Assembly (NCBI RefSeq): GCF_003034965.1
Contig: NZ_PZKE01000005.1
Coordinates: 124,001-188,000 of the forward strand
Length of the DNA: 64,000 bases
From: Fuscovulum blasticum DSM 2131
Lineage (GTDB): Bacteria > Pseudomonadota > Alphaproteobacteria > Rhodobacterales > Rhodobacteraceae
Reading direction: 5' to 3'
The position numbers and the translations under genes were made by a program. Numbering within the stretch: position 1 is the first letter of the stretch; each line of letters opens with the position of its first letter. This document shows, in pieces, positions 1 through 64,000 of this stretch. Under the pieces are notes generated by a model. That model was not told the origin of the DNA. It saw only the letters and a list, made by a program, of their open reading frames with translations, and ran no database searches.

Positions 1-474
1 CGAAAATTCCTGGGGAACACCGGAGGCGTCCGCCGCGGCCTCTGCCGGGGCCGTCATCAAGGCCCGGATCGCGGCAAGATCGGGATCAGCCAGCGGATCG
101 GCCCCCGATGGCGCGGCGGCAGTCCTGTCGGGAACGGACAACAAGGGTTCGGCGGGTGTGGCGGTCTGCGGGCGGACAGTCTGCGCGGCCGTCTCCAGTA
201 GCGCCGCCCCCGCCGTGATGGCCCGGCTGACCTGCTGATACGTTGGCAGAACCCGCCCGATGCGGCCAAGCCGCGCCTCGGGGATCTGCCAGCGCCCGCT
301 TGCCACCGTTTCCGAAAAGCCATGGCTCCAGACCGAGCAGCGCCGCAGCAGCCGGCCCAAGCCTTCACGCGCGAACAGCACGGACGCCAGCGCGAAAGCC
401 CGGGGTTGCAAGGGTGGGTGCTGGCTGCCTTCGGCCCAGATTCGGGGCCTTTCATCGGGTGATTTTCGGCTCAT
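1..474 (-). CDS. Hypothetical protein, C-terminus cut by window edge
   Basis: An open frame of 158 codons runs from an ATG at 474 to the window edge without a stop, so only the N-terminal part is present. An in-frame ATG at 492 (giving MLAVDP before MSRKS) is an alternative start; neither has a convincing Shine-Dalgarno. The product begins MSRKSPDERPRIWAEGSQ and is basic at first, then rich in Ala, Pro and Asp. I do not recognise a domain. It lies downstream of glnA on the same strand, separated by a hairpin. The frame has codon use like its neighbours, which is the main reason to believe it is coding. Confidence 0.5.
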   Translation of the reverse strand, partial: MSRKSPDERPRIWAEGSQHPPLQPRAFALASVLFAREGLGRLLRRCSVWSHGFSETVASGRWQIPEARLGRIGRVLPTYQQVSRAITAGAALLETAAQTVRPQTATPAEPLLSVPDRTAAAPSGADPLADPDLAAIRALMTAPAEAAADASGVPQEFS

Positions 475-575
475 CGGATCAACCGCAAGCATGTGACGAC
501 GCCAGACTGCCACGGATGGTCTACAAAAGGCAGGCGGAAAATCATACCCCGACCCGTGCGGCGGCCGGAAATGCG

Positions 576-603
576 AAGGGCCGCCCTTTGCGGGACGGCC
601 CTT
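576..603 (-). terminator. Hairpin downstream of glnA
   Basis: AAGGGCCG and CGGCCCTT arms flank a short GC-rich interior about 25 bases past the glnA stop. The following bases on the minus strand are only moderately T-rich, so it may be a weak terminator or an RNA 3'-end stabiliser. Confidence 0.5.
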
Positions 604-628
604 GCTGCCGGTCCGGGGAAATCCCGTC

Positions 629-2038
629 TCAGCAGGAATAATACATCTGGTATTCCACCGGATGCGGGGTGTGTTCGAAGGCGTAAACCTCTTCCCACTT
701 CAGCGCGATATAGCCTTCGAGCTGGTCCTTGGTGAACACGTCGCCGGCCAGCAGGAAGTCGTGATCCTTCTCCAGCTCTTCCAGCGCCTCGCGCAGGCTG
801 CCGCAGACGGTCGGGATTTCGGCCAGTTCTTCCGGCGGCAGATCATACAGATCCTTGTCCGAAGCCGGACCCGGGTCGATCTTGTTCTTGATGCCATCCA
901 GACCGGCCATCAGCAGGGCGGCGAAGGCCAGATAGGGGTTGGCCGCCGGATCGGGGAAGCGGGCTTCCACACGCTTGGCCTTGGGCGATTCGGTCCACGG
1001 AATACGGACGCAGCCACTGCGGTTGCGGGCCGAATAGGCGCGCAGAACCGGGGCCTCGAAGCCGGGGATCAGGCGCTTGTAGCTGTTGGTCGCCGGGTTG
1101 GTCAGCGCGTTCAGCGCCTTGGCGTGCTTCAGGATGCCGCCGATGAACCACAGGGCTTCCTGGCTCAGGTCGGCATACTTGTCGCCGGCGAACAGCGGCT
1201 TGCCGTTCTTCCAGATCGACATGTTGACGTGCATCCCGCTGCCGTTGTCACCCTTCATGGGTTTGGGCATGAAGGTCACGGTCTTGCCGTAGGCATGAGC
1301 CACGTTGTGGATCACATACTTGTACTTCTGGATGTTGTCGGCCTGCTCGACCAGTCCGCCAAAGATCATCCCCAGCTCATGCTGGGCGGTCGCCACTTCG
1401 TGGTGGTGCTTGTCCACGCGCATACCCATGCGCTTCATGGTGGACAGCATCTCGCTGCGCAGGTCTTGCGCCGCATCGACCGGGTTCACCGGGAAGTAGC
1501 CGCCCTTGTGGCCGGCACGATGCGCAAGGTTGCCGCCTTCAAAGGCCGCGTCGGTGTTCCAGGCGGCATCTTCCGAGTCGATCTGGAACGACACCTTCTG
1601 CGGCGTCACCGAATAGCGCACGTCGTCGAAGATGAAGAATTCGGCTTCCGGCCCGAAATAGGCCGCGTCGCCCACGCCCGAAGACTTGAGATAGGCTTCC
1701 GCCTTGACCGCGGTCTGACGCGGGCAGCGCGAATAGGCTTCGCCGGTGTCGGGTTCGACCACGTTGCAATGCACGCAGAGGGTTTTCTCGGCATAGAACG
1801 GGTCGATATAGACGCTGGTCGGATCGGGGATCAGCTTCATGTCGGACTGGTCGATCGACTTCCAGCCGGCGATCGACGAGCCGTCGAACATGAAGCCTTC
1901 CTCGAAGAAGTCTTCATCCACAAGATCAGCCACCAGCGTGACGTGCTGCAGCTTGCCCTTGGGGTCGGTGAAACGGATGTCGACGTATTCGACTTCCTCG
2001 TCCTTGATCAGTTTCAGAGCTTTCGCAACTGCGCTCAT
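629..2038 (-). CDS. glnA: Glutamine synthetase type I
   Basis: Cytoplasmic dodecameric enzyme making glutamine from glutamate, ammonia and ATP; the main entry of ammonium into metabolism. The 469-residue product has the usual GSI length and covers the whole family fold. The adenylylation loop is visible as [11 protein letters not shown] with Tyr398 as the predicted modified residue, so activity should be controlled by GlnE. The beta-barrel signature near GSDMHVN-type sequence (NGSGMHVN) and the NRSGCVRIP nucleotide/glutamate segment are present. It follows glnB on the same strand with an 82-base gap, the usual glnB-glnA arrangement of Rhodobacter relatives. Confidence 0.97.
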
Positions 2039-2120
2039 CTGACTGCCTTTCGGTGCTTGGGTTACAGGTTCAGGCCGCGAAGGCCAGTTCAGGGATCATC
2101 TTTCGCGCGTCGTGCTGCGC

Positions 2121-2522
<402 letters not shown>

Positions 2523-2629
2523 CTAGGGTGGCAGCAAGGTCGCCCCACCTTGGAAATCCTTGGTGACTGCCCGTTTTTTAGGCAATGCGGCGCGGAAATG
2601 AGCAAGATGCGAACAGCTCGGAAAAGCCG

Positions 2630-4180
2630 ATGACCGATCTTCTGACTGCGGCCCAGATGCGTGCACTTGAACAGGCTGCCATCGCCAGCGGCCGGGTGAC
2701 CGGCCTTGAGCTGATGGAGCGCGCGGGCCGCGGCGTGGTCGAGGCGATCTTTCAGGAATGGCCCGCGTTGCGCGCCACCTCACACCGCGCGGTGGTGCTG
2801 TGCGGCCCCGGCAACAATGGCGGCGACGGCTTTGTCGTGGCCCGCCTGCTGCGGGAATGGGGTTGGGATGTGGCTGTGTTCCTGCACGGCACCCCCGACC
2901 GTCTGCCACCCGATGCGCGGGCGAATTACGACCGCTGGCGGGCGATTGGCGCGGTGGCCCCGCTTGACACGCTGGACTGGCCACTGCTGCGCCGAACCGA
3001 CATCACCATTGACGCGCTGTTCGGCATCGGCCTGCAACGCCCGCTGGCGGCGGGTCTTTGGGGCGCGCTGGAAATGGCAAAAGAGGCCGGCACCCGGCTG
3101 GTGGCCATCGACCTGCCCTCGGGCCTGTGTGCCTGGTCAGGGCGGATGCTGGTCGAAGGGATTGGCCCAGATCACCCCGCCGACCTGACGGTAACGTTTC
3201 ACAGCCGTAAGCCCGGCCATCTGCTGGCCGAAGGGTCGGCGCGCTGTGGCCGGCTTGTGGTGGCCCCGATCGGGCTTGAGACCACCGCAGACCACCTGTC
3301 GCGCGATGAGGCCGCCTGGTCCCCGATCGAGGAAACAGCCGTCGATCCCGGCGCGCTGGCCAAAGGCGCCGGGCACAAGTTCACCCATGGCCACGCCCTG
3401 ATCCTGTCCGGTCCGCCCGGCCATGGCGGCGCGGCGCGACTTTCCGCCCGTGGCAGCCTGCGGATCGGGGCGGGGCTGGTGACGCTGGGCTGCCCGCCCG
3501 ATGCCCTGCCCGAGACTGCCGCGCGGCTGGACGCGGTGATGCTGCGCCCGATTGCCGATGCCGATGCTTTGGCAAGGGTGCTGGAGGACCGGCGGATCAA
3601 CGCGCTTTGCCTTGGGCCGGGGCTGGGAACCACCGCGCGTGAAGCCGCGCTGGTGGCCACCGCGCTGCAGGCGGCGCGACCGCTGGTGCTGGATGCCGAT
3701 GCGCTGACCCTTCTGTCACAGCGCCCCGACCTTTTCTCCGCCCTGCACGGTGGCTGCGTCCTGACCCCGCACGCCGGAGAGTTCGCCCGTCTGTTCCCCG
3801 ACATTTCAGAAAGGCTGGCCGCGCCGATGACCGGCGGACCGGCCTTCTCGAAGGTCGATGCCACGCGCGAGGCAGCCGCGCGGGCTGGCTGTGTGGTGCT
3901 GTTCAAGGGGGCAGATACGGTGATCGCCGCGCCGTCGGGCCGGTGCGCCCTCAACGCGGCGGCCTATGACCGCGCCGCGCCCTGGCTGGCCACGGCCGGA
4001 TCTGGCGACGTGCTGGCGGGGTTCCTGTGCGGGTTGATGGCGCGCGGCTTTCCCCCGTTCGACGCCGCCTGTACGGCGGCCTGGCTGCATGTGGAAGCCG
4101 CACGCAGCTTCGGCCCCGGCCTGATTGCCGAAGACCTGCCCGAGGAGCTGCCAAAGGTCTTCCGCGCTTTGGGCGTCTGA
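2630..4180 (+). CDS. nnr: Bifunctional NAD(P)H-hydrate epimerase / ADP-dependent dehydratase
   Basis: Repairs damaged NAD(P)HX: the N-terminal YjeF_N (NnrE) domain epimerises R/S hydrates and the C-terminal carbohydrate-kinase-like NnrD domain dehydrates the S form with ADP. The start MTDLLTAAQMRALEQAAI at 2630 matches the family; an upstream in-frame ATG at 2585 would add 15 unsupported residues. NnrE signatures are GPGNNGGDGFVVARLL and the nearby IDALFGIGL. NnrD signatures are GHALILSGPPGHGGAARL, LTPHAGEFARL, VLFKGADTVI and the terminal ATAGSGDVLAGFLCGL. At 516 residues it has normal fused length. It is divergent from glnB. Confidence 0.95.
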   Translation: MTDLLTAAQMRALEQAAIASGRVTGLELMERAGRGVVEAIFQEWPALRATSHRAVVLCGPGNNGGDGFVVARLLREWGWDVAVFLHGTPDRLPPDARANYDRWRAIGAVAPLDTLDWPLLRRTDITIDALFGIGLQRPLAAGLWGALEMAKEAGTRLVAIDLPSGLCAWSGRMLVEGIGPDHPADLTVTFHSRKPGHLLAEGSARCGRLVVAPIGLETTADHLSRDEAAWSPIEETAVDPGALAKGAGHKFTHGHALILSGPPGHGGAARLSARGSLRIGAGLVTLGCPPDALPETAARLDAVMLRPIADADALARVLEDRRINALCLGPGLGTTAREAALVATALQAARPLVLDADALTLLSQRPDLFSALHGGCVLTPHAGEFARLFPDISERLAAPMTGGPAFSKVDATREAAARAGCVVLFKGADTVIAAPSGRCALNAAAYDRAAPWLATAGSGDVLAGFLCGLMARGFPPFDAACTAAWLHVEAARSFGPGLIAEDLPEELPKVFRALGV

Positions 4181-4185
4181 CTGCA

Positions 4186-4494
4186 CTAGCCCCGGCTTTC
4201 GGGACGGCAGCCCAATTCCCTTCCGCCGGCATAGACGGTTTCTGCGCCGTCGAAATGCAGGGCATAGACCCGCCGCATGGGCGCGACCTTGGGCAGGAAA
4301 GGCAATACAGGCGCGGCCTCGATCCGCATTTCAACCCCGCGCAAGACCCGCGCGCCCGACCGGGTGATGATCCGGTCGCCAGGGCACAGGAACTGCACCG
4401 GCAATTCGCCGTCCAGCGTCAGAACCGGGGTGCCGGACAGGATGCCGGGCCAGGTGGCAGAACTGCTGTCAGAAGACGGGATGCGCTGGCCCAT
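4186..4494 (-). CDS. Small Hint-domain protein
   Basis: About 102 residues from the ATG at 4494 (MGQRIPSSDSSSATW). The segment GILSGTPVLTLDGELPVQFL followed by PGDRIITRSGARVL has the pattern of the Hint (Hedgehog/intein) N-terminal half found as stand-alone proteins in Rhodobacteraceae, with 'CPGDRIITRSG' standing where the conserved 'GD.V.T.DG' turn lies. A family member usually starts with a Cys or Ser nucleophile after a short leader; here the position reads SGTPVLT. An in-frame start at 4566 would add 24 residues. It is convergent with nnr, five bases from its stop. Whether it can splice or cleave is unknown. Confidence 0.6.
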   Translation of the reverse strand: MGQRIPSSDSSSATWPGILSGTPVLTLDGELPVQFLCPGDRIITRSGARVLRGVEMRIEAAPVLPFLPKVAPMRRVYALHFDGAETVYAGGRELGCRPESRG

Positions 4495-4755
4495 GATGCC
4501 GGTCCGTTGCGGGCGGGATTGCCCTTTTTGCCACCCTTCCCCCGGATGGTGGCAGCACTGGGCCACGGTCGGTCCGAAACGCAGGCCATTTCATGCCGAA
4601 CCGCGGCGGTTGCGGCGAAAAAGCTGCAAACTTTTCCTCTCGCATCCGCCCCCCGCCTTTGTTAGAAGGGCGCCGGATTTTCCGGGCCGCGTGGACCGTG
4701 CCTCCTGACGCAAAGGGGGCAAGGTGGCTTTGCGCGTTTCGGAAGGGCAAGACAT

Positions 4756-4840
4756 GCGGGTGTGGCGGAATTGGCAGACGCACTGGATTTAGGTTCCAGC
4801 GCCGCAAGGCGTGGGGGTTCAAGTCCCTTCACCCGCACCA
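4756..4840 (+). tRNA. tRNA-Leu (anticodon UAG)
   Basis: Acceptor arms GCGGGTG/CACCCGC with encoded CCA at 4838-4840. The anticodon stem CTGGA/TCCAG encloses loop TTTAGGT, giving anticodon TAG. A variable arm typical of class II tRNAs (GCCGCAAGGCG region) and the T-loop GTTCAAGTC are present. Confidence 0.97.
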
Positions 4841-4865
4841 GGTTTGGACAGGAAGGACGACACGA

Positions 4866-6200
4866 ATGCAGGTCACCGAGACCCTGAAAGACGGCCTGAA
4901 GCGCGGCTACACCATCACGGTGCCGGCGGCCGAGCTGGAGGCCAAGGTTCAGGAGAAGCTGGTCGAAGCCCAGCCCGACATTGAAATCAAGGGCTTCCGC
5001 AAGGGCAAGGTGCCGCTCGCGATCCTGAAGAAGCAGTTCGGCGCCCGCCTGATGGGCGACGCCATGCAGGATACGATCGACGGCGCCATGAAGGGCCACT
5101 TCGAGGCCACCGGCGACCGTCCGGCCCTGCAACCCGAAGTCAAGATGGTTGGCGGCGAAACCTGGGCCGAAGGTCAGGATGTCGTGGTTGAACTCAGCTA
5201 CGAAGCCCTGCCCGAGGTGCCGGAATTCGACGCCTCCAAGATCAAGCTGGAAAAGCTGATCGTGAAAGCCGATGACGCCGCCGTTGAAGAGGCGCTGAAG
5301 AATCTGGCCGAAAGCGCGCAATCCTTCGACGACCGCAAGAAGGGCGCCAAGGCCAAGGACGGCGACCAGATCGTGATCGACTTCAAGGGTTCGGTCGACG
5401 GTGAGGAATTCCAGGGCGGCAGCGCCGAGGATTACCCGCTGGTGCTCGGCTCCAAGTCGTTCATCCCCGGCTTCGAAGACCAGCTTGTCGGCGCCAAGGT
5501 CGGCGACGAGGTTTCGGTCAAGGTCACCTTCCCGGCCGAATACGGTGCCAAGCATCTGGCCGGCAAGGACGCGGTCTTTGCCTGCACCGTCAAGGCGGTG
5601 AAGGAACCGAAAGCCGCCGAGATCGACGACGAACTGGCCAAGAAGTTCGGTGCCGAGGATCTGGCCGCGCTGAAGACGCAGATCACCCAGCGTCTTGAAG
5701 CCGAATACACCGGAGCCTCGCGCGCCGTGCTGAAGCGGGCCCTGCTCGACAAGCTGGACGAACTGGTCAAGTTCGAACTGCCCTCGAAGCTGGTCGAAGC
5801 GGAAGCCGCCCAGATTGCGCACCAACTGTGGCATGAAGAGCATCCCGAAGAGCATGGCCACAACCATGGTTCGATCGAGACCACGGATGAGCACAAGTCG
5901 CTGGCCGAACGCCGGGTTCGCCTTGGCCTGTTGCTGGCCGAAGTCGGTCGCAAGGCCGAAGTCACCGTCACCGACGCCGAAATGACCCAGGCCGTGCTGG
6001 CCGCTGCCCGTCAGTATCCGGGTCAGGAACGCCAGTACTTCGAATTCGTGCAGAAGAACCAGCAGGTGCAACAGCAACTGCGCGCGCCGATCTTCGAAGA
6101 CAAGGTCGTGGACCTGATCGTCGGTCAGGCCAAGGTGACCGAGAAGGAAGTCTCGAAGGAGAAGCTCCAGAAGGCCATCGAGGCGCTGGACGAACTCTGA
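4866..6200 (+). CDS. tig: Trigger factor, ribosome-associated chaperone and prolyl isomerase
   Basis: Binds the ribosome near the exit tunnel and protects nascent chains. The 444-residue product has the family layout: ribosome-binding N-domain with the signature [12 protein letters not shown] (about residues 42-53), FKBP-like PPIase domain beginning [17 protein letters not shown], and a helical C-terminal chaperone domain. The start is set by AGGAAGG seven to twelve bases upstream of ATG 4866, just after tRNA-Leu. A His-rich stretch ([12 protein letters not shown]) lies in the C-domain. In many bacteria clpPX follows; here an efficient terminator does. Confidence 0.96.
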
Positions 6201-6226
6201 TCGCGAGTCTGGCCCTGCCGTGACCG

Positions 6227-6254
6227 AAAGGCCGCCCGACCGGGCGGCCTTTTT
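6227..6254 (+). terminator. Rho-independent terminator of tig
   Basis: Perfect 12-bp arms AAAGGCCGCCCG/CGGGCGGCCTTT with a two-base loop, followed by TTTTT. It sits 26 bases after the tig stop; the A-run on the left arm means it can also serve the convergent oxidoreductase gene. Confidence 0.9.
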
Positions 6255-6262
6255 CATATTCG

Positions 6263-6871
6263 TCAGCCCAGCCGGGCCGCCAGCGCCGCGATCTGCCGGC
6301 GCATGTCCGCCTTGAACCGGATCAGACGGGCCGGGGCAACCGCCTCGGCCCGGTACAGCGCCCGCCAGACCAGCCGCGCCTTGGGGGCACAGGGTGCGAC
6401 GATCCCCAGCCGCAGCACCCGCCGCAGCGGACGCCGCATCACCAGCCAGTCGACCCAGCCGGGAGCACCCATGGTGGTGATCGCCAGCACCGCCTGCAGG
6501 ACGGTCAGCCGCGGGATCATCGGCCCGAACACCGGCGCATGGTCATAGGCCAGGCCGGGCGCCCAGACCCGGTCGAACCAGCCTTTCAGGATCGCGGGAA
6601 AGCCGAACCACCAGGTCGGGAACACCAGGATCACTACCTCGGCCCAGGCCAGATCTTCAAGTTCCCAGGAAGCCTCGCCACGGAAGCCGCTGTAATAGCT
6701 TTCCCTTTCGCCCCTTCTAAGACGCGGATCGAAGTCGCGCGCGTAAAGATCGCAGCGACGGACCTGCCATCCAGCAGACAGCGCCGCCGCCTCGGCTTCG
6801 GCCGCCAGATGCGCGCAAAGGCTGGCGTCTTGCGGATGGGCCAGCACCAGCAGGCAGCGGCGCCCGCTCAA
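6263..6871 (-). CDS. Flavodoxin-fold NAD(P)H:quinone oxidoreductase-like protein
   Basis: Predicted FMN/FAD-binding two-electron reductase (NQO1/MdaB-like fold). From the proposed TTG start at 6871 the product is 202 residues beginning SGRRCLLVLAHPQDASLCAH, the usual first strand and nucleotide loop of the family. The motif VFPTWWFGFPAILKGWFDRV (around residues 85-105) is the hallmark WWxxPAxLKGWxDR segment. The TTG overlaps the stop of the upstream gene (TTGA), implying translational coupling; a longer frame to 7066 is only read-back through that gene. The partner is a DUF3445 heme protein, so this may be its electron donor (inference). Confidence 0.8.
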   Translation of the reverse strand: MSGRRCLLVLAHPQDASLCAHLAAEAEAAALSAGWQVRRCDLYARDFDPRLRRGERESYYSGFRGEASWELEDLAWAEVVILVFPTWWFGFPAILKGWFDRVWAPGLAYDHAPVFGPMIPRLTVLQAVLAITTMGAPGWVDWLVMRRPLRRVLRLGIVAPCAPKARLVWRALYRAEAVAPARLIRFKADMRRQIAALAARLG

Positions 6872-7656
6872 TGCACCGCCTCGCGCAAGGCGGCCTGCTC
6901 GGCCGGGCTCAGGGTGTCGGCCTTGACCACATAGGTATGGATGCTGAACACGACCGCCCGCGTTTCCGGCAGCCGCAGCAGGCATTGCCGTTCGCAGCGC
7001 ACAAAGAAATGCCCCTCGGGGCGCGGCCGTTTCTCGCCCTCGCGCCGGGGCTGGTGCAATGCCCAATCGTCATAGGTCAGATAGTTCATCCGCCACAGCG
7101 GCTGTTCGGGGCGGATGGCATCGAACAGCCGCTGCACCCGGCGGGCCAAACCTTCGTCATAGGGCGGCACCGGCTCATGGATGCCCAGCAGGCCGCGCCC
7201 CAGCTTCTGCGCCAGCGTCCAGCTTGCCGGGAAGCACAGGATCGCCCCGGTCAGCCGGTGTTCGCCCCCTTCACCCGCCTCCAGCAGACACAGGTCTTCC
7301 TGCACCAGCCGCCCCAGCGTGCGCAGCGGCATCGCCGGGCCCAGCGGCACCTCAACGCCATCCGGCCGCAGCACCGCAGTTGGGCCGACCGCATAGCCCG
7401 GCGTCCGCGTCAGCCGGTCCAGCACCCGCGCATACAGCTCATCCGCCGCCGGCCGCCCTTCGGGCAGCAGCGCGTGAACGCGCGGTTCGGCTTGGTCAAT
7501 CAGCCGGTCGCGCAGTGCCATCTGGCCGGCGAAGGCATCGTCCACCGCCAGCCAGTCATCAACCTCGACCGGCAGAATCCCCGGCAGACGGGCGGTGCGC
7601 GGGTCCATCCAGGGCAGGAACGGCAGGCGGGACTGGAAAACAGGTTCGTCTTGCAT
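6868..7656 (-). CDS. DUF3445 family, heme-dependent oxidative N-demethylase-like protein
   Basis: The 262-residue product matches the DUF3445 family, which includes the heme-dependent oxidative N-demethylase alpha subunit and a subunit of dimethylamine monooxygenase. Recognisable parts are the opening FLPWMDPRTARLPGILPV, the middle LTGAILCFPASWTLAQKLGR and the end RCERQCLLRLPETRAVVFSI followed by HTYVV. Characterised systems act with extra flavin/ferredoxin subunits; here the only neighbour is the overlapping flavodoxin-like gene. The substrate is unknown. The start is the first ATG (MQDEPVFQSRLPFLP). Confidence 0.82.
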   Translation of the reverse strand: MQDEPVFQSRLPFLPWMDPRTARLPGILPVEVDDWLAVDDAFAGQMALRDRLIDQAEPRVHALLPEGRPAADELYARVLDRLTRTPGYAVGPTAVLRPDGVEVPLGPAMPLRTLGRLVQEDLCLLEAGEGGEHRLTGAILCFPASWTLAQKLGRGLLGIHEPVPPYDEGLARRVQRLFDAIRPEQPLWRMNYLTYDDWALHQPRREGEKRPRPEGHFFVRCERQCLLRLPETRAVVFSIHTYVVKADTLSPAEQAALREAVH

Positions 7657-7886
7657 GACGGCACCCTAGCCGCGCCATCGGCAAACACAACCACACCCGC
7701 CACCCGCGACCTTGCGACACGGCGTGCCGATTTCACGCGACACCGCCGTCTGGCGGATGCAAAGATACATCCATGGGACCGCAAGAACGGCGGCCCCCGA
7801 ACCGGCGGCCGGGCAACGGGCCGCCAGAGATGCTCTGGATCCCGCGCCCTGCCCTCGCGCCGCCCCCGGCTCAAGGGAGGGACCAA

Positions 7887-9914
7887 ATGAGCCACGATAG
7901 CCACGGCACCCGATGCGCCGCGCTGGTCGGCGCGCATGGCAGCGGCAAGACGACATTGTTCGAATCGCTGTTACATGCCGCCGGAACCACCGACCGGCGC
8001 GGAACCGTCAAGGAACGAACCACCGTGGGCGATGCCGCGCCCGAAGCGCGCGCCCGCGGGATTTCCACGGAGATGACCGTCGCCAACTGCCGCTTCATGG
8101 ATGAGGACTGGACGCTGATCGACTGCCCCGGCTCGGTCGAACTGCTGTCCGACACCCGGGCTGCGATGTGCGTGGCCGACATCGTTGTCGTCGTTGCCGA
8201 TCCCTTTCCTGACCGCGCGGTGGCGGTTTCACCGCTGTTGCGCTTTCTGGATGACCGGCGCATCCCGCATATGGTTTTCATCAACCGGCTTGACGCGCCC
8301 GAGGCGCATGTCCGCGCCACGTTCCATGCCCTGCAGGCACTGTCCGACCGCCCGCTTGCGCTGCGCGAGATCCCGATCCGCGACGAACACGGTCAGGTCA
8401 CGGGGCTGATCGACCTGGTGTCCGAACGCGCCTGGCGCTGGAACCCGAACAGGCCGTCCGACCTGATTCCCCTGCCCGAAGCCATCCGCGCCGATGAAAG
8501 CCGGGAACGCGGCGGCTTGCTGGAGGCCCTGGCCGATTTCGATGACAGCATCATGGAACAGGTGCTGGACGACATGACCCCGGCCCCGCAAGAGATTTAC
8601 GGCTCGCTTGCGCGCGATCTGGAGCAGGATCTGGTGGTGCCGGTGTTCTTTGGCGCGGCCGAATTTGAAAACGGTGTGCGCCGGCTGTGGAAGGCGCTGC
8701 GGCATGACGCCCCCTTGCCCGCCACCACCGCCGCCCGGCTGGGCCTGCCCGAAGGCAGCGGCCCGATGTTGCAGGTGTTCAAGACCTTCCAGTCCGGTCA
8801 GGCAGGCCGGTCTGCCCTGGCGCGCATCTGGCGCGGCGAGGTGAAGGATGGCCAGACCCTTGGGCAGGACCGGGTCGGGTCCGTGTCGTCGGTGCTGGGC
8901 CGCAAGAGCACACCGAAGGGCAGCGCCGGCCCCGGCGAGGTGGTGGTGCTGGGCCGCATGGCACAGGCCCGCGCCGGCGAAGTGCTGACCGAAGGCGCGT
9001 CGCAAGCGGTGGACTGGCCCGAACCGCCCGCCCCGCTGGCCGCCCTTGCCATCCGCGCCGAACACCCTTCGGACGAGGCGAAGCTGTCAACCGCGCTGGC
9101 GCGGCTGCTGGACGAAGACCCGGCCCTGTCCACCACCTGGGCCGCCGATACAGGGGAAACACTGTTGCAGGGCCAGGGTGACATCCATCTTCAGATCGCC
9201 CTGTCGCGACTGAAGTCCGAGGCGGGTCTTTCGGTGAAGACCGCCAAGCCAACGGTTTCCTACAGGGAAACTATCAGCAAGGCTGTCACCCAACATTCGC
9301 GGCACAAGAAACAGTCGGGCGGCCATGGCGAGTTCGCCGACATCGTGGTCGAAATCGCGCCCCGGGCGCGGGGCGAAGGTTTTGCCTTCTCGGACCGGAT
9401 CACCGGCGGCGTGGTGCCGAAGAACTATATCCCCGCCGTCCAGAAGGGCGCCGAGGCGGCATTGCAGCGCGGAACGCTGGGCTTTCCGGTCGTCGATGTC
9501 TCGGTGGTGCTGACCGATGGCAGCTACCATGCCGTCGACAGTTCGGACTTCGCGTTCCAGAAGGCAGGGGCCAAGGCGCTGCAAGAGGCCCTGCCCGGCT
9601 GCGGCCCGGTCCTGCTTGAGCCGGTGATGGAGGTGATCCTGTCGATCCCGTCCGAGTTCACGCCGCGCGCGCAGCGCATTGTCACCGCGCGGCGCGGCCA
9701 GTTGCTTGGCTTTGACGCCAAGGCCGGCTGGAAAGGTTGGGACGAGGTTTCGGCGCTGATCCCGCAAGGCGAACTTGACGGGATGATCACCGAGATCCGG
9801 TCGCAGACGCTGGGCGTGGGCTTCTACACCGCCGGCTTCGACCATCTGGAACAGCTTGCCGGCCGCGAGGCCGACCAGGTGATCGCAGCGCGGGCCGAGG
9901 CACTGAAGGCCTGA
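7887..9914 (+). CDS. Elongation factor G-like translational GTPase (EF-G2 type)
   Basis: A 675-residue paralogue with EF-G domain order: G domain, beta-barrel II, then domains III-V (RHKKQSGGHGEFADI marks domain IV). P-loop GAHGSGKT is residues 15-22. The G3 motif is DCPGS (79-83) instead of DTPGH, so the His that activates water in EF-G is Ser; G4 is NRLD rather than NKxD. Start at 7887 follows AGGGAGGG. Housekeeping fusA would sit with rpsL/rpsG/tuf, so this is a second factor of unknown job. No neighbours share its strand closely. Confidence 0.88.
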   Translation: MSHDSHGTRCAALVGAHGSGKTTLFESLLHAAGTTDRRGTVKERTTVGDAAPEARARGISTEMTVANCRFMDEDWTLIDCPGSVELLSDTRAAMCVADIVVVVADPFPDRAVAVSPLLRFLDDRRIPHMVFINRLDAPEAHVRATFHALQALSDRPLALREIPIRDEHGQVTGLIDLVSERAWRWNPNRPSDLIPLPEAIRADESRERGGLLEALADFDDSIMEQVLDDMTPAPQEIYGSLARDLEQDLVVPVFFGAAEFENGVRRLWKALRHDAPLPATTAARLGLPEGSGPMLQVFKTFQSGQAGRSALARIWRGEVKDGQTLGQDRVGSVSSVLGRKSTPKGSAGPGEVVVLGRMAQARAGEVLTEGASQAVDWPEPPAPLAALAIRAEHPSDEAKLSTALARLLDEDPALSTTWAADTGETLLQGQGDIHLQIALSRLKSEAGLSVKTAKPTVSYRETISKAVTQHSRHKKQSGGHGEFADIVVEIAPRARGEGFAFSDRITGGVVPKNYIPAVQKGAEAALQRGTLGFPVVDVSVVLTDGSYHAVDSSDFAFQKAGAKALQEALPGCGPVLLEPVMEVILSIPSEFTPRAQRIVTARRGQLLGFDAKAGWKGWDEVSALIPQGELDGMITEIRSQTLGVGFYTAGFDHLEQLAGREADQVIAARAEALKA

Positions 9915-9975
9915 GCCGGCGCCGCCCTGCGCCGGCACAAAGCGCATATCCTGACCGGGGGGCGGTTTTCCGCCC
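9915..9975. terminator. Paired hairpins between convergent genes
   Basis: Two stem-loops fill the gap: arms GCCGGCGC/GCGCCGGC (9915-9936) and GGGCGG/CCGCCC around TTTT (9960-9975). They probably end transcripts from both sides, though neither has a long T-run. Confidence 0.45.
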
Positions 9976-10016
9976 TCCGGCATGTTCTGGCGCAATTCAC
10001 GCTAAGCCGTGCGGCC

Positions 10017-11261
10017 TCAGCTCGCCAGGCCCGGCTCCCGCGCCGCCAGCGCAAGGCCATCGACCACGGCGGTGAAAGCCTCGGCGGTGCGGATCGTGGC
10101 GGCGGGGAACAGCACCTGCATCTCTTGCCGGACCAGCCGCATCAGGCTTGAACCTCCGACAAGGATCACTTCGCCTACCGCCGCAGGATCGGCCCCGGCC
10201 AAGACCAGCGTTTCGGCCGCGGCCGCGCGCAGCGCGCTGCGATGGCGTGCCAGGGCGGCGTCCAGACTGTCGGGCGTCACCAGCGCGAAAAGGCCTGGCT
10301 CTATCTCCGCCATGTCGATCCGGCCCGGCCCATCGTCGCGGTTCGCCGCGATCTTGCCGCGCTCAACCGCGAAGGCCAGCCCATGGCCCAACTCCCGCTC
10401 CAGCACATCGCGAAACCGCGCCATCACGGCCGGCTCGACCGCCATCCTGACCAGATCGGCGGCCATCCTGCGGGTTTCCGGCGTATACAGGAACGGGATC
10501 TTGGCCCAGGTCGCAAGATCCACATAGGGCGCGCGCGGCACCGGCAGCAGGCCCGCCCCCATCTGCCGCCGCAACTGCCCCTCAAGCCCCAAGAGCGGCA
10601 TGGCATGGGCCAGCGAGACCGCCTGATCGAAATCGGTCCCTCCCAGACGGATGCCATGGCTGGCCATAATCTCGGGCTGACCATCGCGGCTGCGGAACAC
10701 CGAGAAATCCGAGGTGCCGCCACCGATATCGACGATCAGCCCCAGCCCTGCACCGGGCCGGTGGCTGGCCAGAGCGGCGGCTTCGGGTTCGGCCAGAAAG
10801 GCAACCTCCTCGAACCCGGCGGCGTGATAACAGGCCCGCAGATCGGCCTCGGCCTGGGCGTCCTTGGCGGGATCGGCGGTGTGGAAGTGAACCGGGCGCC
10901 CGGACAGGGCCCGCCGCAGCCGCAAGCCCGTGGCTGTCTCGGCGCGGTCGCGGATCTCGGTCAGAAAGGCGGTGATGACATCGGCCAGCGTGCGCCGGCG
11001 CCCGGCAATCAGCCGCGATTCGTGTAGCAACGGCAGCCCAAGCACGCTTTTCAGCGCCCGCATGTAGCGCCCCTCGTCTCCGGCGATCAGGGCCTCGGCC
11101 GCTGCCGCGCCAATGCGCATCGGCCCGCCTTCCGCCGGAAAGAACACGGCCGTGGGCAGCGTGTCGGCCCCCTGTTCCAGCGGGATCCGATAGATCCCGC
11201 CGGGATAGGGCAGCGCCACCGCGGAATTCGAGGTGCCGAAGTCGATTGCCAGCCTGTGCAT
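10017..11261 (-). CDS. Hsp70-like ATPase, YegD type
   Basis: A 414-residue actin-fold ATPase lacking the Hsp70 substrate-binding domain. Phosphate-1 motif DFGTSNSAVAL lies at residues 7-17, phosphate-2 is VDIGGGTSDFSVF, and the adenosine motif is VILVGGSSLMRLV near the C-terminus. This length and the DFGTSNS signature fit the YegD branch of DnaK relatives. Start ATG at 11261 (MHRLAIDFGTSN) is chosen because the upstream extension is Arg-rich and not conserved-looking. Divergent from a DnaQ-like exonuclease. Client proteins are unknown. Confidence 0.88.
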   Translation of the reverse strand: MHRLAIDFGTSNSAVALPYPGGIYRIPLEQGADTLPTAVFFPAEGGPMRIGAAAAEALIAGDEGRYMRALKSVLGLPLLHESRLIAGRRRTLADVITAFLTEIRDRAETATGLRLRRALSGRPVHFHTADPAKDAQAEADLRACYHAAGFEEVAFLAEPEAAALASHRPGAGLGLIVDIGGGTSDFSVFRSRDGQPEIMASHGIRLGGTDFDQAVSLAHAMPLLGLEGQLRRQMGAGLLPVPRAPYVDLATWAKIPFLYTPETRRMAADLVRMAVEPAVMARFRDVLERELGHGLAFAVERGKIAANRDDGPGRIDMAEIEPGLFALVTPDSLDAALARHRSALRAAAAETLVLAGADPAAVGEVILVGGSSLMRLVRQEMQVLFPAATIRTAEAFTAVVDGLALAAREPGLAS

Positions 11262-11388
11262 CCCAAGCCCCTGTGCGCGGAAAGCGCCCCGCGTAATCCA
11301 GCCGCCCCGGCGACGCAAGCGCCGAAGGGGCCGGGCTTGATCCCGGAACGGGCGGTGTCTAGGGTGCGCCATCGCAGAAAGGCCGCCG

Positions 11389-11976
11389 ATGCCCCCCGTT
11401 TCAGACGCCCAGCCGTCGCTGCCCCAGGGCCCTTATCGTTTTGTCGCGCTGGATGTCGAAACCGCAAACGGCGATGCCGCAAGCATCTGCCAGATCGGCA
11501 TCGCCTGCGTCACCGGGGACGACCGGATTGATGGCTGGTGCACCTATGTGAACCCCCGTGCGCCCTTTTCCTCGTTCAACACCCAGCTTCACGGCATCGG
11601 CCCGGACCATGTGCGCAATGCGCCGGACTTTGCCACGGTGATCGGCTGGCTGGCCCCATTGCTGGCGCGGCAGCCGGTGATCCAGCACAGCAGTTTTGAC
11701 CGCCGGGCGATTCAGGGCGCCTGTGCCCTGCTGGGCCGCGAGGCCCCGCCTTGGCAATGGGGCGACAGTGTGCGGATCGCCCGCCGCGCCTGGCCTGAAT
11801 TTACGGGCAATGGCGGCCATGGGCTGGCGCATCTGAAACAGCGGCTTGATCTGTGTTTCGACCATCATGACGCCGGCGAAGATGCGCGCGCCGCAGCCCT
11901 GGTGGTTCTGAAGGCCGAAAGGCACACCGGCGAAAGCTGCGACAGGTTTTTCGGATGGATGCGCGCCGAGGCGTGA
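11389..11976 (+). CDS. DnaQ-like 3'-5' exonuclease (DEDDh)
   Basis: A 195-residue RNase H-fold exonuclease. Exo I motif is VALDVETAN (Asp22, Glu24); Exo II Asp lies in QHSSFDRRAI; Exo III carries HHDAGEDARAAAL, giving the general-base His and last Asp. No other domain is present, so it is a stand-alone proofreading/repair or RNA-trimming nuclease rather than a polymerase subunit. Its start is close to the divergent Hsp70-like gene, and the tRNA-Val gene follows convergently. Confidence 0.87.
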   Translation: MPPVSDAQPSLPQGPYRFVALDVETANGDAASICQIGIACVTGDDRIDGWCTYVNPRAPFSSFNTQLHGIGPDHVRNAPDFATVIGWLAPLLARQPVIQHSSFDRRAIQGACALLGREAPPWQWGDSVRIARRAWPEFTGNGGHGLAHLKQRLDLCFDHHDAGEDARAAALVVLKAERHTGESCDRFFGWMRAEA

Positions 11977-12004
11977 CAGCGGCGCGTCATTGCGTGCCGC
12001 GAAA

Positions 12005-12080
12005 TGGTGGGTGGTGAGGGACTCGAACCCCCGACATTCTCGGTGTAAACGAGACGCTCTACCAACTGAGCTAACCACCC
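12005..12080 (-). tRNA. tRNA-Val (anticodon UAC)
   Basis: Acceptor GGGTGGT/ACCACCC, discriminator A and encoded CCA at the 3' end (12005-12007). Anticodon stem TCTCG/CGAGA with loop TTTACAC gives TAC. D-arm GCTCAGTTGGTAGAGC and T-loop GTTCGAGTC are standard. Confidence 0.96.
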
Positions 12081-12183
12081 GCGACGGTCCGTTTATCGGG
12101 GCGCGGCGCCGGACGCAAGCATGGCGCCGAAACATTGCGTGTGCGGCGTCAGGACGAATGGACGGGCCGGCTACGGCGGTGTC

Positions 12184-12390
12184 ATGCTGCCCGACATGGC
12201 GCGAAGGCCAAGCAGAACGCGGATCATCGTGGAAACCCTTGTGGTGGCCGCGATCTTCATCATCGTGCATCTGCCGATCTACCCGCCCTATGGCGAAAAG
12301 CCCGCAAGGACGCCGGCACCAGCCAAAGCCTGCGGCGCAAGCCAGACGACGCCCTGCCCTGAAAGCGCGGCGCCGCCCATATCGGACTGA
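12184..12390 (+). CDS. Small single-span membrane protein, hypothetical
   Basis: A 68-residue frame between two tRNA genes on the opposite strand. It has a basic start (MLPDMARRPSRTR), one strong membrane helix (IIVETLVVAAIFIIVHLPIY) and a Pro/Ala-rich tail with two cysteines. An ATG at 12121 would add 21 residues; another start is possible at 12196. No family recognised. The clean transmembrane segment with positive-inside flank makes it more credible than chance. It fills what would otherwise be an empty stretch of about 380 bases. Confidence 0.42.
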   Translation: MLPDMARRPSRTRIIVETLVVAAIFIIVHLPIYPPYGEKPARTPAPAKACGASQTTPCPESAAPPISD

Positions 12391-12422
12391 CCGAAGCCGG
12401 CATGACAGAGTGGCACAAAGAC

Positions 12423-12451
12423 AAAGGCGCCCCCGGACAGGAGGCGCCTTT
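12423..12451 (-). terminator. Terminator after tRNA-Val(CAC)
   Basis: Perfect 9-bp arms AAAGGCGCC/GGCGCCTTT directly downstream of the tRNA on its strand, followed by TGTCTTTG. It may also terminate the small plus-strand frame. Confidence 0.75.
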
Positions 12452-12459
12452 GAAAATAA

Positions 12460-12534
12460 TGGTGGGCGATAACGGATTTGAACCGCTGACATCTTCGATG
12501 TGAACGAAGCGCTCTACCGCTGAGCTAATCGCCC
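12460..12534 (-). tRNA. tRNA-Val (anticodon CAC)
   Basis: Acceptor GGGCGAT/ATCGCCC with encoded CCA. Anticodon stem CTTCG/CGAAG and loop TTCACAT give CAC. D-arm GCTCAGCGGTAGAGC and T-loop GGTTCAAATCC are standard. Confidence 0.96.
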
Positions 12535-12547
12535 GATGGGGCGGCTT

Positions 12548-12967
12548 TTAGCTATCCTCGCCGTCGTCCGCAAGAGCATCATTGTCATTGTTTTCGCGCT
12601 TCTTGTGCGGTCCGCGACGGATCTTCAGCGTCAGATGCGACGCACCGTCCTTTTCAACCGTGCGCGCCACGCGCGAACGGCCGAATCCGGGCAGGTTCAG
12701 CTCTTCGCTGCGGCCAAGGGCATCGCCAAGCGCGGCAAGCGTTGCCTCGACAACGGCCTTCACGTCCTTTTTCTTGACGCCGGTTGCCTCTGTCACCTGG
12801 TCAACCAGACCCTTGATGCGAAGGCTGGGGCCGCGCACACGGACGACAGGCGTATCATCGACCTTTTTCGCCGCAGCCGCGGTTGCAGCAGGCTTGGCTG
12901 CGGGCTTGGCACGCACCGGCTTGGCCGCAGCCTTGGCAGCGGCTGGTTTCTTGGTGGTCGGAGCCAT
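12548..12967 (-). CDS. HU-like nucleoid DNA-binding protein with long tails
   Basis: A 139-residue protein whose residues about 45-125 match the HU/IHF fold: SLRIKGLVDQVTEATGVKKK for the helical dimerisation part, and LNLPGFGRSRVARTVEKD followed by LKIRRGP for the sheet. Unlike standard 90-residue HU it has a Lys/Ala/Pro-rich N-terminal tail of about 40 residues, histone-H1-like, and an acidic C-terminus (DNDALADDGEDS). It is expected to compact or bend DNA. It lies downstream of lon but behind lon's terminator, so it probably has its own promoter between 12968 and 13071. Confidence 0.85.
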   Translation of the reverse strand: MAPTTKKPAAAKAAAKPVRAKPAAKPAATAAAAKKVDDTPVVRVRGPSLRIKGLVDQVTEATGVKKKDVKAVVEATLAALGDALGRSEELNLPGFGRSRVARTVEKDGASHLTLKIRRGPHKKRENNDNDALADDGEDS

Positions 12968-13071
12968 ACTTCAGGAATCCTTTGCACATACAGATGCCAC
13001 GCAGACTACCTCTGTCGTGCAGGCGACGCCACCAGTTTAAGGCGGCATCCGCGGGCCTTGGGAAAAATGAA

Positions 13072-13100
13072 AAGATGTGCCGGTTTCCCCGGCACATCTT
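13072..13100 (-). terminator. Rho-independent terminator of lon
   Basis: Perfect 12-bp arms AAGATGTGCCGG/CCGGCACATCTT around a five-base loop, then TTTTCATTTTT on the minus strand, 26 bases after the lon stop. Confidence 0.93.
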
Positions 13101-13125
13101 CACCTTACAGTAAGATCGGCTTGCG

Positions 13126-15534
13126 CTAATGCGCGGTCTGCCCTGCCGCCCCCTCGGCGGCCTTCAGGCGCGCCGCAGCCGCAGCCTCTTCGGCCACCTC
13201 ATCCCACTCCACCGGCTCGGGCTGACGGACCAGAACCTGGGCCAGCACTTCGCGCACATGGCTGACGGGAATGATCTTGAGCCCTTCCTTCACGTTTGCG
13301 GGAATCTCGGCCAGATCCTTCTCGTTCTCTTCTGGAATGAACACGGTCTTGATCCCGCCGCGCAGCGCTGCCAGCAGCTTTTCCTTCAACCCACCGATGG
13401 CCATGGCATTGCCCCGCAGCGACACTTCGCCCGTCATGGCAATGTCCTTGCGCACCGGGATGCCGGTGATCACCGAAACGATCGACGTTACCATGGCCAG
13501 ACCGGCCGACGGGCCATCCTTGGGCGTCGCGCCATCGGGAACGTGGACGTGAATGTCCATCGTCTCGAACTTGGGCGGCTTGACGCCAAGCTGCGGGCTG
13601 ACCGAGCGGACATAGCTGGAAGCCGCCTCGATCGATTCCTTCATCACGTCGCCCAGCTTGCCGGTGGTCTTCATCCGGCCCTTGCCCGGCAGCTTCAACG
13701 CCTCGATCTGCAGAAGATCGCCGCCGACGCTGGTCCAGGCCAGCCCGGTGACCACACCGATCTGGTCCTCCTTCTCGGCAAGACCATAGCGATAGCGCTG
13801 GACGCCAAGGTATTCCTCGGCCTTCTCGGGCGTCACCGTGACGGTCTTTTCCTTGCCTTTCAGGATCTCGGTCACCGCCTTGCGGGCAAGCTTGGCGATT
13901 TCACGCTCCAGGTTCCGCACCCCCGCCTCGCGGGTGTAATAGCGGATGACATGGGTCAGCGCCTCGTCCGTGACCGAGAACTCGCCCTTCTTCAACCCGT
14001 TGGCCTTGATCTGCTTGGTCAGCAGGTGCTGGCGGGCGATCTCGCGCTTTTCGTCTTCGGTGTAGCCGGCAAGCGGGATGATCTCCATCCGGTCCAGAAG
14101 CGGGCCCGGCATGTTGTAGCTGTTGGCCGTGGTGATGAACATCACGTTCGACAGGTCGTATTCCACCTCAAGATAGTGGTCGACGAAGGTGTTGTTCTGT
14201 TCCGGGTCCAGCACCTCAAGCAGGGCACTGGCCGGATCACCACGGAAATCCTGCCCCATCTTGTCGATTTCATCGAGCAGGATCAGCGGGTTGTTGGTCT
14301 TGGCCTTCTTCAGCGACTGAATGATCTTGCCGGGCATCGAACCGATGTAGGTCCGCCGGTGGCCGCGGATTTCGGATTCGTCCCGCACACCGCCCAAGGA
14401 GATGCGGATGAATTCGCGCCCCGTGGCCTTGGCAACAGACCGGCCAAGCGAGGTTTTCCCCACGCCGGGAGGGCCGACAAGGCACAGGATCGGTCCCTTG
14501 AGCTTGGTCGAACGGGCCTGCACGGCCAGATATTCGACGATGCGTTCCTTGACCTTTTCAAGACCGTAGTGATCGGTATCCAGCACCGCCTGCGCGGCGG
14601 TCAGGTCTTTCTTCATGCGGCTCTTGACGCCCCAGGGCACGCCCAGAAGCCAGTCAAGATAGTTGCGAACCACGGTCGCCTCGGCCGACATCGGCGACAT
14701 CGACTTCAGCTTCTTGACCTCGGCCTCGGCCTTCTCGCGGGCTTCCTTGGAAAGCGCGGTCTTGCGAATCCGCTCTTCCAGCTCGGCCACTTCATTCTGG
14801 CCGTCCTCGCCATCACCCAGCTCGCGCTGGATCGCCTTCATCTGCTCGTTCAGATAGTATTCGCGCTGCGTCTTCTCCATCTGGGTCTTGACGCGGCTCT
14901 TGATCTTCTTCTCGACCTGCAGGACGGACAGTTCGCCCTGCATCTGGCCGAAAACCTTTTCCAGACGCTCGGCGACGTTCAGCGTTTCCAGGATTTCCTG
15001 CTTCAGCGCCACGTCGATGCCCAGGTGACCGGCCACAAGGTCGGCCAGCCGTGCGGGTTCGCGGGTTTCAGCAACCGCGGCAAGCGCCTCTTCGGGGATG
15101 TTCTTCTTGACCTTGGCGTAGCGTTCGAATTCCTCGCCCACGGCGCGCAGCAGCGCCTCGACGCTGGTCTTGTCGCCGGCGGTTTCTTCAAGACGCTCGG
15201 CGCTGGCTTCGAAATAGGCCGGGTTGTCGATGAATTCGGTGATGCGCACGCGCGCCTTGCCCTCGACCAGCACTTTCACCGTGCCATCGGGCAGTTTCAG
15301 CAGTTGCAGCACATTGGCCAGAACCCCGGTGCGATAGATACCGTCCGAGGACGGATCGTCGATCGTCGGGTCGATCTGGCTGGACAGCAGGATCTGCTTG
15401 TCGTCCTGCATGACCTCTTCCAACGCGCGCACCGATTTCTCGCGGCCGACAAACAGCGGAACGATCATGTGGGGAAACACCACGATGTCACGCAGCGGCA
15501 GCACGGGGTAGCTGGAAGACAGGGATTCGTTCAT
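13126..15534 (-). CDS. lon: ATP-dependent protease La
   Basis: Hexameric AAA+ serine protease degrading misfolded and regulatory proteins. The 802-residue product has the LonA layout: N-domain starting YPVLPLRDIVVFPHMIVPLF, AAA+ module with Walker A GPPGVGKTSLGR and Walker B LILLDEIDKM, and C-terminal protease domain. The catalytic dyad is Ser676 in PKDGPSAGLAM and Lys719 in GGLKEKLLAA. Start MNESLSSSYPVLPL is the first in-frame ATG. The 200 bases upstream hold no gene. HU-like protein, a known kind of Lon substrate in other bacteria, is the next gene downstream. Confidence 0.98.
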   Translation of the reverse strand: MNESLSSSYPVLPLRDIVVFPHMIVPLFVGREKSVRALEEVMQDDKQILLSSQIDPTIDDPSSDGIYRTGVLANVLQLLKLPDGTVKVLVEGKARVRITEFIDNPAYFEASAERLEETAGDKTSVEALLRAVGEEFERYAKVKKNIPEEALAAVAETREPARLADLVAGHLGIDVALKQEILETLNVAERLEKVFGQMQGELSVLQVEKKIKSRVKTQMEKTQREYYLNEQMKAIQRELGDGEDGQNEVAELEERIRKTALSKEAREKAEAEVKKLKSMSPMSAEATVVRNYLDWLLGVPWGVKSRMKKDLTAAQAVLDTDHYGLEKVKERIVEYLAVQARSTKLKGPILCLVGPPGVGKTSLGRSVAKATGREFIRISLGGVRDESEIRGHRRTYIGSMPGKIIQSLKKAKTNNPLILLDEIDKMGQDFRGDPASALLEVLDPEQNNTFVDHYLEVEYDLSNVMFITTANSYNMPGPLLDRMEIIPLAGYTEDEKREIARQHLLTKQIKANGLKKGEFSVTDEALTHVIRYYTREAGVRNLEREIAKLARKAVTEILKGKEKTVTVTPEKAEEYLGVQRYRYGLAEKEDQIGVVTGLAWTSVGGDLLQIEALKLPGKGRMKTTGKLGDVMKESIEAASSYVRSVSPQLGVKPPKFETMDIHVHVPDGATPKDGPSAGLAMVTSIVSVITGIPVRKDIAMTGEVSLRGNAMAIGGLKEKLLAALRGGIKTVFIPEENEKDLAEIPANVKEGLKIIPVSHVREVLAQVLVRQPEPVEWDEVAEEAAAAARLKAAEGAAGQTAH

Positions 15535-15736
15535 TATCTATCCTTCGCTTGCGGCAGAAATGCCCGGCCCCGATCATCGGCAGCCACACATTCTCCAACG
15601 GATCTGGTCCACAAACTTGTTCCTACCGGCCCAAGAGTTCAAGGGCCAGCATGGTGTGCGCAATGCGTTTATTCATCGCTTTTGCGCGATCCCTTTGGGC
15701 GGGCCTGACTTTCGGCAGACCGCCTCTCCCCACATC

Positions 15737-16294
15737 TCAACCGGCGCGGCCGGCTTTGCGGATGCGCTCCAGCTCTTTCTCGATCACCTGCCGGCAGGTC
15801 GGACACACGCCGTAGTCAACAACTTCGGGATGCCGCAACCCGGTTTCGAACGGGTCCACCCAGCCGTCGGTGCGGCGAAGGAAGCCGCAGAAGCTGCACT
15901 TGCAGTCCCAGGCGCCCTTTTCCCACCGCCAGCCGGGCCCCACCGCCGGAAGCGACCGCGCATCGCGCAGATCATGCGTCACCATCAGCCGGTCATGCCG
16001 CATGGGGGTGACGGTCATCCGCATGTCCCGCCGCTGCTCGGGGCTGTCGCAGCGGTATTCCATGCGAAAGCTGCGCTTGGTTTCCTGCACATCGTTCAGG
16101 ATGTCCGCCATCACTTCTTGCGCTTCGGCGCCGGCGACATGGTCCATCAGATTACTGCCAAGAACCCGCGACGCCCGTGCCGGTCCGCCAAGGTTTTCTG
16201 CGGCAAAATCATCCCAGTCGCCGCCGACCCACAGCAGGCGATACGCGCTGTCGAGCACATAAAATACTTGTTGAAACTTGACGATAGCGGCCAC
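15737..16294 (-). CDS. PAS-like protein with C-terminal zinc ribbon, function unknown
   Basis: From the proposed GTG at 16294 the product is 185 residues (reading VAAIVKFQQVFYVLDSAYRL). The first 110 residues look like a PAS-type sensor: FYVLDSAYRLLWVGGDWDDF, a later MDHVAGAEAQEVMADIL and a beta-rich end. The C-terminal 60 residues contain CKCSFCGFLRR and CPTCRQVIEKEL, a two-pair Cys arrangement suggesting a zinc site. The start is uncertain: no in-frame ATG exists between it and the end of tgt. It sits between tgt and lon on the same strand. No enzymatic domain is attached, so it may be a ligand sensor or adaptor. Confidence 0.6.
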   Translation of the reverse strand: MAAIVKFQQVFYVLDSAYRLLWVGGDWDDFAAENLGGPARASRVLGSNLMDHVAGAEAQEVMADILNDVQETKRSFRMEYRCDSPEQRRDMRMTVTPMRHDRLMVTHDLRDARSLPAVGPGWRWEKGAWDCKCSFCGFLRRTDGWVDPFETGLRHPEVVDYGVCPTCRQVIEKELERIRKAGRAG

Positions 16295-16442
16295 CCTCGG
16301 ACGAAACCCGGTATGGCCGGGCTGTTTTCCGAGAAAGGGTAGAACGGGGAAAAGGGATTTCCAGAGTTGCCGGCGAAGTTTTTGAAACGGCTTGGAAAGC
16401 GCCGGAGATGCCTGCCTTCGGGGGGCAGAAACGGGCGGCGGA

Positions 16443-17573
16443 CTACAGCGGGGGAATGTCGCCCTCGGCCCGGCGGGCATGGAATTCCGCAACGAAGGCG
16501 GCCAGCTGCCCGGCGTCGATGGCATCGCGCAGGCCCTGCATCAACTGCTGGTAATAATGCAGGTTGTGCCAGGTCAGCAGCATCGAGGCGATGATCTCCT
16601 GCGCCTTGAACACATGGTGCAGATAGGCGCGCGAATAGCTGCGGCAGGCCGGACAGGTGCAACCTTCGTCCAGCGGGCGGGGATCGTCCTGGTGGCGGGC
16701 ATTCTTGATGTTGACCTGGCCGCGCGGCGTCCAGGCCTGCCCGGTCCGCCCCGAGCGCGAGGGCAGCACACAATCCATCATGTCGATGCCGCGTTCGACG
16801 GCCCCCACGATGTCATCGGGCTTGCCCACGCCCATCAGATAGCGGGGCTTGTCCTCGGGCAGAAAGTCCGGGGCATAATCCAGAACGCCGAACATCGCCT
16901 CCTGCCCTTCGCCCACGGCAAGGCCGCCCACAGCGTAACCGTCAAAGTCGATGGCTTTCAGCGCCGTCGCCGATTCCTCGCGTAGGTCGCGGTTGACGCC
17001 GCCCTGCATGATGCCGAACAGCGCATGGCCGGGCCGGTCGCCAAAGGCATCGCGCGACCGCTGTGCCCACCGCATCGACAGCCGCATGGATTTCGCCACC
17101 GCCTCATCGGTGGCCGGCAGCGCGGGGCATTCGTCGAAACACATGACGATGTCGCTGCCCAGCAGCCGCTGGATTTCCATGCTGCGTTCGGGCGACAGGT
17201 GATGTTTCGATCCATCCACATGGCTGCGGAAGGTCACGCCGTCCTCGGTCAGCTTGCGCAGGTCGGCCAGGCTCATCACCTGAAAGCCGCCGCTGTCGGT
17301 CAGGATTGGGCGATCCCAGTTCATGAAACGGTGCAAGCCGCCAAGCCGGGCGATGCGTTCGGCGGTGGGCCGCAACATCAGGTGATAGGTGTTGCCCAGC
17401 AGGATGTCGGCACCGGTGGCGCGCACGCTTTCGGGCAGCATCGCCTTGACGGTGCCGGCGGTGCCGACCGGCATGAAGGCCGGGGTGCGCACGTCGCCCC
17501 GCGGGGTCGAGATCACGCCGCTGCGCGCCCGGCCATCGCGCGCGTTGACCGTGAAGCCGAACCGTTCCGTCAT
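16443..17573 (-). CDS. tgt: tRNA-guanine transglycosylase
   Basis: Exchanges guanine-34 for preQ1 in tRNAs with GUN anticodons, a step of queuosine synthesis. The 376-residue product has normal length. Landmarks are [27 protein letters not shown], the nucleophile region [28 protein letters not shown], and the zinc site [18 protein letters not shown]. Start ATG 17573 (MTERFGFTV) is preferred to the adjacent ATG 17576 because of spacing to AGGGGAAG; the frame continues far upstream but crosses the divergent TetR region. Confidence 0.96.
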
Positions 17574-17666
17574 CATCTTCCCCTGCTGGACCGGCAGGGT
17601 CATGCGCGAAAATGCGGCATTTGCCAAGGGCGCGTCGCTTGCGCGCCTTTTGGCCCGGCAGGACAC

Positions 17667-17713
17667 TTGACGTTTTGATTGGCTCCGATATGTCAATGAA
17701 TGAACGTTCATTC
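17667..17713 (+). promoter_or_regulatory. Promoter and palindromic operator of the tetR-efflux operon
   Basis: A -35-like TTGACG (17667-17672), 16-base spacer and -10-like TATGTC (17689-17694) are followed by a perfect 16-bp palindrome GAATGAACGTTCATTC at 17698-17713. The palindrome covers the expected transcription start, 24 bases before the TetR ATG at 17738, the classic arrangement for autorepression. TGAACGTTCA-type cores are common TetR operators. Confidence 0.7.
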
Positions 17714-17737
17714 CCTTGCCGGATACCTTCCCCATCC

Positions 17738-18349
17738 ATGAATACGCTTGCCACCCTGCCCCAGGCCAATGATGCCCGCAGCGCCGAGATTCTGGCGCGC
17801 ATCCGTGGTGCCTTTGCCGAAAAGGGTTTTGACGGCGCCTCGATGCAGGATCTGGCCCGCGCGGCCGGGATGAGCGTTGGCAACTTCTATCGCTACTTCC
17901 CGTCCAAGGACGCCATCGTCGCCGCAATGGTGGCCTTCGACATGGAAGAGATGCGCCGCGAGCTTGACGAGATTCACCGCTCTCCGGCACCGATGGCGGC
18001 CATCCGCGCCAAGATCGTGACCAAGCTGGGGGAAGGTTGCCCGTCCGAGAATGGGCACCTCTGGGCCGAAATCAGCGCCGCCGCACAGCGCAAGGGCGAA
18101 ATCGCCCAGATCTGCGGCGGGTTGGAAGACATGGTGGCCGAGAACCTGTTGAAGATCTTTGCCCGCGTGACCGGCCTTGCCCCCGAAACCACCCGGGCGC
18201 GCTTTGGCGCCCATGCCCGTTTCGTGGTGATGATGGTGAAGGCTGCGGAAACGCGGAATCCTTCCGCAAAAGACCCCGACCTTGATGCCCTGATCCTGCG
18301 CAGCATTGACGCCACGCTGAACGAAATCACCGCAAGCACCGGACCCTGA
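17738..18349 (+). CDS. TetR-family repressor of the efflux operon
   Basis: A 203-residue regulator. The N-terminal helix-turn-helix reads [20 protein letters not shown] then [20 protein letters not shown], an almost textbook TetR DNA-binding domain; the rest is a helical ligand-binding domain. Start ATG 17738 (MNTLATLPQ) follows the palindromic operator; longer frames would run through it. The MFP and RND genes follow with a 5-base gap, so it most likely represses its own operon and responds to a pump substrate. Confidence 0.88.
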
Positions 18350-18354
18350 ACGCC

Positions 18355-19551
18355 ATGCGCCTTCGCCCCCACGCCTTTGTTGCCGCCCTTGCCGCCGCTG
18401 CGCTGGCCTTGCCCTTGCAGGTTCGGGCCGAGACCGGCCCCGCAGACCCGGCCGCCGAGGCCGCCACCGAAATCAGCCTGCCAGCCATCACCGTTTCGAC
18501 CGCGGCATCGCGCCGGATGTCGGACAGGATCATCGCATCCGGTCTGGTCGCCCCCATCGAGGAAGTGAATGTCCAGCCGTTGATCGAAGGCCAGCCGATC
18601 CAGTCGCTTCTGGCCGATGTCGGCGATGATGTGGCCGCCGGCCAGGTTCTGGCGCAGCTTTCAACCTCGACGCTGGAACTGCAACGCGCGCAGGCAATCG
18701 CCGGGGCGGCTTCGGCCAGGGCCACCATCGCGCAGGCCGAAGCGCAGCTTCTGGATGCGGAATCCTCCGCCGCCGAGGCGCAGCGGGTGGCCGACCGGAC
18801 GCGCAAGCTGCATGAACAGGGCTCTGCCAGCCAGGCCGCGCTGGACACTGCCAATGCGACAGCGGTTTCGGCCACCGCCCGGGTCACCGTGGCGCGGCAA
18901 TCGCTGGAAGCCGCCCGCGCGCAACTGGCGCTGACCGAGGCGCAGCTTGCCAATGTGGAACTGCAACTGACGCGCACCGATGTGAAGGCCCCCTACGCGG
19001 GCCGCGTCACCGCCCGCAACGCCACCATCGGCGCTATCGCCACGGCCGCGGGCCTGCCGATGTTCGTGCTGGAACGCGACGGCGCACTGGAATTGCGCGT
19101 CGATGTGGCCGAGGCCGATCTGCTGCGGCTGAAGCCGGGCCAGCGCGCCAACCTGCGCGCGGCCGGCCTGTCCGCGCCGCTCAGCGGCACGGTCCGGCTG
19201 GTCGAGCCGTCGATTGACGCCACCACCCGGCTGGGCCGGGCACGACTGGCTGTCGATGCCCCGGCCAACCTGCGCGCCGGAATGTTCCTTGAGGCCGAGA
19301 TCCTTGTCGCCGAACATGACGCGCTGGCGGTGCCGGTCACCGCCGTCGGGTCGGAAGACGGCGCCTCGACCGTGATGCGGGTCAAGGACGGCATCGTCGA
19401 GCGGGTGATCGTCGAGACCGGCATCCGCGACGGCGGCTTCGTGGAAATCCTCTCGGGTCTAAGCGACGGTGACACGGTTGTCACCAAGGCGGGGTCTTTC
19501 GTGCGCAGCGGCGACCGGATCACCCCGGTCGACGCCCCGGCAACCAACTGA
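18355..19551 (+). CDS. RND efflux periplasmic adaptor (membrane fusion protein)
   Basis: A 398-residue HlyD/AcrA-type adaptor linking the inner membrane pump to an outer membrane channel. A signal peptide (MRLRPHAFVAALAAAALALP, cut after VRA) begins it. A long helical hairpin rich in Ala, Glu and Arg spans roughly residues 105-205, flanked by lipoyl half-motifs (GDDVAAGQVLAQL and VKAPYAGRVTARNA). Beta-barrel and membrane-proximal parts follow (VTAVGSEDGASTVMRVKDG). It overlaps no gene but is 13 bases from the pump gene. No outer membrane factor is in the operon. Confidence 0.92.
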   Translation: MRLRPHAFVAALAAAALALPLQVRAETGPADPAAEAATEISLPAITVSTAASRRMSDRIIASGLVAPIEEVNVQPLIEGQPIQSLLADVGDDVAAGQVLAQLSTSTLELQRAQAIAGAASARATIAQAEAQLLDAESSAAEAQRVADRTRKLHEQGSASQAALDTANATAVSATARVTVARQSLEAARAQLALTEAQLANVELQLTRTDVKAPYAGRVTARNATIGAIATAAGLPMFVLERDGALELRVDVAEADLLRLKPGQRANLRAAGLSAPLSGTVRLVEPSIDATTRLGRARLAVDAPANLRAGMFLEAEILVAEHDALAVPVTAVGSEDGASTVMRVKDGIVERVIVETGIRDGGFVEILSGLSDGDTVVTKAGSFVRSGDRITPVDAPATN

Positions 19552-19564
19552 GGAGCGTCCCGCG

Positions 19565-22500
19565 ATGAACTTCTCCGCCTGGGCGATCCGAAATCCGGTC
19601 GCGCCGCTGCTGGCCTTCTTCATGCTGCTGATCCTGGGCCTGCAATCGTTTCAGGCGCTGCCGATCACCCGTTTCCCGAACATCGACTTCCCGCTTGTCT
19701 CGGTCACCATCACCCAGTCTGGTGCCGCCCCGGCCGAACTGGAAACCCAGGTGACGAAAGAGGTCGAAGATGCGGTCTCCGGCATCACCGGGGTCAAGAA
19801 CGTGGTTTCGAACATCTCGGACGGGGTTTCGACCACGCTGATCGAATTCCGCATGGAAAAGCCGACGGATGAGGCGGTTCAGGACACCAAGGACGCCATC
19901 GACCAGATCCTTGGCGACCTGCCCGCCGATGCCGATACGCCGATCGTGACCAAGATCGACGTGGAAGGCCAGGCGATCATGACCTTCGCCGTCACCGCAC
20001 CCGCGATGACCTTCGAAGAACTGAGCTGGTATGTCGATGACACCGTCACCCGCGCCCTGCAATCGAAACAGGGCATCGGCCGCATCAGCCGCTATGGCGG
20101 TGCCGACCGCGAGGTGCAGGTTCTGCTTGACCCGGTGAAGCTGGGTAGTTTCGGTCTGACGGCGCAGGCCGTGTCGGGGCAGTTGCGTGCCACCAACACC
20201 AACCTTGGCGCGGGCCGTGCCGAACTGGGCGAAGGCGAACAGGCGATCCGCCTGCTGGGCGATGCGCAGGATGTGGACCGGCTGTCGGCCACCACCATCG
20301 CCACGCCCTCGGGCCGCCATGTCAAACTGTCGGACCTTGGCCGGATCGTCGATACCTATGAAGAACTGCGGTCCTTCGCCAAGGTGAACGGCGAACAGGT
20401 GGTGGTCTTCGCGGTCTATCGCGCCAAGGGCGCCTCGGAAGTGTCGGTTGCGGAAACGGTCAACAAGACAATTGACGAGCTGAAGGCGCAAAGCCCCGGC
20501 GTGGGCTTCAAACTTGTGGACGAGACGGTCTTCTACACCTACGGCAATTATGAAAGCGCGCTGAACACGCTGGTCGAAGGGTCGCTTCTGGCGGTTCTGG
20601 TGGTGCTGGCCTTCCTGCGCAACTGGCGGGCCACGCTGATTTCCGCCATTGCGCTGCCGCTGTCGGCCATTCCCACCTTCTGGGTGATGGACTTGATCGG
20701 GTTCTCGCTGAACCTGGTGTCCTTCCTGGCGCTGACGCTGGCGACAGGGATTCTGGTCGATGATGCCATCGTGGAAATCGAAAACATCACCCGGCACATC
20801 CGCATGGGAAAAACGCCCTATCGCGCGGCCATAGATGCGGCGGATGAAATCGGGCTGGCGGTGATCGCCACCACCTCGACCATCATCGCGGTTTTCGTGC
20901 CGGTCAGCTTCATGGCCGGGATTCCGGGGCAGTATTTCCGGCAGTTCGGCCTGACGGTCGCCATTTCGGTGATGTTCTCGCTGTTGGTGGCGCGGCTGAT
21001 CACGCCGATGATGGCGGCCTATCTGATGCGGGCCAAGGATGCCGGCACCGAACATGCCCACCGTGACGGGCCTTTCATGCGTGGCTATCTGCGCGCCGTG
21101 CGGGCCGCGACCGGCACCTGGCGGATTTCGCGCAAGGTTTCCTTCGGGCGCTATTATCTCACGCTGCTGGGCGCGCTGGTCGTGGTGGTGATCTCGGTCA
21201 TGGCGATGATGCGGGTGCCCGGCAGCTTCATGCCGCCGGAAGACGTGAGCCGCGTCTCGATCTCGGTCGAACTGCCGCCCGGATCGACCCTGGACGAGAC
21301 CGACCGAACCACCCAGGCCATGGTGGACAGCATCAGGGATATGGAGGGCATCGAGAACATCTTTGTCCTTGGCGGCGCCTCGCCCAAAGGCGACCGCGAC
21401 ATCCGCCGCGCCTCGATCACGGTGACCCTGGTCAAGATCGACCATTCCCTTCTGCTGAAACTGTCGCAACTGGGCCGAAAGATCCCCGTGCTGGGGGCCC
21501 TGGTGCCCGAGGTGGAAAACAAGGGCCGCAGCGTGCCGCAGAACGTGATCGAGGCCGAAATCTTCCGCCGTCTGGCCGCCGTGCCCGATGTGCGCGTGGT
21601 CAAGCTGAATGACCGCGGCGAACGTGACATTTCCTATTCCGTACTGGCCGCCAACGAGGCCGACCTGAACGGCGCCGTCAAGGCGCTGGAAGAGGCGCTG
21701 CGCGGCGATCCGAAACTGGCTAATGTCGCCAGTGAAGGCGCCCTGCCCCGCCCGGAAATCCAGATCACGCCCCGCAAGGACGAAGCCGCGCGGCTGGGTG
21801 TCACCACCTCGGACATTGCCGCCGTGGTGCGGGTCGCCACCATTGGCGATGTGGATGCGGCGCTGCCGAAGATCTCCATCGACAATCGGCTGATCCCGGT
21901 GCGGGTGCGGCTGGCGGATTCCTCGCGCGAGGATCTGACGAGGATTTCCAGCCTGAAGGTCACCACCGCGACCGGGGCGCAGGTGCCGCTGTCGGCGGTG
22001 GCCGACATCCGCATCGCCGAAGGGCCTAGCACCATTGAACGGCTGAACAAGGAACGCCGCGCCACCCTGGGCGCGAACCTTCCCGTGGGTGTGGCCCTGG
22101 GGGAAGCCTCGGCCCGGTTCAAGGAAATCGCCGATGCAACCAGACTGCCCCCGACCGCACGGCTCAAGGAATCCGGCGATGCCGAAATCCAGCAGGAACT
22201 GAACTCCAGTTTCGTCAAGGCCATGGTCCTGGGCATGATGCTGATGCTGACCGTGCTGATCCTGCTGTTCGGATCTGTCATCCAGCCCTTCACCATCCTG
22301 TTCTCGCTGCCGCTGGCCATCGGCGGGGTGGCCATCGCGCTGCTGTCCACCGGATCAGCGCTGTCGATGCCGGTGCTGATCGGGCTGCTGATGCTGATGG
22401 GGATCGTGTCGAAGAACGCCATCCTGATCATCGACTTCGCCATCGAAATGCGCCGCCGCGGGTTTGACCGCTATCAGGCCGTGGTCGAGGCCGGGCACAA

Positions 22501-22888
22501 GCGGGCACAGCCCGTGGTGATGACCTCGATCGCAATGTCGGCGGGGATGCTGCCCTCGGCCCTTGGCGTGGGCGAAGGCGGCGCCTTCCGCGCACCGATG
22601 GCCACGGCGGTGATCGGCGGCATCATCGTCTCAACGGTGCTCAGCCTTGTCATCGTGCCGGCGTTCTATCTGGTGATGGATGACATCAGCCGGGTGCTGG
22701 CTCTGGTCTTCCGCCGCCTTGTCAGCAGCAAGGAAGAAGAACCGGACTCGCCTGCCCCCGACGTTCTGGCCGACCGCATCGCCCGCAACCGTGAAGAGAT
22801 GGACCGGCTGGGCAACCGGCTGGCGGCGGTCGAGGATCGCCTTGGCGGCGCCCCCCGCTCCGGCACCACCCTGCATGTCGCGGAATAG
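19565..22888 (+). CDS. RND-family multidrug efflux pump (HAE1 type)
   Basis: A 1107-residue inner membrane proton antiporter with the RND pattern of TM1, a large periplasmic loop, six TM helices, a second loop and five more. TM4 carries GILVDDAIVEIEN with the paired Asp residues of the proton relay, typical of HAE1 drug pumps rather than metal pumps. PNIDFPLVSVTITQSGAAPAE marks the porter domain and GIVSKNAILIIDFAIEMRRR is TM10. A charged C-terminal tail (DRIARNREEMDRLGNRLAAV) looks coiled-coil. Start ATG 19565 (MNFSAWAIRNPVAP) follows GAGGAGCG-like sequence. Confidence 0.94.
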   Translation: MNFSAWAIRNPVAPLLAFFMLLILGLQSFQALPITRFPNIDFPLVSVTITQSGAAPAELETQVTKEVEDAVSGITGVKNVVSNISDGVSTTLIEFRMEKPTDEAVQDTKDAIDQILGDLPADADTPIVTKIDVEGQAIMTFAVTAPAMTFEELSWYVDDTVTRALQSKQGIGRISRYGGADREVQVLLDPVKLGSFGLTAQAVSGQLRATNTNLGAGRAELGEGEQAIRLLGDAQDVDRLSATTIATPSGRHVKLSDLGRIVDTYEELRSFAKVNGEQVVVFAVYRAKGASEVSVAETVNKTIDELKAQSPGVGFKLVDETVFYTYGNYESALNTLVEGSLLAVLVVLAFLRNWRATLISAIALPLSAIPTFWVMDLIGFSLNLVSFLALTLATGILVDDAIVEIENITRHIRMGKTPYRAAIDAADEIGLAVIATTSTIIAVFVPVSFMAGIPGQYFRQFGLTVAISVMFSLLVARLITPMMAAYLMRAKDAGTEHAHRDGPFMRGYLRAVRAATGTWRISRKVSFGRYYLTLLGALVVVVISVMAMMRVPGSFMPPEDVSRVSISVELPPGSTLDETDRTTQAMVDSIRDMEGIENIFVLGGASPKGDRDIRRASITVTLVKIDHSLLLKLSQLGRKIPVLGALVPEVENKGRSVPQNVIEAEIFRRLAAVPDVRVVKLNDRGERDISYSVLAANEADLNGAVKALEEALRGDPKLANVASEGALPRPEIQITPRKDEAARLGVTTSDIAAVVRVATIGDVDAALPKISIDNRLIPVRVRLADSSREDLTRISSLKVTTATGAQVPLSAVADIRIAEGPSTIERLNKERRATLGANLPVGVALGEASARFKEIADATRLPPTARLKESGDAEIQQELNSSFVKAMVLGMMLMLTVLILLFGSVIQPFTILFSLPLAIGGVAIALLSTGSALSMPVLIGLLMLMGIVSKNAILIIDFAIEMRRRGFDRYQAVVEAGHKRAQPVVMTSIAMSAGMLPSALGVGEGGAFRAPMATAVIGGIIVSTVLSLVIVPAFYLVMDDISRVLALVFRRLVSSKEEEPDSPAPDVLADRIARNREEMDRLGNRLAAVEDRLGGAPRSGTTLHVAE

Positions 22889-22913
22889 ACGCGGCCAAAA
22901 GCCCAGACTTCGC

Positions 22914-22982
22914 CCGGAGTTTTCAAAAACTCCGGTGAGGAGCCTTTGAAGGCTCCGGCCCGATTTCTTGCAAGAAATCGGG
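22914..22982. repeat. Three-hairpin intergenic repeat, copy 1
   Basis: Three adjacent stem-loops: CCGGAGTTTT/AAAACTCCGG (22914-22935), GGAGCCTT/AAGGCTCC (22939-22956) and the perfect palindrome CCCGATTTCTTG/CAAGAAATCGGG (22959-22982). A homologous copy lies at 26747-26813 in the opposite orientation. Here it separates the convergent RND pump and hyuB genes and may also act as a terminator. Confidence 0.85.
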
Positions 22983-23009
22983 CTTGGGGCTGAAACCTTG
23001 GTGGTTACG

Positions 23010-24686
23010 TCATCGCGGCCAAAGGTGCGCGGCCTCATCCGCCGTGTAGCGGCCCAAGGCCACATCTTCGGCAACCCGGGCCGGATCACGCGCCGCCGGA
23101 TCACCATAGCCACCGCCGCCGGGCGTGCGCACCCGCACCCGGTCACCGGGTTGCAGCACGATGTCCTGCGCCTTGGACAGGTGTTCTGGAATGACCACCC
23201 TGCCGCCCTGATGGATTTCCACCCGGTTCACCGCACCATCCTGCCCGCCAAGCGCCCCCTGCGGCCCGGTGCGGCCATGGTCCATCACAAAGGACGCCCG
23301 TGCGGTGCCGCGCAGAAGCTCGATCTCGTAATCCAGCCCCATGCCGCCCCGGAATTGCCCCGCCCCGCCACTGCCTTCGTGCAGCGCGTAGCGGCGGTAA
23401 AGCACCGGGTATTTCTGTTCCATGATCTCGACCGGCGGCGCCTTGGAAATGCCGATTGTCGAACATCCGTTCGCAATGCCGTCGCCCCCGGCAAAGCCGC
23501 CATAGCCACCGCCCGAGATCTGATACATCACATAGCCCGATCCGGTTTCCGGGTCGTTGCCACCAAGGCCGAAATTGCCGCTGGTGCCGGCGGGCGCCGC
23601 CGTCACCCGGTCCGGGATCGCCTGCACCAGCGCCGCGAACACCGCCTCGGCAATGCGCTGGCTGACCTCGGCCGCGCAGCCCGACACCGGGCGCGGATAT
23701 TGCGCATCCAGAAAGGTGCCCTCGATGCCGGTCACGTTCAGCGGTTCAAAGGCACCGGCGCTGATCGGCACATCGGGGAAGATATGGCGCATCGCCAGAT
23801 AGACCGACGACAGCGTGGTCGCCCGGACCGAGTTCATCGGGCCCATGCAGGGCGGCGACGATCCGGCGAAATCGAACGTCAGCCCGTCCCCCCGCCGGGT
23901 GACGGTCAGCGCAATGGTCAGCGGTTCATTCACCACGCCATCGCTGTCGATAAACGCCGTGGCCTGGTAGCTGCCAACGGGGATCAGCCCGATCATCGCC
24001 CGCATCTGCCGCGCCGCCAGATCGCGCATCCGCGCCACGGCCTCGGTCACGGTGTCGTCGCCATAGCGGTCCAGCAACTGGCCCAGCCGTTCGGCGCCCA
24101 CCATCAGCGCGCTGGCCTGCGCCTTCACATCGCCGATGCGCTGGTCGGCCACGCGGATGTTCGACTGGATGATGGCCCAGATTTCCGCGTCCAGTTGTCC
24201 CTTCTTGAACAGCTTGACCGGCGGCAGTCGCAGCCCTTCCTGCTCGGCACTGATGGCGCTGGCCGAAAACCCGCCCGGCACCATGCCGCCGGTATCGGGC
24301 CAGTGCCCGGTGTTCGACAACCAGCACCAGATGCGCCCCTGCCGCCAGACCGGCATGGCGAAACGCACATCCATCAGATGCGTGCCGCCCAGATAGGGAT
24401 CGTTGACGATATAGATGTCGCCGGGCTCGGGCGCGGCTGTGATACCTGCCCTGATGCGTTCCACCAGCGTGCGCGTTGAAAACTGCATCACCCCGACAAA
24501 GACCGGCAGACCCTTCGATCCTTGCGCGATCAGACTGCCGTCTTCCGCCGAATAGATCCCGTCCGAACGGTCGTCGGCCTCGGCAATCACCGGCGAAAAT
24601 GCAGCGCGCGAAAAGGTCAGGTCCATCTCGTCGCAGACCTGCTGCAAGCCGGCTTGGATCACGGCCAGAGTGACGGGGTCGATCAT
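23010..24686 (-). CDS. hyuB: Hydantoinase/oxoprolinase beta subunit (HyuB)
   Basis: A 558-residue member of the N-methylhydantoinase B / acetone carboxylase family, partner of HyuA in ATP-dependent cleavage of cyclic amides. Start MIDPVTLAVIQAGLQQVCDE is typical. Further landmarks are DPYLGGTHLMDVRFAMPV, NFGLGGNDPETGSGYVMY, HEGSGGAGQFRGGMGLDYEI and the end LQPGDRVRVRTPGGGGYGDP. Its ATG overlaps the hyuA stop by ATGA. The true substrate cannot be read from sequence; context suggests a lactam formed from an N-heterocycle. Confidence 0.93.
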   Translation of the reverse strand: MIDPVTLAVIQAGLQQVCDEMDLTFSRAAFSPVIAEADDRSDGIYSAEDGSLIAQGSKGLPVFVGVMQFSTRTLVERIRAGITAAPEPGDIYIVNDPYLGGTHLMDVRFAMPVWRQGRIWCWLSNTGHWPDTGGMVPGGFSASAISAEQEGLRLPPVKLFKKGQLDAEIWAIIQSNIRVADQRIGDVKAQASALMVGAERLGQLLDRYGDDTVTEAVARMRDLAARQMRAMIGLIPVGSYQATAFIDSDGVVNEPLTIALTVTRRGDGLTFDFAGSSPPCMGPMNSVRATTLSSVYLAMRHIFPDVPISAGAFEPLNVTGIEGTFLDAQYPRPVSGCAAEVSQRIAEAVFAALVQAIPDRVTAAPAGTSGNFGLGGNDPETGSGYVMYQISGGGYGGFAGGDGIANGCSTIGISKAPPVEIMEQKYPVLYRRYALHEGSGGAGQFRGGMGLDYEIELLRGTARASFVMDHGRTGPQGALGGQDGAVNRVEIHQGGRVVIPEHLSKAQDIVLQPGDRVRVRTPGGGGYGDPAARDPARVAEDVALGRYTADEAAHLWPR

Positions 24687-26704
24687 GCGCCCACCTCCAC
24701 GATCAGGTTGCCATCGGCATCCGAGGTGACATGACAGCCCGGTTCGACCACCAGCGTCGTATCCATCTGCTCGATGATCGCCGGTCCGGTCAGTGACAGG
24801 TCCAGCGGCAGGTGATCGCGCCAGTAGACCGGGGTTTCCACCCAACCGCCGGCGAACCAGACAGGGCGGCTGCCCGCCGGTTCGGCCTTTGGCTTGCGCC
24901 CGACCGGGTCGATCAGCCGCGACAGGTCCAACTCGGTCCGCCGTCCGGTCACACTGACGTTCAGGTTCATCACACTTGCGCGGATTTCCGTCAGATCCAC
25001 CTTGAACCGGGCGTGATAGGCCGCCTCGAAGAGGCGTTGCAGGTCTTGCCGCGTGGGCCGGGCGGTGGGTAACGCCACCCGCAGCAGATGGGTCTGGCCA
25101 ACGAACTGCATGTCGGCCGAATATTCGGCGCGGATGTCGCGGACCTCGATCCGTTCTTCACCGATCAACCGCCGCCCCTCGGCCTCTTGCGCGGCCAGAA
25201 CGGCGTGAACCTCGTCCATCTCCAGCGCATCCAGCGGCCGGTTCAGCGTGCGAACGAAATCGTGCCGCAGGTCGGCCACCACGCAGCCAAGCGCATTGGT
25301 GATGCCCGGTCGGGCCGGCACCAGAACCTTCGGCACCGACAACTCGCGGGCCAGCGCCACCGCGTGCAGCGGCCCCGCACCGCCGAAGGCGAACAGCGCG
25401 AAATCGCGCGGATCGGCGCCAAGCGAAATCGACACCATCCGCACCGCACCCGCCATATGGGTATTGGCGATGCGCACCACCGCCTCGGCTGCCGCTTCGA
25501 TTGACAGGCCCAGGGGCCGCCCGATCTGGTCGGACATGGCCTGCCGCGCGGCCTCGGCCGCCTGGCCGAAGCGGGCGGCGGGCAAGCGGCCAAGGATCAG
25601 GTTCGCGTCCGAGATGGTGACGCGCGTGCCACCCCGGCCATAGCAGATGGGTCCGGGCGTGGACCCCGCGCTTTCCGGCCCCACCCGCAACATGCCGCTT
25701 TCATCGACCCGCGCGATCGACCCGCCCCCGGCGCCCACCGTCCGCACATCCACCATCGGCACATGGATCGGCATGGCATATTCCACCTCGATCTCGTTCG
25801 AGACCGGGGCCACCCCGTTGCGGATCATGGCAACATCGGTGCTGGTGCCGCCCATGTCATAGGTCAGCAGGTTCGCCACACCGGCCCGCCGCCCGGTGGC
25901 AACCGCCGCCATCACGCCCGAGGCCGGGCCCGACATCACGGTCTTCACCGCCTCGCGCGCGACATGGGCCGCGCTGACCATGCCGCCGTTGCCGTTCATC
26001 ACCAGCAGATCGCGGGCATAGCCGCGCGCCTTCAACTCCCCCGCCAGACGCGCGATATACCGCTCAAGAATGGGCTGAACGCTGGCGTTCACCGCAGCGG
26101 TCACGCCGCGCTCATATTCCCGCGCCTCGGACAGCAGGGCGTGGCCCAGGGTGATATAGCCATTCGGCCAAAGACTTGCGGCAAGTTCACCCGCCCGCAG
26201 TTCATGCGCAGGGTTGGCATAGGCATGAAGGAAATGGATCACCAGCGCCTCGCAGCCCTGATCGCGCAACTGCACGACGGCGGCTTGCAGCGCATCCTCA
26301 TCCAGCGTCGTGACCACGCGGCCACGGGCATCCATCCGTTCGGGCACCTCCAGCCGCAGGTTGCGCGGAATGATGGGAACGAAGCTGCCCGACATGCCAT
26401 AGGCGTTCGGCCGGGTGCGGCGCCCCAGTTCCAGCACGTCACGGAACCCGGCGGTGGTGATCAGCCCGGTTTTTGCCAGTCGCCGTTCCAGCACGGCATT
26501 GGTGGTGGTGGTGGTGCCATGGACGATCAGGTCAAGATCGGCAAGCCGCGCCCCGGCCGCGTCAAACGCAGCCAGCACACCGGGGGCCTGATTGGGCAGG
26601 CTGGTGGGCACCTTGGCCAGTTTCACCCCACCCGAGGCCGGATCGAAAATCACCAGATCGGTAAAGGTTCCGCCGACATCGACGCCGGCAACCAGGCCGG
26701 TCAT
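24683..26704 (-). CDS. hyuA: Hydantoinase/oxoprolinase alpha subunit (HyuA), ATP-dependent
   Basis: A 673-residue ASKHA-fold subunit that activates the cyclic amide with ATP. N-terminal VAGVDVGGTFTDLVIFD is the phosphate motif, HGTTTTTNAVLERR follows, and LTYDMGGTSTDVAMIRNG and VGAGGGSIARVDESG are family signatures. Start ATG 26704 (MTGLVAGVDVGG) is preceded by CAGGAGAGA. It opens the last two-gene block of the catabolic cluster; the three-hairpin repeat lies between it and livF, and a second inverted copy follows hyuB. Confidence 0.93.
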   Translation of the reverse strand: MTGLVAGVDVGGTFTDLVIFDPASGGVKLAKVPTSLPNQAPGVLAAFDAAGARLADLDLIVHGTTTTTNAVLERRLAKTGLITTAGFRDVLELGRRTRPNAYGMSGSFVPIIPRNLRLEVPERMDARGRVVTTLDEDALQAAVVQLRDQGCEALVIHFLHAYANPAHELRAGELAASLWPNGYITLGHALLSEAREYERGVTAAVNASVQPILERYIARLAGELKARGYARDLLVMNGNGGMVSAAHVAREAVKTVMSGPASGVMAAVATGRRAGVANLLTYDMGGTSTDVAMIRNGVAPVSNEIEVEYAMPIHVPMVDVRTVGAGGGSIARVDESGMLRVGPESAGSTPGPICYGRGGTRVTISDANLILGRLPAARFGQAAEAARQAMSDQIGRPLGLSIEAAAEAVVRIANTHMAGAVRMVSISLGADPRDFALFAFGGAGPLHAVALARELSVPKVLVPARPGITNALGCVVADLRHDFVRTLNRPLDALEMDEVHAVLAAQEAEGRRLIGEERIEVRDIRAEYSADMQFVGQTHLLRVALPTARPTRQDLQRLFEAAYHARFKVDLTEIRASVMNLNVSVTGRRTELDLSRLIDPVGRKPKAEPAGSRPVWFAGGWVETPVYWRDHLPLDLSLTGPAIIEQMDTTLVVEPGCHVTSDADGNLIVEVGA

Positions 26705-26746
26705 CGGGTCTCTCCTGATCGGTGCGCGCGGCAATCCGACCGGCGA

Positions 26747-26813
26747 CGATTTCCTCCGGGAAATCGGGCCGGCCCCTTCAAGGCGTCCGTGCCGGAGTTT
26801 TCGAAAACTCCGG
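26747..26813. repeat. Three-hairpin intergenic repeat, copy 2 (inverted)
   Basis: Read on the minus strand this matches copy 1 at 22914-22982: CCGGAGTTTTCGAAAACTCCGG-like stem (26792-26813, perfect), a degenerate middle stem around CCTTCAAGG, then CGATTTCC/GGAAATCG (26747-26766). Stem bases change together on both arms between copies, so structure is conserved. It sits between hyuA and livF. Confidence 0.82.
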
Positions 26814-26835
26814 GCTTGCGCGCACCGGCTGTCAT

Positions 26836-27534
26836 TCAGACCCCCACATAATCAAGAAACTGCCGCGCGCCCGGTTCCAGACGGCGCGCCTCGACCATCT
26901 CTTCCACACGGCCATGCGCCATGAAGGCCACGCGGTCGGCCATCTTCAGCACCGCCTCGACCCGCTGTTCGACAAGCACCACCGCCACCCCTTCGGCACG
27001 CAGGCGCAATACGGCATCGCGGATCAGCGCGATCATGCTGGGCTGCAGCCCCTCGGTCGGTTCGTCCAGCAGCAGCACCTTCGGTTCAAGACACAGCGCC
27101 CGGCCGATCGCCAGCATCTGCTGTTCGCCGCCTGACAGCGTGGCGGCAGGTTGGGCCAGACGTTCGCGCAACCGGGGAAACAGCGTCAGAACATGCTCGC
27201 GCACCTCGGCCCGGTTGCCACGGGTCAGGCCCCCGACCTCAAGGTTTTCGGCCACGGTCAGCGGGCCGAACAGGCGGCGGCCCTGCGGCACCCAGGCCAG
27301 CCCATGGCACGGAATCCGATGTGCCGGCAGCCCTTGCAGATCAACGCCGCCAAGCCGGACGCTGCCCTCGGCCAGCTCGACCAGCCCCATGATCGCCTTC
27401 AGAAGCGTGGTCTTTCCAGCGCCATTGCGGCCCATGAGACAGGTCACCTGCCCGGCCCGCGCCTCGAAATCGACACCGCGCAACACGGTCACCGGGCCAT
27501 AGCCCGCAGTCAGCCCCTTCACCTCAAGCGCCAA
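26836..27534 (-). CDS. livF: Branched-chain-amino-acid-type ABC transporter ATPase LivF
   Basis: A 232-residue ATPase of the HAAT importer family. Walker A GRNGAGKTT, signature LSGGEQQMLAIGRAL, Walker B VLLLDEPTEGL and switch His in VVLVEQRVEAV region are in order. It overlaps livG by 11 bases and closes the transporter gene set. HAAT importers take amino acids, urea, amides or aromatic acids; the surrounding genes suggest an N-heterocycle or derivative rather than leucine (inference). Confidence 0.93.
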   Translation of the reverse strand: MALEVKGLTAGYGPVTVLRGVDFEARAGQVTCLMGRNGAGKTTLLKAIMGLVELAEGSVRLGGVDLQGLPAHRIPCHGLAWVPQGRRLFGPLTVAENLEVGGLTRGNRAEVREHVLTLFPRLRERLAQPAATLSGGEQQMLAIGRALCLEPKVLLLDEPTEGLQPSMIALIRDAVLRLRAEGVAVVLVEQRVEAVLKMADRVAFMAHGRVEEMVEARRLEPGARQFLDYVGV

Positions 27535-28231
27535 GATAGGCCTCCTGCACGGCGGGGCTGGCGCGCACCTCGGCGGGCGTGCCGCGGGCCAGCACCTGAC
27601 CGAAGTTCAGCACGGTGATCCGGTGGGCCAGGTCCATCACCACCTCCATGTTGTGCTCGATCAGCAGGACGGCCACCTCGGGCACCAGGCTGCGGACCAG
27701 ATCCTTGAAATTGCCGATCTCGCCCGCGGCCAGCCCCTGTGTCGGTTCATCCAGGATCAGCACGCGCGGTTGCAGCGCCAGCCCCATGGCCAGTTCAAGC
27801 AACCTCTGGTGGCCGTATGACAGGGTTCCAGCGATGTCGCTTGCCATCGCCTCAAGCCCGACGCGGGACAGCGCCGCCGCCACCGCGCCGCGCAGGTCAC
27901 GCGCCGATCCGCGCCCGCCCTGCACCGCCAACGCCACATTGTCAAAGACCGACAGCCCCGGAAAGACCGAGGTGATCTGGAAGGTATAGGCAATGCCCTT
28001 GCGCACCCGGGCATGGGCCGGCAGGCGGGTGATGTCCTCGCCCACCAGCCGGATACTGCCCGCCTGCACCGGCACCCGGCCGGACAGGAGCGAGACAAAG
28101 GTGGTCTTGCCGGCGCCATTGGGGCCGATCAGGGCGTGAATCTCACCCGCCGCAAGGTCGAAATCCACCCCGTCCACGGCGCGCAGACCGCCGAAATGCC
28201 GGGTCAGGCCGCGGGCTTCCAGAAGGCTCAT
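27524..28231 (-). CDS. livG: Branched-chain-amino-acid-type ABC transporter ATPase LivG
   Basis: A 235-residue partner ATPase with Walker A GPNGAGKTT, signature LSYGHQRLLELAMGL and Walker B VLILDEPTQGL, plus the HAAT-specific run LTRHFGGLRAVDGVDFDLA near the start. The ATG overlaps the livM stop by ATGA. Shares a heterodimer with LivF to power the LivHM channel. Confidence 0.93.
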   Translation of the reverse strand: MSLLEARGLTRHFGGLRAVDGVDFDLAAGEIHALIGPNGAGKTTFVSLLSGRVPVQAGSIRLVGEDITRLPAHARVRKGIAYTFQITSVFPGLSVFDNVALAVQGGRGSARDLRGAVAAALSRVGLEAMASDIAGTLSYGHQRLLELAMGLALQPRVLILDEPTQGLAAGEIGNFKDLVRSLVPEVAVLLIEHNMEVVMDLAHRITVLNFGQVLARGTPAEVRASPAVQEAYLGA

Positions 28232-29160
28232 GGCAGCCCCCGGAAGAAACGGTCGCGCAGCGCGCCAAGAATCCCCTTGGGCGCGAACAGGACGACAATC
28301 ACCAGCACCGCGCCGACAATGAACAGCCAGGCCGAGGTCAGGTCGTTCGCCACCTCGATCAGGGCGAACATCAGGACGGCCCCCAGCAGCGGCCCGGCCA
28401 CAGTGCCCGCGCCGCCCAGCAGAACGTAAAGCATCGGCAGGATGGAATACTGGATAGTGGCAAAGCTGGCCCCGGCATAACCGAACAACACGCCATAAGC
28501 CGCCCCCGCCAGACCCGAGGCCGCCCCGGACAGCACTAGAACCGCCAGCTTGGCGGTGAACGGGTTGATGCCCAGCATCCGCGCGCGTTCCTCATTCTCG
28601 CGCAGCGCCACCATCACGCGGCCAAAGCGCGACCGCACCAGCGCCAGCGTGGCAAGGAAGGTGGCCGAGAACAGCGCCCAGGCCGTCAGATAGCGCGGCA
28701 GGTCGGTGGAAAGATCGGCGCCGAACAGCATCCGGCCCGAGGCGGGCAGCGCAAAGCCTTCGTCCCCGCCGGTCACGCCGTTGAAGTAAAGCAGCGTCAG
28801 GTACCCTGCCTGCGCGAACATCAGCGTCACGATCATGAAGCTGACACCTGCGGTGCGCAACGCCAGCAGCCCCGTGACCCCGGCGACGATACCGCCGCCC
28901 AGAAGGCCAAGGATCAGCGCTGGCGCGGCCCCAAGGCCCCAATGCCAGATCGGCAGCCCGGCGGCATAAATGCCGGCGGCGAAGAACAGCGCATGGCCCA
29001 GCGACAGAAGGCCGGTGTAGCCGAAGGCCAGATTGTAGCCCATGGCGAACACCGCCAGCACCATGATCCGCGCCATGTTGGTGGCGTGATAGGGCGGCAG
29101 CAGGAAGCCAAGCGCCAGCAGCAGCGCAACAACAGCCAGATGGGACGCCCAGACCTTCAT
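28228..29160 (-). CDS. livM: Branched-chain-amino-acid-type ABC transporter permease LivM
   Basis: A 310-residue polytopic inner membrane protein with about nine hydrophobic segments. The family signature appears as AMGYNLAFGYTGLLSLGHAL (residues about 40-60), and the cytoplasmic coupling region includes RSRFGRVMVALRENEERARM. The ATG overlaps the livH stop by ATGA, continuing the close-packed liv operon. Confidence 0.93.
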   Translation of the reverse strand: MKVWASHLAVVALLLALGFLLPPYHATNMARIMVLAVFAMGYNLAFGYTGLLSLGHALFFAAGIYAAGLPIWHWGLGAAPALILGLLGGGIVAGVTGLLALRTAGVSFMIVTLMFAQAGYLTLLYFNGVTGGDEGFALPASGRMLFGADLSTDLPRYLTAWALFSATFLATLALVRSRFGRVMVALRENEERARMLGINPFTAKLAVLVLSGAASGLAGAAYGVLFGYAGASFATIQYSILPMLYVLLGGAGTVAGPLLGAVLMFALIEVANDLTSAWLFIVGAVLVIVVLFAPKGILGALRDRFFRGLP

Positions 29161-30038
29161 GGGCTGCGCGTCCCGAACAGGCCCTGCGGGCGAAAGACCA
29201 GCACCATTGCCACCAGCAGCGTGGCCAGGATCTTGGCCAGTGTCGGTGAAAAGAACATGCTGATCACACCATCCGACAGCCCGATCACCAGCGCCGCAAC
29301 CAGCGTGCCGCGCAAGCTGCCAAGGCCGCCGATGATGACCACGATGAAGGACAAGAGCAGCGGATCGCCCCCCATCAGGTAATGCGCCTGGGTGATCGGT
29401 ACGATCAGCACGCCCGCCAGCGCCGCCAGCCCGGCGCCAAGCGCGAAGGTGCCCATATAGACGCGATCCACGTTGATGCCGAAGGCACGGGCCACGTCGC
29501 GGTCAACCTGCGTTGCCCGCATCACCAGACCAGCCTTTGTCCGGGTCATCAGCGCCCAGATGCCGGCCAGCACCACCCCGGCGGCCAGCACGACGAACAG
29601 CTTGTAGCCGGAATAGCCGAACCACGGCGTCTGCAGCCGCAGATCGAACGGCGCCGCCACGGGCCGGGCATCGGGGCCATAGAAGGTCAGCGCCGCCTGT
29701 TGCAGCATGTAAAGCAGGCCGATGGTGGCGACGATGGTCGCCTCGGGGTCGTAGTTCAGCCGTTTCAGCACCAGCGCATCGGCCAGTGCCGCCAGCGCCG
29801 CCACGGCAAGCGGTGCCACCACCACGGCCACGGCAAAGGCCAGCCAGGCCGGCCCCGGCACCATCCCGGTCACGAACCAGGCGATCACCGCGCCCAGCAT
29901 GAAGAACTCGCCATGGGCGACGTTCACCACCCGCATGACGCCGAACACCAGCGACAGGCCGGAAGCCGCCAGCGCCAGCACGGCGGCGGTCACCAGCCCT
30001 TCCATCAGGGCGAGCAGCAGGAAAGGTCCGAAGGCCAT
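29157..30038 (-). CDS. livH: Branched-chain-amino-acid-type ABC transporter permease LivH
   Basis: A 293-residue polytopic permease. Family landmarks are LVFGVMRVVNVAHGEFFMLG at the N-terminal side and GLVMRATQVDRDVARAFGIN for the coupling helix, then GLGSLRGTLVAALVIGLSDG. It is separated from the binding-protein gene by 83 bases that contain a GC-rich hairpin, a common way to make more binding protein than permease. Confidence 0.93.
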   Translation of the reverse strand: MAFGPFLLLALMEGLVTAAVLALAASGLSLVFGVMRVVNVAHGEFFMLGAVIAWFVTGMVPGPAWLAFAVAVVVAPLAVAALAALADALVLKRLNYDPEATIVATIGLLYMLQQAALTFYGPDARPVAAPFDLRLQTPWFGYSGYKLFVVLAAGVVLAGIWALMTRTKAGLVMRATQVDRDVARAFGINVDRVYMGTFALGAGLAALAGVLIVPITQAHYLMGGDPLLLSFIVVIIGGLGSLRGTLVAALVIGLSDGVISMFFSPTLAKILATLLVAMVLVFRPQGLFGTRSP

Positions 30039-30099
30039 GGATCAGGACAAACCGTTGACCGGAGAAGCGGCATGGGCAAAGGCGGAAGGGGCCATGACC

Positions 30100-30120
30100 C
30101 CCGCCGCCCCGCCCGGCGGG
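30100..30120 (-). terminator. Hairpin between binding-protein and permease genes
   Basis: CCCGCCG/CGGCGGG arms with a 7-base loop lie right after the binding-protein stop, with no T-run. Likely an attenuator or 3'-end protector giving excess binding-protein mRNA. Confidence 0.45.
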
Positions 30121-30121
30121 A

Positions 30122-31393
30122 TCAGAACGACATCGCGGTGTAATCCACCGCATCGGGGTAAAGCCCCTCGTCGATGGTGGTCGCGTGCACCTTGATCAGT
30201 TTGCCTGACTGGATCTGGCTGATGTACTGGCTGCCGAAAACTTGGTGCGTCTTGCCGTTGAACCGCTTGGCGCCCTGCGGGTGTTCCAGCCCATAGGGCA
30301 GATCGGTGATCGCCTCCATCGCCTCAACCAGTTTCTGCCGGTCGGCCGGGCCGGTATAGCCCGCGGCCTCCATCGCGTTCTTGATGAAATAGAGCGTCTC
30401 CCAGGTGCTGAACATATGGGCGTAGGTTGAGACATCCTTGGCATCGCTGACGCTGGCGCCGTTGTCGTCCACCCCCACGGCGGCGCGATAGGCGGCCTCG
30501 TGTTCGCCGGCATCGGCCGGTTTCACCCGCGGATGACCTTCCCAGAAATGGCTGCCCTCCAGGAACTCCAGCCCCGGCGTGGCGGTATCCACCGCCTCAA
30601 GGCTGTCAACGAAGCCGAACAGCGCCGGTTTCGCGCCGGTGCCGTAGAATTCGCCCAGCTCCTTGACAAAGGTCAGAACGGCCGGCCCGACCATGACGTG
30701 ATACAGCACCTCGGTCTCGGCCGGGATCTGCGGGAAATAGCGGGTGAAGCTGGTTTCGGTCGGCGGAATGGCGATCTGGGCGATCACTTCGCCGCCCTGT
30801 TCGGCCATGGCCTTGGTAAAGAAATCGCGGTGATCGTGGCCGAAGGCATAGTCGGGGAACACCATTGTCACCTTCTTGCCCAGGTTCGCCGCCACCCAGG
30901 GCGCCATGGTGGAAATCTGCGCCCGCACATCGGTGATGCCGGGTTGCAGCGTCCAGCGGTTCAGCGCGCCGCTGGCGACGTGGTAACCTTCGGAACAGAC
31001 CAGATAAGGCACCTTCAGCTCGCCCGCGCGCGGGGCCGACCCCATGACGACATGGGAAAACAGCGTGCCCATGACCAGATCGCAACCGGCCTGCTGGGTC
31101 AGCTTGTCCACCACCTCGGCGCCGCGCTTGGGATCGGTCGCGTCATCCTCGAACACGATCTCGACCGGACGGCCGGCGATGCCGCCCGCGTCATTGATCA
31201 GCTTCAGCGCGGCGGTCGCGGTGCGTTCATACCAGCGGCCATAGCTGGCGCCGATGCCGGTGCGGTGTAACTGGAACCCGATCTTGATCGGCGCGGCCTG
31301 CGCGCCCACCACGGCCGGCAGTGCCAAAGCCAGAAGCCCCGCCCCCGCCCCTTTCAGCAGCGCCCGCCGCGACGGCATCAGGAAATTCGTCAT
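30122..31393 (-). CDS. ABC transporter substrate-binding protein (HAAT family), Tat signal
   Basis: A 423-residue periplasmic solute receptor of the Peripla_BP_6 family. Start ATG 31393 follows GAGGAGAG. The leader MPSRRALLKGAGAGLLALAL is a twin-arginine signal ending near VVGAQA. Mature sequence begins APIKIGFQLHRTGIGASYG, the first lobe; INDAGGIAGRPVEIVFEDDA is a hallmark of the family. First gene of the liv group. Tat export implies it folds in the cytoplasm. The ligand is not predictable, but its place downstream of the hydroxylase/reductase genes points to their substrate. Confidence 0.9.
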   Translation of the reverse strand: MTNFLMPSRRALLKGAGAGLLALALPAVVGAQAAPIKIGFQLHRTGIGASYGRWYERTATAALKLINDAGGIAGRPVEIVFEDDATDPKRGAEVVDKLTQQAGCDLVMGTLFSHVVMGSAPRAGELKVPYLVCSEGYHVASGALNRWTLQPGITDVRAQISTMAPWVAANLGKKVTMVFPDYAFGHDHRDFFTKAMAEQGGEVIAQIAIPPTETSFTRYFPQIPAETEVLYHVMVGPAVLTFVKELGEFYGTGAKPALFGFVDSLEAVDTATPGLEFLEGSHFWEGHPRVKPADAGEHEAAYRAAVGVDDNGASVSDAKDVSTYAHMFSTWETLYFIKNAMEAAGYTGPADRQKLVEAMEAITDLPYGLEHPQGAKRFNGKTHQVFGSQYISQIQSGKLIKVHATTIDEGLYPDAVDYTAMSF

Positions 31394-31481
31394 CTCGTCT
31401 CTCCTCGTGTTGGGCGGGCCCCTCTTTCCGGGTGGCCTCGCGGTCAAGATTGTAGGTGCGCAAACGTCCTGTCCACAAAAA

Positions 31482-32846
31482 TCACCCGACCCTTGCCGTG
31501 GACAGCAGCCACAGGCCAAGAACTGTATACCCGACCATCAATCCGGTCATCGGCACATGCGCCAGCGCCCGCGTGCCCGGCCCCGCCAGCTTGCACGACA
31601 GCACTACGGCCAGAAGATGCGCGCCCAGGATGGCCGTGAACTGCGCGCCATAGATAAGGGGCATGATGCGCGGATCGGTCAGGAAGCCGAAGGACACATA
31701 GAACGGTGGCAGACCAAGGAAGCTGTCGCCGGTGAAGAACGGATCATTCAGCGCGGCCAGCGTGTATTGGCCGGCGGTCAGCAGCATCACCAGATAATGC
31801 GCGGCATGATAGCCCGCCGCGATGGCCAGAAAGGACAGCATCAGCGGCCCCAGCGCAAAACCCGGCCCGCCAAGGACGCGGCCCAGCCAGACCATGCCCG
31901 GCACGGCCAGCAGCGTGATGGCCCAGACCGCCAGAAGCCCCAGCGTGTTGACCCAGACCACCGCCGACCGCCCCGTCGGTTCCAGCGGGTTTTCCCCGAT
32001 CAGGGCCTGCCACCAGAAGGTTTCGTTCAGCCCGTCGAAGGTCAGCGCCGCAAGGGCAAGGCACAGGAACATCACCGCCGAAGGCGCCAGGGGCACCATG
32101 CGCAGCACCTGCGCGCCGGGCGGGCCGGCCATCAGCCGGGCGCAGTTTCCTTCGACCTCAAGCCACAGCGGCGCGATGCGGGCGATGAAGCCGAACAGCA
32201 CGGTCAGGAACTCGCCCTTCTGCAACCAGTCCTCGCCTTCGGCCACGGCAAGAAGGAAGATCACGCCGTAATAGCAGGCGGCCACCGTCGCCAGCACCGC
32301 CGGATCGTCCGGGTAAAGCGAGATCATCTGGAACCAGGCAAACCCCGCATAGCCCAGCACCGCCGGAACATACCCCAGCCGGGCCAGTCCGACACGGCCG
32401 GTCCGCCCCAGCAGCAGCCGCGCAATCCGCACCGGCCCGGTCCAGGGGTTGATCGGCCGCCAGAGATTGCCGAAACCCATCGACCCCAGCGGCACCACGA
32501 TCCAGACCCCGGTCCAGAACACCAGCGTCATCAGGTTGTGCATCGGGTCGCGGCTGCCGGTCCAGCCGATGAACAGCAAGGCCAGAAAGCCCAGGAACCC
32601 CAGATAGGAAGACAGGGTTTCCGGCACCAGCACCGGCCGGTCCCACATCAGATGCGGCCGAAACGCCGGCAGGCGCGGCGCCACCGCCGCCAGAAGCGCG
32701 GTCAGCGCCACGGTCAGCGCGGCGGCGGTGATGTAATGCCCGGTCGGCAGCGTCAGGATGACCGAAGGCGGCAGGGCGCAGGCAAAGGCCACGCCGGGAA
32801 CAAGCGCAAGGATCAGTGTCGGGGTCAGCAGGCCCCTCTGGATCAT
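31482..32846 (-). CDS. Polytopic membrane protein, function unknown
   Basis: A 454-residue protein with roughly 11-12 hydrophobic segments. The ATG at 32846 (MIQRGLLTPTLILALVPGVA) overlaps the DUF1185 stop by ATGA. The first segment could be a signal anchor. A conserved-looking stretch WTGVWIVVPLGSMGFGNLW then RPINPWTGPVRIARLL lies between segments, with aromatic and Pro residues that look functional rather than structural. No transporter family is recognisable to me; a distant resemblance to proteins labelled 'fenitrothion hydrolase' in databases is a memory I cannot verify. Its position among catabolic genes and next to an importer suggests transport or a membrane-bound reaction on the same substrate. 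Confidence 0.82.
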   Translation of the reverse strand: MIQRGLLTPTLILALVPGVAFACALPPSVILTLPTGHYITAAALTVALTALLAAVAPRLPAFRPHLMWDRPVLVPETLSSYLGFLGFLALLFIGWTGSRDPMHNLMTLVFWTGVWIVVPLGSMGFGNLWRPINPWTGPVRIARLLLGRTGRVGLARLGYVPAVLGYAGFAWFQMISLYPDDPAVLATVAACYYGVIFLLAVAEGEDWLQKGEFLTVLFGFIARIAPLWLEVEGNCARLMAGPPGAQVLRMVPLAPSAVMFLCLALAALTFDGLNETFWWQALIGENPLEPTGRSAVVWVNTLGLLAVWAITLLAVPGMVWLGRVLGGPGFALGPLMLSFLAIAAGYHAAHYLVMLLTAGQYTLAALNDPFFTGDSFLGLPPFYVSFGFLTDPRIMPLIYGAQFTAILGAHLLAVVLSCKLAGPGTRALAHVPMTGLMVGYTVLGLWLLSTARVG

Positions 32847-33424
32847 CGCAACCCGTCCTCCCCCTTGACCTGATCCACCTCCAGCCCGCCCATGCGGGAA
32901 TGGACCCGGCCGCCGCGCGCCATGGCCAGCGCGAAAAGCACCTCGTTCGCGCGCGGCCCATCCTCGCAGGCGATGGTGATCACGTCGAAGCGTGACCGGA
33001 CATAAGCCGCGTTCAGATGGCCCAGCGGAATGTCCAGCGTGCTGCCAAGGCCGCCCACCTTCATGGCGCTTGGCACGATGGCGCGACATTCGCCCAGCCG
33101 GTCGCGCATCCCGTAGCCGCCCGAGACATGCCAGATCGCGCCGTGCTCATGTTCGCCGGCTTCGCCCACGATGGCGCCCTTGCCATAGGCATCAATGCCC
33201 TCGCGCCCGCCAAGCGCCGCGACCAGCCGGTCGGTCAGGCGCAGCGCCAGCGGCTTCAGCCATTCCATCGCCGGCTGAAGGTCGGGCTCGAAACGGCCGG
33301 CGAAGGGGTTGGAACAGATGGCATAGACCGCCCCCTTGACCGGGGCCGGGTCGGCCACAGGCCCGCCTTCGTGGAGGATTTCCTCCACCTGCACCACGAT
33401 CTTGCGCAGCTTGAACTCAGACAC
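32843..33424 (-). CDS. DUF1185 ('amino acid synthesis') family protein
   Basis: A 193-residue protein of the DUF1185/AA_synth family, whose label is only a prediction. It begins MSEFKLRKIVVQVEEILHEG. Conserved-looking parts are AICSNPFAGRFEPDLQPAME, GKGAIVGEAGEHEHGAIWHV and the end FDVITIACEDGPRANEVLFA. The overlap with the upstream UPF0280 gene is 8 bases and with the downstream membrane gene ATGA, so it belongs to the operon. The family recurs next to catabolic amidohydrolase or reductase genes, fitting a role in heterocycle breakdown rather than biosynthesis (inference). Confidence 0.87.
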   Translation of the reverse strand: MSEFKLRKIVVQVEEILHEGGPVADPAPVKGAVYAICSNPFAGRFEPDLQPAMEWLKPLALRLTDRLVAALGGREGIDAYGKGAIVGEAGEHEHGAIWHVSGGYGMRDRLGECRAIVPSAMKVGGLGSTLDIPLGHLNAAYVRSRFDVITIACEDGPRANEVLFALAMARGGRVHSRMGGLEVDQVKGEDGLR

Positions 33425-34256
33425 CTGTCGCCTCCCTTTCCGGCAGCGCCAGCGCGCCGGTCATCCTGCACTCACCCTGAAGGAAAAGAGCCGCCCCTTC
33501 AATCAGCCCGCGCGCGGCAAAGCCCTGCGCCGCGCGAAGGCCGGCATCCAGCGCCCTGCCCCGGTCATCCGGCGGCAGGGAAGGCACCGCGGTCGTCACG
33601 GCCCGCGCACCAAGATCGCTGTCGGCCTGCACCCTGCAGGCCGGGCGCCGCCCGATGCCCGGATGCCCCGGCAGATCAACCGCATTGGCGATCATCGTCG
33701 CCGCCGCATCCGCCGCCGCCGCGCTGCGCGCCACCACCGTGACCGCATCGGCAATCCCCAGCGACAGGCTGCGCCCGCGCCAGCCCGAGGTGGCGATGCC
33801 GCGCACCGGGTCTGCCGCGCGCACCGTCACCCGGTCCATTCCCCCGGTCACCGCCAGCGCGCAGGTCAGCGCCTGATCGGGGGCCAGCCAAAACGCAATG
33901 TCGCCACCATTGTTGGCATAGGCCCGCAACACGCCCGGCCCGGCCAGCGCCGCGACGACCTCATCCGCCACCGCGCCCGCAACCGCGGCCATCGGGGTGA
34001 TGAAGGCCGGGCGGAACGGCGCCACAGCCGCCGCCATGCACCGGGCGATGCGGCCCGACACGGCCGCTTCGGGCGACCGCAGAGCGGCAAGCTCTGACAC
34101 CAGTTCCTCAAGCACGGTTGCGAAGCGTGCGGCAGCGCGGGCATGGGCGGCCTGCACCGCCGCCGCCGACCCGAAGGCGGCCGCCACGATGTCGATCGGC
34201 CCGTGCTGCAAATGCAGCCGCCCGTCGGGCAGACGCGCGACAATCGCCCCGCTCAT
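33417..34256 (-). CDS. UPF0280 family protein (ApbE-like fold)
   Basis: A 279-residue member of UPF0280, distantly related in fold to the flavin transferase ApbE but lacking its known flavin-transfer motif. Signatures are FRPAFITPMAAVAGAVADEV (residues about 90-110), YANNGGDIAFWL and GIATSGWRGRSLSLGIADAV. The GGD and SLGIADAV segments are the best candidates for a metal or ligand site. Its ATG overlaps the end of the Fe-S reductase by ATGA, and the two are likely functional partners, perhaps in cofactor insertion (inference). Confidence 0.86.
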   Translation of the reverse strand: MSGAIVARLPDGRLHLQHGPIDIVAAAFGSAAAVQAAHARAAARFATVLEELVSELAALRSPEAAVSGRIARCMAAAVAPFRPAFITPMAAVAGAVADEVVAALAGPGVLRAYANNGGDIAFWLAPDQALTCALAVTGGMDRVTVRAADPVRGIATSGWRGRSLSLGIADAVTVVARSAAAADAAATMIANAVDLPGHPGIGRRPACRVQADSDLGARAVTTAVPSLPPDDRGRALDAGLRAAQGFAARGLIEGAALFLQGECRMTGALALPEREATGV

Positions 34257-35705
34257 TGCCGGGGCCAGGGTTGCAGATGGGCCTCGGTCGGATATTCGCC
34301 GCCTTCGGCCATGGTTTCAGAGAGGCTGCGGATGCTGCCCTCATGCCCGCCCATGGCAATGTAATCGGCTCGAGGCAGGGTGAATTCCAGCGGGGCCACC
34401 AGCGCCGGCGTCGGCACATAGCCGAAGGCGCCTTTGGGCAGGCGCGTCACATCGACCATGAAGGTGATCCCGCCGCCCGGCCAGACATAGGTTTCGGCGC
34501 CGCCGCTGGTCAGCCGGGTGATGCCGCCCTGCACTGATCGGGTCAGCCGCACCGGGTTCTTCGTCACCCCGGCGCGCAGACTGCCCCCCCGCGCCCCCCA
34601 TGAACAGCACGGTGCAAAGCGACGGTTCGCAATTCTCGTCGATCAGATCCACCGTGCGGCGCAGGCTATCCGGCAGGTCACGCGGCTGCGGATGCAGGTC
34701 GGCATCCAGTTCGTAATAGGCAAACTCTTCGCCGGTGGTCGAGACCATCAGCAACGTCAGCCCCGGACGTGCGCCTTTTTTCGGGTTCCACTCGCCCAGA
34801 ATCTCCAGCGGATCGGTCAGGCGGGTGCCCCCCCAGCCAAGGCCCGGTTCCGAGACCCTGAAATAGCGCCCCGGCGTTGACCGCTGGCCCTTGATGCGGA
34901 TGCCGGTCGGTTGCCAGCCCAGCACCCTGCCGGCCTGATGTTCACTGACCACCCCGGTAATGTGGTCATCGACCACCACCACCTCATCGACCAGCCCCTT
35001 CCATTGCGCCGCGAACATCCCGATGGTGGCCGAGCCGCAGCCAACCCGCATCCGCCGTTCGGGCGTGCCGTCCACCACCGGCGGCTGGCCTGCCTGCACC
35101 ACCACGATGGAACCGTGGTCAATCCGCATCTCGACCGCTTCGCCATTGCACAGCCGCAACAGTGCATCACAGGTGACACGGCCTTCCGCCTTGGTGCCGC
35201 CCGTCAGATGGTGCACACCGCCCAGCGACAGCATCTGGCTGCCGTATTCGGCGGTGGTGACATGGCCAACCGCCTCGCCGCCCACCCGCACGGTCGCGCC
35301 TTCGGGGCCAAGGAAACGGTCGGTGTCGATCTTCACCTTGACCCCGCAATAGGAAAAGATCGCCTCGGTGACCACGGTCACCATATCGGCCCCGTCGATG
35401 ATGGAAGAAACGATGAAAGGCGCGGGCTTGTAATCCGGGTAGGTGGTCCCTGATCCGATGCCGGTCACGAAGGCATCGGCGGGCACGGGGCTGCCATCCC
35501 AGTCACGCACGGCAAAGGGCACGATGCGGCTGCCCGCGTCCAGCGCGTGGCTCAGCATCACCACCGGATCGCTACGCACGATCCGGCCTGCGTGATTGGC
35601 ATAGCGGTCGCAGGCGCCGGTCTGCCCGGGCGCGATGTAGCACATCACCGGGCAGGCGTCGCAGCGGATCTTCTCGGCGGCCTCAGACAGTGGCGCATCG
35701 GTCAT
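34253..35705 (-). CDS. Fe-S reductase resembling 6-hydroxynicotinate reductase (frameshifted)
   Basis: Read from ATG 35705 the protein begins MTDAPLSEAAEKIRCDACPV, with a Cys-rich entry CDACPVMCYIAPGQTGACDR expected to bind an Fe-S cluster. It follows the 6-hydroxynicotinate reductase family for about 370 residues. At a run of seven G on the coding strand (34584-34590) the frame breaks: the reading frame goes on as QSARRGD, whereas removing one G restores GGSLRAGVTKNPVRLTRSVQ and a continuous C-terminal part ending at 34253 (SETMAEGGEYPTEAHLQPWP). Corrected length is about 483 residues, near family size. Either a sequencing/assembly indel or a real inactivating or phase-variable mutation. Known members reduce a hydroxylated pyridine ring with ferredoxin. 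Confidence 0.72.
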
Positions 35706-35731
35706 GGCGCGGCTCCGGGTGGGGCCGGAAG

Positions 35732-35783
35732 CCGGGGGTTTCACACCCCCGGACCCCAGTGGGATATTTGAAGACAGATGAAG
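35732..35783. repeat. Hairpin plus GGATATTTG intergenic repeat
   Basis: CCGGGGGT/ACCCCCGG stem (35732-35752) followed by GGGATATTTGAAGACAGATG and AAGG. The second half resembles, in the other orientation, 48541-48572. Elements of this shape are scattered between genes in Rhodobacteraceae. Here it lies between the two halves of the catabolic operon. Confidence 0.6.
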
Positions 35784-35789
35784 GGGGCG

Positions 35790-38471
35790 TCATTCCTGCC
35801 CCTCCATCGCGGCAAGGATGCGGTGCGGCAACGCGGGCGTGCGGGTCAGGACGGCGCCGGTGGCGTGGCGAATGGCGTTCAGGATGGCCGGGGCGGTGGG
35901 GATCAGGACGTGTTCCCCCAGACCTTTGGCGCCGAACGGACCTTCGGGATCGGGGATTTCCAGCAGGATGCTGTCGATAGGCGGCACATCGCCCGCGGTC
36001 GGGATCAGGTAGTCGTGCAGATTCTCGGTCCGGCCTGAAAGATATTCCTCCATCAGCGCAAGGCCGATGCCCTGCGCGATACCTCCCTCGATCTGGCCGG
36101 TCACCAGTTGCGGGTTGATCGCGCGGCCCAGATCATGCGCGGCGGTGATGTGATACAGGGTGACCGTGCCAAGCGCGCGGTCCACCGAAAGCTCAACCAG
36201 TTGGGCGCCATAGCCGTAAACGGCATAGGGCGTGCCCTGGCCATTCGCATCCAGCCCCGTTGTGGGCGGGTCATAGGTTTCTTCGGCAGACAGGGCATAG
36301 CCGCGGGCGTCAACCGGCAGAGCGGTAAGGTCGATGCGGCGCCGGACCGGGCCATCGGTAACGGTGATGCACCCCGGCGCAAGGTCTAGACGGGCACCCT
36401 GCCCCGCATTGGCCAGCCGCAGGGTCGCATGGCGCAAGGCGCGGCCCGCCTTTTCCGCCGCCCGCCCCGAAACGAAGGTCTGACGCGAGGCGCTGGTCTT
36501 GCCGGCGTCCGGCGTGATCGCGGTATCGCCGCCCAGCAGGCGCAGCGCGGCAACCGGCAGCCCCAGCGCATCGGCAGCGATCTGCGCAATCACGGTGTTC
36601 GAGCCCTGCCCGATGTCGGTTGCGCCCTGATGCAACACCACCTCACCGCCCGGCGTCATACCGATGCGGATGGTTGACGGGTTGGGCAAGGCGGTGTTGC
36701 CGCAGCCATACCAGCACGAGGCGACCCCCACCCCGCGCCCCGGCCCCTGCGCGGCCCAGTCCAGCGCGGCGCGCCAGCGCGGACGCAATGCCTCAAGACA
36801 GGGGCCGATGCCGACCGCCTGCAGGATCTGGCCCGTGGCGCTGCACTGACCGTCGCGCAGCGCGTTCAGGATGCGGAACTCCAGCCGGTCCAGCCCGGCC
36901 TTTTCCGCCAGCCGGTCATACAGCGTTTCCTGCCACAGCGCGCCCTGCGGCACGCCGAAGCCGCGAAACGCGCCCGAGACCGGGCCATGCGTATGCACGG
37001 CGCGGGCGCGGGCGGTGATGTTCGGCGTCAGATAGGGGCCGGACACATGAACCGGCACCCGGTTCGCCACAGTCGGCCCCCAACTGGAATAGGCCCCGGT
37101 GTTGAAGCGCCCCTCGAACACGATGCCGGTGATGCGGCCCCTGGCATCGCAGCCGATCCGCCCCGTCATCTCGGCCGGGTGGCGCTTGGTGGTCGAGGCC
37201 ATGCTTTCGGCGCGGGAATAGATCATCCGCGCCGGCCGTCCAGTGCGCAGCGCCACCAGCCCGATCAGCGGCTGCACCGACAGATCAAGCTTCGAACCGA
37301 AGCCGCCCCCCACGGCAGAGGGGATGATGCGCACCCGCTCGGCCGGCAGGCCCAGGACCAGCGCGGTATCCTCGCGGTCCATCCCCGGCGCCTGGGTGCA
37401 GGCCCGGATCACCAGCGTATCGCCCTCGATCCAGGCAACACCGGCCTCGGGTTCGATATAGGCGTGTTCGACGTAAGACGTGGTGAAACTGCCCTCGACC
37501 ACATGCGCGCTGGCGGCCAGCGCCGCCTCGGCATTGCCCTTCTGCACCCGCCCCTCGATCAGCAGGTTCGCCTTGCGGTCGGGGTGCAGCAGGTGCGCAC
37601 CTTCGGATTCAGCCTCGGCGGGTGTCAACACAGGCGGCAGCGGCGCCCAGTCCACGGGAAAGCCGTCAAGGCTGGCCTCGGCACCCGGTTCAAAGGCCAC
37701 CAGCGCCACACATTCGCCCCGGAACCGCGCGGGGGAACGGGCAATGGCGGGCTGGTCGGCAAAGGGCGGGATGACGGAAAAGGCGTTGCGGCCGGGAATG
37801 TCGGCAGCCGTAAAGACACCGGCCACGCCGGGCCGGGCCGCGAACCCGGCCAGATCGCCGAAGCGGAACGCCGCATGGGGATGGGGCGACCGCACCGCCT
37901 TGACGGTCAGCGCCCCCTCTGGCGCATGGTCGGCGCCGAAACTGTCGCCCGCGACCTTGGCCGCACCATCCAGCCGGACCAGCGCCGCCCCCACCGCCTG
38001 CCCGGCCGGCGGCGCATCGGCGGCAACCGCGGGCGCCGCATCGCAGACGGCAGCAAGGATCTTGCGGTATCCGGTGCAGCGGCACAGCACACCGCCAAGC
38101 GCGTCCATCGCCTCGGCCTCGGTCGGGGTCGGGTTGCGGGCCAGCAGCTCTGCCCCCGCAATCAGCATCCCCGGCGTGCAGATGCCGCATTGCGCCGCGC
38201 CATGGCGCAGGAAGGCCGCGCGCAGCCGGGTCAGTTCCGGCGTTTCCCCTTCCACCGTCACGATCTCGGCCCCGTCGGCCTGCCCCGCCGGCACCAGACA
38301 GGAACAGACCGAGCGGCCGTTCAGCAGCACCGAACAGGCGCCGCAATCACCGGCGTCGCACCCTACCTTTGTGCCCCGCGCCCCCAGCCGTTCGCGCAGC
38401 ACTTCGGACAACCGTTCGCCGGGGGGGGCCGCGACCTGCACTGCACGCCCATTCAGGCGAAAGCCGATCAT
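35790..38471 (-). CDS. Molybdenum hydroxylase, fused 2Fe-2S and Mo-binding subunit
   Basis: An 893-residue xanthine-dehydrogenase-family protein in which the 2Fe-2S subunit (residues 1-150) is fused to the molybdopterin subunit. Plant-type cluster ligands are Cys38, Cys43, Cys46 and Cys58 (GCDAGDCGACSVLLNG); the second cluster uses Cys95, Cys98, Cys130 and Cys132 (QCGICTPG, CRCTGY). Moco-binding runs include VGGGFGSKLDLSVQPL and HGPVSGAFRGFGVPQGAL. The catalytic Glu is likely Glu853 in FGAKGLGEHV. The FAD subunit is encoded just upstream with a 4-base overlap. Such enzymes hydroxylate electron-poor C-N positions of N-heterocycles, which suits the downstream ring reductase. Confidence 0.93.
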   Translation of the reverse strand: MIGFRLNGRAVQVAAPPGERLSEVLRERLGARGTKVGCDAGDCGACSVLLNGRSVCSCLVPAGQADGAEIVTVEGETPELTRLRAAFLRHGAAQCGICTPGMLIAGAELLARNPTPTEAEAMDALGGVLCRCTGYRKILAAVCDAAPAVAADAPPAGQAVGAALVRLDGAAKVAGDSFGADHAPEGALTVKAVRSPHPHAAFRFGDLAGFAARPGVAGVFTAADIPGRNAFSVIPPFADQPAIARSPARFRGECVALVAFEPGAEASLDGFPVDWAPLPPVLTPAEAESEGAHLLHPDRKANLLIEGRVQKGNAEAALAASAHVVEGSFTTSYVEHAYIEPEAGVAWIEGDTLVIRACTQAPGMDREDTALVLGLPAERVRIIPSAVGGGFGSKLDLSVQPLIGLVALRTGRPARMIYSRAESMASTTKRHPAEMTGRIGCDARGRITGIVFEGRFNTGAYSSWGPTVANRVPVHVSGPYLTPNITARARAVHTHGPVSGAFRGFGVPQGALWQETLYDRLAEKAGLDRLEFRILNALRDGQCSATGQILQAVGIGPCLEALRPRWRAALDWAAQGPGRGVGVASCWYGCGNTALPNPSTIRIGMTPGGEVVLHQGATDIGQGSNTVIAQIAADALGLPVAALRLLGGDTAITPDAGKTSASRQTFVSGRAAEKAGRALRHATLRLANAGQGARLDLAPGCITVTDGPVRRRIDLTALPVDARGYALSAEETYDPPTTGLDANGQGTPYAVYGYGAQLVELSVDRALGTVTLYHITAAHDLGRAINPQLVTGQIEGGIAQGIGLALMEEYLSGRTENLHDYLIPTAGDVPPIDSILLEIPDPEGPFGAKGLGEHVLIPTAPAILNAIRHATGAVLTRTPALPHRILAAMEGQE

Positions 38472-39280
38472 GCGCAGCTCTCCACCGCCCGGGCCACCAG
38501 CTCCCGCGCCGCCCGCCGGCGATAGGCCGCCGTGGCGCGCACATCGTCAATGGGCGACAGCGCCGCGTAATCCGCCTGTCGGGCCCGGTCCGCCGCCCCG
38601 GCCACCGGGCCAAGCAGCGCCGCCTCGACCGCAGGCAACCGGCTGGCAACCGGCCCGCAAGCGCCAACCGCCACTGCCGCCCGGGTGATACGGTCGCCGT
38701 CCACGGTCAGGCGAACTGCCGCCATGGCGATCGAAATCACCAGATAGGCCCGCGCGCCCAGCTTTTGAAAGGCCGACCGCCCGGTCAGGGCCGTTTCGGG
38801 GATCAGCACGGCGGCAAGAATTTCTCCGGCGCGCAGGTCCACCTTGCGCGGCCCCAGCAGGAACCGCGCCAGCGGCAGGCGTCGAGCCCCGGCCGCCGAC
38901 AGCAGTTCAACCTCGGCGTCCAGCGCCAGAAGCGGCGGCACCCCATCGGCCGCGGGCGAGGCATTGCAAAGATTGCCGCCGATAGTGCCGACATTCTGGA
39001 TCTGCCGCCCCCCCACCTGACGCGCCGCCTGTTGCAGCGCGGCGCAGGCGGGAGGAAGGCCAGCCTCTGCGATCTCGCTCCAGCTTGTGCAGGCCCCAAG
39101 GCGCAGGCCGCCCGAAAGGCTGATCCCGCGCAGCGCGGCCACCGAAGTCAGATCAACCACCGGCCCGACCAGACGCGAACCCTGCCCCGGATACAGGTCT
39201 GTGCCGCCCGCCAGCACCCGCGCACCGGAGGCCACTGCGGGGAACACCTCGCTCAGGGTTGCGGGACGGAGATAGCCCAT
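38468..39280 (-). CDS. Molybdenum hydroxylase FAD-binding subunit
   Basis: A 270-residue CoxM/XdhB-type subunit passing electrons from the 2Fe-2S clusters to an acceptor. FAD-contact motifs are VLAGGTDLYPGQG (about residues 25-37) and GTIGGNLCNASPAADGVPPL. Start ATG 39280 (MGYLRPATLSEVFPAV) is preferred over a longer in-frame start that would cross the divergent marR promoter. It is the first gene of the long minus-strand cluster and its promoter must lie in 39281-39366. Confidence 0.92.
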   Translation of the reverse strand: MGYLRPATLSEVFPAVASGARVLAGGTDLYPGQGSRLVGPVVDLTSVAALRGISLSGGLRLGACTSWSEIAEAGLPPACAALQQAARQVGGRQIQNVGTIGGNLCNASPAADGVPPLLALDAEVELLSAAGARRLPLARFLLGPRKVDLRAGEILAAVLIPETALTGRSAFQKLGARAYLVISIAMAAVRLTVDGDRITRAAVAVGACGPVASRLPAVEAALLGPVAGAADRARQADYAALSPIDDVRATAAYRRRAARELVARAVESCA

Positions 39281-39335
39281 CTTGCCACCGGCTGGATTGT
39301 TCGCACACCAACAGGCTTCACGATCCGGCGGCACG

Positions 39336-39355
39336 CTGTCAACAGTCTTGCGCAA
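39336..39355. promoter_or_regulatory. Candidate MarR operator in divergent intergenic region
   Basis: Two small palindromes, CTGTCAACAG (39336-39345) and TTGCGCAA (39348-39355), sit side by side 11-30 bases before the marR ATG, within the 86 bases shared with the hydroxylase operon. They are candidates only; the arms are short. Confidence 0.3.
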
Positions 39356-39366
39356 ACGGGGAAGGC

Positions 39367-39801
39367 ATGGGTATTTCTGATGCAATGGCCCTGCCCGGAT
39401 ATGACCTTGATGCACAGATCGGCTACCTGCTGCGGCGGGTCACGCAGCGGCATCTGGCGCTGTTCGGCCAAGCCATTCCAGAACTGACCACGATGCAATT
39501 CGCCGTGCTGGCACGTCTGGCCGAACTGGGCCCCCTGTCGCAAAACCATCTGGGGCGCGAGGCGTCGATGGATGCCGCCACCATCAAGGGCGTCGTCGAC
39601 CGGCTGATCCGGCAGGGGCTTGTGGTTACCACGCCAGATCCTGACGACCGCCGCCGCCTGACGGTCAGCCTGACAGAGACTGGCGCCACGCTGGTTACCT
39701 CACTTGTTCCGGCCGCGCTTGCGGTGACCGAGGCCACGCTGGCCCCGCTGACCACCGAAGAACGCGCGACGCTTTCCGCCCTTCTGGCACGTCTGGCCTG
39801 A
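39367..39801 (+). CDS. MarR-family transcriptional regulator
   Basis: A 144-residue winged-helix regulator. Start ATG 39367 (MGISDAMALPGYDLDAQIGY) follows GGGGAAGG. The DNA-binding core is LGPLSQNHLGREASMDAATI then KGVVDRLIRQGLVV, with the wing at TTPDPDDRRRLTVSLTETGA containing the typical DxRxR. It is divergent from the molybdenum hydroxylase operon and upstream of the flavin oxidoreductase gene, so it likely controls both. MarR proteins of aromatic or heterocycle pathways usually sense a pathway substrate or product. Confidence 0.9.
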   Translation: MGISDAMALPGYDLDAQIGYLLRRVTQRHLALFGQAIPELTTMQFAVLARLAELGPLSQNHLGREASMDAATIKGVVDRLIRQGLVVTTPDPDDRRRLTVSLTETGATLVTSLVPAALAVTEATLAPLTTEERATLSALLARLA

Positions 39802-39925
39802 CAGCCGCCGCAGCGCAGCGCGAAATCCGACGCTCATCGGTCGCATTCCGCCATGAGCCGGGGCGCCCGCCGCGTCTAACCTGACCCGGCAACACCAGAC
39901 CGCACGCACAGACCCGGGGGGTCCA

Positions 39926-41965
39926 ATGTCGAACGATCCACTTCTGCAACCCTTCCAACTGCGCCACCTGCGCCTGCGCAACCGGATTCTGACCACCAGC
40001 CACGAGCCGGCCTATACCGAGGACGGTATGCCCAAGGATCGCTACCGGCTGTATCATCTGGAACGGGCAAAGGCCGGGGTTGCCATGGTGATGACGGCCG
40101 GTTCTGCCAGTGTCAGCCGCGACAGCCCGCCCGCCTTCGGCAATGTGCTGGTCTGGAAGGATGAGGTGGTGCCGTGGATGAAACGGCTGGCAGACGACTG
40201 CCACGAGGCCGGCGCGGCGGTGATGATCCAGGTAACGCACCTTGGCTATCGCACCCGCTGGGACAAGGGCGACTGGCTGCCGGTTCTGGGGGCAGGCCCG
40301 GCCCGCGAACCCGCGCACCGCGCCTTTCCCAAGGTGATCGAGGATTGGGACATCGACCGCATCATCACCGACTACGCCGATGGCGTGGAACGGATGCAGG
40401 CCGCCGGTCTGGACGGGGTGGAGTTCGAGGTCTACGGCCATCTGATGGACCAGATGTTCAGCCCGCTGACCAATGCGCTGGAGGGTGACTATGGCGGCAG
40501 CTTCGACAACCGCCTGCGCTTTGCAACCCAGGTTCTGGACGCCTGCCGCCGCCGTGTGGGACCGGATTTCCTGTTGGGAATCCGCTATGTGGCGGACGAA
40601 GATCATTCTGGTGGCATCACCACCGAAGATGGCGTGGAACTGGCGCGGCGGTTCCGGGACGCCGGGCTGATCGACTTCGTGAACGTCATACGGGGGCGTA
40701 TCCATACCGATGCCGCCCTGACCGGGGTGATCCCGGTGCAGGGTATGCGCAGCGCCCCGCATCTGGATTTCGCCGGCCGTATCCGGGCCGAAGTGGGGCT
40801 GCCCACCTTCCATGCCTCGCGGATTCCCGATGTGGCCACGGCCCGCCATGCGGTGGCGAATGGTCTGCTGGATATGGTCGGCATGACCCGCGCCCATATC
40901 GCCGACCCGCATATCGTGCGGAAGATCGCCGAAGGGCGCGAACATGACATCCGCCCCTGCGTCGGGGCCACCTATTGCCTGGACCGCATCTATCAGGGTG
41001 GCATGGCGCTGTGCATCCACAACCCCGCCACCGGACGCGAGGTCGAGGGGATGCCCCATGAGGCAACCCCTGCGGCGGTCCGCAAGAAGGTTGTCGTCGT
41101 CGGGGCCGGCCCCGGGGGGCTGGAAGCCGCCCGTGTCGCCGCCGAGCGCGGCCATGACGTGACCGTGTTCGAAGTGGCCGACCGCGCCGGTGGCCAGGTC
41201 CGCCTGACCGCGCAGACCAAACGACGGTTCGAAATGATTGGCATCATCGACTGGCGGATGGAGCAATGCGAGGCGAAGGGGGTAAAGTTCAACTTCAATA
41301 CATGGGCGGAAGCCGATGATGTTCTGTCTCTTTCCCCGGATGTTGTCATCGTTGCGACCGGCGGCCTGCCGCAAAAACCCACGCTGACAGCGGGCGATGA
41401 CCTGACCGTGACCGCCTGGGACATCCTGTCGGGCGACGTGAAGCCGGGCAATTCCGTGCTGGTCTATGATGATGCCGGCGACCACGCCGCCTTGCAGGCC
41501 GCCGAAGTGCTGGCCGAAGCCGGTGCCACGGTCGAGGTGATGACGCCAGACCGCACCTTCTCGCCCGAGGTGATGGGCATGAACCTCGTGCCCTATATGC
41601 GCGCCCTGCAAGGAAAATCTGTCACCTTCACCGTGACCTACCGCCTGCAATCGGTGACACGCGACGGCAACCGGCTGAAGGCGGTGATCGGCTCGGACTA
41701 CCTACGTGATCTGGCGCAGGAACGTCATTTCGACCAGATCGTCGTGAACCACGGCACGGAACCCAATGCGGGGCTCTACTTCGATCTCAAGCCCCGGTCG
41801 GAAAACCTTGGTGCGGTTGATTATTCCGCCCTGATCGACGGCCGTCCGCAGCCCGCCGGCAGGGGACCGAAAGGGTTTCGCCTCTACCGTATCGGCGATG
41901 CGGTCGAAGCGCGCAACACCCATGCCGCGATCTATGATGCCCTGCGGCTGATGAAGGACATCTGA
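39926..41965 (+). CDS. FMN/Fe-S/FAD oxidoreductase of the TMADH / 2,4-dienoyl-CoA reductase family
   Basis: A 679-residue three-part protein: old-yellow-enzyme-like FMN barrel (residues 1-335), cluster region, then FAD/NAD(H)-binding domains (VVVVGAGPGGLEAARVAAER near 390). Family members include trimethylamine and dimethylamine dehydrogenases and N-methyl-amino-acid demethylases. The cluster region reads RPCVGATYCLDRIYQGGMAL then Cys363: ligands Cys345, Cys351 and Cys363 are present, but Ala348 stands where trimethylamine dehydrogenase has its second Cys. A catalytic-type GHLMDQMFSPLTN run is present. It follows marR by 124 bases. A role in oxidative N-demethylation or ring reduction of the cluster's substrate is possible but unproven. 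Confidence 0.85.
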   Translation: MSNDPLLQPFQLRHLRLRNRILTTSHEPAYTEDGMPKDRYRLYHLERAKAGVAMVMTAGSASVSRDSPPAFGNVLVWKDEVVPWMKRLADDCHEAGAAVMIQVTHLGYRTRWDKGDWLPVLGAGPAREPAHRAFPKVIEDWDIDRIITDYADGVERMQAAGLDGVEFEVYGHLMDQMFSPLTNALEGDYGGSFDNRLRFATQVLDACRRRVGPDFLLGIRYVADEDHSGGITTEDGVELARRFRDAGLIDFVNVIRGRIHTDAALTGVIPVQGMRSAPHLDFAGRIRAEVGLPTFHASRIPDVATARHAVANGLLDMVGMTRAHIADPHIVRKIAEGREHDIRPCVGATYCLDRIYQGGMALCIHNPATGREVEGMPHEATPAAVRKKVVVVGAGPGGLEAARVAAERGHDVTVFEVADRAGGQVRLTAQTKRRFEMIGIIDWRMEQCEAKGVKFNFNTWAEADDVLSLSPDVVIVATGGLPQKPTLTAGDDLTVTAWDILSGDVKPGNSVLVYDDAGDHAALQAAEVLAEAGATVEVMTPDRTFSPEVMGMNLVPYMRALQGKSVTFTVTYRLQSVTRDGNRLKAVIGSDYLRDLAQERHFDQIVVNHGTEPNAGLYFDLKPRSENLGAVDYSALIDGRPQPAGRGPKGFRLYRIGDAVEARNTHAAIYDALRLMKDI

Positions 41966-42013
41966 TCCGTCGCGACTCGACAAATGGCTGCGTGGCGGGC
42001 ACATCTTCCCGCC

Positions 42014-42895
42014 ATGTCCGACCCGCACCGCCCCCTTGCCGCCGCCCTTTGGATGACAGGCTCCATCGCCTCGTTCTCGGCCATGGCAGTCGCGACGCGG
42101 GCGGTGAAGGTCCGGCATGAAACCTTCGAGATTCTTGCCTACCGCTCGATCCTGGGGCTGATGATCGTGCTGCTGGCGGCCACCCTGCTGGGCCGGCTGA
42201 ACCGCATCAGCGCCAGGCGCTTTCCCAGCCACGTTCTGCGCAACGGGTTCCATTTCACCGGGCAGGCCCTGTGGTTCTGGGCGGTGACGCAAATCCCGCT
42301 GGCCCAGGTCTTCGCGCTGGAATTCACCTCGCCGCTCTGGGTCATCCTGCTGTCGCCGCTGGTGCTGGGCGAACGGCTGACGCGGCCCCGGCTTCTGGCG
42401 GCGGGGCTTGGCTTTGCAGGCATCCTGATCGTCGCCCGCCCCGACTTTGGCCACATCGAACCGGGCGTGATGGCCGCCGCCGGCTGCGCGGTGTTCTTTG
42501 CCGCCACCATGCTGATGACCAAGAAACTGACCCGGGGCGAGGATATCCTGTCCATCCTGTTCTGGCTGACACTGCTGCAGGCGATCTTCGGCCTGGCGCT
42601 GTCCTTCCGCGATGGCGCCATCACCCTGCCCGACAGTGCCACCCTGCCCTGGCTTTTGCTGATCGGCCTTGCCGGGATCGTGGCGCATCTGTGCCTGACC
42701 ACGGCGCTGTCGCTGGCCCCGGCCAGTTTTGTGGGCCCGGTGGATTTCGCCCGCCTGCCGGTCATCGCCCTGATCGGCGCCGCCTTTTATGATGAGCCGC
42801 TGGCCTGGACGCTGGCCCTGGGCGCGGCCCTTATCCTGACGGCGAACTATATCTCTCTCCGGGCGGAATCCCGTGCACCCAAGCCACAGCTATAA
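42014..42895 (+). CDS. DMT-superfamily (EamA) transporter
   Basis: A 293-residue protein with ten predicted membrane helices in two EamA repeats, the usual drug/metabolite exporter size. The first repeat ends around WFWAVTQIPLAQVFALEFTS then PLWVILLSPLVLGERL; the second around APASFVGPVDFARLPVIALI then GAAFYDEPLAW. Start ATG 42014 (MSDPHRPLAA) is chosen over one 30 bases upstream. It is 48 bases after the flavin oxidoreductase on the same strand and could export a pathway intermediate, though family members are very varied. Confidence 0.85.
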   Translation: MSDPHRPLAAALWMTGSIASFSAMAVATRAVKVRHETFEILAYRSILGLMIVLLAATLLGRLNRISARRFPSHVLRNGFHFTGQALWFWAVTQIPLAQVFALEFTSPLWVILLSPLVLGERLTRPRLLAAGLGFAGILIVARPDFGHIEPGVMAAAGCAVFFAATMLMTKKLTRGEDILSILFWLTLLQAIFGLALSFRDGAITLPDSATLPWLLLIGLAGIVAHLCLTTALSLAPASFVGPVDFARLPVIALIGAAFYDEPLAWTLALGAALILTANYISLRAESRAPKPQL

Positions 42896-42908
42896 TCTCA
42901 CAAACCCG

Positions 42909-42954
42909 TGACGTTGCGTCATTGATTGACCCGTTTTGTCGTGCCCCCTAGCGT
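42909..42954 (+). promoter_or_regulatory. Promoter of the FadL-type gene with inverted repeat
   Basis: -35 TTGACC (42926-42931), a 17-base spacer and -10 TAGCGT (42949-42954). Just upstream is the inverted repeat TGACG-TTG-CGTCA (42909-42921), a candidate regulator site abutting the -35 element. Confidence 0.55.
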
Positions 42955-42990
42955 CAGCATCAGGGGAAATCCTTTCCAGGGATGAGGACA

Positions 42991-44130
42991 ATGAAAAAAC
43001 TGATGACAAGCGTCGCCGCACTGGCGGCAGCGGCGGGGATGGCAGAAGCAGGCGGGGTGGACCGTTCGGGCCAGTCCATCGGCATCATCTTCGAAAAGGG
43101 CAATTACGTCGAACTGAGCTACGGCGTGATCAATCCCAATGTGAGCGGCACTGATGTGGCGTCTCGCCCCACCGGCAGCGTGGCCGACAAGCACACCCTT
43201 CCGGGACTGGCGCTGAATTACAAGTTCAACGACAACTTCTCGGCCGCGCTGATCTACGAACACGCTTATGGCGCCGACATCAACTATCCAATGGGTCAAT
43301 CAATCTTGTTGGGCGGCACGTCGGCAGTGCTCGACTCTGAAGTTATCACCGGGATCCTGCGCTACAAGTTCGACGAGAACTGGTCAGTCCATGGCGGTAT
43401 ACGCGCTTCCAAGGCTTCGGGTGAAGTAACCCTGTCTGGCCTCGCCTACGACCCGCAGGGTCCGGCGAACCTGTCGGGCTACAACGTCTCATTCGACCCG
43501 GCTTGGGGCACCGGCTATCTGGTTGGCGCGGCCTATGAACGGCCTGACATCGCCCTGCGCGTCGCTTTGACTTATTTCTCCAAGGTGACCCATGATCTCG
43601 ATACGGTCGAGACATTTGCATCGCCATTGGGGCCTATTCCGGCCGGCGTGCCTCTCGCCAGCGTATTGTCGGTCGATACGCCGCAGGCTGTGAACCTCGA
43701 CTTCCAGTCGGGGGTGGCAAAAGACACACTGGTCTTCGGTACGATCCGTTGGGTGGACTGGTCAAACTTCCTGATCGACCCTGCCACATTCACTGCGGCA
43801 ACTGGCGGCGGCCTTGTCAGCCTTGAAGATTCGACCACCTACACCCTGGGTGTCGGCCGCAAGTTCAGCGACAACTGGTCAGGCTCGGTCTTTGCCACCT
43901 ACGAAGCCGGTGGCGATCCGCTGGTGTCGCCGCTGGCGCCGACCAATGGCTACAAGGGCATTGGCGTTGCTGCGGTTTACACGCAGGACAACATGAAGGT
44001 CACCATGGGCGTGCGCTATCTGAAACTGGGCGATGCCCAGCCGGAAACCGGCACCCCGGACGTGGCCCGCGCCAACATGACCGACAATGACGCCGTCGCC
44101 GTCGGTGTGCGTGTCGGCTTCAGCTTCTGA
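42991..44130 (+). CDS. Outer membrane transport protein, OmpP1/FadL family
   Basis: A 379-residue beta-barrel for uptake of long-chain fatty acids or other hydrophobic compounds. Start ATG 42991 gives a standard Sec signal MKKLMTSVAALAAAAGMAEA with cleavage near AEA-GG. The barrel strands alternate hydrophobic residues and the last residue is Phe (VGVRVGFSF), as needed for Bam-dependent insertion. AGGA lies three to seven bases upstream; an ATG at 42982 would overlap it. It is a single-gene unit with its own promoter and a strong terminator. Confidence 0.88.
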   Translation: MKKLMTSVAALAAAAGMAEAGGVDRSGQSIGIIFEKGNYVELSYGVINPNVSGTDVASRPTGSVADKHTLPGLALNYKFNDNFSAALIYEHAYGADINYPMGQSILLGGTSAVLDSEVITGILRYKFDENWSVHGGIRASKASGEVTLSGLAYDPQGPANLSGYNVSFDPAWGTGYLVGAAYERPDIALRVALTYFSKVTHDLDTVETFASPLGPIPAGVPLASVLSVDTPQAVNLDFQSGVAKDTLVFGTIRWVDWSNFLIDPATFTAATGGGLVSLEDSTTYTLGVGRKFSDNWSGSVFATYEAGGDPLVSPLAPTNGYKGIGVAAVYTQDNMKVTMGVRYLKLGDAQPETGTPDVARANMTDNDAVAVGVRVGFSF

Positions 44131-44154
44131 TCGCTCTGCGCCTGACGCAGACCC

Positions 44155-44181
44155 AACCCGCCCCTTCGGGGGCGGGTTTTT
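44155..44181 (+). terminator. Rho-independent terminator of the FadL-type gene
   Basis: AACCCGCCCC/GGGGCGGGTT arms with a TTCG tetraloop and a T-run, 24 bases after the stop. Confidence 0.93.
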
Positions 44182-44242
44182 CGTTGCACCCCCCGGCCGG
44201 CGGCAGTAGCAAGACCCCGGACAGGCAGGCTAGGACGGTGCC

Positions 44243-45130
44243 ATGATCTACAGCTCGGGGCAGGATTATCTTTCGGCATCGCACAAACGGATCATGCTGT
44301 TCGGCATGTCTGGCCTGGGCAAGACCTATCTGTCGAACATGCTGCGCGACGAACCCTTGTCCAAGGGCGGCGGCTGGTTCCATTACTCGGTCGATTACCG
44401 CATCGGCACGCATTACATGGGCGAATTCATCGCCGACATGTTCAAGCGCGAAGCGATGAAGGTGCCACTTCTGCGCGAGCTGATGATGACCGACAGCGTC
44501 TTCATCGCCTCCAACATCACCTTCAACAACCTGGCGCCGCTTTCCACCTATCTGGGCAAACCCGGCGATCCGGCCAAGGGCGGCCTGCCCTTTGCCGAAT
44601 ACATGAAGCGGCAGGACCAGCACCGTGAGGCCGAGGTGGCAGCCACGCTGGACAGCGCCCGTTTCATCGCGCGGGCCGAAGACATCTATGGTTACAGGAA
44701 TTTCGTCTGCGATACCTCGGGCTCGATCTGCGAGGTGGTGAACCCGCATGACGCGCATGATCCGGTGATGACGCAGCTTGCCAGCACATTGCTGATGGTC
44801 TGGATTCGCGGCTCTGATGCCCATACGGCAGAGCTGGTCCGCCGGTTCGACCGTGCGCCGAAGCCGATGTATTACCAGCCCGCCTTTCTTCATGAAATGT
44901 GGGAGGAATATCGGTCAGCCTTCGGAAAAACCGAAGAAACCTGCGATCCCGATCACTTCGTGCGCTGGACCTATGCCCGCGCTCTGGCGCACCGCCAGCC
45001 GCGCTATGCAGCCATGGCGAAATGGGGTGTCACGGTTACTGCCGAAGAAGTGGCCGAGGTGCGCAGCCCCGGCGATTTCGATGCCTTGATCGCCCGTGCC
45101 ATTGACCGGCGCCTGCCGGTGCATATCTGA
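44243..45130 (+). CDS. P-loop ATPase of unknown function upstream of metA
   Basis: A 295-residue protein with one clear motif: Walker [15 protein letters not shown] (about residues 21-34). A region [20 protein letters not shown] with two Cys follows, and [20 protein letters not shown] may hold the nucleotide-lid Arg. It has no sensor or Walker B sequence I can name with confidence. It starts a tight run with metA (25-base gap) and the alpha/beta hydrolase, and the arrangement looks like an operon. Not a known methionine enzyme; kinase-like activity on a small molecule or protein is conceivable. Confidence 0.75.
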
Positions 45131-45155
45131 CCCGCATCAAGGACCAGATCCCGAA

Positions 45156-46073
45156 ATGCCCATCACCCTGCCCGAAACCCTGCCTGCGTTCGACGTTCTC
45201 CGAAAGGAAGGCGTCAGCGTCATGTCGCCCGAACGCGCGGCCCGGCAGGACATCCGCCCGCTGCGCATCGGCCTGCTGAACCTGATGCCGAAGAAGATCC
45301 AGACCGAGAACCAGTTTGCCCGGCTGATCGGCGCCACGCCGTTGCAGATCGACCTGCAACTGATCCGCATGACCGAACATCAGACCAGGAACACCGCCGC
45401 AGAGCATATGGCGACCTTCTACCGCCCGTTTCAGGAGGTGAAGCACGAGAAGTTCGACGGCCTGATCATTACCGGCGCCCCGATCGAGCATCTGCCCTTC
45501 GAGCAGGTCACCTATTGGGACGAACTGCGCGAGGTGATGGACTGGACCCAGACCCATGTCCATTCCACCTTCGGCGTCTGCTGGGGCGGCATGGCAATGA
45601 TCTACCACTTCCATGGCGTGCAGAAACACATGCTGCCCGCCAAGGCCTTCGGCTGCTTCCGCCACCAGAATCTTGCCCCCACCTCGCCGCTGCTGCGCGG
45701 GTTTTCGGATGATTTCGTGATTCCGGTCAGCCGTTGGACCGAGATGCGCCAGTCGGAAATCGACGCCGCCCCCGGTCTGCGCACCCTTCTGGGCAGCGCC
45801 GAGACCGGGCCCTGCCTGGTGGACGATACCGGGCATCGCGCGCTGTATATCTTCAACCACTTCGAATATGACAGCGACACGCTGAAACAGGAATATGATC
45901 GCGACGTGGCCAATGCCACGCCGATCAACGTGCCGCTGAACTACTATCCCGACGATGATCCTACGCGCCGCCCCCTGAACAGATGGCGGTCACATGCACA
46001 TCTGCTGTATGGAAACTGGATCAACGAAATCTATCAGACAACGCCCTATGACATTGACAAGATTGGCCTTTAG
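45156..46073 (+). CDS. metA: Homoserine O-acyltransferase, predicted acetyl-CoA type
   Basis: First committed step of methionine synthesis, acylating homoserine. The 305-residue MetA-family product has the nucleophile Cys in [17 protein letters not shown] and the catalytic His/Glu in [18 protein letters not shown]. In the acyl-CoA specificity loop it reads [17 protein letters not shown]: the residue after API is Glu, as in acetyl-CoA-using members, where the E. coli succinyl enzyme has Gly. So the activity is predicted to be O-acetyltransferase (MetAA). Start ATG 45156 ([13 protein letters not shown]) follows AAGGA. Confidence 0.93.
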
Positions 46074-47007
46074 CGGCGCCATTGGCGCGGTTGGGGCGGG
46101 CGTCCTGACCGCCGCTACCACCCTCCGCCTCCGCGCCCGCGACCAGCGCGCCCTGCTGGCCCACCCGCCGGAGGGCCGGCTGCTGACGGTCAACGGGTTG
46201 CAGGTTCATGCGGTGGAACGCGGGCGTGGCCCCGATCTGCTGCTGATCCATGGCGCCTCCGGCTCATCGCGTGATTTCACCTTCTCGCTGCTGGACCGCC
46301 TGGCGCAGGATTTCCGCGTCATCGCGTTTGACCGGCCCGGCCTTGGCCATTCCGACCCGCTGCCGGGCGGCGACGCCAGCATCGCAGGCCAGATCGCGGT
46401 GCTGAAAGCCGCAGCTGACCAGTTGGGTGTGACCAACCCTGTGCTGGTGGGCCAAAGCTATGGCGGCACCGTGGCAACCGCCTGGGCGTTGCAGCATCCG
46501 GCCGCCGCGCTGGTCACGCTGGCCGCGCCTTCGCTGCCCTGGCCCGGGCATCTGGATGTCTGGTATCGCCTGACCGCCCGGCCGGTGCCGCGTGCGCTGC
46601 TGGTCCCGCTCGCCTCGGCCTGGGTGCCGGACGGCTATGTCCAGCGCCAGATCGACGCCGTCTTTGCCCCGGCCCATGCTCCGGCAGGTTATCTTGACCA
46701 CCTTGGCACCGACCTGACGCTGCGCCACAGCCAGCTTGCGGCCAATGTGGCCCAGATCAATGCGCTGCGCGACCAGATCGTCGCGATGGAGCCGCGCTAT
46801 CCCGGCCTGACCCTGCCGATCGAGATGGTTCACGGCACCGCCGATACCATCGTGCCGCTCTCCATCCACTCCGGCCCGCTGGCCCCGCGCCTGCCATCGG
46901 CCAGGCTGACGGTGATTGAGGGCGCCGGCCACATGCCGCACCACACCCACCCGCAGGTGGTGCTGGATGCCATCGCCCGCGCCGCCACCCGCGCCGGATT
47001 GCGATAG
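46048..47007 (+). CDS. Alpha/beta hydrolase with N-terminal membrane anchor
   Basis: A 319-residue serine hydrolase. From ATG 46048 the N-terminus [20 protein letters not shown] is a signal anchor, placing the enzyme at the membrane or periplasm. Catalytic parts are oxyanion loop [10 protein letters not shown], nucleophile GQSYGGTVA, acid Asp in [11 protein letters not shown] and His in EGAGHMPHH. The start overlaps the metA 3' end by 26 bases. Substrate unknown; epoxide-hydrolase or haloperoxidase-like esterases have this pattern. Confidence 0.82.
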
Positions 47008-47048
47008 GCACGCGCCCCCGCCATACTGCCGGAAAAGGGAGACATGCC

Positions 47049-47921
47049 ATGGACCTGCCGTTCGACGGTGCAATCAGCCGCTACTTCAAGGAAGGCGCCC
47101 CGAAAGAGGTGCGCAAGACCATTGAAAAGGCCGGCAAGGACGACATCCTGACCAAGTCCTACCCCTACAAGACCGACCTCAAGGGCAAGGATTACATCGC
47201 CCAGATGGACCGGCTGCAGATCGAACTTGCCAAGATGCAGAACGGGCTCAAGATCAGCGGCCAGCGTCTGATGGTGGTCTTCGAGGGCCGCGATGCCGCC
47301 GGAAAGGGCGGCACGATCAAGGCGGTAACAGAAAACCTGAACCCGCGCTCGGCCTATGTCGTGGCCCTTCCCAAGCCGACCGAACGCGAATCCCAGCAAT
47401 GGTATTTCCAGCGCTATGTCGACTGGTTCCCCGCCAAGGGTGAAATCGCACTTTATGACCGTAGCTGGTACAACCGCGCCATGATCGAACATGTCTTCGG
47501 CTTCTGCAAAGCCGAGGACCGCGCCCGCTTCTTCCGGCAATTGCCCGAGTTCGAACAGATGATCGTCGATGAAGGCATCATCCTGCTGAAGATCTGGCTG
47601 GAGGTCGGGCGGGCCGAGCAGCTCAAGCGCTTCCTTGACCGCGAGGGCGACCTGCTCAAGCAATGGAAGCTCAGCCAGATCGACGTGGACGGGCTGGCCA
47701 AATGGGATGACTATTGCAAGGCCATCGACGAGACGATGGACAAGACCAGCTTCAAGCACACGCCCTGGACGGTGATCCTGTCTGACGACAAGAAGCGCGC
47801 CCGTATCGCGGCGATCCAGACCATTCTTGGCGCCGTCGATTACAAGGGCAAGGACAAGGACGCCATCGGCAAGATCGACGGCAAGATCTGCGGTGGCCCG
47901 GACCTGCGGCCCAAGGACTGA
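47049..47921 (+). CDS. ppk2: Polyphosphate kinase 2
   Basis: Transfers phosphate between polyphosphate and nucleoside diphosphates. The 290-residue product is a single-domain PPK2 with Walker [17 protein letters not shown] and the second motif [19 protein letters not shown]; the lid sequence is [20 protein letters not shown]. Start ATG 47049 ([16 protein letters not shown]) follows AAAAGGGAG. The TetR gene starts two bases after its stop, so both are co-transcribed. Confidence 0.94.
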
Positions 47922-47923
47922 CG

Positions 47924-48535
47924 GTGAAACGCGGCTATCACCACGGCAACCTGCGTCAGGCGCTGGTCGAGGCGGCATTGGCGCTGATCGCGGAAAAGGG
48001 GCCGCAGGGCTTTACCCTGTCCGAGGCGGCCAAGGCGGCGGATGTCACGCCGGCCGCCGTCTATCGCCACTTCACAGGCCGTGACGAGCTGCTGGCCGAG
48101 GTGGCCCGGCAGGGGTTCGATATCTTCGCCGCCCTGCTGGAATACGCCCATGACGACGGCCGCCCCACCCCGATGGCCGCCTTCGAATCCACCGGCCGCG
48201 CCTATCTGGCATTTGCCCGCAAGTATCCCGGTCATTATCAGGCGATGTTCGAAAGCGGCCTGCAGCCGGGCAATCATCCCGATCTGGCAGTGGTTTCCTC
48301 CAAGGCCCGCGCCATCATGGAACGCGCCGCCGAAACCCTGCTGACCACCCTGCCCGCCGACCGCCGGCCCCCCGCCCGCATGGTGGCGGCGCATGTCTGG
48401 GCGGCAAGCCACGGTGTTGTCGAACTGTTCCTGCGCGGCAACGGCGGCCCGCAACCCTGGCCGCCAGAAGACCTGCTGGAATCCGCCATTGGCATCTACC
48501 TGCGTGGCCTTGGCGTCCTGCCTGCGGATCGTTGA
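47924..48535 (+). CDS. TetR-family regulator with TetR_C_33-like domain
   Basis: A 203-residue regulator starting with GTG (KRGYHHGNLRQALVEAALAL), two bases after ppk2, so translation is probably coupled. The helix-turn-helix is LSEAAKAADVTPAAVYRHFT with GRDELLAEV following. The YHHGNLRQAL opening is typical of a widespread TetR subgroup. The ligand is unknown and no clear operator is visible nearby. Confidence 0.87.
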   Translation: MKRGYHHGNLRQALVEAALALIAEKGPQGFTLSEAAKAADVTPAAVYRHFTGRDELLAEVARQGFDIFAALLEYAHDDGRPTPMAAFESTGRAYLAFARKYPGHYQAMFESGLQPGNHPDLAVVSSKARAIMERAAETLLTTLPADRRPPARMVAAHVWAASHGVVELFLRGNGGPQPWPPEDLLESAIGIYLRGLGVLPADR

Positions 48536-48540
48536 ACACG

Positions 48541-48572
48541 TTTCATCGTCGGCAAATATCCCCGCCGGAGGC
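48541..48572 (-). repeat. GGATATTTG intergenic element
   Basis: On the minus strand it reads GCCTCCGGCGGGGATATTTG followed by CCGACGATGAAA, the form of a common Rhodobacteraceae intergenic element and similar to 35760-35783. It follows the TetR gene. Confidence 0.5.
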
Positions 48573-48630
48573 ACGCCCCCCGAGCAGGTTGTCGCGCGCC
48601 TTGCGCGCGACAGAGGCGAGAGACAATCGC

Positions 48631-48651
48631 GCGGCCGCATCTTGCGGCCGC
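48631..48651. terminator. Terminator between tetR and potG-like gene
   Basis: GCGGCCGCA/TGCGGCCGC perfect 9-bp arms with a 3-base loop; ACGATTTT follows on the plus strand. Sits 10 bases from the convergent ABC ATPase stop and probably serves both directions. Confidence 0.65.
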
Positions 48652-48661
48652 ACGATTTTCC

Positions 48662-49762
48662 TCAGCGGAACAGGACCAGCGCCTCGGGGCTCCAGGCGAC
48701 GCGCACTTTCGTGCCCACGTCCAGAACCGGGCGGCCCGGCACGTTTCGCATCGACAGCCGCACCTCGACATCGGTGCCGCCGAGATAGACATCGTAATAG
48801 GTCATGTCGCCGAAGTAGATCACCTCGTCGATCACACCGTCGGTCTCGCGATCATTCGCGGACTGGCCGGGATAAAGCAGCGTCAGCGTCTCGGGCCGCA
48901 GGCCGACGACCGGGGTTTCCCCCTTCGCCGGCGGGGCCTGATGGATGTCCAGCGCGACCTTGCCCAGCCCCTTGGCATCAACCTCGACCTTGTCGCCCGA
49001 TTCCGACAGGATCGTGCAGGGGATGAAGTTCATCGTGCCGATGAAATCCGCCACCTTCTTGGAATTGGGCCGGCGATACAGCGTCTCGGGATCGGCCAGT
49101 TGCGCAATCTCACCCTCGAACATCACCGCGATCCGGTCCGACATGACCAGCGCCTCTTCCTGGTCATGGGTGACCAGAATGAAGGTGATGCCGACCTGAC
49201 GTTGCAGCTTGATCAACTCAACCTGCATATGTTCGCGCATCTTCTTGTCCAGCGCGCTGAGCGGTTCATCCAGCAGCAGCACCTTGGGCTTCAGGATCAG
49301 CGCCCGCGCCAGCGCAACCCGCTGCCGCTGCCCGCCCGACAGCGCATGTGCCGCCCGCTTGCCATAGCCCTTGAGGCCGACCATCTCCAGCGCCTCGTCC
49401 ACGGCCTTGGCCTTTTCGGCCTTGGATCGCGGGTCGCGGCGCAGGCCGAAGCCGACGTTCTCTTCCACGCTCATATGCGGGAAGATGGCGTAGCTCTGGA
49501 ACACCATGTTGGTCGGCCGGACGTTGGCAGGCACATCGGCCATGCTCTTGCCGTCGATCATCACCACGCCGGACGAGATGTCCTCGAAGCCTGCGATGGT
49601 GCGCAGAAGCGTGGTCTTGCCACAGCCGGACGGCCCCAGCAGCGAGAAGAACTCGCCCGCCTTGATGGTGCCATTGATGCCCCGCAGCGCATGGTAGTCG
49701 CCATAGTATTTATGGACGTCCTTGAACTCGATCATCGTGGGTTTGTCGGCGGAAAACGTCAC
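48662..49762 (-). CDS. Polyamine-type ABC transporter ATPase (PotA/PotG family)
   Basis: A 366-residue importer ATPase with C-terminal TOBE domain. Walker A GPSGCGKTTLLRTIAGFED, signature ALSGGQRQRVALARAL, Walker B VLLLDEPLSALD. The TOBE part reads VVGLRPETLTLLYPG. Start ATG 49762 is supported by ATGA overlap with the permease stop; an internal ATG at 49735 is possible. Takes spermidine/putrescine or a related compound according to family; the specificity protein is not encoded nearby. Confidence 0.9.
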   Translation of the reverse strand: MTFSADKPTMIEFKDVHKYYGDYHALRGINGTIKAGEFFSLLGPSGCGKTTLLRTIAGFEDISSGVVMIDGKSMADVPANVRPTNMVFQSYAIFPHMSVEENVGFGLRRDPRSKAEKAKAVDEALEMVGLKGYGKRAAHALSGGQRQRVALARALILKPKVLLLDEPLSALDKKMREHMQVELIKLQRQVGITFILVTHDQEEALVMSDRIAVMFEGEIAQLADPETLYRRPNSKKVADFIGTMNFIPCTILSESGDKVEVDAKGLGKVALDIHQAPPAKGETPVVGLRPETLTLLYPGQSANDRETDGVIDEVIYFGDMTYYDVYLGGTDVEVRLSMRNVPGRPVLDVGTKVRVAWSPEALVLFR

Positions 49763-50568
49763 AGGAAACCTCCGGAGTCCTTGCCACCCACGCGGGCAAC
49801 GCCCCGGCGGCGGAAATATTCAGCGATTGTCAGAAGCAGGATCGACATGGCGACAAGGCATGTCCCCAGGGCCAGAACCATCGGCACCTTCGCCGGGAAC
49901 CGGAACTGGCCGTAGATATAGACCGACAGCGCGGTGTCGTTGCCGCCAAGGAAGTTGGCGATGATGTATTCGTCGATCGAGATGGTGAACGAAATCAGGA
50001 AGGACGAGATGATCCCCGGCATCACCAGCGGCAGCGTGATCAGCCGGAACGACGAGATCGGGGTTTCGCCCAGGTCCAGCGCCGCCTCCTCGAAGGACAC
50101 GTCGATGCTCTGGAACGCGGCCGTCATGATGGTGACCGAGAAGGGCAGCGTGATCAGCACATGGCCCAGGATCACGGTGAACCACATCTGCGGCGCGCCC
50201 AGCCAGATCAGCACGATCAGCATCGACATCGCGATGATGATCTCGGGCAGCACCAGCGGCAGCAGGATCAGCCCCATCACGCCGGGCTTGCCCGGCCAGC
50301 GGTAGCGCACCGCCGCCCGTGCCGCCATGACACCAAGCGCGGTGGCGATCACCGCCGTCGAAAGCGAGATCTGAAGGCTGGTGCGCAACGCGCGCCACAG
50401 CGCCTGATCGGCCATCATTTCCGAGAACCACTTGGTGGTGAAGCCCGACAGCGGGAACGACACGACGGTGGCGTTGTTGAAGGCAAACAGCGGCAGGATC
50501 AGGATCGGGCCGTAGAGGAACACCAGATACAGGATCGCATAGCTGCGCAGACCGGGAGCTGATTTCAT
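49759..50568 (-). CDS. Polyamine-type ABC transporter permease (PotC/PotI family)
   Basis: A 269-residue inner membrane permease with six helices. The EAA coupling loop is visible as EEAALDLGETPISSFRLITL then PLVMPGIISSF. The signature for this family's end is FTISIDEYIIANFLGGNDTA. Its ATG overlaps the stop of the other permease by ATGA and its own stop overlaps the ATPase start, so all three are one operon. Confidence 0.9.
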   Translation of the reverse strand: MKSAPGLRSYAILYLVFLYGPILILPLFAFNNATVVSFPLSGFTTKWFSEMMADQALWRALRTSLQISLSTAVIATALGVMAARAAVRYRWPGKPGVMGLILLPLVLPEIIIAMSMLIVLIWLGAPQMWFTVILGHVLITLPFSVTIMTAAFQSIDVSFEEAALDLGETPISSFRLITLPLVMPGIISSFLISFTISIDEYIIANFLGGNDTALSVYIYGQFRFPAKVPMVLALGTCLVAMSILLLTIAEYFRRRGVARVGGKDSGGFL

Positions 50569-51458
50569 TTCTTGCTCCCGATGAAGCGGCGGTTGAGCAG
50601 GACAAACAGGATGCTGATCACAGCGACCGTCGCCATGGCCGTTACGGCAACCGCCGAACCCATGGCATGGTCGCGCTTCTTCAGCATCTCGACCTCGACA
50701 AGGTTGGCGATCATCGGGGTGGTCGAACCGCCCATCAGCTTGGCGGTCACATAGTCGCCGACCACCGGGATGAACACGATCAGCACCGCCGCCATCACGC
50801 CGGGCATCGACAGCGGCAGCGTCACCCGCAGGAAGGTGGTCCAGCGCGTTTCGCCCAGATCCTGCCCCGCCTCGAGCAGCGAGCGGTCAACCTTTTCCAG
50901 CGCGACAAAGATCGGCAACACGGCAAAGGGGGCAAAGGCATGGCTCAGGGTGATGGTGATGGCCAGCGCCCCGTTCGACAGCAGGTTCATCGGTTCGATT
51001 CCGAAGATGCCGACGAAGTTGTCGAAGATACCGTTGTAGCCAAGAATCGTGCGCCACAGGGCAAGACGGATGATGTAGCTGGTCCAGAACGGGATGGTGA
51101 TCAGGAAGATCCACAGCGCCTTTTTCGAAGGTGCCACATAGAAGCTGACGAAATAGGCAATGGGATAGGCCATCAGCACGGTTGCCAGCGTGACGCAGAC
51201 CGCGATGATCAGCGAGCGCAGCAGAACGACCCGATAGATCGGCTCGGACAGCACACGGGCAAAATTTTCGAAGGTAAAGTAGAGCTTCTCGGCATCGCCC
51301 GGCGCCAGCGGCACCCGCGCACGGCCGCCTTCAAGCCCGGCGAAGGACAGCCCGACGATGACGATGAACGGCACCGCAAGGGCAAGCAAGGTGTAAAGGA
51401 ATGGCGGAGAAACAAGCGCCCAGCCTGCCCGCTTCTCGGCCTCGATCGAGTTCGCCAT
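50565..51458 (-). CDS. Polyamine-type ABC transporter permease (PotB/PotH family)
   Basis: A 297-residue permease. Start ATG 51458 (MANSIEAEKRAGWAL) follows AGGGGGGG; an ATG 45 bases upstream is less likely. The EAA loop reads LEAGQDLGETRWTTFLRVTL then PLSMPGVMAAV. First gene of the importer operon. No periplasmic binding protein precedes it, where potF or potD would be expected. Confidence 0.9.
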   Translation of the reverse strand: MANSIEAEKRAGWALVSPPFLYTLLALAVPFIVIVGLSFAGLEGGRARVPLAPGDAEKLYFTFENFARVLSEPIYRVVLLRSLIIAVCVTLATVLMAYPIAYFVSFYVAPSKKALWIFLITIPFWTSYIIRLALWRTILGYNGIFDNFVGIFGIEPMNLLSNGALAITITLSHAFAPFAVLPIFVALEKVDRSLLEAGQDLGETRWTTFLRVTLPLSMPGVMAAVLIVFIPVVGDYVTAKLMGGSTTPMIANLVEVEMLKKRDHAMGSAVAVTAMATVAVISILFVLLNRRFIGSKK

Positions 51459-51565
51459 TACCCCCCCTACTGTACTGGCCCTTGCGGCCCTTGGTTTGAT
51501 CAAATCCTGACGCCGGAAATTCGACTTTGCAACGGTGTTTTGCGGACAGACCGTGCAATAGCAAA

Positions 51566-51585
51566 GGGGCGGCTCAGGCCGCCCC
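51566..51585 (-). terminator. Hairpin after small hypothetical gene
   Basis: GGGGCGGC/GCCGCCCC arms around TCAG, followed on the minus strand by TTTGCTATT; ends the small gene at 51609 and separates it from the importer operon. Confidence 0.6.
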
Positions 51586-51608
51586 CTGTATAACCGCTTG
51601 AATGACGA

Positions 51609-51869
51609 TCAGCCTGCGATTTTTTCGATGGCGATCGCCCGTTTTTTCAGCTCGTCATAAAGCGTCGGCACGATGCGATGGCTGCCCACCGCCACCCGCA
51701 GCGCATCGGACAGGCGGGCTTCGCTGGCCTCAAGCCCGGCCACGCGCCAGACCATGCGGCGGGTCACGCCGTCATCATAGACAATTTCGGTGGCTCCGGC
51801 GCGTGTCTTGCGCCAGCCAAGAAAATCTGCACCGCCATGCGGGGCGTGGAAAGACGCCTGTTGTCCCAT
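51609..51869 (-). CDS. Small conserved-looking hypothetical protein
   Basis: An 86-residue protein from ATG 51869 (MGQQASFHAPHGGADFLGW); a GTG six bases upstream would add two residues. Sequence has alternating basic and hydrophobic residues (KTRAGATEIVYDDGVTRRMV) suggesting a small beta-barrel followed by a helix (TLYDELKKRAIAIEKIAG). No motif or family recognised. Flanked by a hairpin downstream and upstream of the importer operon, apparently as its own unit. Confidence 0.55.
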   Translation of the reverse strand: MGQQASFHAPHGGADFLGWRKTRAGATEIVYDDGVTRRMVWRVAGLEASEARLSDALRVAVGSHRIVPTLYDELKKRAIAIEKIAG

Positions 51870-52007
51870 GATCACTCACTTTACTGCTCATCGCCCGTTC
51901 GGACTGTTGTTTGGTTGATCATGCGGGTGCCCGACCGTGCCGGTCAACGGTCAAGGGCGCAATTCGGCGTGAGCGAGTCCTTGGCGCAACAGTCGGGCGG
52001 TGTCGGC

Positions 52008-53408
52008 CTAGACAGCCAGATCGCCGGGCGGATTTGCCAGAAGCTTCACAAGACGGTCGATGGCATCGGCATAAACCTCTTCCGGCAGGTTTCCGGCGAC
52101 CGCGATTCGCACCGCATTGGGCGCGCGGCCCCCGACCAGCGCATATTCATCGGCCGGGCGCACCAATACGCCCGCAGCCTCGGCGGCCCGTGTGAAGGCC
52201 GACGCCCGCCAGCCGCGCGGCAATCCCAGCCAGACGAAGGGAACACCGGGTTGCCAGGCCAGATCAAAGGCGCCCAGCCGGTTCACCAGGGCTTGCAGGC
52301 GCTGCGCGAATTCGGCCTGCGCGCGGGCACGGATCGTTTCGGCAGCGCCGGTGCGGAACAGATGCAGGCACAGGTCGGAGACCGGACGCGACAGCGCAAA
52401 ATAGCCATGTTGCGCCGCAAGACGCCCCGCCTCACCCATGCCGGCGGGGCAGACCACATAGCCGAACCGCAGCGCGGCCGAAATGGTCTTGGACAGGCCG
52501 CCGACATGCCACACCCGTTCCGGCGCCAGGGCGCGAAGGCTGGGAATGTTGCTTTCCGCCACCGAATAGCAATCGTCCTCAAGGATCTGCAGGTCGAAGG
52601 CGCGGGCGATCCGGGCCAGATCGGCCCGCCGTTCCAGCGGCATCCGCCCTGTGGTCGGGTTCTGCGCCTCGGTCGTCAGGCACAACACCTGCGGACCGTG
52701 GCGGCGGCAGGCGGCCTCCAGCGCCTCGGGCACGACGCCGTGGCGGTCGATCTCGACTCCCACCACCTCGGCCCGTGCCGCCCGCGCCGCCGAACGGAAG
52801 CCGGGATAGGCCAGTTCCTCGATCAGCACGACAGGCCGGTCGCCGCGCAGACAGCAATCGAAGATCAACCCGATGGCATTCTGCCCACCATGGGTCAGCG
52901 CCACATCGTCGGGGCCGATGGGGCCAAGGATCCGGTCGCCCAGCCAGCGCACGATTTCCGTCCGCAACGGCAATTCGGCGCGTTGCGAGGTGTAGTCCAG
53001 CCAGCCCTGCCCGGTGGTTTCCGCCATGGCGCGCAAGGCGGTGCGGAACGCTTCGGTCTGCCCCACCTCGGGCACTTGCGGCGGGCGCAGGTCCACCAGC
53101 CCGGTCGTGCCGCCCGAGACCCGCTCGGTGTAAAGCGGCTGCGTCGGCCCCAGCCGGGGCGAGGTCGAGGCGACAAAGGTGCCCCTGCCAACGGTTGCCT
53201 CAAGCAGACCTTCCTGCGTGGCCAGCGCATAGGCCCGCGCCACGGTGCCCGGCGTCATGTTCAGCCGCCAGGCCAGATCGCGCACGGTTGGAAGCTGTGT
53301 GCCCGCGGGCAGATGCCCGGCCCGGATCGCTTCGCGCAGGGCGCGGCTCAGGCCCTGGTATTTGGGCCCCGGAAAAGCCGCCAGGTCAGGTTTCCAATTT
53401 GTATCCAT
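52008..53408 (-). CDS. MocR-type GntR/aminotransferase-fold regulator
   Basis: A 466-residue chimeric regulator. The N-terminal GntR winged helix (LPTVRDLAWRLNMTPGTVAR then AYALATQEG) is fused to a type I aminotransferase domain; the PLP-binding Lys is in HVGGLSKTISAALRFG. From ATG 53408 (MDTNWKPDLAAFPGPKY); an ATG at 53432 would add eight residues. MocR proteins usually control a neighbouring gene and here the divergent gene encodes a DUF1127 peptide. TTGTATC-type repeats (53399 and 53473) flank the intergenic region. Confidence 0.88.
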   Translation of the reverse strand: MDTNWKPDLAAFPGPKYQGLSRALREAIRAGHLPAGTQLPTVRDLAWRLNMTPGTVARAYALATQEGLLEATVGRGTFVASTSPRLGPTQPLYTERVSGGTTGLVDLRPPQVPEVGQTEAFRTALRAMAETTGQGWLDYTSQRAELPLRTEIVRWLGDRILGPIGPDDVALTHGGQNAIGLIFDCCLRGDRPVVLIEELAYPGFRSAARAARAEVVGVEIDRHGVVPEALEAACRRHGPQVLCLTTEAQNPTTGRMPLERRADLARIARAFDLQILEDDCYSVAESNIPSLRALAPERVWHVGGLSKTISAALRFGYVVCPAGMGEAGRLAAQHGYFALSRPVSDLCLHLFRTGAAETIRARAQAEFAQRLQALVNRLGAFDLAWQPGVPFVWLGLPRGWRASAFTRAAEAAGVLVRPADEYALVGGRAPNAVRIAVAGNLPEEVYADAIDRLVKLLANPPGDLAV

Positions 53409-53486
53409 CACAAAGTATCTCTGGCGACTCATTCACGGACTTTGTTATAAAATTTGCAGCAGAGAAACAAGATTGTATCAATACAA
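53399..53486. promoter_or_regulatory. MocR/DUF1127 divergent control region
   Basis: The AT-rich gap holds the near-palindrome TTGTATCAATACAA (53473-53486) and a direct copy of its half, TTGTATCCAT (53399-53408), at the mocR start. The MocR family often binds direct repeats, so these are candidate operator halves. A TATAAC-like -10 for mocR lies between them. Confidence 0.45.
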
Positions 53487-53503
53487 AAAGGATGGAGGCC
53501 ACC

Positions 53504-53725
53504 GTGCCCCGCAGTTCAAGCCTCGCCCCTGCCCTGATCGCGCCCATGGCCCTGCCGCCGGCTTCGCGTCTGTTGGTCGGCCTTGCCCTGATCCTTGCCC
53601 GCTGGGACGACCGCGTCCGCAGCCGCCGCGCCCTTTCGAGGCTGGACACCCACATGCTGCGCGACATCGGGCTGACCGACGCCGCCCGGCAGGCCGAATG
53701 CCGCAAGCCGGCCTGGGCCGCCTGA
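53504..53725 (+). CDS. DUF1127 (YjiS-like) small protein
   Basis: A 73-residue peptide with the C-terminal DUF1127 pattern: LILARWDDRVRSRRALSRLD followed by THMLRDIGLTDAARQAEC. Start GTG at 53504 is chosen because GGAGG lies five bases upstream (53494-53498); the ATG at 53492 would put that Shine-Dalgarno inside the gene. DUF1127 proteins in alphaproteobacteria have been linked to RNA turnover and to phosphate or carbon metabolism. The downstream terminator is strong, so it is a single-gene transcript, likely controlled by the divergent MocR. Confidence 0.8.
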   Translation: MPRSSSLAPALIAPMALPPASRLLVGLALILARWDDRVRSRRALSRLDTHMLRDIGLTDAARQAECRKPAWAA

Positions 53726-53752
53726 AATTCCTTACGCTCCCCTGAGCGACTT

Positions 53753-53780
53753 CGGGCCGGGAAACCGGCCCGTTTTTTTT
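53753..53780 (+). terminator. Rho-independent terminator of DUF1127 gene
   Basis: CGGGCCGG/CCGGCCCG arms around GAAA, followed by eight T. Confidence 0.95.
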
Positions 53781-53804
53781 GGCCCGCCTTGGCCGCACAA
53801 AACA

Positions 53805-53830
53805 AAAGGCCCGCCTTACGGCGGGCCTTT
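53805..53830 (-). terminator. Rho-independent terminator of rpsI
   Basis: AAAGGCCCGCC/GGCGGGCCTTT arms with TTAC/GTAA loop, then TTTTGTTTTG on the minus strand, 22 bases after the rpsI stop. Confidence 0.92.
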
Positions 53831-53851
53831 CGTATGTCGGATCGGGGAAGA

Positions 53852-54340
53852 TCAGCGCTTCGAGAACTGGAAGCTGCGGCGAGCTTTCGGTTTGCCGTAC
53901 TTCTTGCGTTCCACGACGCGGCTGTCACGGGTCAGGAAGCCGGCCGCCTTGAGCGCAGCGCGCAGGGACGGTTCATAGACCTGAAGCGCCTTCGAGATGC
54001 CGTGCTTAACAGCACCGGCCTGGCCCGACAGACCGCCGCCGGTCACGGTGGCCATCACGTCGAACTGGCCCTCCACATTGGCAACCGTGAACGGCTGCTT
54101 GAGGATCATCTGCAGCACCGGACGGGCGAAATAGGCCGCCATGTCCTTGCCGTTGACGGTGACCTTGCCCGAACCGGGCTTGACCCAGACGCGGGCGATG
54201 GCGTCCTTGCGCTTGCCGGTGGCATAGCTGCGGCCGAACTTGTCGCGCACCGGGGCGCGCGGCGCGGCGGCCTCGGCCTCGACCGGGGCGGCGGCACCGA
54301 CGGCGGCCTTCAGATCGTCGAGAGACTTGATGTCGGCCAT
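53852..54340 (-). CDS. rpsI: 30S ribosomal protein S9
   Basis: A 162-residue S9, longer than E. coli's 130 because of an alphaproteobacterial N-terminal extension ([20 protein letters not shown]). Core signatures are [20 protein letters not shown] and [20 protein letters not shown], ending in the conserved tail [15 protein letters not shown] that reaches the ribosomal P site. Follows rplM with 3 bases between. Confidence 0.97.
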
Positions 54341-54343
54341 GGT

Positions 54344-54808
54344 TTACGCGCTCCGGGTGTTCTTCGGGTTCAGCGCCTTCACGTCCAGGACGGTGGGCTG
54401 CTGGGCTTCATGGGGATGGGCGGCGCCGGCGTAGACGCGCAGGTTCGACATCTGCTGACGACCCAGACGGTTGCGGGTGATCATCCGCTCGACGGCCTTT
54501 TCGACCACACGCTCGGGGTGCGGGCCTTCCAGCACGGCCTTGGCGGTACGGCTCTTGATGCCGCCCGGGTGGCCGGTGTGCCAGTAGTAGACCTTGTCAT
54601 TGCGCTTGTTGCCGGTCATCTGCACCTTGTCGGCGTTGATGACGATGACATTGTCGCCCATGTCCATGTGGGGGGTGAACGTCGGCTTGTTCTTGCCGCG
54701 CAGGATGTTTGCGACGATCGTGGCAAGGCGGCCCAGAACGACGCCCTCGGCGTCGATCAGGATCCACTTCTTCTCGATGTCCGCAGGTGTTGCGGTATAG
54801 GTCTTCAT
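54344..54808 (-). CDS. rplM: 50S ribosomal protein L13
   Basis: A 154-residue L13 beginning [20 protein letters not shown], with the signature [20 protein letters not shown] and [20 protein letters not shown]. The ATG at 54808 matches relatives; an ATG 12 bases upstream adds MGPP. First gene of the rplM-rpsI operon. A consensus -10 TATAAT lies about 140 bases upstream. Confidence 0.97.
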
Positions 54809-54948
54809 CGGTGGTCCCATAAGGGTTGAGGCGAGGGAGCACCCCCCGCGAATTCGGATGCGGGCTTATCGCTGAACCCGCCGCCCCCGTCAAGCGCGGC
54901 ACGGAACATAATATCAAGCAAATTCAATACCTTTGCGTAAGCGGTATC

Positions 54949-54954
54949 ATTATA
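54949..54954 (-). promoter_or_regulatory. Candidate -10 element of rplM-rpsI promoter
   Basis: TATAAT in the context GGGGTATAATGATACC on the minus strand, about 140 bases before rplM. The -35 region at normal spacing is not consensus. The transcript would have a long untranslated leader. Confidence 0.5.
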
Positions 54955-55013
54955 CCCCACGCACAGCCCACTGTTTTCCTCACAAATTCCGCTTTCCCTG
55001 CGCGGGGAACAGG

Positions 55014-55811
55014 TCAGCGCAGCTTGGGCGGGCTGTCGGGGTCCATGCCGGGCGGAAGAGGAACCGTCTCGCGCCGAACATCGGGCGCCTCGGGTTCCGG
55101 CAGGTCGAAGCGCAAGGCACAGTCGGCCATGGCCTGGGCGGCGGGATCGCCAGCGGACAGGAAGGCCACGTCCACCTGCCCCGCTTCCAGCCCCGAGAAA
55201 ACCAGCGTTTCCTGCACCGCCCGCGCCAGCGCCGGCTCGGCCCCCGGCACCGCGTCCAGAAAGGCCAGCATATGCCCCAGCCGCCCGCCGGAATGGCGCA
55301 CCCCGGCCAGCAGCGCCGCCGTTGCCAACCCGCCGGCCCGTGCCAGCTTGGCATCCAGCCCCAGAACGAAGCCTTCGGGCAGCGAGGGCGCCACGAAGGA
55401 CTCCGCCCGCAACTCGGCCTCTTCCGGCTCTGGCTCCAGCGCCTCGGCCAGCCAATCCAGCGCCTCGGGTGGCAGCAGCATTTCCGACGGGGCCACGCCA
55501 AGGTTGACCCCCAGCCCGATCCCCTGCCCTTTCAACAGCCCGGCGATCACCCGCCCCGGCAGCACCGCATAGGGGGCGATCCCGCCCGAGAACTCGGCCA
55601 TCCGTTCTTCGCGGTCGAAAACCAGCACGACCGGGCCGGACTCAAGTTCGAACACGCGGGGGTCCAGCACCTCGGCCTCGGCTTCGCGTTCAAGCAGAAG
55701 GAACAGCTCGCCATCCGCCAGCCGTTCATAGAAGCGCAGCAGCGCGGTCTCGTCCTCGGGATGGGCCGAAACCGCGGCATGTGCGGCGTCCAGCAGGGTC
55801 ACAACGGTCAT
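55014..55811 (-). CDS. SseB-family protein
   Basis: A 265-residue acidic protein from ATG 55811 (MTVVTLLDAAHAAVSAHPED). The N-terminal half matches the SseB N-domain (RFYERLADGELFLLLEREAE, and FDREERMAEFSGGIAPYAVL). The C-terminal half is rich in Ala, Glu and Leu, with PEALDWLAEALEPEPEEAEL. Role in alphaproteobacteria is not known. Its ATG overlaps the stop of the upstream glycosylase-like gene, so the two are co-translated. Confidence 0.78.
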   Translation of the reverse strand: MTVVTLLDAAHAAVSAHPEDETALLRFYERLADGELFLLLEREAEAEVLDPRVFELESGPVVLVFDREERMAEFSGGIAPYAVLPGRVIAGLLKGQGIGLGVNLGVAPSEMLLPPEALDWLAEALEPEPEEAELRAESFVAPSLPEGFVLGLDAKLARAGGLATAALLAGVRHSGGRLGHMLAFLDAVPGAEPALARAVQETLVFSGLEAGQVDVAFLSAGDPAAQAMADCALRFDLPEPEAPDVRRETVPLPPGMDPDSPPKLR

Positions 55812-56395
55812 GGGGCCTCCAACACGGCGCGCACCCGGGCCCGCAACACGGGCAGAAGGTCGGCCGCGAACCAGGGATTGCGCGTCAGCCACCCGGTATT
55901 CCGCCAGGACGGATGCGGCAAGGGAAAGATGCCGTTTTCCGAATGTCTGCGCCAGTCCGCCACCGCCGCCGTCACGTCGCGCAGACCCAGATGCCAGCGG
56001 ATCGCATGGCCACCCACCAGCAGACGCAACCGGACCTGAGGCAGCACATCCATCACGCGCGCCCGCCAGGTAGCCGCGCACAGCGGCGGCGGCGGCAGAT
56101 CAGCGCCGCGTGCATTGTACCCGGGAAAGCAGAACGCCATCGGCACAATCGCGACCCGCGTCCGGTCATAGAACTCGGGGGCCAACAGCCCCGTCCAGTC
56201 GCGCAGGCGGTCGCCGGAAGCGTCTGTGAAGGGCCGTCCGCTGGCCTGAACCCGCGCTCCCGGCGCCTGCCCCGCGATCAGCAGCCGCGCCGTGGGTGCG
56301 AACCAGACGACAGGGCGCGGCTCATGCGCCGTGGCGGTGGCGGCAAAGCGCGCGGCACAAAGCCGGCAGGCGCGAATGTCCTTGGCAAGGTCCAT
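55808..56395 (-). CDS. Uracil-DNA glycosylase-family protein
   Basis: A 195-residue member of the UDG superfamily (4Fe-4S type). Starts MDLAKDIRACRLCAARFAAT, with the CxxC pair that contributes to the cluster. Catalytic-motif-like run is GQAPGARVQASGRPF and the second motif is HPSWRNTGWL. The expected Asn/Asp in the first motif is not obvious: the sequence reads GQAPG rather than GEAPG-D/N, so it may be one of the less studied uracil-DNA glycosylase-like families. It may act on DNA base damage or another substrate. Confidence 0.78.
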   Translation of the reverse strand: MDLAKDIRACRLCAARFAATATAHEPRPVVWFAPTARLLIAGQAPGARVQASGRPFTDASGDRLRDWTGLLAPEFYDRTRVAIVPMAFCFPGYNARGADLPPPPLCAATWRARVMDVLPQVRLRLLVGGHAIRWHLGLRDVTAAVADWRRHSENGIFPLPHPSWRNTGWLTRNPWFAADLLPVLRARVRAVLEAP

Positions 56396-56545
56396 GCCGC
56401 GCAGGATAGCGCTGCCACCGCGCCAGCGCAAAACCCCGGTTTTGCCCCCCTGTGCAGCCCGGCCACAGCACCCGACGATCCCGCCCCGCCCGCTTGCGAG
56501 GTGGGGGCACAGAAGCTAGCGAGAAGGTCAGGAGACCCGCGGCCC

Positions 56546-57757
56546 ATGTATCGAATCTCGCCCTTTGTCCGTCATTTCGCCCTGGCCCTGCTGGGGGGCG
56601 CCGGGATTGCCACGCTTTGGGTCAACCTGTCGCCGGGCAGCTATTACGACTTTGTCGAATGGCACATGGCCGAACTGTCCCTGCCGGGCTGGATCTGGGC
56701 GGGCACGGTGACGCTGACGCCCTTCATGGTGGTGACAGACATCCTGATGGCGCTGTTCTTCTTCTTCATCGGCAAGGAACTTTGGGAAGCGCTGATCCTG
56801 GAGCGCGGCGCGCTGTCGGGCGGGCGGGCGCTGCTGCCGGCAGGACTGGTGGTTTCGGGCATGATCGGGGCCGCGCTGATGTGGATCGTGCTGTCGGCCC
56901 TGATCGAAACCGCCGAGGAGGCCGGCTTCGCGACCGGCTGGCAGGTGCCGCTGGGGTCTGATGTGGTGTTGGCCTACCTGTTCGGCCGCCTGGCCTTCGG
57001 GCCGGGTCATCCGGCGCTGCACCTGTTGCTGCTGCTGGCCATCGGCACCGATATTCTAGCGTTGCTGGTTCTGGGCCTGTCCAGCCCGCATCTGTCGTTC
57101 CGTCTGCTCTGGCTGGTGCTGCCCGTGGCGGCCTCGGGGGCGGTCTGGGCGCTTTACGGGCGCCGTCCGCCCCCCGGCACCAGCGAATTGCGCCGCCGGG
57201 CCGGCATGGCCCTGTGGCCCTATATGCTGGCCGGCGCGGCCAGTTGGTTCGGCGTCGCCGCCTCGGGCCTGCCCGCCACACTGGGCCTGTTGCCGGTGAT
57301 TCCGGCCATCGCCCATGCCGACCGCAGTTTCGGCCTGTTCGCCGAGGCCGAAACCTTCCTGCACGATCCGCTGAACCGGCTGGCGCATCTTCTGATCCGG
57401 CCTGTCGCGGTGGTGCTGTTCCTGTTCGGGCTGGTGCGCGGCGGCGTGGACCTGCTGGCCTTTGCCCCGACCACACTTGTCACTCTGGGCAGCCTGTGGG
57501 TCGGCCGCCCGCTGGGCATGGCGCTTGGGGCACTTGGTCTTGCGCTGGTCTTCGGCCTGCGCCTGCCGCCGCAGGTCCGGCTGCGCCATCTGGGGCTGAT
57601 CCTTGTGATCCTTGGCTGCGGCTTCACCGTGCCGGCCATCGCCTTGGCCGCCGCCCTGCCTGGCGGCGCGATGCAGGAAGCGGCGCGCATGGGCCTGGCT
57701 CTCAGCCTGCTGGCAGGCCCGCTGGCCCTGCTTCTGGCGCGCAGCGGCGGACGGTGA
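56546..57757 (+). CDS. NhaA-like Na+/H+ antiporter
   Basis: A 403-residue, about 12-helix protein from ATG 56546 (MYRISPFVRHFALALLGGAG) with AGGAGA upstream. Similarity to NhaA is clear in ALFFFFIGKELWEALILERG and FLFGLVRGGVDLLAF. The TM IV Asp (E. coli Asp133) is kept as PLGSDVVLAYLFGRL. In TM V, where E. coli has adjacent Asp163-Asp164 for ion binding, the sequence is AIGTDILALLVLG, so the first Asp is Thr. Exchange may be altered in stoichiometry or ion, or the protein may be regulatory. Divergent from the glycosylase-like gene. Confidence 0.83.
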   Translation: MYRISPFVRHFALALLGGAGIATLWVNLSPGSYYDFVEWHMAELSLPGWIWAGTVTLTPFMVVTDILMALFFFFIGKELWEALILERGALSGGRALLPAGLVVSGMIGAALMWIVLSALIETAEEAGFATGWQVPLGSDVVLAYLFGRLAFGPGHPALHLLLLLAIGTDILALLVLGLSSPHLSFRLLWLVLPVAASGAVWALYGRRPPPGTSELRRRAGMALWPYMLAGAASWFGVAASGLPATLGLLPVIPAIAHADRSFGLFAEAETFLHDPLNRLAHLLIRPVAVVLFLFGLVRGGVDLLAFAPTTLVTLGSLWVGRPLGMALGALGLALVFGLRLPPQVRLRHLGLILVILGCGFTVPAIALAAALPGGAMQEAARMGLALSLLAGPLALLLARSGGR

Positions 57758-57977
57758 CGCTGCGGTCCCTGTTCACATTATCCTGACCGGCCATTGCCGT
57801 AACGCCCGTTTCAAGACATACTGTTGCCCAAATATCCGGTCACAGGAGTTGCCCGGACAAGCCGGGCAGTGGCTTTGATCCGGCTTTCTTGAGGGAACAA
57901 GGTCATCGCGAAATCAGGCGTAAATCCAGCCAGAATGACAAGGCGTTCAATGCCGCCCCGCGGTGCAAGACAGTGAC

Positions 57978-58628
57978 ATGATCGAGTTCAATAACGTCTC
58001 AAAATCCTTCTGGACCGGCGTCCAGCGCAAGGTCATTCTCGACCGTGCTTCCTTTCGCGTTGAAATGGGCCGGTCGCTGGGAATTCTGGCCCAGAACGGC
58101 ACCGGAAAAACCACCCTCATCCAGATGATGGCCGGGCTGGAAAAGCCCGACGAAGGCACGATCACGCGCACCTGCCGGGTGTCTTTTCCCCTTGGCTTCA
58201 TGGGGGGCGTGTCGCGCCGACATTCCGCACACGAGAACAGCCGCTACATCGCCCGTCTTTACGGGCTTGACCCCGACTATGTCGAAAGTTTCTGCCGCTG
58301 GGTCTGCGACCTGGGCGAATATTTCGAGATGCCGATGTCGGTCTATTCTTCGGGGATGAAGGCGCGGTTCACCTTCTCGCTGATGCTGGCGCTGGAATTC
58401 GACATCTACCTGATCGACGAGGGTATGCCCTCGACGGCGGATGTTGCCTTCAACCGCAAGGCCGGCGCGATCCTGCGCGAACGGCTGCAGAAGGCGACCG
58501 TGGTGATCGTTTCACACTCGCCGCAGACGATCGAAAAGTTTTGCAAGCAGGCGGCCGTGTTGAAGAATGGCCGTCTTTATCAGTTCGACACCCTGGAAGA
58601 AGCGAGAAGCCTTTATGACTACGCTTAA
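57978..58628 (+). CDS. kpsT: Capsular polysaccharide ABC exporter ATPase (KpsT-like)
   Basis: A 216-residue ATPase beginning MIEFNNVSKSFWTGVQRKVI (a GTG at 57963 would add five residues). Walker A is AQNGTGKTTLIQMM, signature YSSGMKARFTFSLMLALEF, Walker B YLIDEGMPSTADVAF; the DEGMP in place of DEPT is typical of KpsT exporters. Energises transfer of capsule chains across the inner membrane. Its permease KpsM is not in the window. It overlaps the KpsE-like gene by 14 bases. Confidence 0.9.
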   Translation: MIEFNNVSKSFWTGVQRKVILDRASFRVEMGRSLGILAQNGTGKTTLIQMMAGLEKPDEGTITRTCRVSFPLGFMGGVSRRHSAHENSRYIARLYGLDPDYVESFCRWVCDLGEYFEMPMSVYSSGMKARFTFSLMLALEFDIYLIDEGMPSTADVAFNRKAGAILRERLQKATVVIVSHSPQTIEKFCKQAAVLKNGRLYQFDTLEEARSLYDYA

Positions 58629-60366
58629 GGTTCCCCGTTTCAACCTGAACCGCCCCGACCCGGATGCCGCGGCAGATCCCGCGCCGCGGCCCGCCGCTTC
58701 TGCAGCCTCTCCGGCTTCGACATCGAAGGACAGCGACATGTCCTTCGATACGTTTGATGACGGGTTCGGCGATCAGGTCTTTCCGGGATCTGCCGCGGCC
58801 GAACGTGCGGCTGCGGCCGGCGCAACGGCCCCACAGCCCGGGCCAGCGGATGCGGCCGAGGATGACGCCAACGTATCGCCGGAGGTTGCCGCAGAACTGG
58901 CCGCGATCCGCGCCGAAGGCCTGACGGGCCGTCAGTTGCGGGTTGCCCGCCGGCTGGCCCAACGGCGCAACATCGCGGCAACATCGGATTACGACGCCGT
59001 CCGCCTGCTGCGCGCTGCGGGCATCGACCCGTTCCAACGGCGGGCCATGCTGGAACTTGTCGGCACGGAACCCGCAACCGAGGCGGCCACTGGCGGAGGT
59101 GGCGGCCAGCCGCCGGCCTCTGAAGGGCGCGCCCTGACACCGCTGCCCGGCGATGGCGTGAAGCTGCCGCAACGGACACGGCCGCCACAACCGCCGTCGA
59201 CCGAGCGTGTCGAAGTGAACCACGCGGCCGAAATCCTGAAGATGCAGCAGGAAATCGCGCGCCGGCGCCGGCGCAAGCTGATGATGCTGGGTGGACGGCT
59301 GTTCGCCTTCGTGCTGCTGCCCACGATTGTTGCCTTCTGGTATTTCTCGCAGATTGCCACGCCGCTTTATGCAACCAAGTCGGAGTTCGTGATCCAGGCG
59401 GCCGATCCGCCGCAGGCCTCGGGTATGGGGGGGCTTCTTTCGGGCACACCCATGGCCCATGCGCAGGATTCCATTGCCGTGCAGGGCTATCTGCAAAGCC
59501 GTGAGGCGTTGCAGCGACTTGAGGCCGACCATGGTTTCAAGGAATATTTCCAGGGCAGCAACATCGACGCGCTGACGCGCCTGCCGCCGGATGCCTCGCT
59601 GGAAGACGCTTACAAACTTTACAGCAAGTATATCCTCATTTCCTACGACCCGACCGAAGGTCTGGTGCGGATGGAGGTGATGGCAGCCGATCCGAAGGTT
59701 TCGGCAGACTGGTCCAAGCAGTTGATTTCCTATGCGGAAGAACAGGTCGACAAGATGTCCCTGCGTCTGCGCGAGGATTCGATGAAGGGCGCGAAGGAAC
59801 AGTATACCGAGGCCGAAACCGCCGTGATTGATGCCCAGCAGCGGCTGGTCGCACTGCAGGAGAAGTTCAACGTTCTTTCGTCTGAAACCGAGGTTCAACT
59901 GATTGCCACGCAGATCAGCCAGCTTGAATCGCAACTGACGACCGAACAGTTGAATCTGGCGCAGATGGAGGCGAACGCGAACCCGAACCAGGCCCGGATG
60001 GAGCCCGTCAAGCGCCGGATCGCAACGCTGGAAGAGCAGATCGCCAACCTGCGCGCCAAGATGACGGTCAATGGCGAGGAAAGCCAGTCGCTGGCCCGGA
60101 TTCAGGGTGAGTTGCTGGTCGCCAAGGCCGATGTCGAGACCCGCCAACTGGTCCTGGCTCAGGCGCTGCAATCCATGGAAAACTCCCGGATCGAGGCCAA
60201 TCGTCAGGTGCGCTACCTGTCGCTCTCTGTCTCGCCGGTCCCGCCGGATGAACCGACCTATCCGCGCGTCTTCGAGAACACGCTGGTTACCATGCTGATC
60301 CTGCTGGGCATCTATCTGATGATCTCGATGACCGCCGCGATCCTGCGCGAACAGGTTTCAGCGTAA
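58615..60366 (+). CDS. kpsE: Capsule export inner membrane protein, KpsE-like, long N-terminal extension
   Basis: A 583-residue polysaccharide co-polymerase. Its first 210 residues are a Pro/Ala-rich region plus a compact motif LTGRQLRVARRLAQRRNIAA then TSDYDAVRLLRAAGIDP, seen in Rhodobacteraceae capsule proteins but not in E. coli KpsE. TM1 is LFAFVLLPTIVAFWYFSQIA, the periplasmic part contains a long coiled coil (residues about 390-540, rich in EAETAVIDAQQRLVALQEKF-type heptads), and TM2 is near the C-terminus (TLVTMLILLGIYLMISMTAA). Start ATG 58615 lies inside the kpsT end. Confidence 0.85.
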   Translation: MTTLKVPRFNLNRPDPDAAADPAPRPAASAASPASTSKDSDMSFDTFDDGFGDQVFPGSAAAERAAAAGATAPQPGPADAAEDDANVSPEVAAELAAIRAEGLTGRQLRVARRLAQRRNIAATSDYDAVRLLRAAGIDPFQRRAMLELVGTEPATEAATGGGGGQPPASEGRALTPLPGDGVKLPQRTRPPQPPSTERVEVNHAAEILKMQQEIARRRRRKLMMLGGRLFAFVLLPTIVAFWYFSQIATPLYATKSEFVIQAADPPQASGMGGLLSGTPMAHAQDSIAVQGYLQSREALQRLEADHGFKEYFQGSNIDALTRLPPDASLEDAYKLYSKYILISYDPTEGLVRMEVMAADPKVSADWSKQLISYAEEQVDKMSLRLREDSMKGAKEQYTEAETAVIDAQQRLVALQEKFNVLSSETEVQLIATQISQLESQLTTEQLNLAQMEANANPNQARMEPVKRRIATLEEQIANLRAKMTVNGEESQSLARIQGELLVAKADVETRQLVLAQALQSMENSRIEANRQVRYLSLSVSPVPPDEPTYPRVFENTLVTMLILLGIYLMISMTAAILREQVSA

Positions 60367-60377
60367 GGGGTGTGATC

Positions 60378-61208
60378 ATGAAAACGGTCCAGATCGGCGG
60401 CGTGACCGTCGGAAATACGCAGGGGTTGACGGTCATCGCCGGCCCCTGCCAGCTTGAAAGTCTGGACCACGCCCAGATGATTGCCGGCACCCTGTCCGAG
60501 GCCTGCGCGGCCGCAGGGGCGCAGTTCGTGTTCAAGGGCAGCTATGACAAGGCCAACCGCACCTCGCTTTCAGGCAAGCGCGGGCTGGGAATGGAGGCCG
60601 GGCTGAAGGTGCTGCAGGCCATCAAGGCGATGGGCCTGCCGGTGCTGACCGATTTCCACGAACCTGCGCAGGCGGCCGAGGTGGCCTCGGTCGTTGACGT
60701 GTTGCAGATCCCCGCGCTCTTGTGCCGGCAGACCGATCTGCTCTTGGCGGCGGGGGCCACCGGGGCCGCCGTGAACGTCAAGAAGGGCCAGTTCCTTGAC
60801 CCTTATGGCATGGCCAATGTGGCCGCCAAGATCGCCTCGACCGGGAATGACCGCATCCTGCTGACCGAACGGGGCACGACCTTCGGCTACAATGGCCTTG
60901 TCGCCGACATGCGCGCCCTGCCGATCATGGGCCGCACGGGATACCCCGTGATCATGGACGCCACCCATGCCGTCGCTTTCCCCGGCGGGCTGGGCGACAG
61001 TTCCGGCGGCCAGCGGGAATTCGCGCCGGTTCTAGCCCGGGCGGCCGTGTCGCTGGGCATCGCCGGCGTCTTTCTGGAAACCCACGAAGACCCCGACCGG
61101 GCGCCTTCGGACGGGCCGAACATGATCCGGCTGTCGGACATGCCGGCGCTGATCGAAAGCCTGATGGCCTTCGACCGCCTTGCAAAGGCCAACCCGCTGC
61201 ACGTCTGA
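60378..61208 (+). CDS. kdsA: 3-deoxy-8-phosphooctulonate synthase
   Basis: Condenses phosphoenolpyruvate with arabinose 5-phosphate to Kdo-8-phosphate, for LPS and capsule linker Kdo. The 276-residue product has normal length. The motif AGPCQLES has Cys where the metal-free E. coli enzyme has Asn, so it should be of the metal-dependent class. Other marks are DKANRTSLSGKRGLGMEAGL, TDFHEPAQAAEVASVVDVLQ and FLETHEDPDRAPSDGPNMI. The ATG at 60378 follows AAGGGG. Its place after KpsT/KpsE suits synthesis of the poly-Kdo capsule linker. Confidence 0.94.
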   Translation: MKTVQIGGVTVGNTQGLTVIAGPCQLESLDHAQMIAGTLSEACAAAGAQFVFKGSYDKANRTSLSGKRGLGMEAGLKVLQAIKAMGLPVLTDFHEPAQAAEVASVVDVLQIPALLCRQTDLLLAAGATGAAVNVKKGQFLDPYGMANVAAKIASTGNDRILLTERGTTFGYNGLVADMRALPIMGRTGYPVIMDATHAVAFPGGLGDSSGGQREFAPVLARAAVSLGIAGVFLETHEDPDRAPSDGPNMIRLSDMPALIESLMAFDRLAKANPLHV

Positions 61209-61261
61209 TTGGTGCTGTCAGGGTGCGTGTCACCCGAACAGCCGCCCCCCATTGGGACTCG

Positions 61262-61954
61262 TCACCGGGCCAGCGCAAGGTCTATGGCGGCTGCGCAATG
61301 GATCAGCGTTGTGTCGAAGACCGGCACCGGCACGTTGCCCGCTGTCAACAGCATCCCAACCTCGGTGCAGCCCAGGATCAGGCTGTCGGCCCCCGACTGC
61401 ACCAGCCGCTCTGCGATGCCCACATAGACGCTGCGGCTGTCGTCGCGAATGATGTCGCGGCAAAGCTCTTCATAGATGATCCGATGCGTCTCGGCCCGGT
61501 CTGCCGCATCGGGCAACACCGGCATCACCCCGGCCGCGCGCAAGCGGTCGGTGTAGAAGCCCTGCTCCATGGTAAAAGCCGTCGCCATCAGGCAGGGCCG
61601 ACGCAACCCCGCCGCCCGGATCGCCGCGGCCGTGGCATCGGCGATATGCAGCAGCGGGATCGAGACGCCCGACATCATCTCATCGGCCAGCTTGTGCATG
61701 GTGTTGGTCGCCAGCACCAGAATCCCGGCACCGCCACGTTCCAACGCCCGCGCCTCGGCGTTCAGGATACGGCCTGCCGCCGCCCAGTCGCCGGCGGCCT
61801 GCAGCGCCGCGATCGGGGCGAAATCCAGCGACCGGATCAGCAGTTCGGGCGAATGAAGCCCACCCAGCCGTTCGCGCGTCAGGCGACACAGTTCACGATA
61901 GTAAAGCTGGGTCGAGGCGGCGGACATGCCGCCCAGAATACCGATGGTCTTCAT
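61262..61954 (-). CDS. Aspartate/glutamate racemase-family protein lacking first catalytic Cys
   Basis: A 230-residue homologue of YgeA. It starts MKTIGILGGMSAASTQLYYR, with the PLP-independent two-base racemase fold. The first catalytic residue is normally Cys in a CTNTMHK motif; here it reads ILVLATNTMHKL, so Cys is Ala. The second, in LILGCTEVGML, is kept. It therefore cannot work as a standard two-Cys racemase; one-sided isomerisation, lyase or binding roles are possible. Its ATG overlaps the upstream flavoprotein stop by one base. Confidence 0.85.
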   Translation of the reverse strand: MKTIGILGGMSAASTQLYYRELCRLTRERLGGLHSPELLIRSLDFAPIAALQAAGDWAAAGRILNAEARALERGGAGILVLATNTMHKLADEMMSGVSIPLLHIADATAAAIRAAGLRRPCLMATAFTMEQGFYTDRLRAAGVMPVLPDAADRAETHRIIYEELCRDIIRDDSRSVYVGIAERLVQSGADSLILGCTEVGMLLTAGNVPVPVFDTTLIHCAAAIDLALAR

Positions 61955-63129
61955 CACGCCACCTGCCCCGCGGCCCAGCCGCTGGACCAGGCCCATTGGA
62001 AGTTGTAGCCACCCAACCAGCCGGTCACATCGACCACCTCGCCCACGAAATACAGGCCCGGCACGGCCTTCGCCTCCATCGTGCGGGCGTCAAGACCGTC
62101 GGTATCGACGCCGCCCAGCGTCACCTCGGCCGTGCGGTAGCCTTCGCTGCCCACCGGCATCAGCCGCCAGTCGGCCAGCCCCGCTGCCACCCGGTCCAGC
62201 ACCGCCCCCGGCATTTCTGCCAGGGGGCCGGAGAGGCCCGAGGCCTCGGCCAGATGGCGGGCAAGCCGTTCCGGCACCAGCCGCGCCAGCGCGCCGGCAA
62301 GATGACCCTTGCCGCCGCTGGCCTTGGCCGCCCGCAACACCGCCGCGCCGTCCTGGCCCGGGCAAAGATTGACCGAGATCGCCTGCCCCTCGCGCCAGTA
62401 GGACGAGATCTGCAGGATCGCCGGGCCGGACAGGCCGCGATGGGTGAACAAGACCGCTTCGTCAAAGCCGGTCTTGCCGCAGGAAACCCTGCCCTGCACC
62501 GCCACCCCGGCCAGCGGCTTCAGCCAGACCAGTTCCTGCTCGGCAAAGGTCAGCGGCACCAGCGCGGGGCGGGTCTCGGTCACGGCAAGGCTGAAGCTTT
62601 CCGCGACACGATAGCCGTAGCCCGAGGCCCCCATCTTCGGAATCGACTTGCCGCCCGTGGCGACGATCACCGCCGCAGCCTCCTGCACGCCGCGATCCGT
62701 TTCCACCGCGAATCCATTGCCTTGGCGCGCAACCGCCCCCAGCGAGCACCCGGTCCAGAGCGTGCCGCCGACCGCCGCCAGATCACCCGTCAGCCAGTCC
62801 ACCACCTGCGTCGCCGGACCATCACAGAAAAGCTGCCCCAGCGTTTTTTCATGCCAGGCGATTCCCGCCGCATCCATGCGCGCGATGAAATCCCACTGAG
62901 TAAACCGCTTCAGCGCCGACAGCGCGAAGCGCGGGTTACGGCCAAGGTAGCGGTCGGCCGAAATCTCTAGATTCGTGAAGTTGCACCGACCGCCGCCAGA
63001 GATTCGGATCTTCTCGGCCGGCTTGGCGGCATGGTCCACGACCAGCACCCGCCGCCCGCGCCGTGCAGCCTCGATCCCGGCAAAAAGCCCTGCCGCGCCG
63101 GCCCCCAGCACCATTACATCCCAGTCCAA
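61954..63129 (-). CDS. BaiN/HI0933-type FAD-dependent oxidoreductase
   Basis: A 391-residue flavoprotein of the HI0933/BaiN group. The TTG start at 63129 (DWDVMVLGAGAAGLFAGIEA) has GGAGG five bases upstream; a longer frame to 63255 would overlap tRNA-Gln and is rejected. FAD motif GAGAAGLFAGIEAARRG, then the family signature RISGGGRCNFTNLE and the C-terminal VGEVVDVTGWLGGYNFQWAW. Members include a bile-acid-like enoyl reductase and a family of unknown function. Stop and next start share one base. Confidence 0.87.
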   Translation of the reverse strand: MDWDVMVLGAGAAGLFAGIEAARRGRRVLVVDHAAKPAEKIRISGGGRCNFTNLEISADRYLGRNPRFALSALKRFTQWDFIARMDAAGIAWHEKTLGQLFCDGPATQVVDWLTGDLAAVGGTLWTGCSLGAVARQGNGFAVETDRGVQEAAAVIVATGGKSIPKMGASGYGYRVAESFSLAVTETRPALVPLTFAEQELVWLKPLAGVAVQGRVSCGKTGFDEAVLFTHRGLSGPAILQISSYWREGQAISVNLCPGQDGAAVLRAAKASGGKGHLAGALARLVPERLARHLAEASGLSGPLAEMPGAVLDRVAAGLADWRLMPVGSEGYRTAEVTLGGVDTDGLDARTMEAKAVPGLYFVGEVVDVTGWLGGYNFQWAWSSGWAAGQVA

Positions 63130-63210
63130 TTCATCCTCCAAGAGCCGCCGAAAAATCGCGTCTTCCCCCTTGCGGCCCGGAAAGCGCTTCGCTAAACACC
63201 GCCGCACGGT

Positions 63211-63285
<75 letters not shown>

Positions 63286-63297
63286 AATCCTTCCTTT

Positions 63298-63321
63298 GAC
63301 GGAAGAAATGACGGAAGAAAT
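63298..63321. repeat. Tandem 12-bp repeat beside tRNA-Gln
   Basis: GACGGAAGAAAT occurs twice in a row directly after tRNA-Gln and before a terminator hairpin. It may be a small duplication or a remnant of tRNA-targeted integration. Confidence 0.7.
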
Positions 63322-63322
63322 C

Positions 63323-63346
63323 CGGGCCCCTTCTGGGGCCCGTTTT
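63323..63346. terminator. Terminator between tRNA-Gln and aroB
   Basis: CGGGCCCC/GGGGCCCG arms with TTCT loop and TTTTC after the plus-strand arm; 13 bases from the convergent aroB stop. Confidence 0.85.
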
Positions 63347-63359
63347 CATTTCCGCGCCA

Positions 63360-64000
63360 TCACGCCATTGCGTCCCGCAGTACCGCCAGCACGGCATCGG
63401 ACGGCACGTCCTCAGCCACGAAGGCCTGACCGATACCACGCGCCAGAACGAAGCGCAGCCGGCCGTCGATCACCTTCTTGTCCTGCCCCATCAGCGCGAG
63501 CAACGCTTCGGGGCCGGGCAGGTTGCCGGGGATGTCGCGGATGTCCACCTTCATGCCCATGGCCTGCAGATGGGCGCGCACACGGCTGGGCGATTCCTGG
63601 CTGCACAGGCCAAGCCGTTGCGACAGTTCGAACGCCAGCGCGCAGCCGATGGCCACGCCTTCTCCGTGCAGCAGGCGGTCGGAATAGCCGGTGGCCTTTT
63701 CCAGCGCGTGACAGAAGGTATGCCCAAGGTTCAGCAGCGCACGCTCGCCCTCCTCGGTTTCGTCGCGCGAAACGATCCCCGCTTTCATCTCGACGCTGCG
63801 CGTCACCGCGCGCAACCGGGCCGAGGCATCCCCCGCCGCCATGCCAGGGGCCGCAACTTCCAGCCAGTCGAAGAAGGCGGAATCGCCCAGAAGGCCGTAT
63901 TTCACCACCTCGCCATAGCCGGCCAGGAAATCGCGCGGCGGCAGGCTGTCCAGCACGGAAATATCGGCCAGCACCAGGCTGGGCTGGTGGAAAGCACCTA
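63360..64000 (-). CDS. aroB: 3-dehydroquinate synthase, N-terminus beyond window
   Basis: C-terminal 213 residues of AroB, second enzyme of the shikimate pathway. The frame continues to the window edge (AFHQPSLVLADISVLDSLPP), so the start is outside. Landmarks are FLAGYGEVVKYGLLGD and the metal/substrate segment LNLGHTFCHALEKATGYSDR then LLHGEGVAIG, both intact. The end GIGQAFVAEDVPSDAVLAVL lies at the aroB C-terminus. aroK normally precedes it. Confidence 0.95.
   Translation of the reverse strand, partial: GAFHQPSLVLADISVLDSLPPRDFLAGYGEVVKYGLLGDSAFFDWLEVAAPGMAAGDASARLRAVTRSVEMKAGIVSRDETEEGERALLNLGHTFCHALEKATGYSDRLLHGEGVAIGCALAFELSQRLGLCSQESPSRVRAHLQAMGMKVDIRDIPGNLPGPEALLALMGQDKKVIDGRLRFVLARGIGQAFVAEDVPSDAVLAVLRDAMA

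Follow-up and report, generated by a model that had tools for sequence, protein, structure and literature searches.

The locus analysed here raises the question of whether three contiguous genes, which encode a UPF0280 protein, a DUF1185 protein and a polytopic membrane protein, share a joint task with the Fe-S reductase encoded directly upstream. The window, namely, the whole analysed stretch of 64,000 nucleotides from Fuscovulum blasticum DSM 2131, contains a 13-gene run on the minus strand, in which a molybdenum hydroxylase, the reductase and the three genes are followed by a five-gene ABC transporter, HyuA and HyuB. A divergent gene on the plus strand (39385..39801) was assigned to a MarR-family regulator from the annotation of the same-position gene on a syntenic Fuscovulum plasmid. 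The run begins with the FAD subunit (38468..39280) and the fused 2Fe-2S and molybdopterin subunit (35790..38471) of a molybdenum hydroxylase of the xanthine-dehydrogenase type. The split gene of a 6-hydroxynicotinate reductase-like Fe-S protein (HNR; 34253..35705), whose orthologues are annotated 6-hydroxynicotinate reductase, comes next and is followed by UPF0280 (COG2122; 33417..34256, 279 aa), DUF1185 (PF06684, AA_synth; 32843..33424, 193 aa) and the membrane gene (31482..32846, 454 aa). The preliminary description had noted that the last three overlap directly after the reductase, and this arrangement was confirmed: UPF0280 and DUF1185 overlap by 8 bp (GTGTCTGA), DUF1185 and the membrane gene by 4 bp (ATGA), and the reductase frame and UPF0280 also by 4 bp (ATGA). 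The real membrane gene lies at 31482-32846 and is shorter than the mechanical open reading frame of this region (31482-33089). The gene order is also found in two congeners (L215 and L216), and a Fuscovulum ytuae plasmid matches the cluster gene for gene, with its reductase annotated as 6-hydroxynicotinate reductase.

The two pieces of the window reductase scored 745 and 153 bits against the HNR profile, and its plasmid relatives carry the 6-hydroxynicotinate reductase annotation. The protein described earlier as an Fe-S reductase is thus assigned by sequence to the HNR family, with reduction of 6-hydroxynicotinate to THON (1,4,5,6-tetrahydro-6-oxonicotinate) as its predicted activity, but it is not one open frame in this assembly. 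The frame switches within a G7 run at 34584-34590, between a 5′ frame (ORF 34341-35705) and a 3′ frame (ORF 34253-34567). Intact orthologues are present in the two congeners and in Fuscovulum ytuae (L206). The C-terminal part past the G7 run is an open frame with 82% identity to the congeners; hence, the frame change more probably stems from an assembly error or from an event of very recent date, whichever of the two it is, than from an old pseudogene. Decay of the cluster had been suggested by the long branch of the window DUF1185 and its H145R change, and this idea was dropped because the congeners share the change and keep an intact HNR. The AlphaFold model of HNR was weak (pLDDT 71.3), and Foldseek returned no match for it at E up to 0.001.

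In the proposed route, the molybdenum hydroxylase would act first, followed by HNR and then by a ring-opening enzyme, for which HyuAB is put forward. The fused molybdenum hydroxylase gene was present in 78 of 80 named HNR loci. Genes resembling nicotinamidase (11 loci), nicotinate phosphoribosyltransferase (5) and NicAB-type dehydrogenase (16) were found beside HNR among 105 loci, the names being derived from reading of the sequences and from annotated plasmids; a plasmid of Neorhizobium NCHU2750 carries annotated nicA, nicB, fpr and hnr. These neighbours fit nicotinate, which we infer to be the substrate of the window cluster. No enamidase-cluster gene was found within the window, and HyuA (24683..26704) and HyuB (23010..24686) are present instead. 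Across the 105 HNR loci, an enamidase gene occurred in 26, HyuA in 36, both in none and neither in 43 (Fisher 2.7e-6). Apart from the window, no locus exceeds about 21 kb, and contig ends truncate many of them; genomes of close kin do not give independent counts, and the name enamidase reflects a reading of the gene cluster's sequence rather than a family search. This exclusion suggests a second way to open the reduced pyridone ring, and we propose that HyuAB, with HyuA as a candidate lactam ring-opening subunit, takes the place of enamidase in the window cluster.

The co-occurrence of the three families with the reductase gave different answers for each of them. The window UPF0280 scored 355.7 bits against NF003322 (cut-off 290) and belongs to this NCBIfam family. 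Among 398 sampled genomes of the phylum, NF003322 matches over the cut-off were found in 32, and the HNR profile was found in the same 32, after two weak NF003322 matches and one HNR match of 18.8 bits (G270) had been dropped. The 32 genomes span 16 genera, and the association is strong (Fisher 6e-48, uncorrected for kinship). UPF0280 lies directly downstream of HNR in 28 of 29 gene-called loci, with one gene between them in the other (L077), and coordinates indicated the same adjacency in three further genomes. Similarly, 77 of the 80 named HNR loci contain UPF0280; the genomes of the remaining three have a UPF0280 match elsewhere, one of which is partial and under the cut-off. A search of 72,556 plasmid records yielded HNR in 26 and UPF0280 in 27, and all 27 pair UPF0280 with HNR or an HNR remnant. 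The extra record, from Hydrogenophaga BPS33, has a C-terminal HNR remnant directly upstream of UPF0280, beside an IS1071 transposase gene. UPF0280 is therefore not independent of the reductase; it is an obligate partner of HNR in this phylum.

The ApbE-like fold previously suggested for UPF0280 was borne out by structure and profile matches. The predicted structure (pLDDT 91.5) matched PDB 2o34 with a Z score of 19.8 and 19 ApbE-family entries with Z scores of 15.1-13.3, and the next unrelated entry scored 8.0. Profile comparison with ApbE gave a probability of 91.6 across 215 columns. The window protein reached 10.7 bits against PF02424 (ApbE), below the gathering score of 25.6, and L062 just exceeded this score; PF02424 matched 8 of 20 relatives at E up to 0.01. 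As judged from the model, UPF0280 has an ApbE fold. The ApbE fold together with the perfect co-occurrence in this phylum makes a role tied to HNR well grounded. We propose that UPF0280 would be dedicated to HNR as a factor for its maturation or loading, which may bind a metal together with a nucleotide or flavin and install or guard the HNR cofactor.

Profile alignment showed that UPF0280 retains the GG(D/E), ATSG, VTV and D...T motifs of ApbE, and lacks the AKG lysine and the HxxDP histidine common to most ApbE rows. Both residues matter to ApbE catalysis. Their loss argues against the alternative that UPF0280, as a genuine FMN transferase of the ApbE type, attaches flavin to a non-canonical residue of HNR, such as the threonine of the TYPDYKPAP motif; this alternative would draw on the shared fold, on the invariant D183 and T187 of UPF0280 at the ApbE D...T motif, on TYPDYKPAP with its invariant threonine in 103 of 103 HNR proteins counted, and on an HNR genome (G207) that has no PF02424 match. 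According to the available text of PMC8238504, ApbE clients carry a [ST]GA[ST] motif, and this motif is not conserved in HNR, with six scattered matches among 103 proteins. According to the accessible part of PMC4767422, mutagenesis of one Ftp identified no residues critical to the transferase other than the metal ligands; by the alignment, D183 and T187 would be the equivalents of these ligands. We regard flavinylation by UPF0280 as doubtful.

A second alternative gives UPF0280 a part in sulfur or persulfide maturation, serving Fe-S or cysteine sites of HNR, in which cysteines, including an N-terminal CxxC, are conserved. COG2122 acts with DUF39 in Desulfovibrio homocysteine synthesis, where it is needed together with DUF39 and a NIL/ferredoxin protein and where a persulfide role was suggested (PMC5764234, in the portion available). 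Against this, PF01837 (DUF39) proteins were absent from all 398 genomes searched, and a Pfam search of two HNR proteins at E up to 10 returned no PF01837 match; sequence thus gives no sign of a shared client. The persulfide explanation is unlikely in our view, and a dedicated factor for the HNR cofactor is retained as the working proposal.

DUF1185 showed a different distribution. The window protein scored 212.2 bits against PF06684 (gathering score 27), and homologues of known structure are PDB 3byq (BB2672) and 2qtp (SPO0826). DUF1185 was found in 59 of the 398 genomes, comprising 31 of the 32 HNR genomes (all except G139) and 28 genomes without HNR; thus, DUF1185 is separable from HNR. Of 16 HNR genomes without DUF1185 at the locus, eight, including an isolate, lack the gene altogether. 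These eight and G139 indicate that some such pathways do not require DUF1185, and that another protein or spontaneous chemistry can stand in for it.

A tree of 115 DUF1185 copies resolved three subfamilies, namely, alpha (67 rows), beta (38) and gamma (10). Alpha and beta copies derive from HNR-type loci, and all gamma copies, which form the starred branch, derive from loci without HNR. The subfamilies differ at one position of the loop that joins two invariant histidines, and the residue preceding the second histidine is Trp, Leu or Ile depending on the subfamily. Beta copies were present in all 28 loci with an enamidase-like gene, of which 26 were placed by the tree and two by best match, one of these being a fragment. 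Several beta copies adjoin enamidase away from HNR, and in genome G123 (L096) alpha, beta and enamidase lie on a different contig from HNR. Each of the 27 HyuA loci represented in the tree by a DUF1185 row holds alpha, one of them together with beta, and 10 of the 36 HyuA loci had no DUF1185 gene called nearby. A strict rule pairing beta with enamidase and alpha with HyuA was rejected, because beta and HyuA co-occur in L086, L207 and L211, the last two being plasmid loci outside the 27-locus table that hold alpha and beta with HyuA, and because 17 enamidase loci hold both alpha and beta. Plasmid loci retrieved with a gamma query are annotated, in this order, with DUF1185, an alpha/beta hydrolase, a flavin reductase, an LLM oxidoreductase and an aldehyde dehydrogenase, followed by ABC transporter genes.

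These associations suggest that DUF1185 may be an enzyme acting after ring opening. In Azorhizobium, ring opening is reportedly followed by decarboxylation and then by oxidation to glutarate (Kitts 1992). The ring-opened product of trigonelline breakdown ends as succinate semialdehyde. Enamidase converts THON to 2-formylglutarate, as stated in the available part of PMC9304392. DUF1185 would either decarboxylate 2-formylglutarate, or its enol or enamine form, to the semialdehyde or else tautomerise it, and gamma DUF1185 in trigonelline-type operons would meet formylsuccinate as the opened product. DUF1185 is perhaps the unassigned decarboxylase after ring opening. The three ring-opening settings would then be linked by their chemistry, as an enzyme that decarboxylates or tautomerises a 2-formyl dicarboxylate would suit the nicotinate and the trigonelline routes alike.

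Alternatively, DUF1185 could be no enzyme and instead a regulator, a chaperone or an allosteric hexamer. The 2010 structure paper proposed a place in amino-acid metabolism and suggested environmental sensing (PMC2954203, in the excerpt available), and the accessible part of PMC7913881 describes TgnF as a homologue of the DUF1185-type protein HcdD, reports that the oxidation of succinate semialdehyde by TgnE is stimulated by TgnF, and records that an experiment meant to reveal an effect of HcdD failed. However, ten charged residues (K82, E91, E93, H94, H99, R107, R143, E161, R173 and R177) are invariant in all 115 copies across three pathway-specific subfamilies and look catalytic, and the subfamilies track the ring-opening chemistry. 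A non-enzymatic role is accordingly rated as rather improbable, and we continue to favour an enzyme. His145 occurs in 112 of the 115 rows, and the window alpha copy has Arg at this position, as in the congeners.

The membrane protein contains 10 hydrophobic segments, the first of which lies within an N terminus that we read as resembling a signal peptide, and it has no Pfam or NCBIfam match. Homologues were found in 14 of 32 HNR genomes and in 1 of 32 genomes without HNR, the latter having been picked from those already listed rather than at random. In the window, the gene is followed by an ABC substrate-binding protein (30122..31393) of a type that usually adjoins it, two branched-chain-type permeases (29157..30038 and 28228..29160) and two ATPases (27524..28231 and 26836..27534). 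In all six further membrane-gene loci (five from HNR genomes), the gene again adjoins this substrate-binding type, with a pair of permease genes and a pair of ATPase genes after it; in three of the six it is located behind a pncB-like gene. Among six called loci with this substrate-binding type, the membrane gene was adjacent in three and a fragment at the contig edge in L153, and L118 and L123 have the transporter type with no membrane gene nearby. Distant homologues in a haloarchaeon and in Sagittula have other neighbours. The membrane gene tracks the substrate-binding gene type even far from HNR and hence belongs to the transporter. It had been described as a transporter or membrane enzyme, and this linkage makes transport the better guess. 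The protein is best seen as an ABC transporter accessory, which would assist a branched-chain-type importer in uptake of the substrate.

The view that gene coupling reflects a joint task of all three proteins with the reductase was not supported. Of the 59 genomes with DUF1185, 28 lack the reductase, some genomes with the reductase lack DUF1185, and the membrane gene is linked to the ABC substrate-binding gene. The overlapping genes of the window and the order kept in two congeners and one plasmid would suit a single complex or joint step of UPF0280, DUF1185 and the membrane protein with the reductase; nevertheless, many genomes have DUF1185 and the membrane gene away from HNR and beside other neighbours that stay constant, and such a complex or joint step is highly improbable. 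The chances appear about even that the three contiguous genes represent three modules, each with its proposed role, of one cluster for reductive degradation of an N-heterocycle, most likely nicotinate.

Clusters of this kind, with two unknown proteins in them, were already published in 2012. In the open-licence literature searched, no function was found assigned to DUF1185, nor to UPF0280 with HNR. Compared with this literature, the exact co-occurrence of UPF0280 and HNR, the DUF1185 subfamilies with their ring-opening partners, the mutual exclusion of enamidase and HyuA and the linkage of the membrane gene to the transporter are apparently new. We tentatively advance a wider proposal in two parts, which together have clearly less than an even chance: DUF1185 would be a new family of 2-formyl-dicarboxylate decarboxylases (or tautomerases) that turn the opened product into a semialdehyde when nicotinate and trigonelline are degraded aerobically, the subfamilies being adapted to opening of the enamidase, HyuAB and luciferase types; and UPF0280 proteins would be maturation factors that each serve a particular client and share an ApbE scaffold lacking the usual catalytic residues, with HNR as the client in aerobic Pseudomonadota and a DUF39 enzyme in anaerobes. 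DUF1185 structures were published in 2010 (PMC2954203, as available), and the UPF0280 family is needed for Desulfovibrio homocysteine synthesis (available part of PMC5764234). Two widespread families of unknown function become testable, through the need of HNR for UPF0280 and through the intermediates of DUF1185.

Among the closest known systems is the reductive (THON) nicotinate cluster of Azorhizobium, Bradyrhizobium and strain SG-6C, in which HNR and an ABC transporter occur together as in the window; in contrast to the clusters in the accessible part of PMC3511419, the window carries HyuAB where those hold enamidase, its DUF1185 is of the alpha type only, and the membrane gene lies inside the operon. 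The gamma operons, which are trigonelline-like monooxygenase operons, combine LLM, flavin reductase, hydrolase and aldehyde dehydrogenase genes, and the likeness to TgnF of trigonelline degradation is drawn from the homology stated in the portion of PMC7913881 available, rather than from tgn sequences. Of the solved DUF1185 structures, 3byq bears the alpha signature and 2qtp the beta signature; the available text of PMC2954203 makes no subfamily split, unlike the alpha, beta and gamma division presented here, and considers a ligand shared with the Bacillus chorismate mutase-like enzyme unlikely. DVU1097 (PDB 2o34), the Desulfovibrio COG2122 protein, belongs to the same family as the window UPF0280 by fold and profile, and its genetic partner is DUF39 (PMC5764234, same portion), whereas that of the window protein is HNR. 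With the ApbE/Ftp FMN transferases (PF02424), UPF0280 has in common the fold and the GG(D/E), TSG and D...T motifs, but it differs in having neither the Lys nor the His of the ApbE rows, and in a client, HNR, without the usual motif.

The reading frame of the 6-hydroxynicotinate reductase-like gene (HNR) in the window (34253..35705, minus strand) shifts at a minus-strand run of seven G (34584-34590), and in the congeners HNR is intact and the homopolymer is absent at the matching site. The HNR gene of G016, a single-contig genome, is also split (locus L084, 7225-8774); the site differs from that of the window, and this is an independent second case. An HNR remnant with an open UPF0280 gene was located on plasmid pBPS33-1 of Hydrogenophaga sp. 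BPS33 (L203, 8680-10195), where the two lie next to IS1071 transposase genes and the surrounding Rieske-oxygenase region is repeated; four places in the plasmid record were matched by the UPF0280 query. Residue 145 of DUF1185 is histidine in 112 of the 115 copies and arginine in the genus of the window strain (window 32843-33424, and the congener loci L215 and L216).

An ornithine cyclodeaminase-like gene was observed near the HNR clusters of nine loci (L080, L104, L105 and six more), accompanied at some of them by a CaiB-like CoA-transferase gene; both names were assigned by eye. At L133, L139, L181 and other loci, the xanthine-dehydrogenase-type hydroxylase is encoded apart from HNR, or NicAB-type dehydrogenases are present too, and one reductase may therefore be fed by two hydroxylases. 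Enamidase, the ring opener of THON-type nicotinate clusters, and HyuA were encoded together in none of 105 HNR loci (80 named, L102-L181, and 25 others), thereby suggesting that the hydantoinase/oxoprolinase HyuAB is an alternative ring-opening enzyme.
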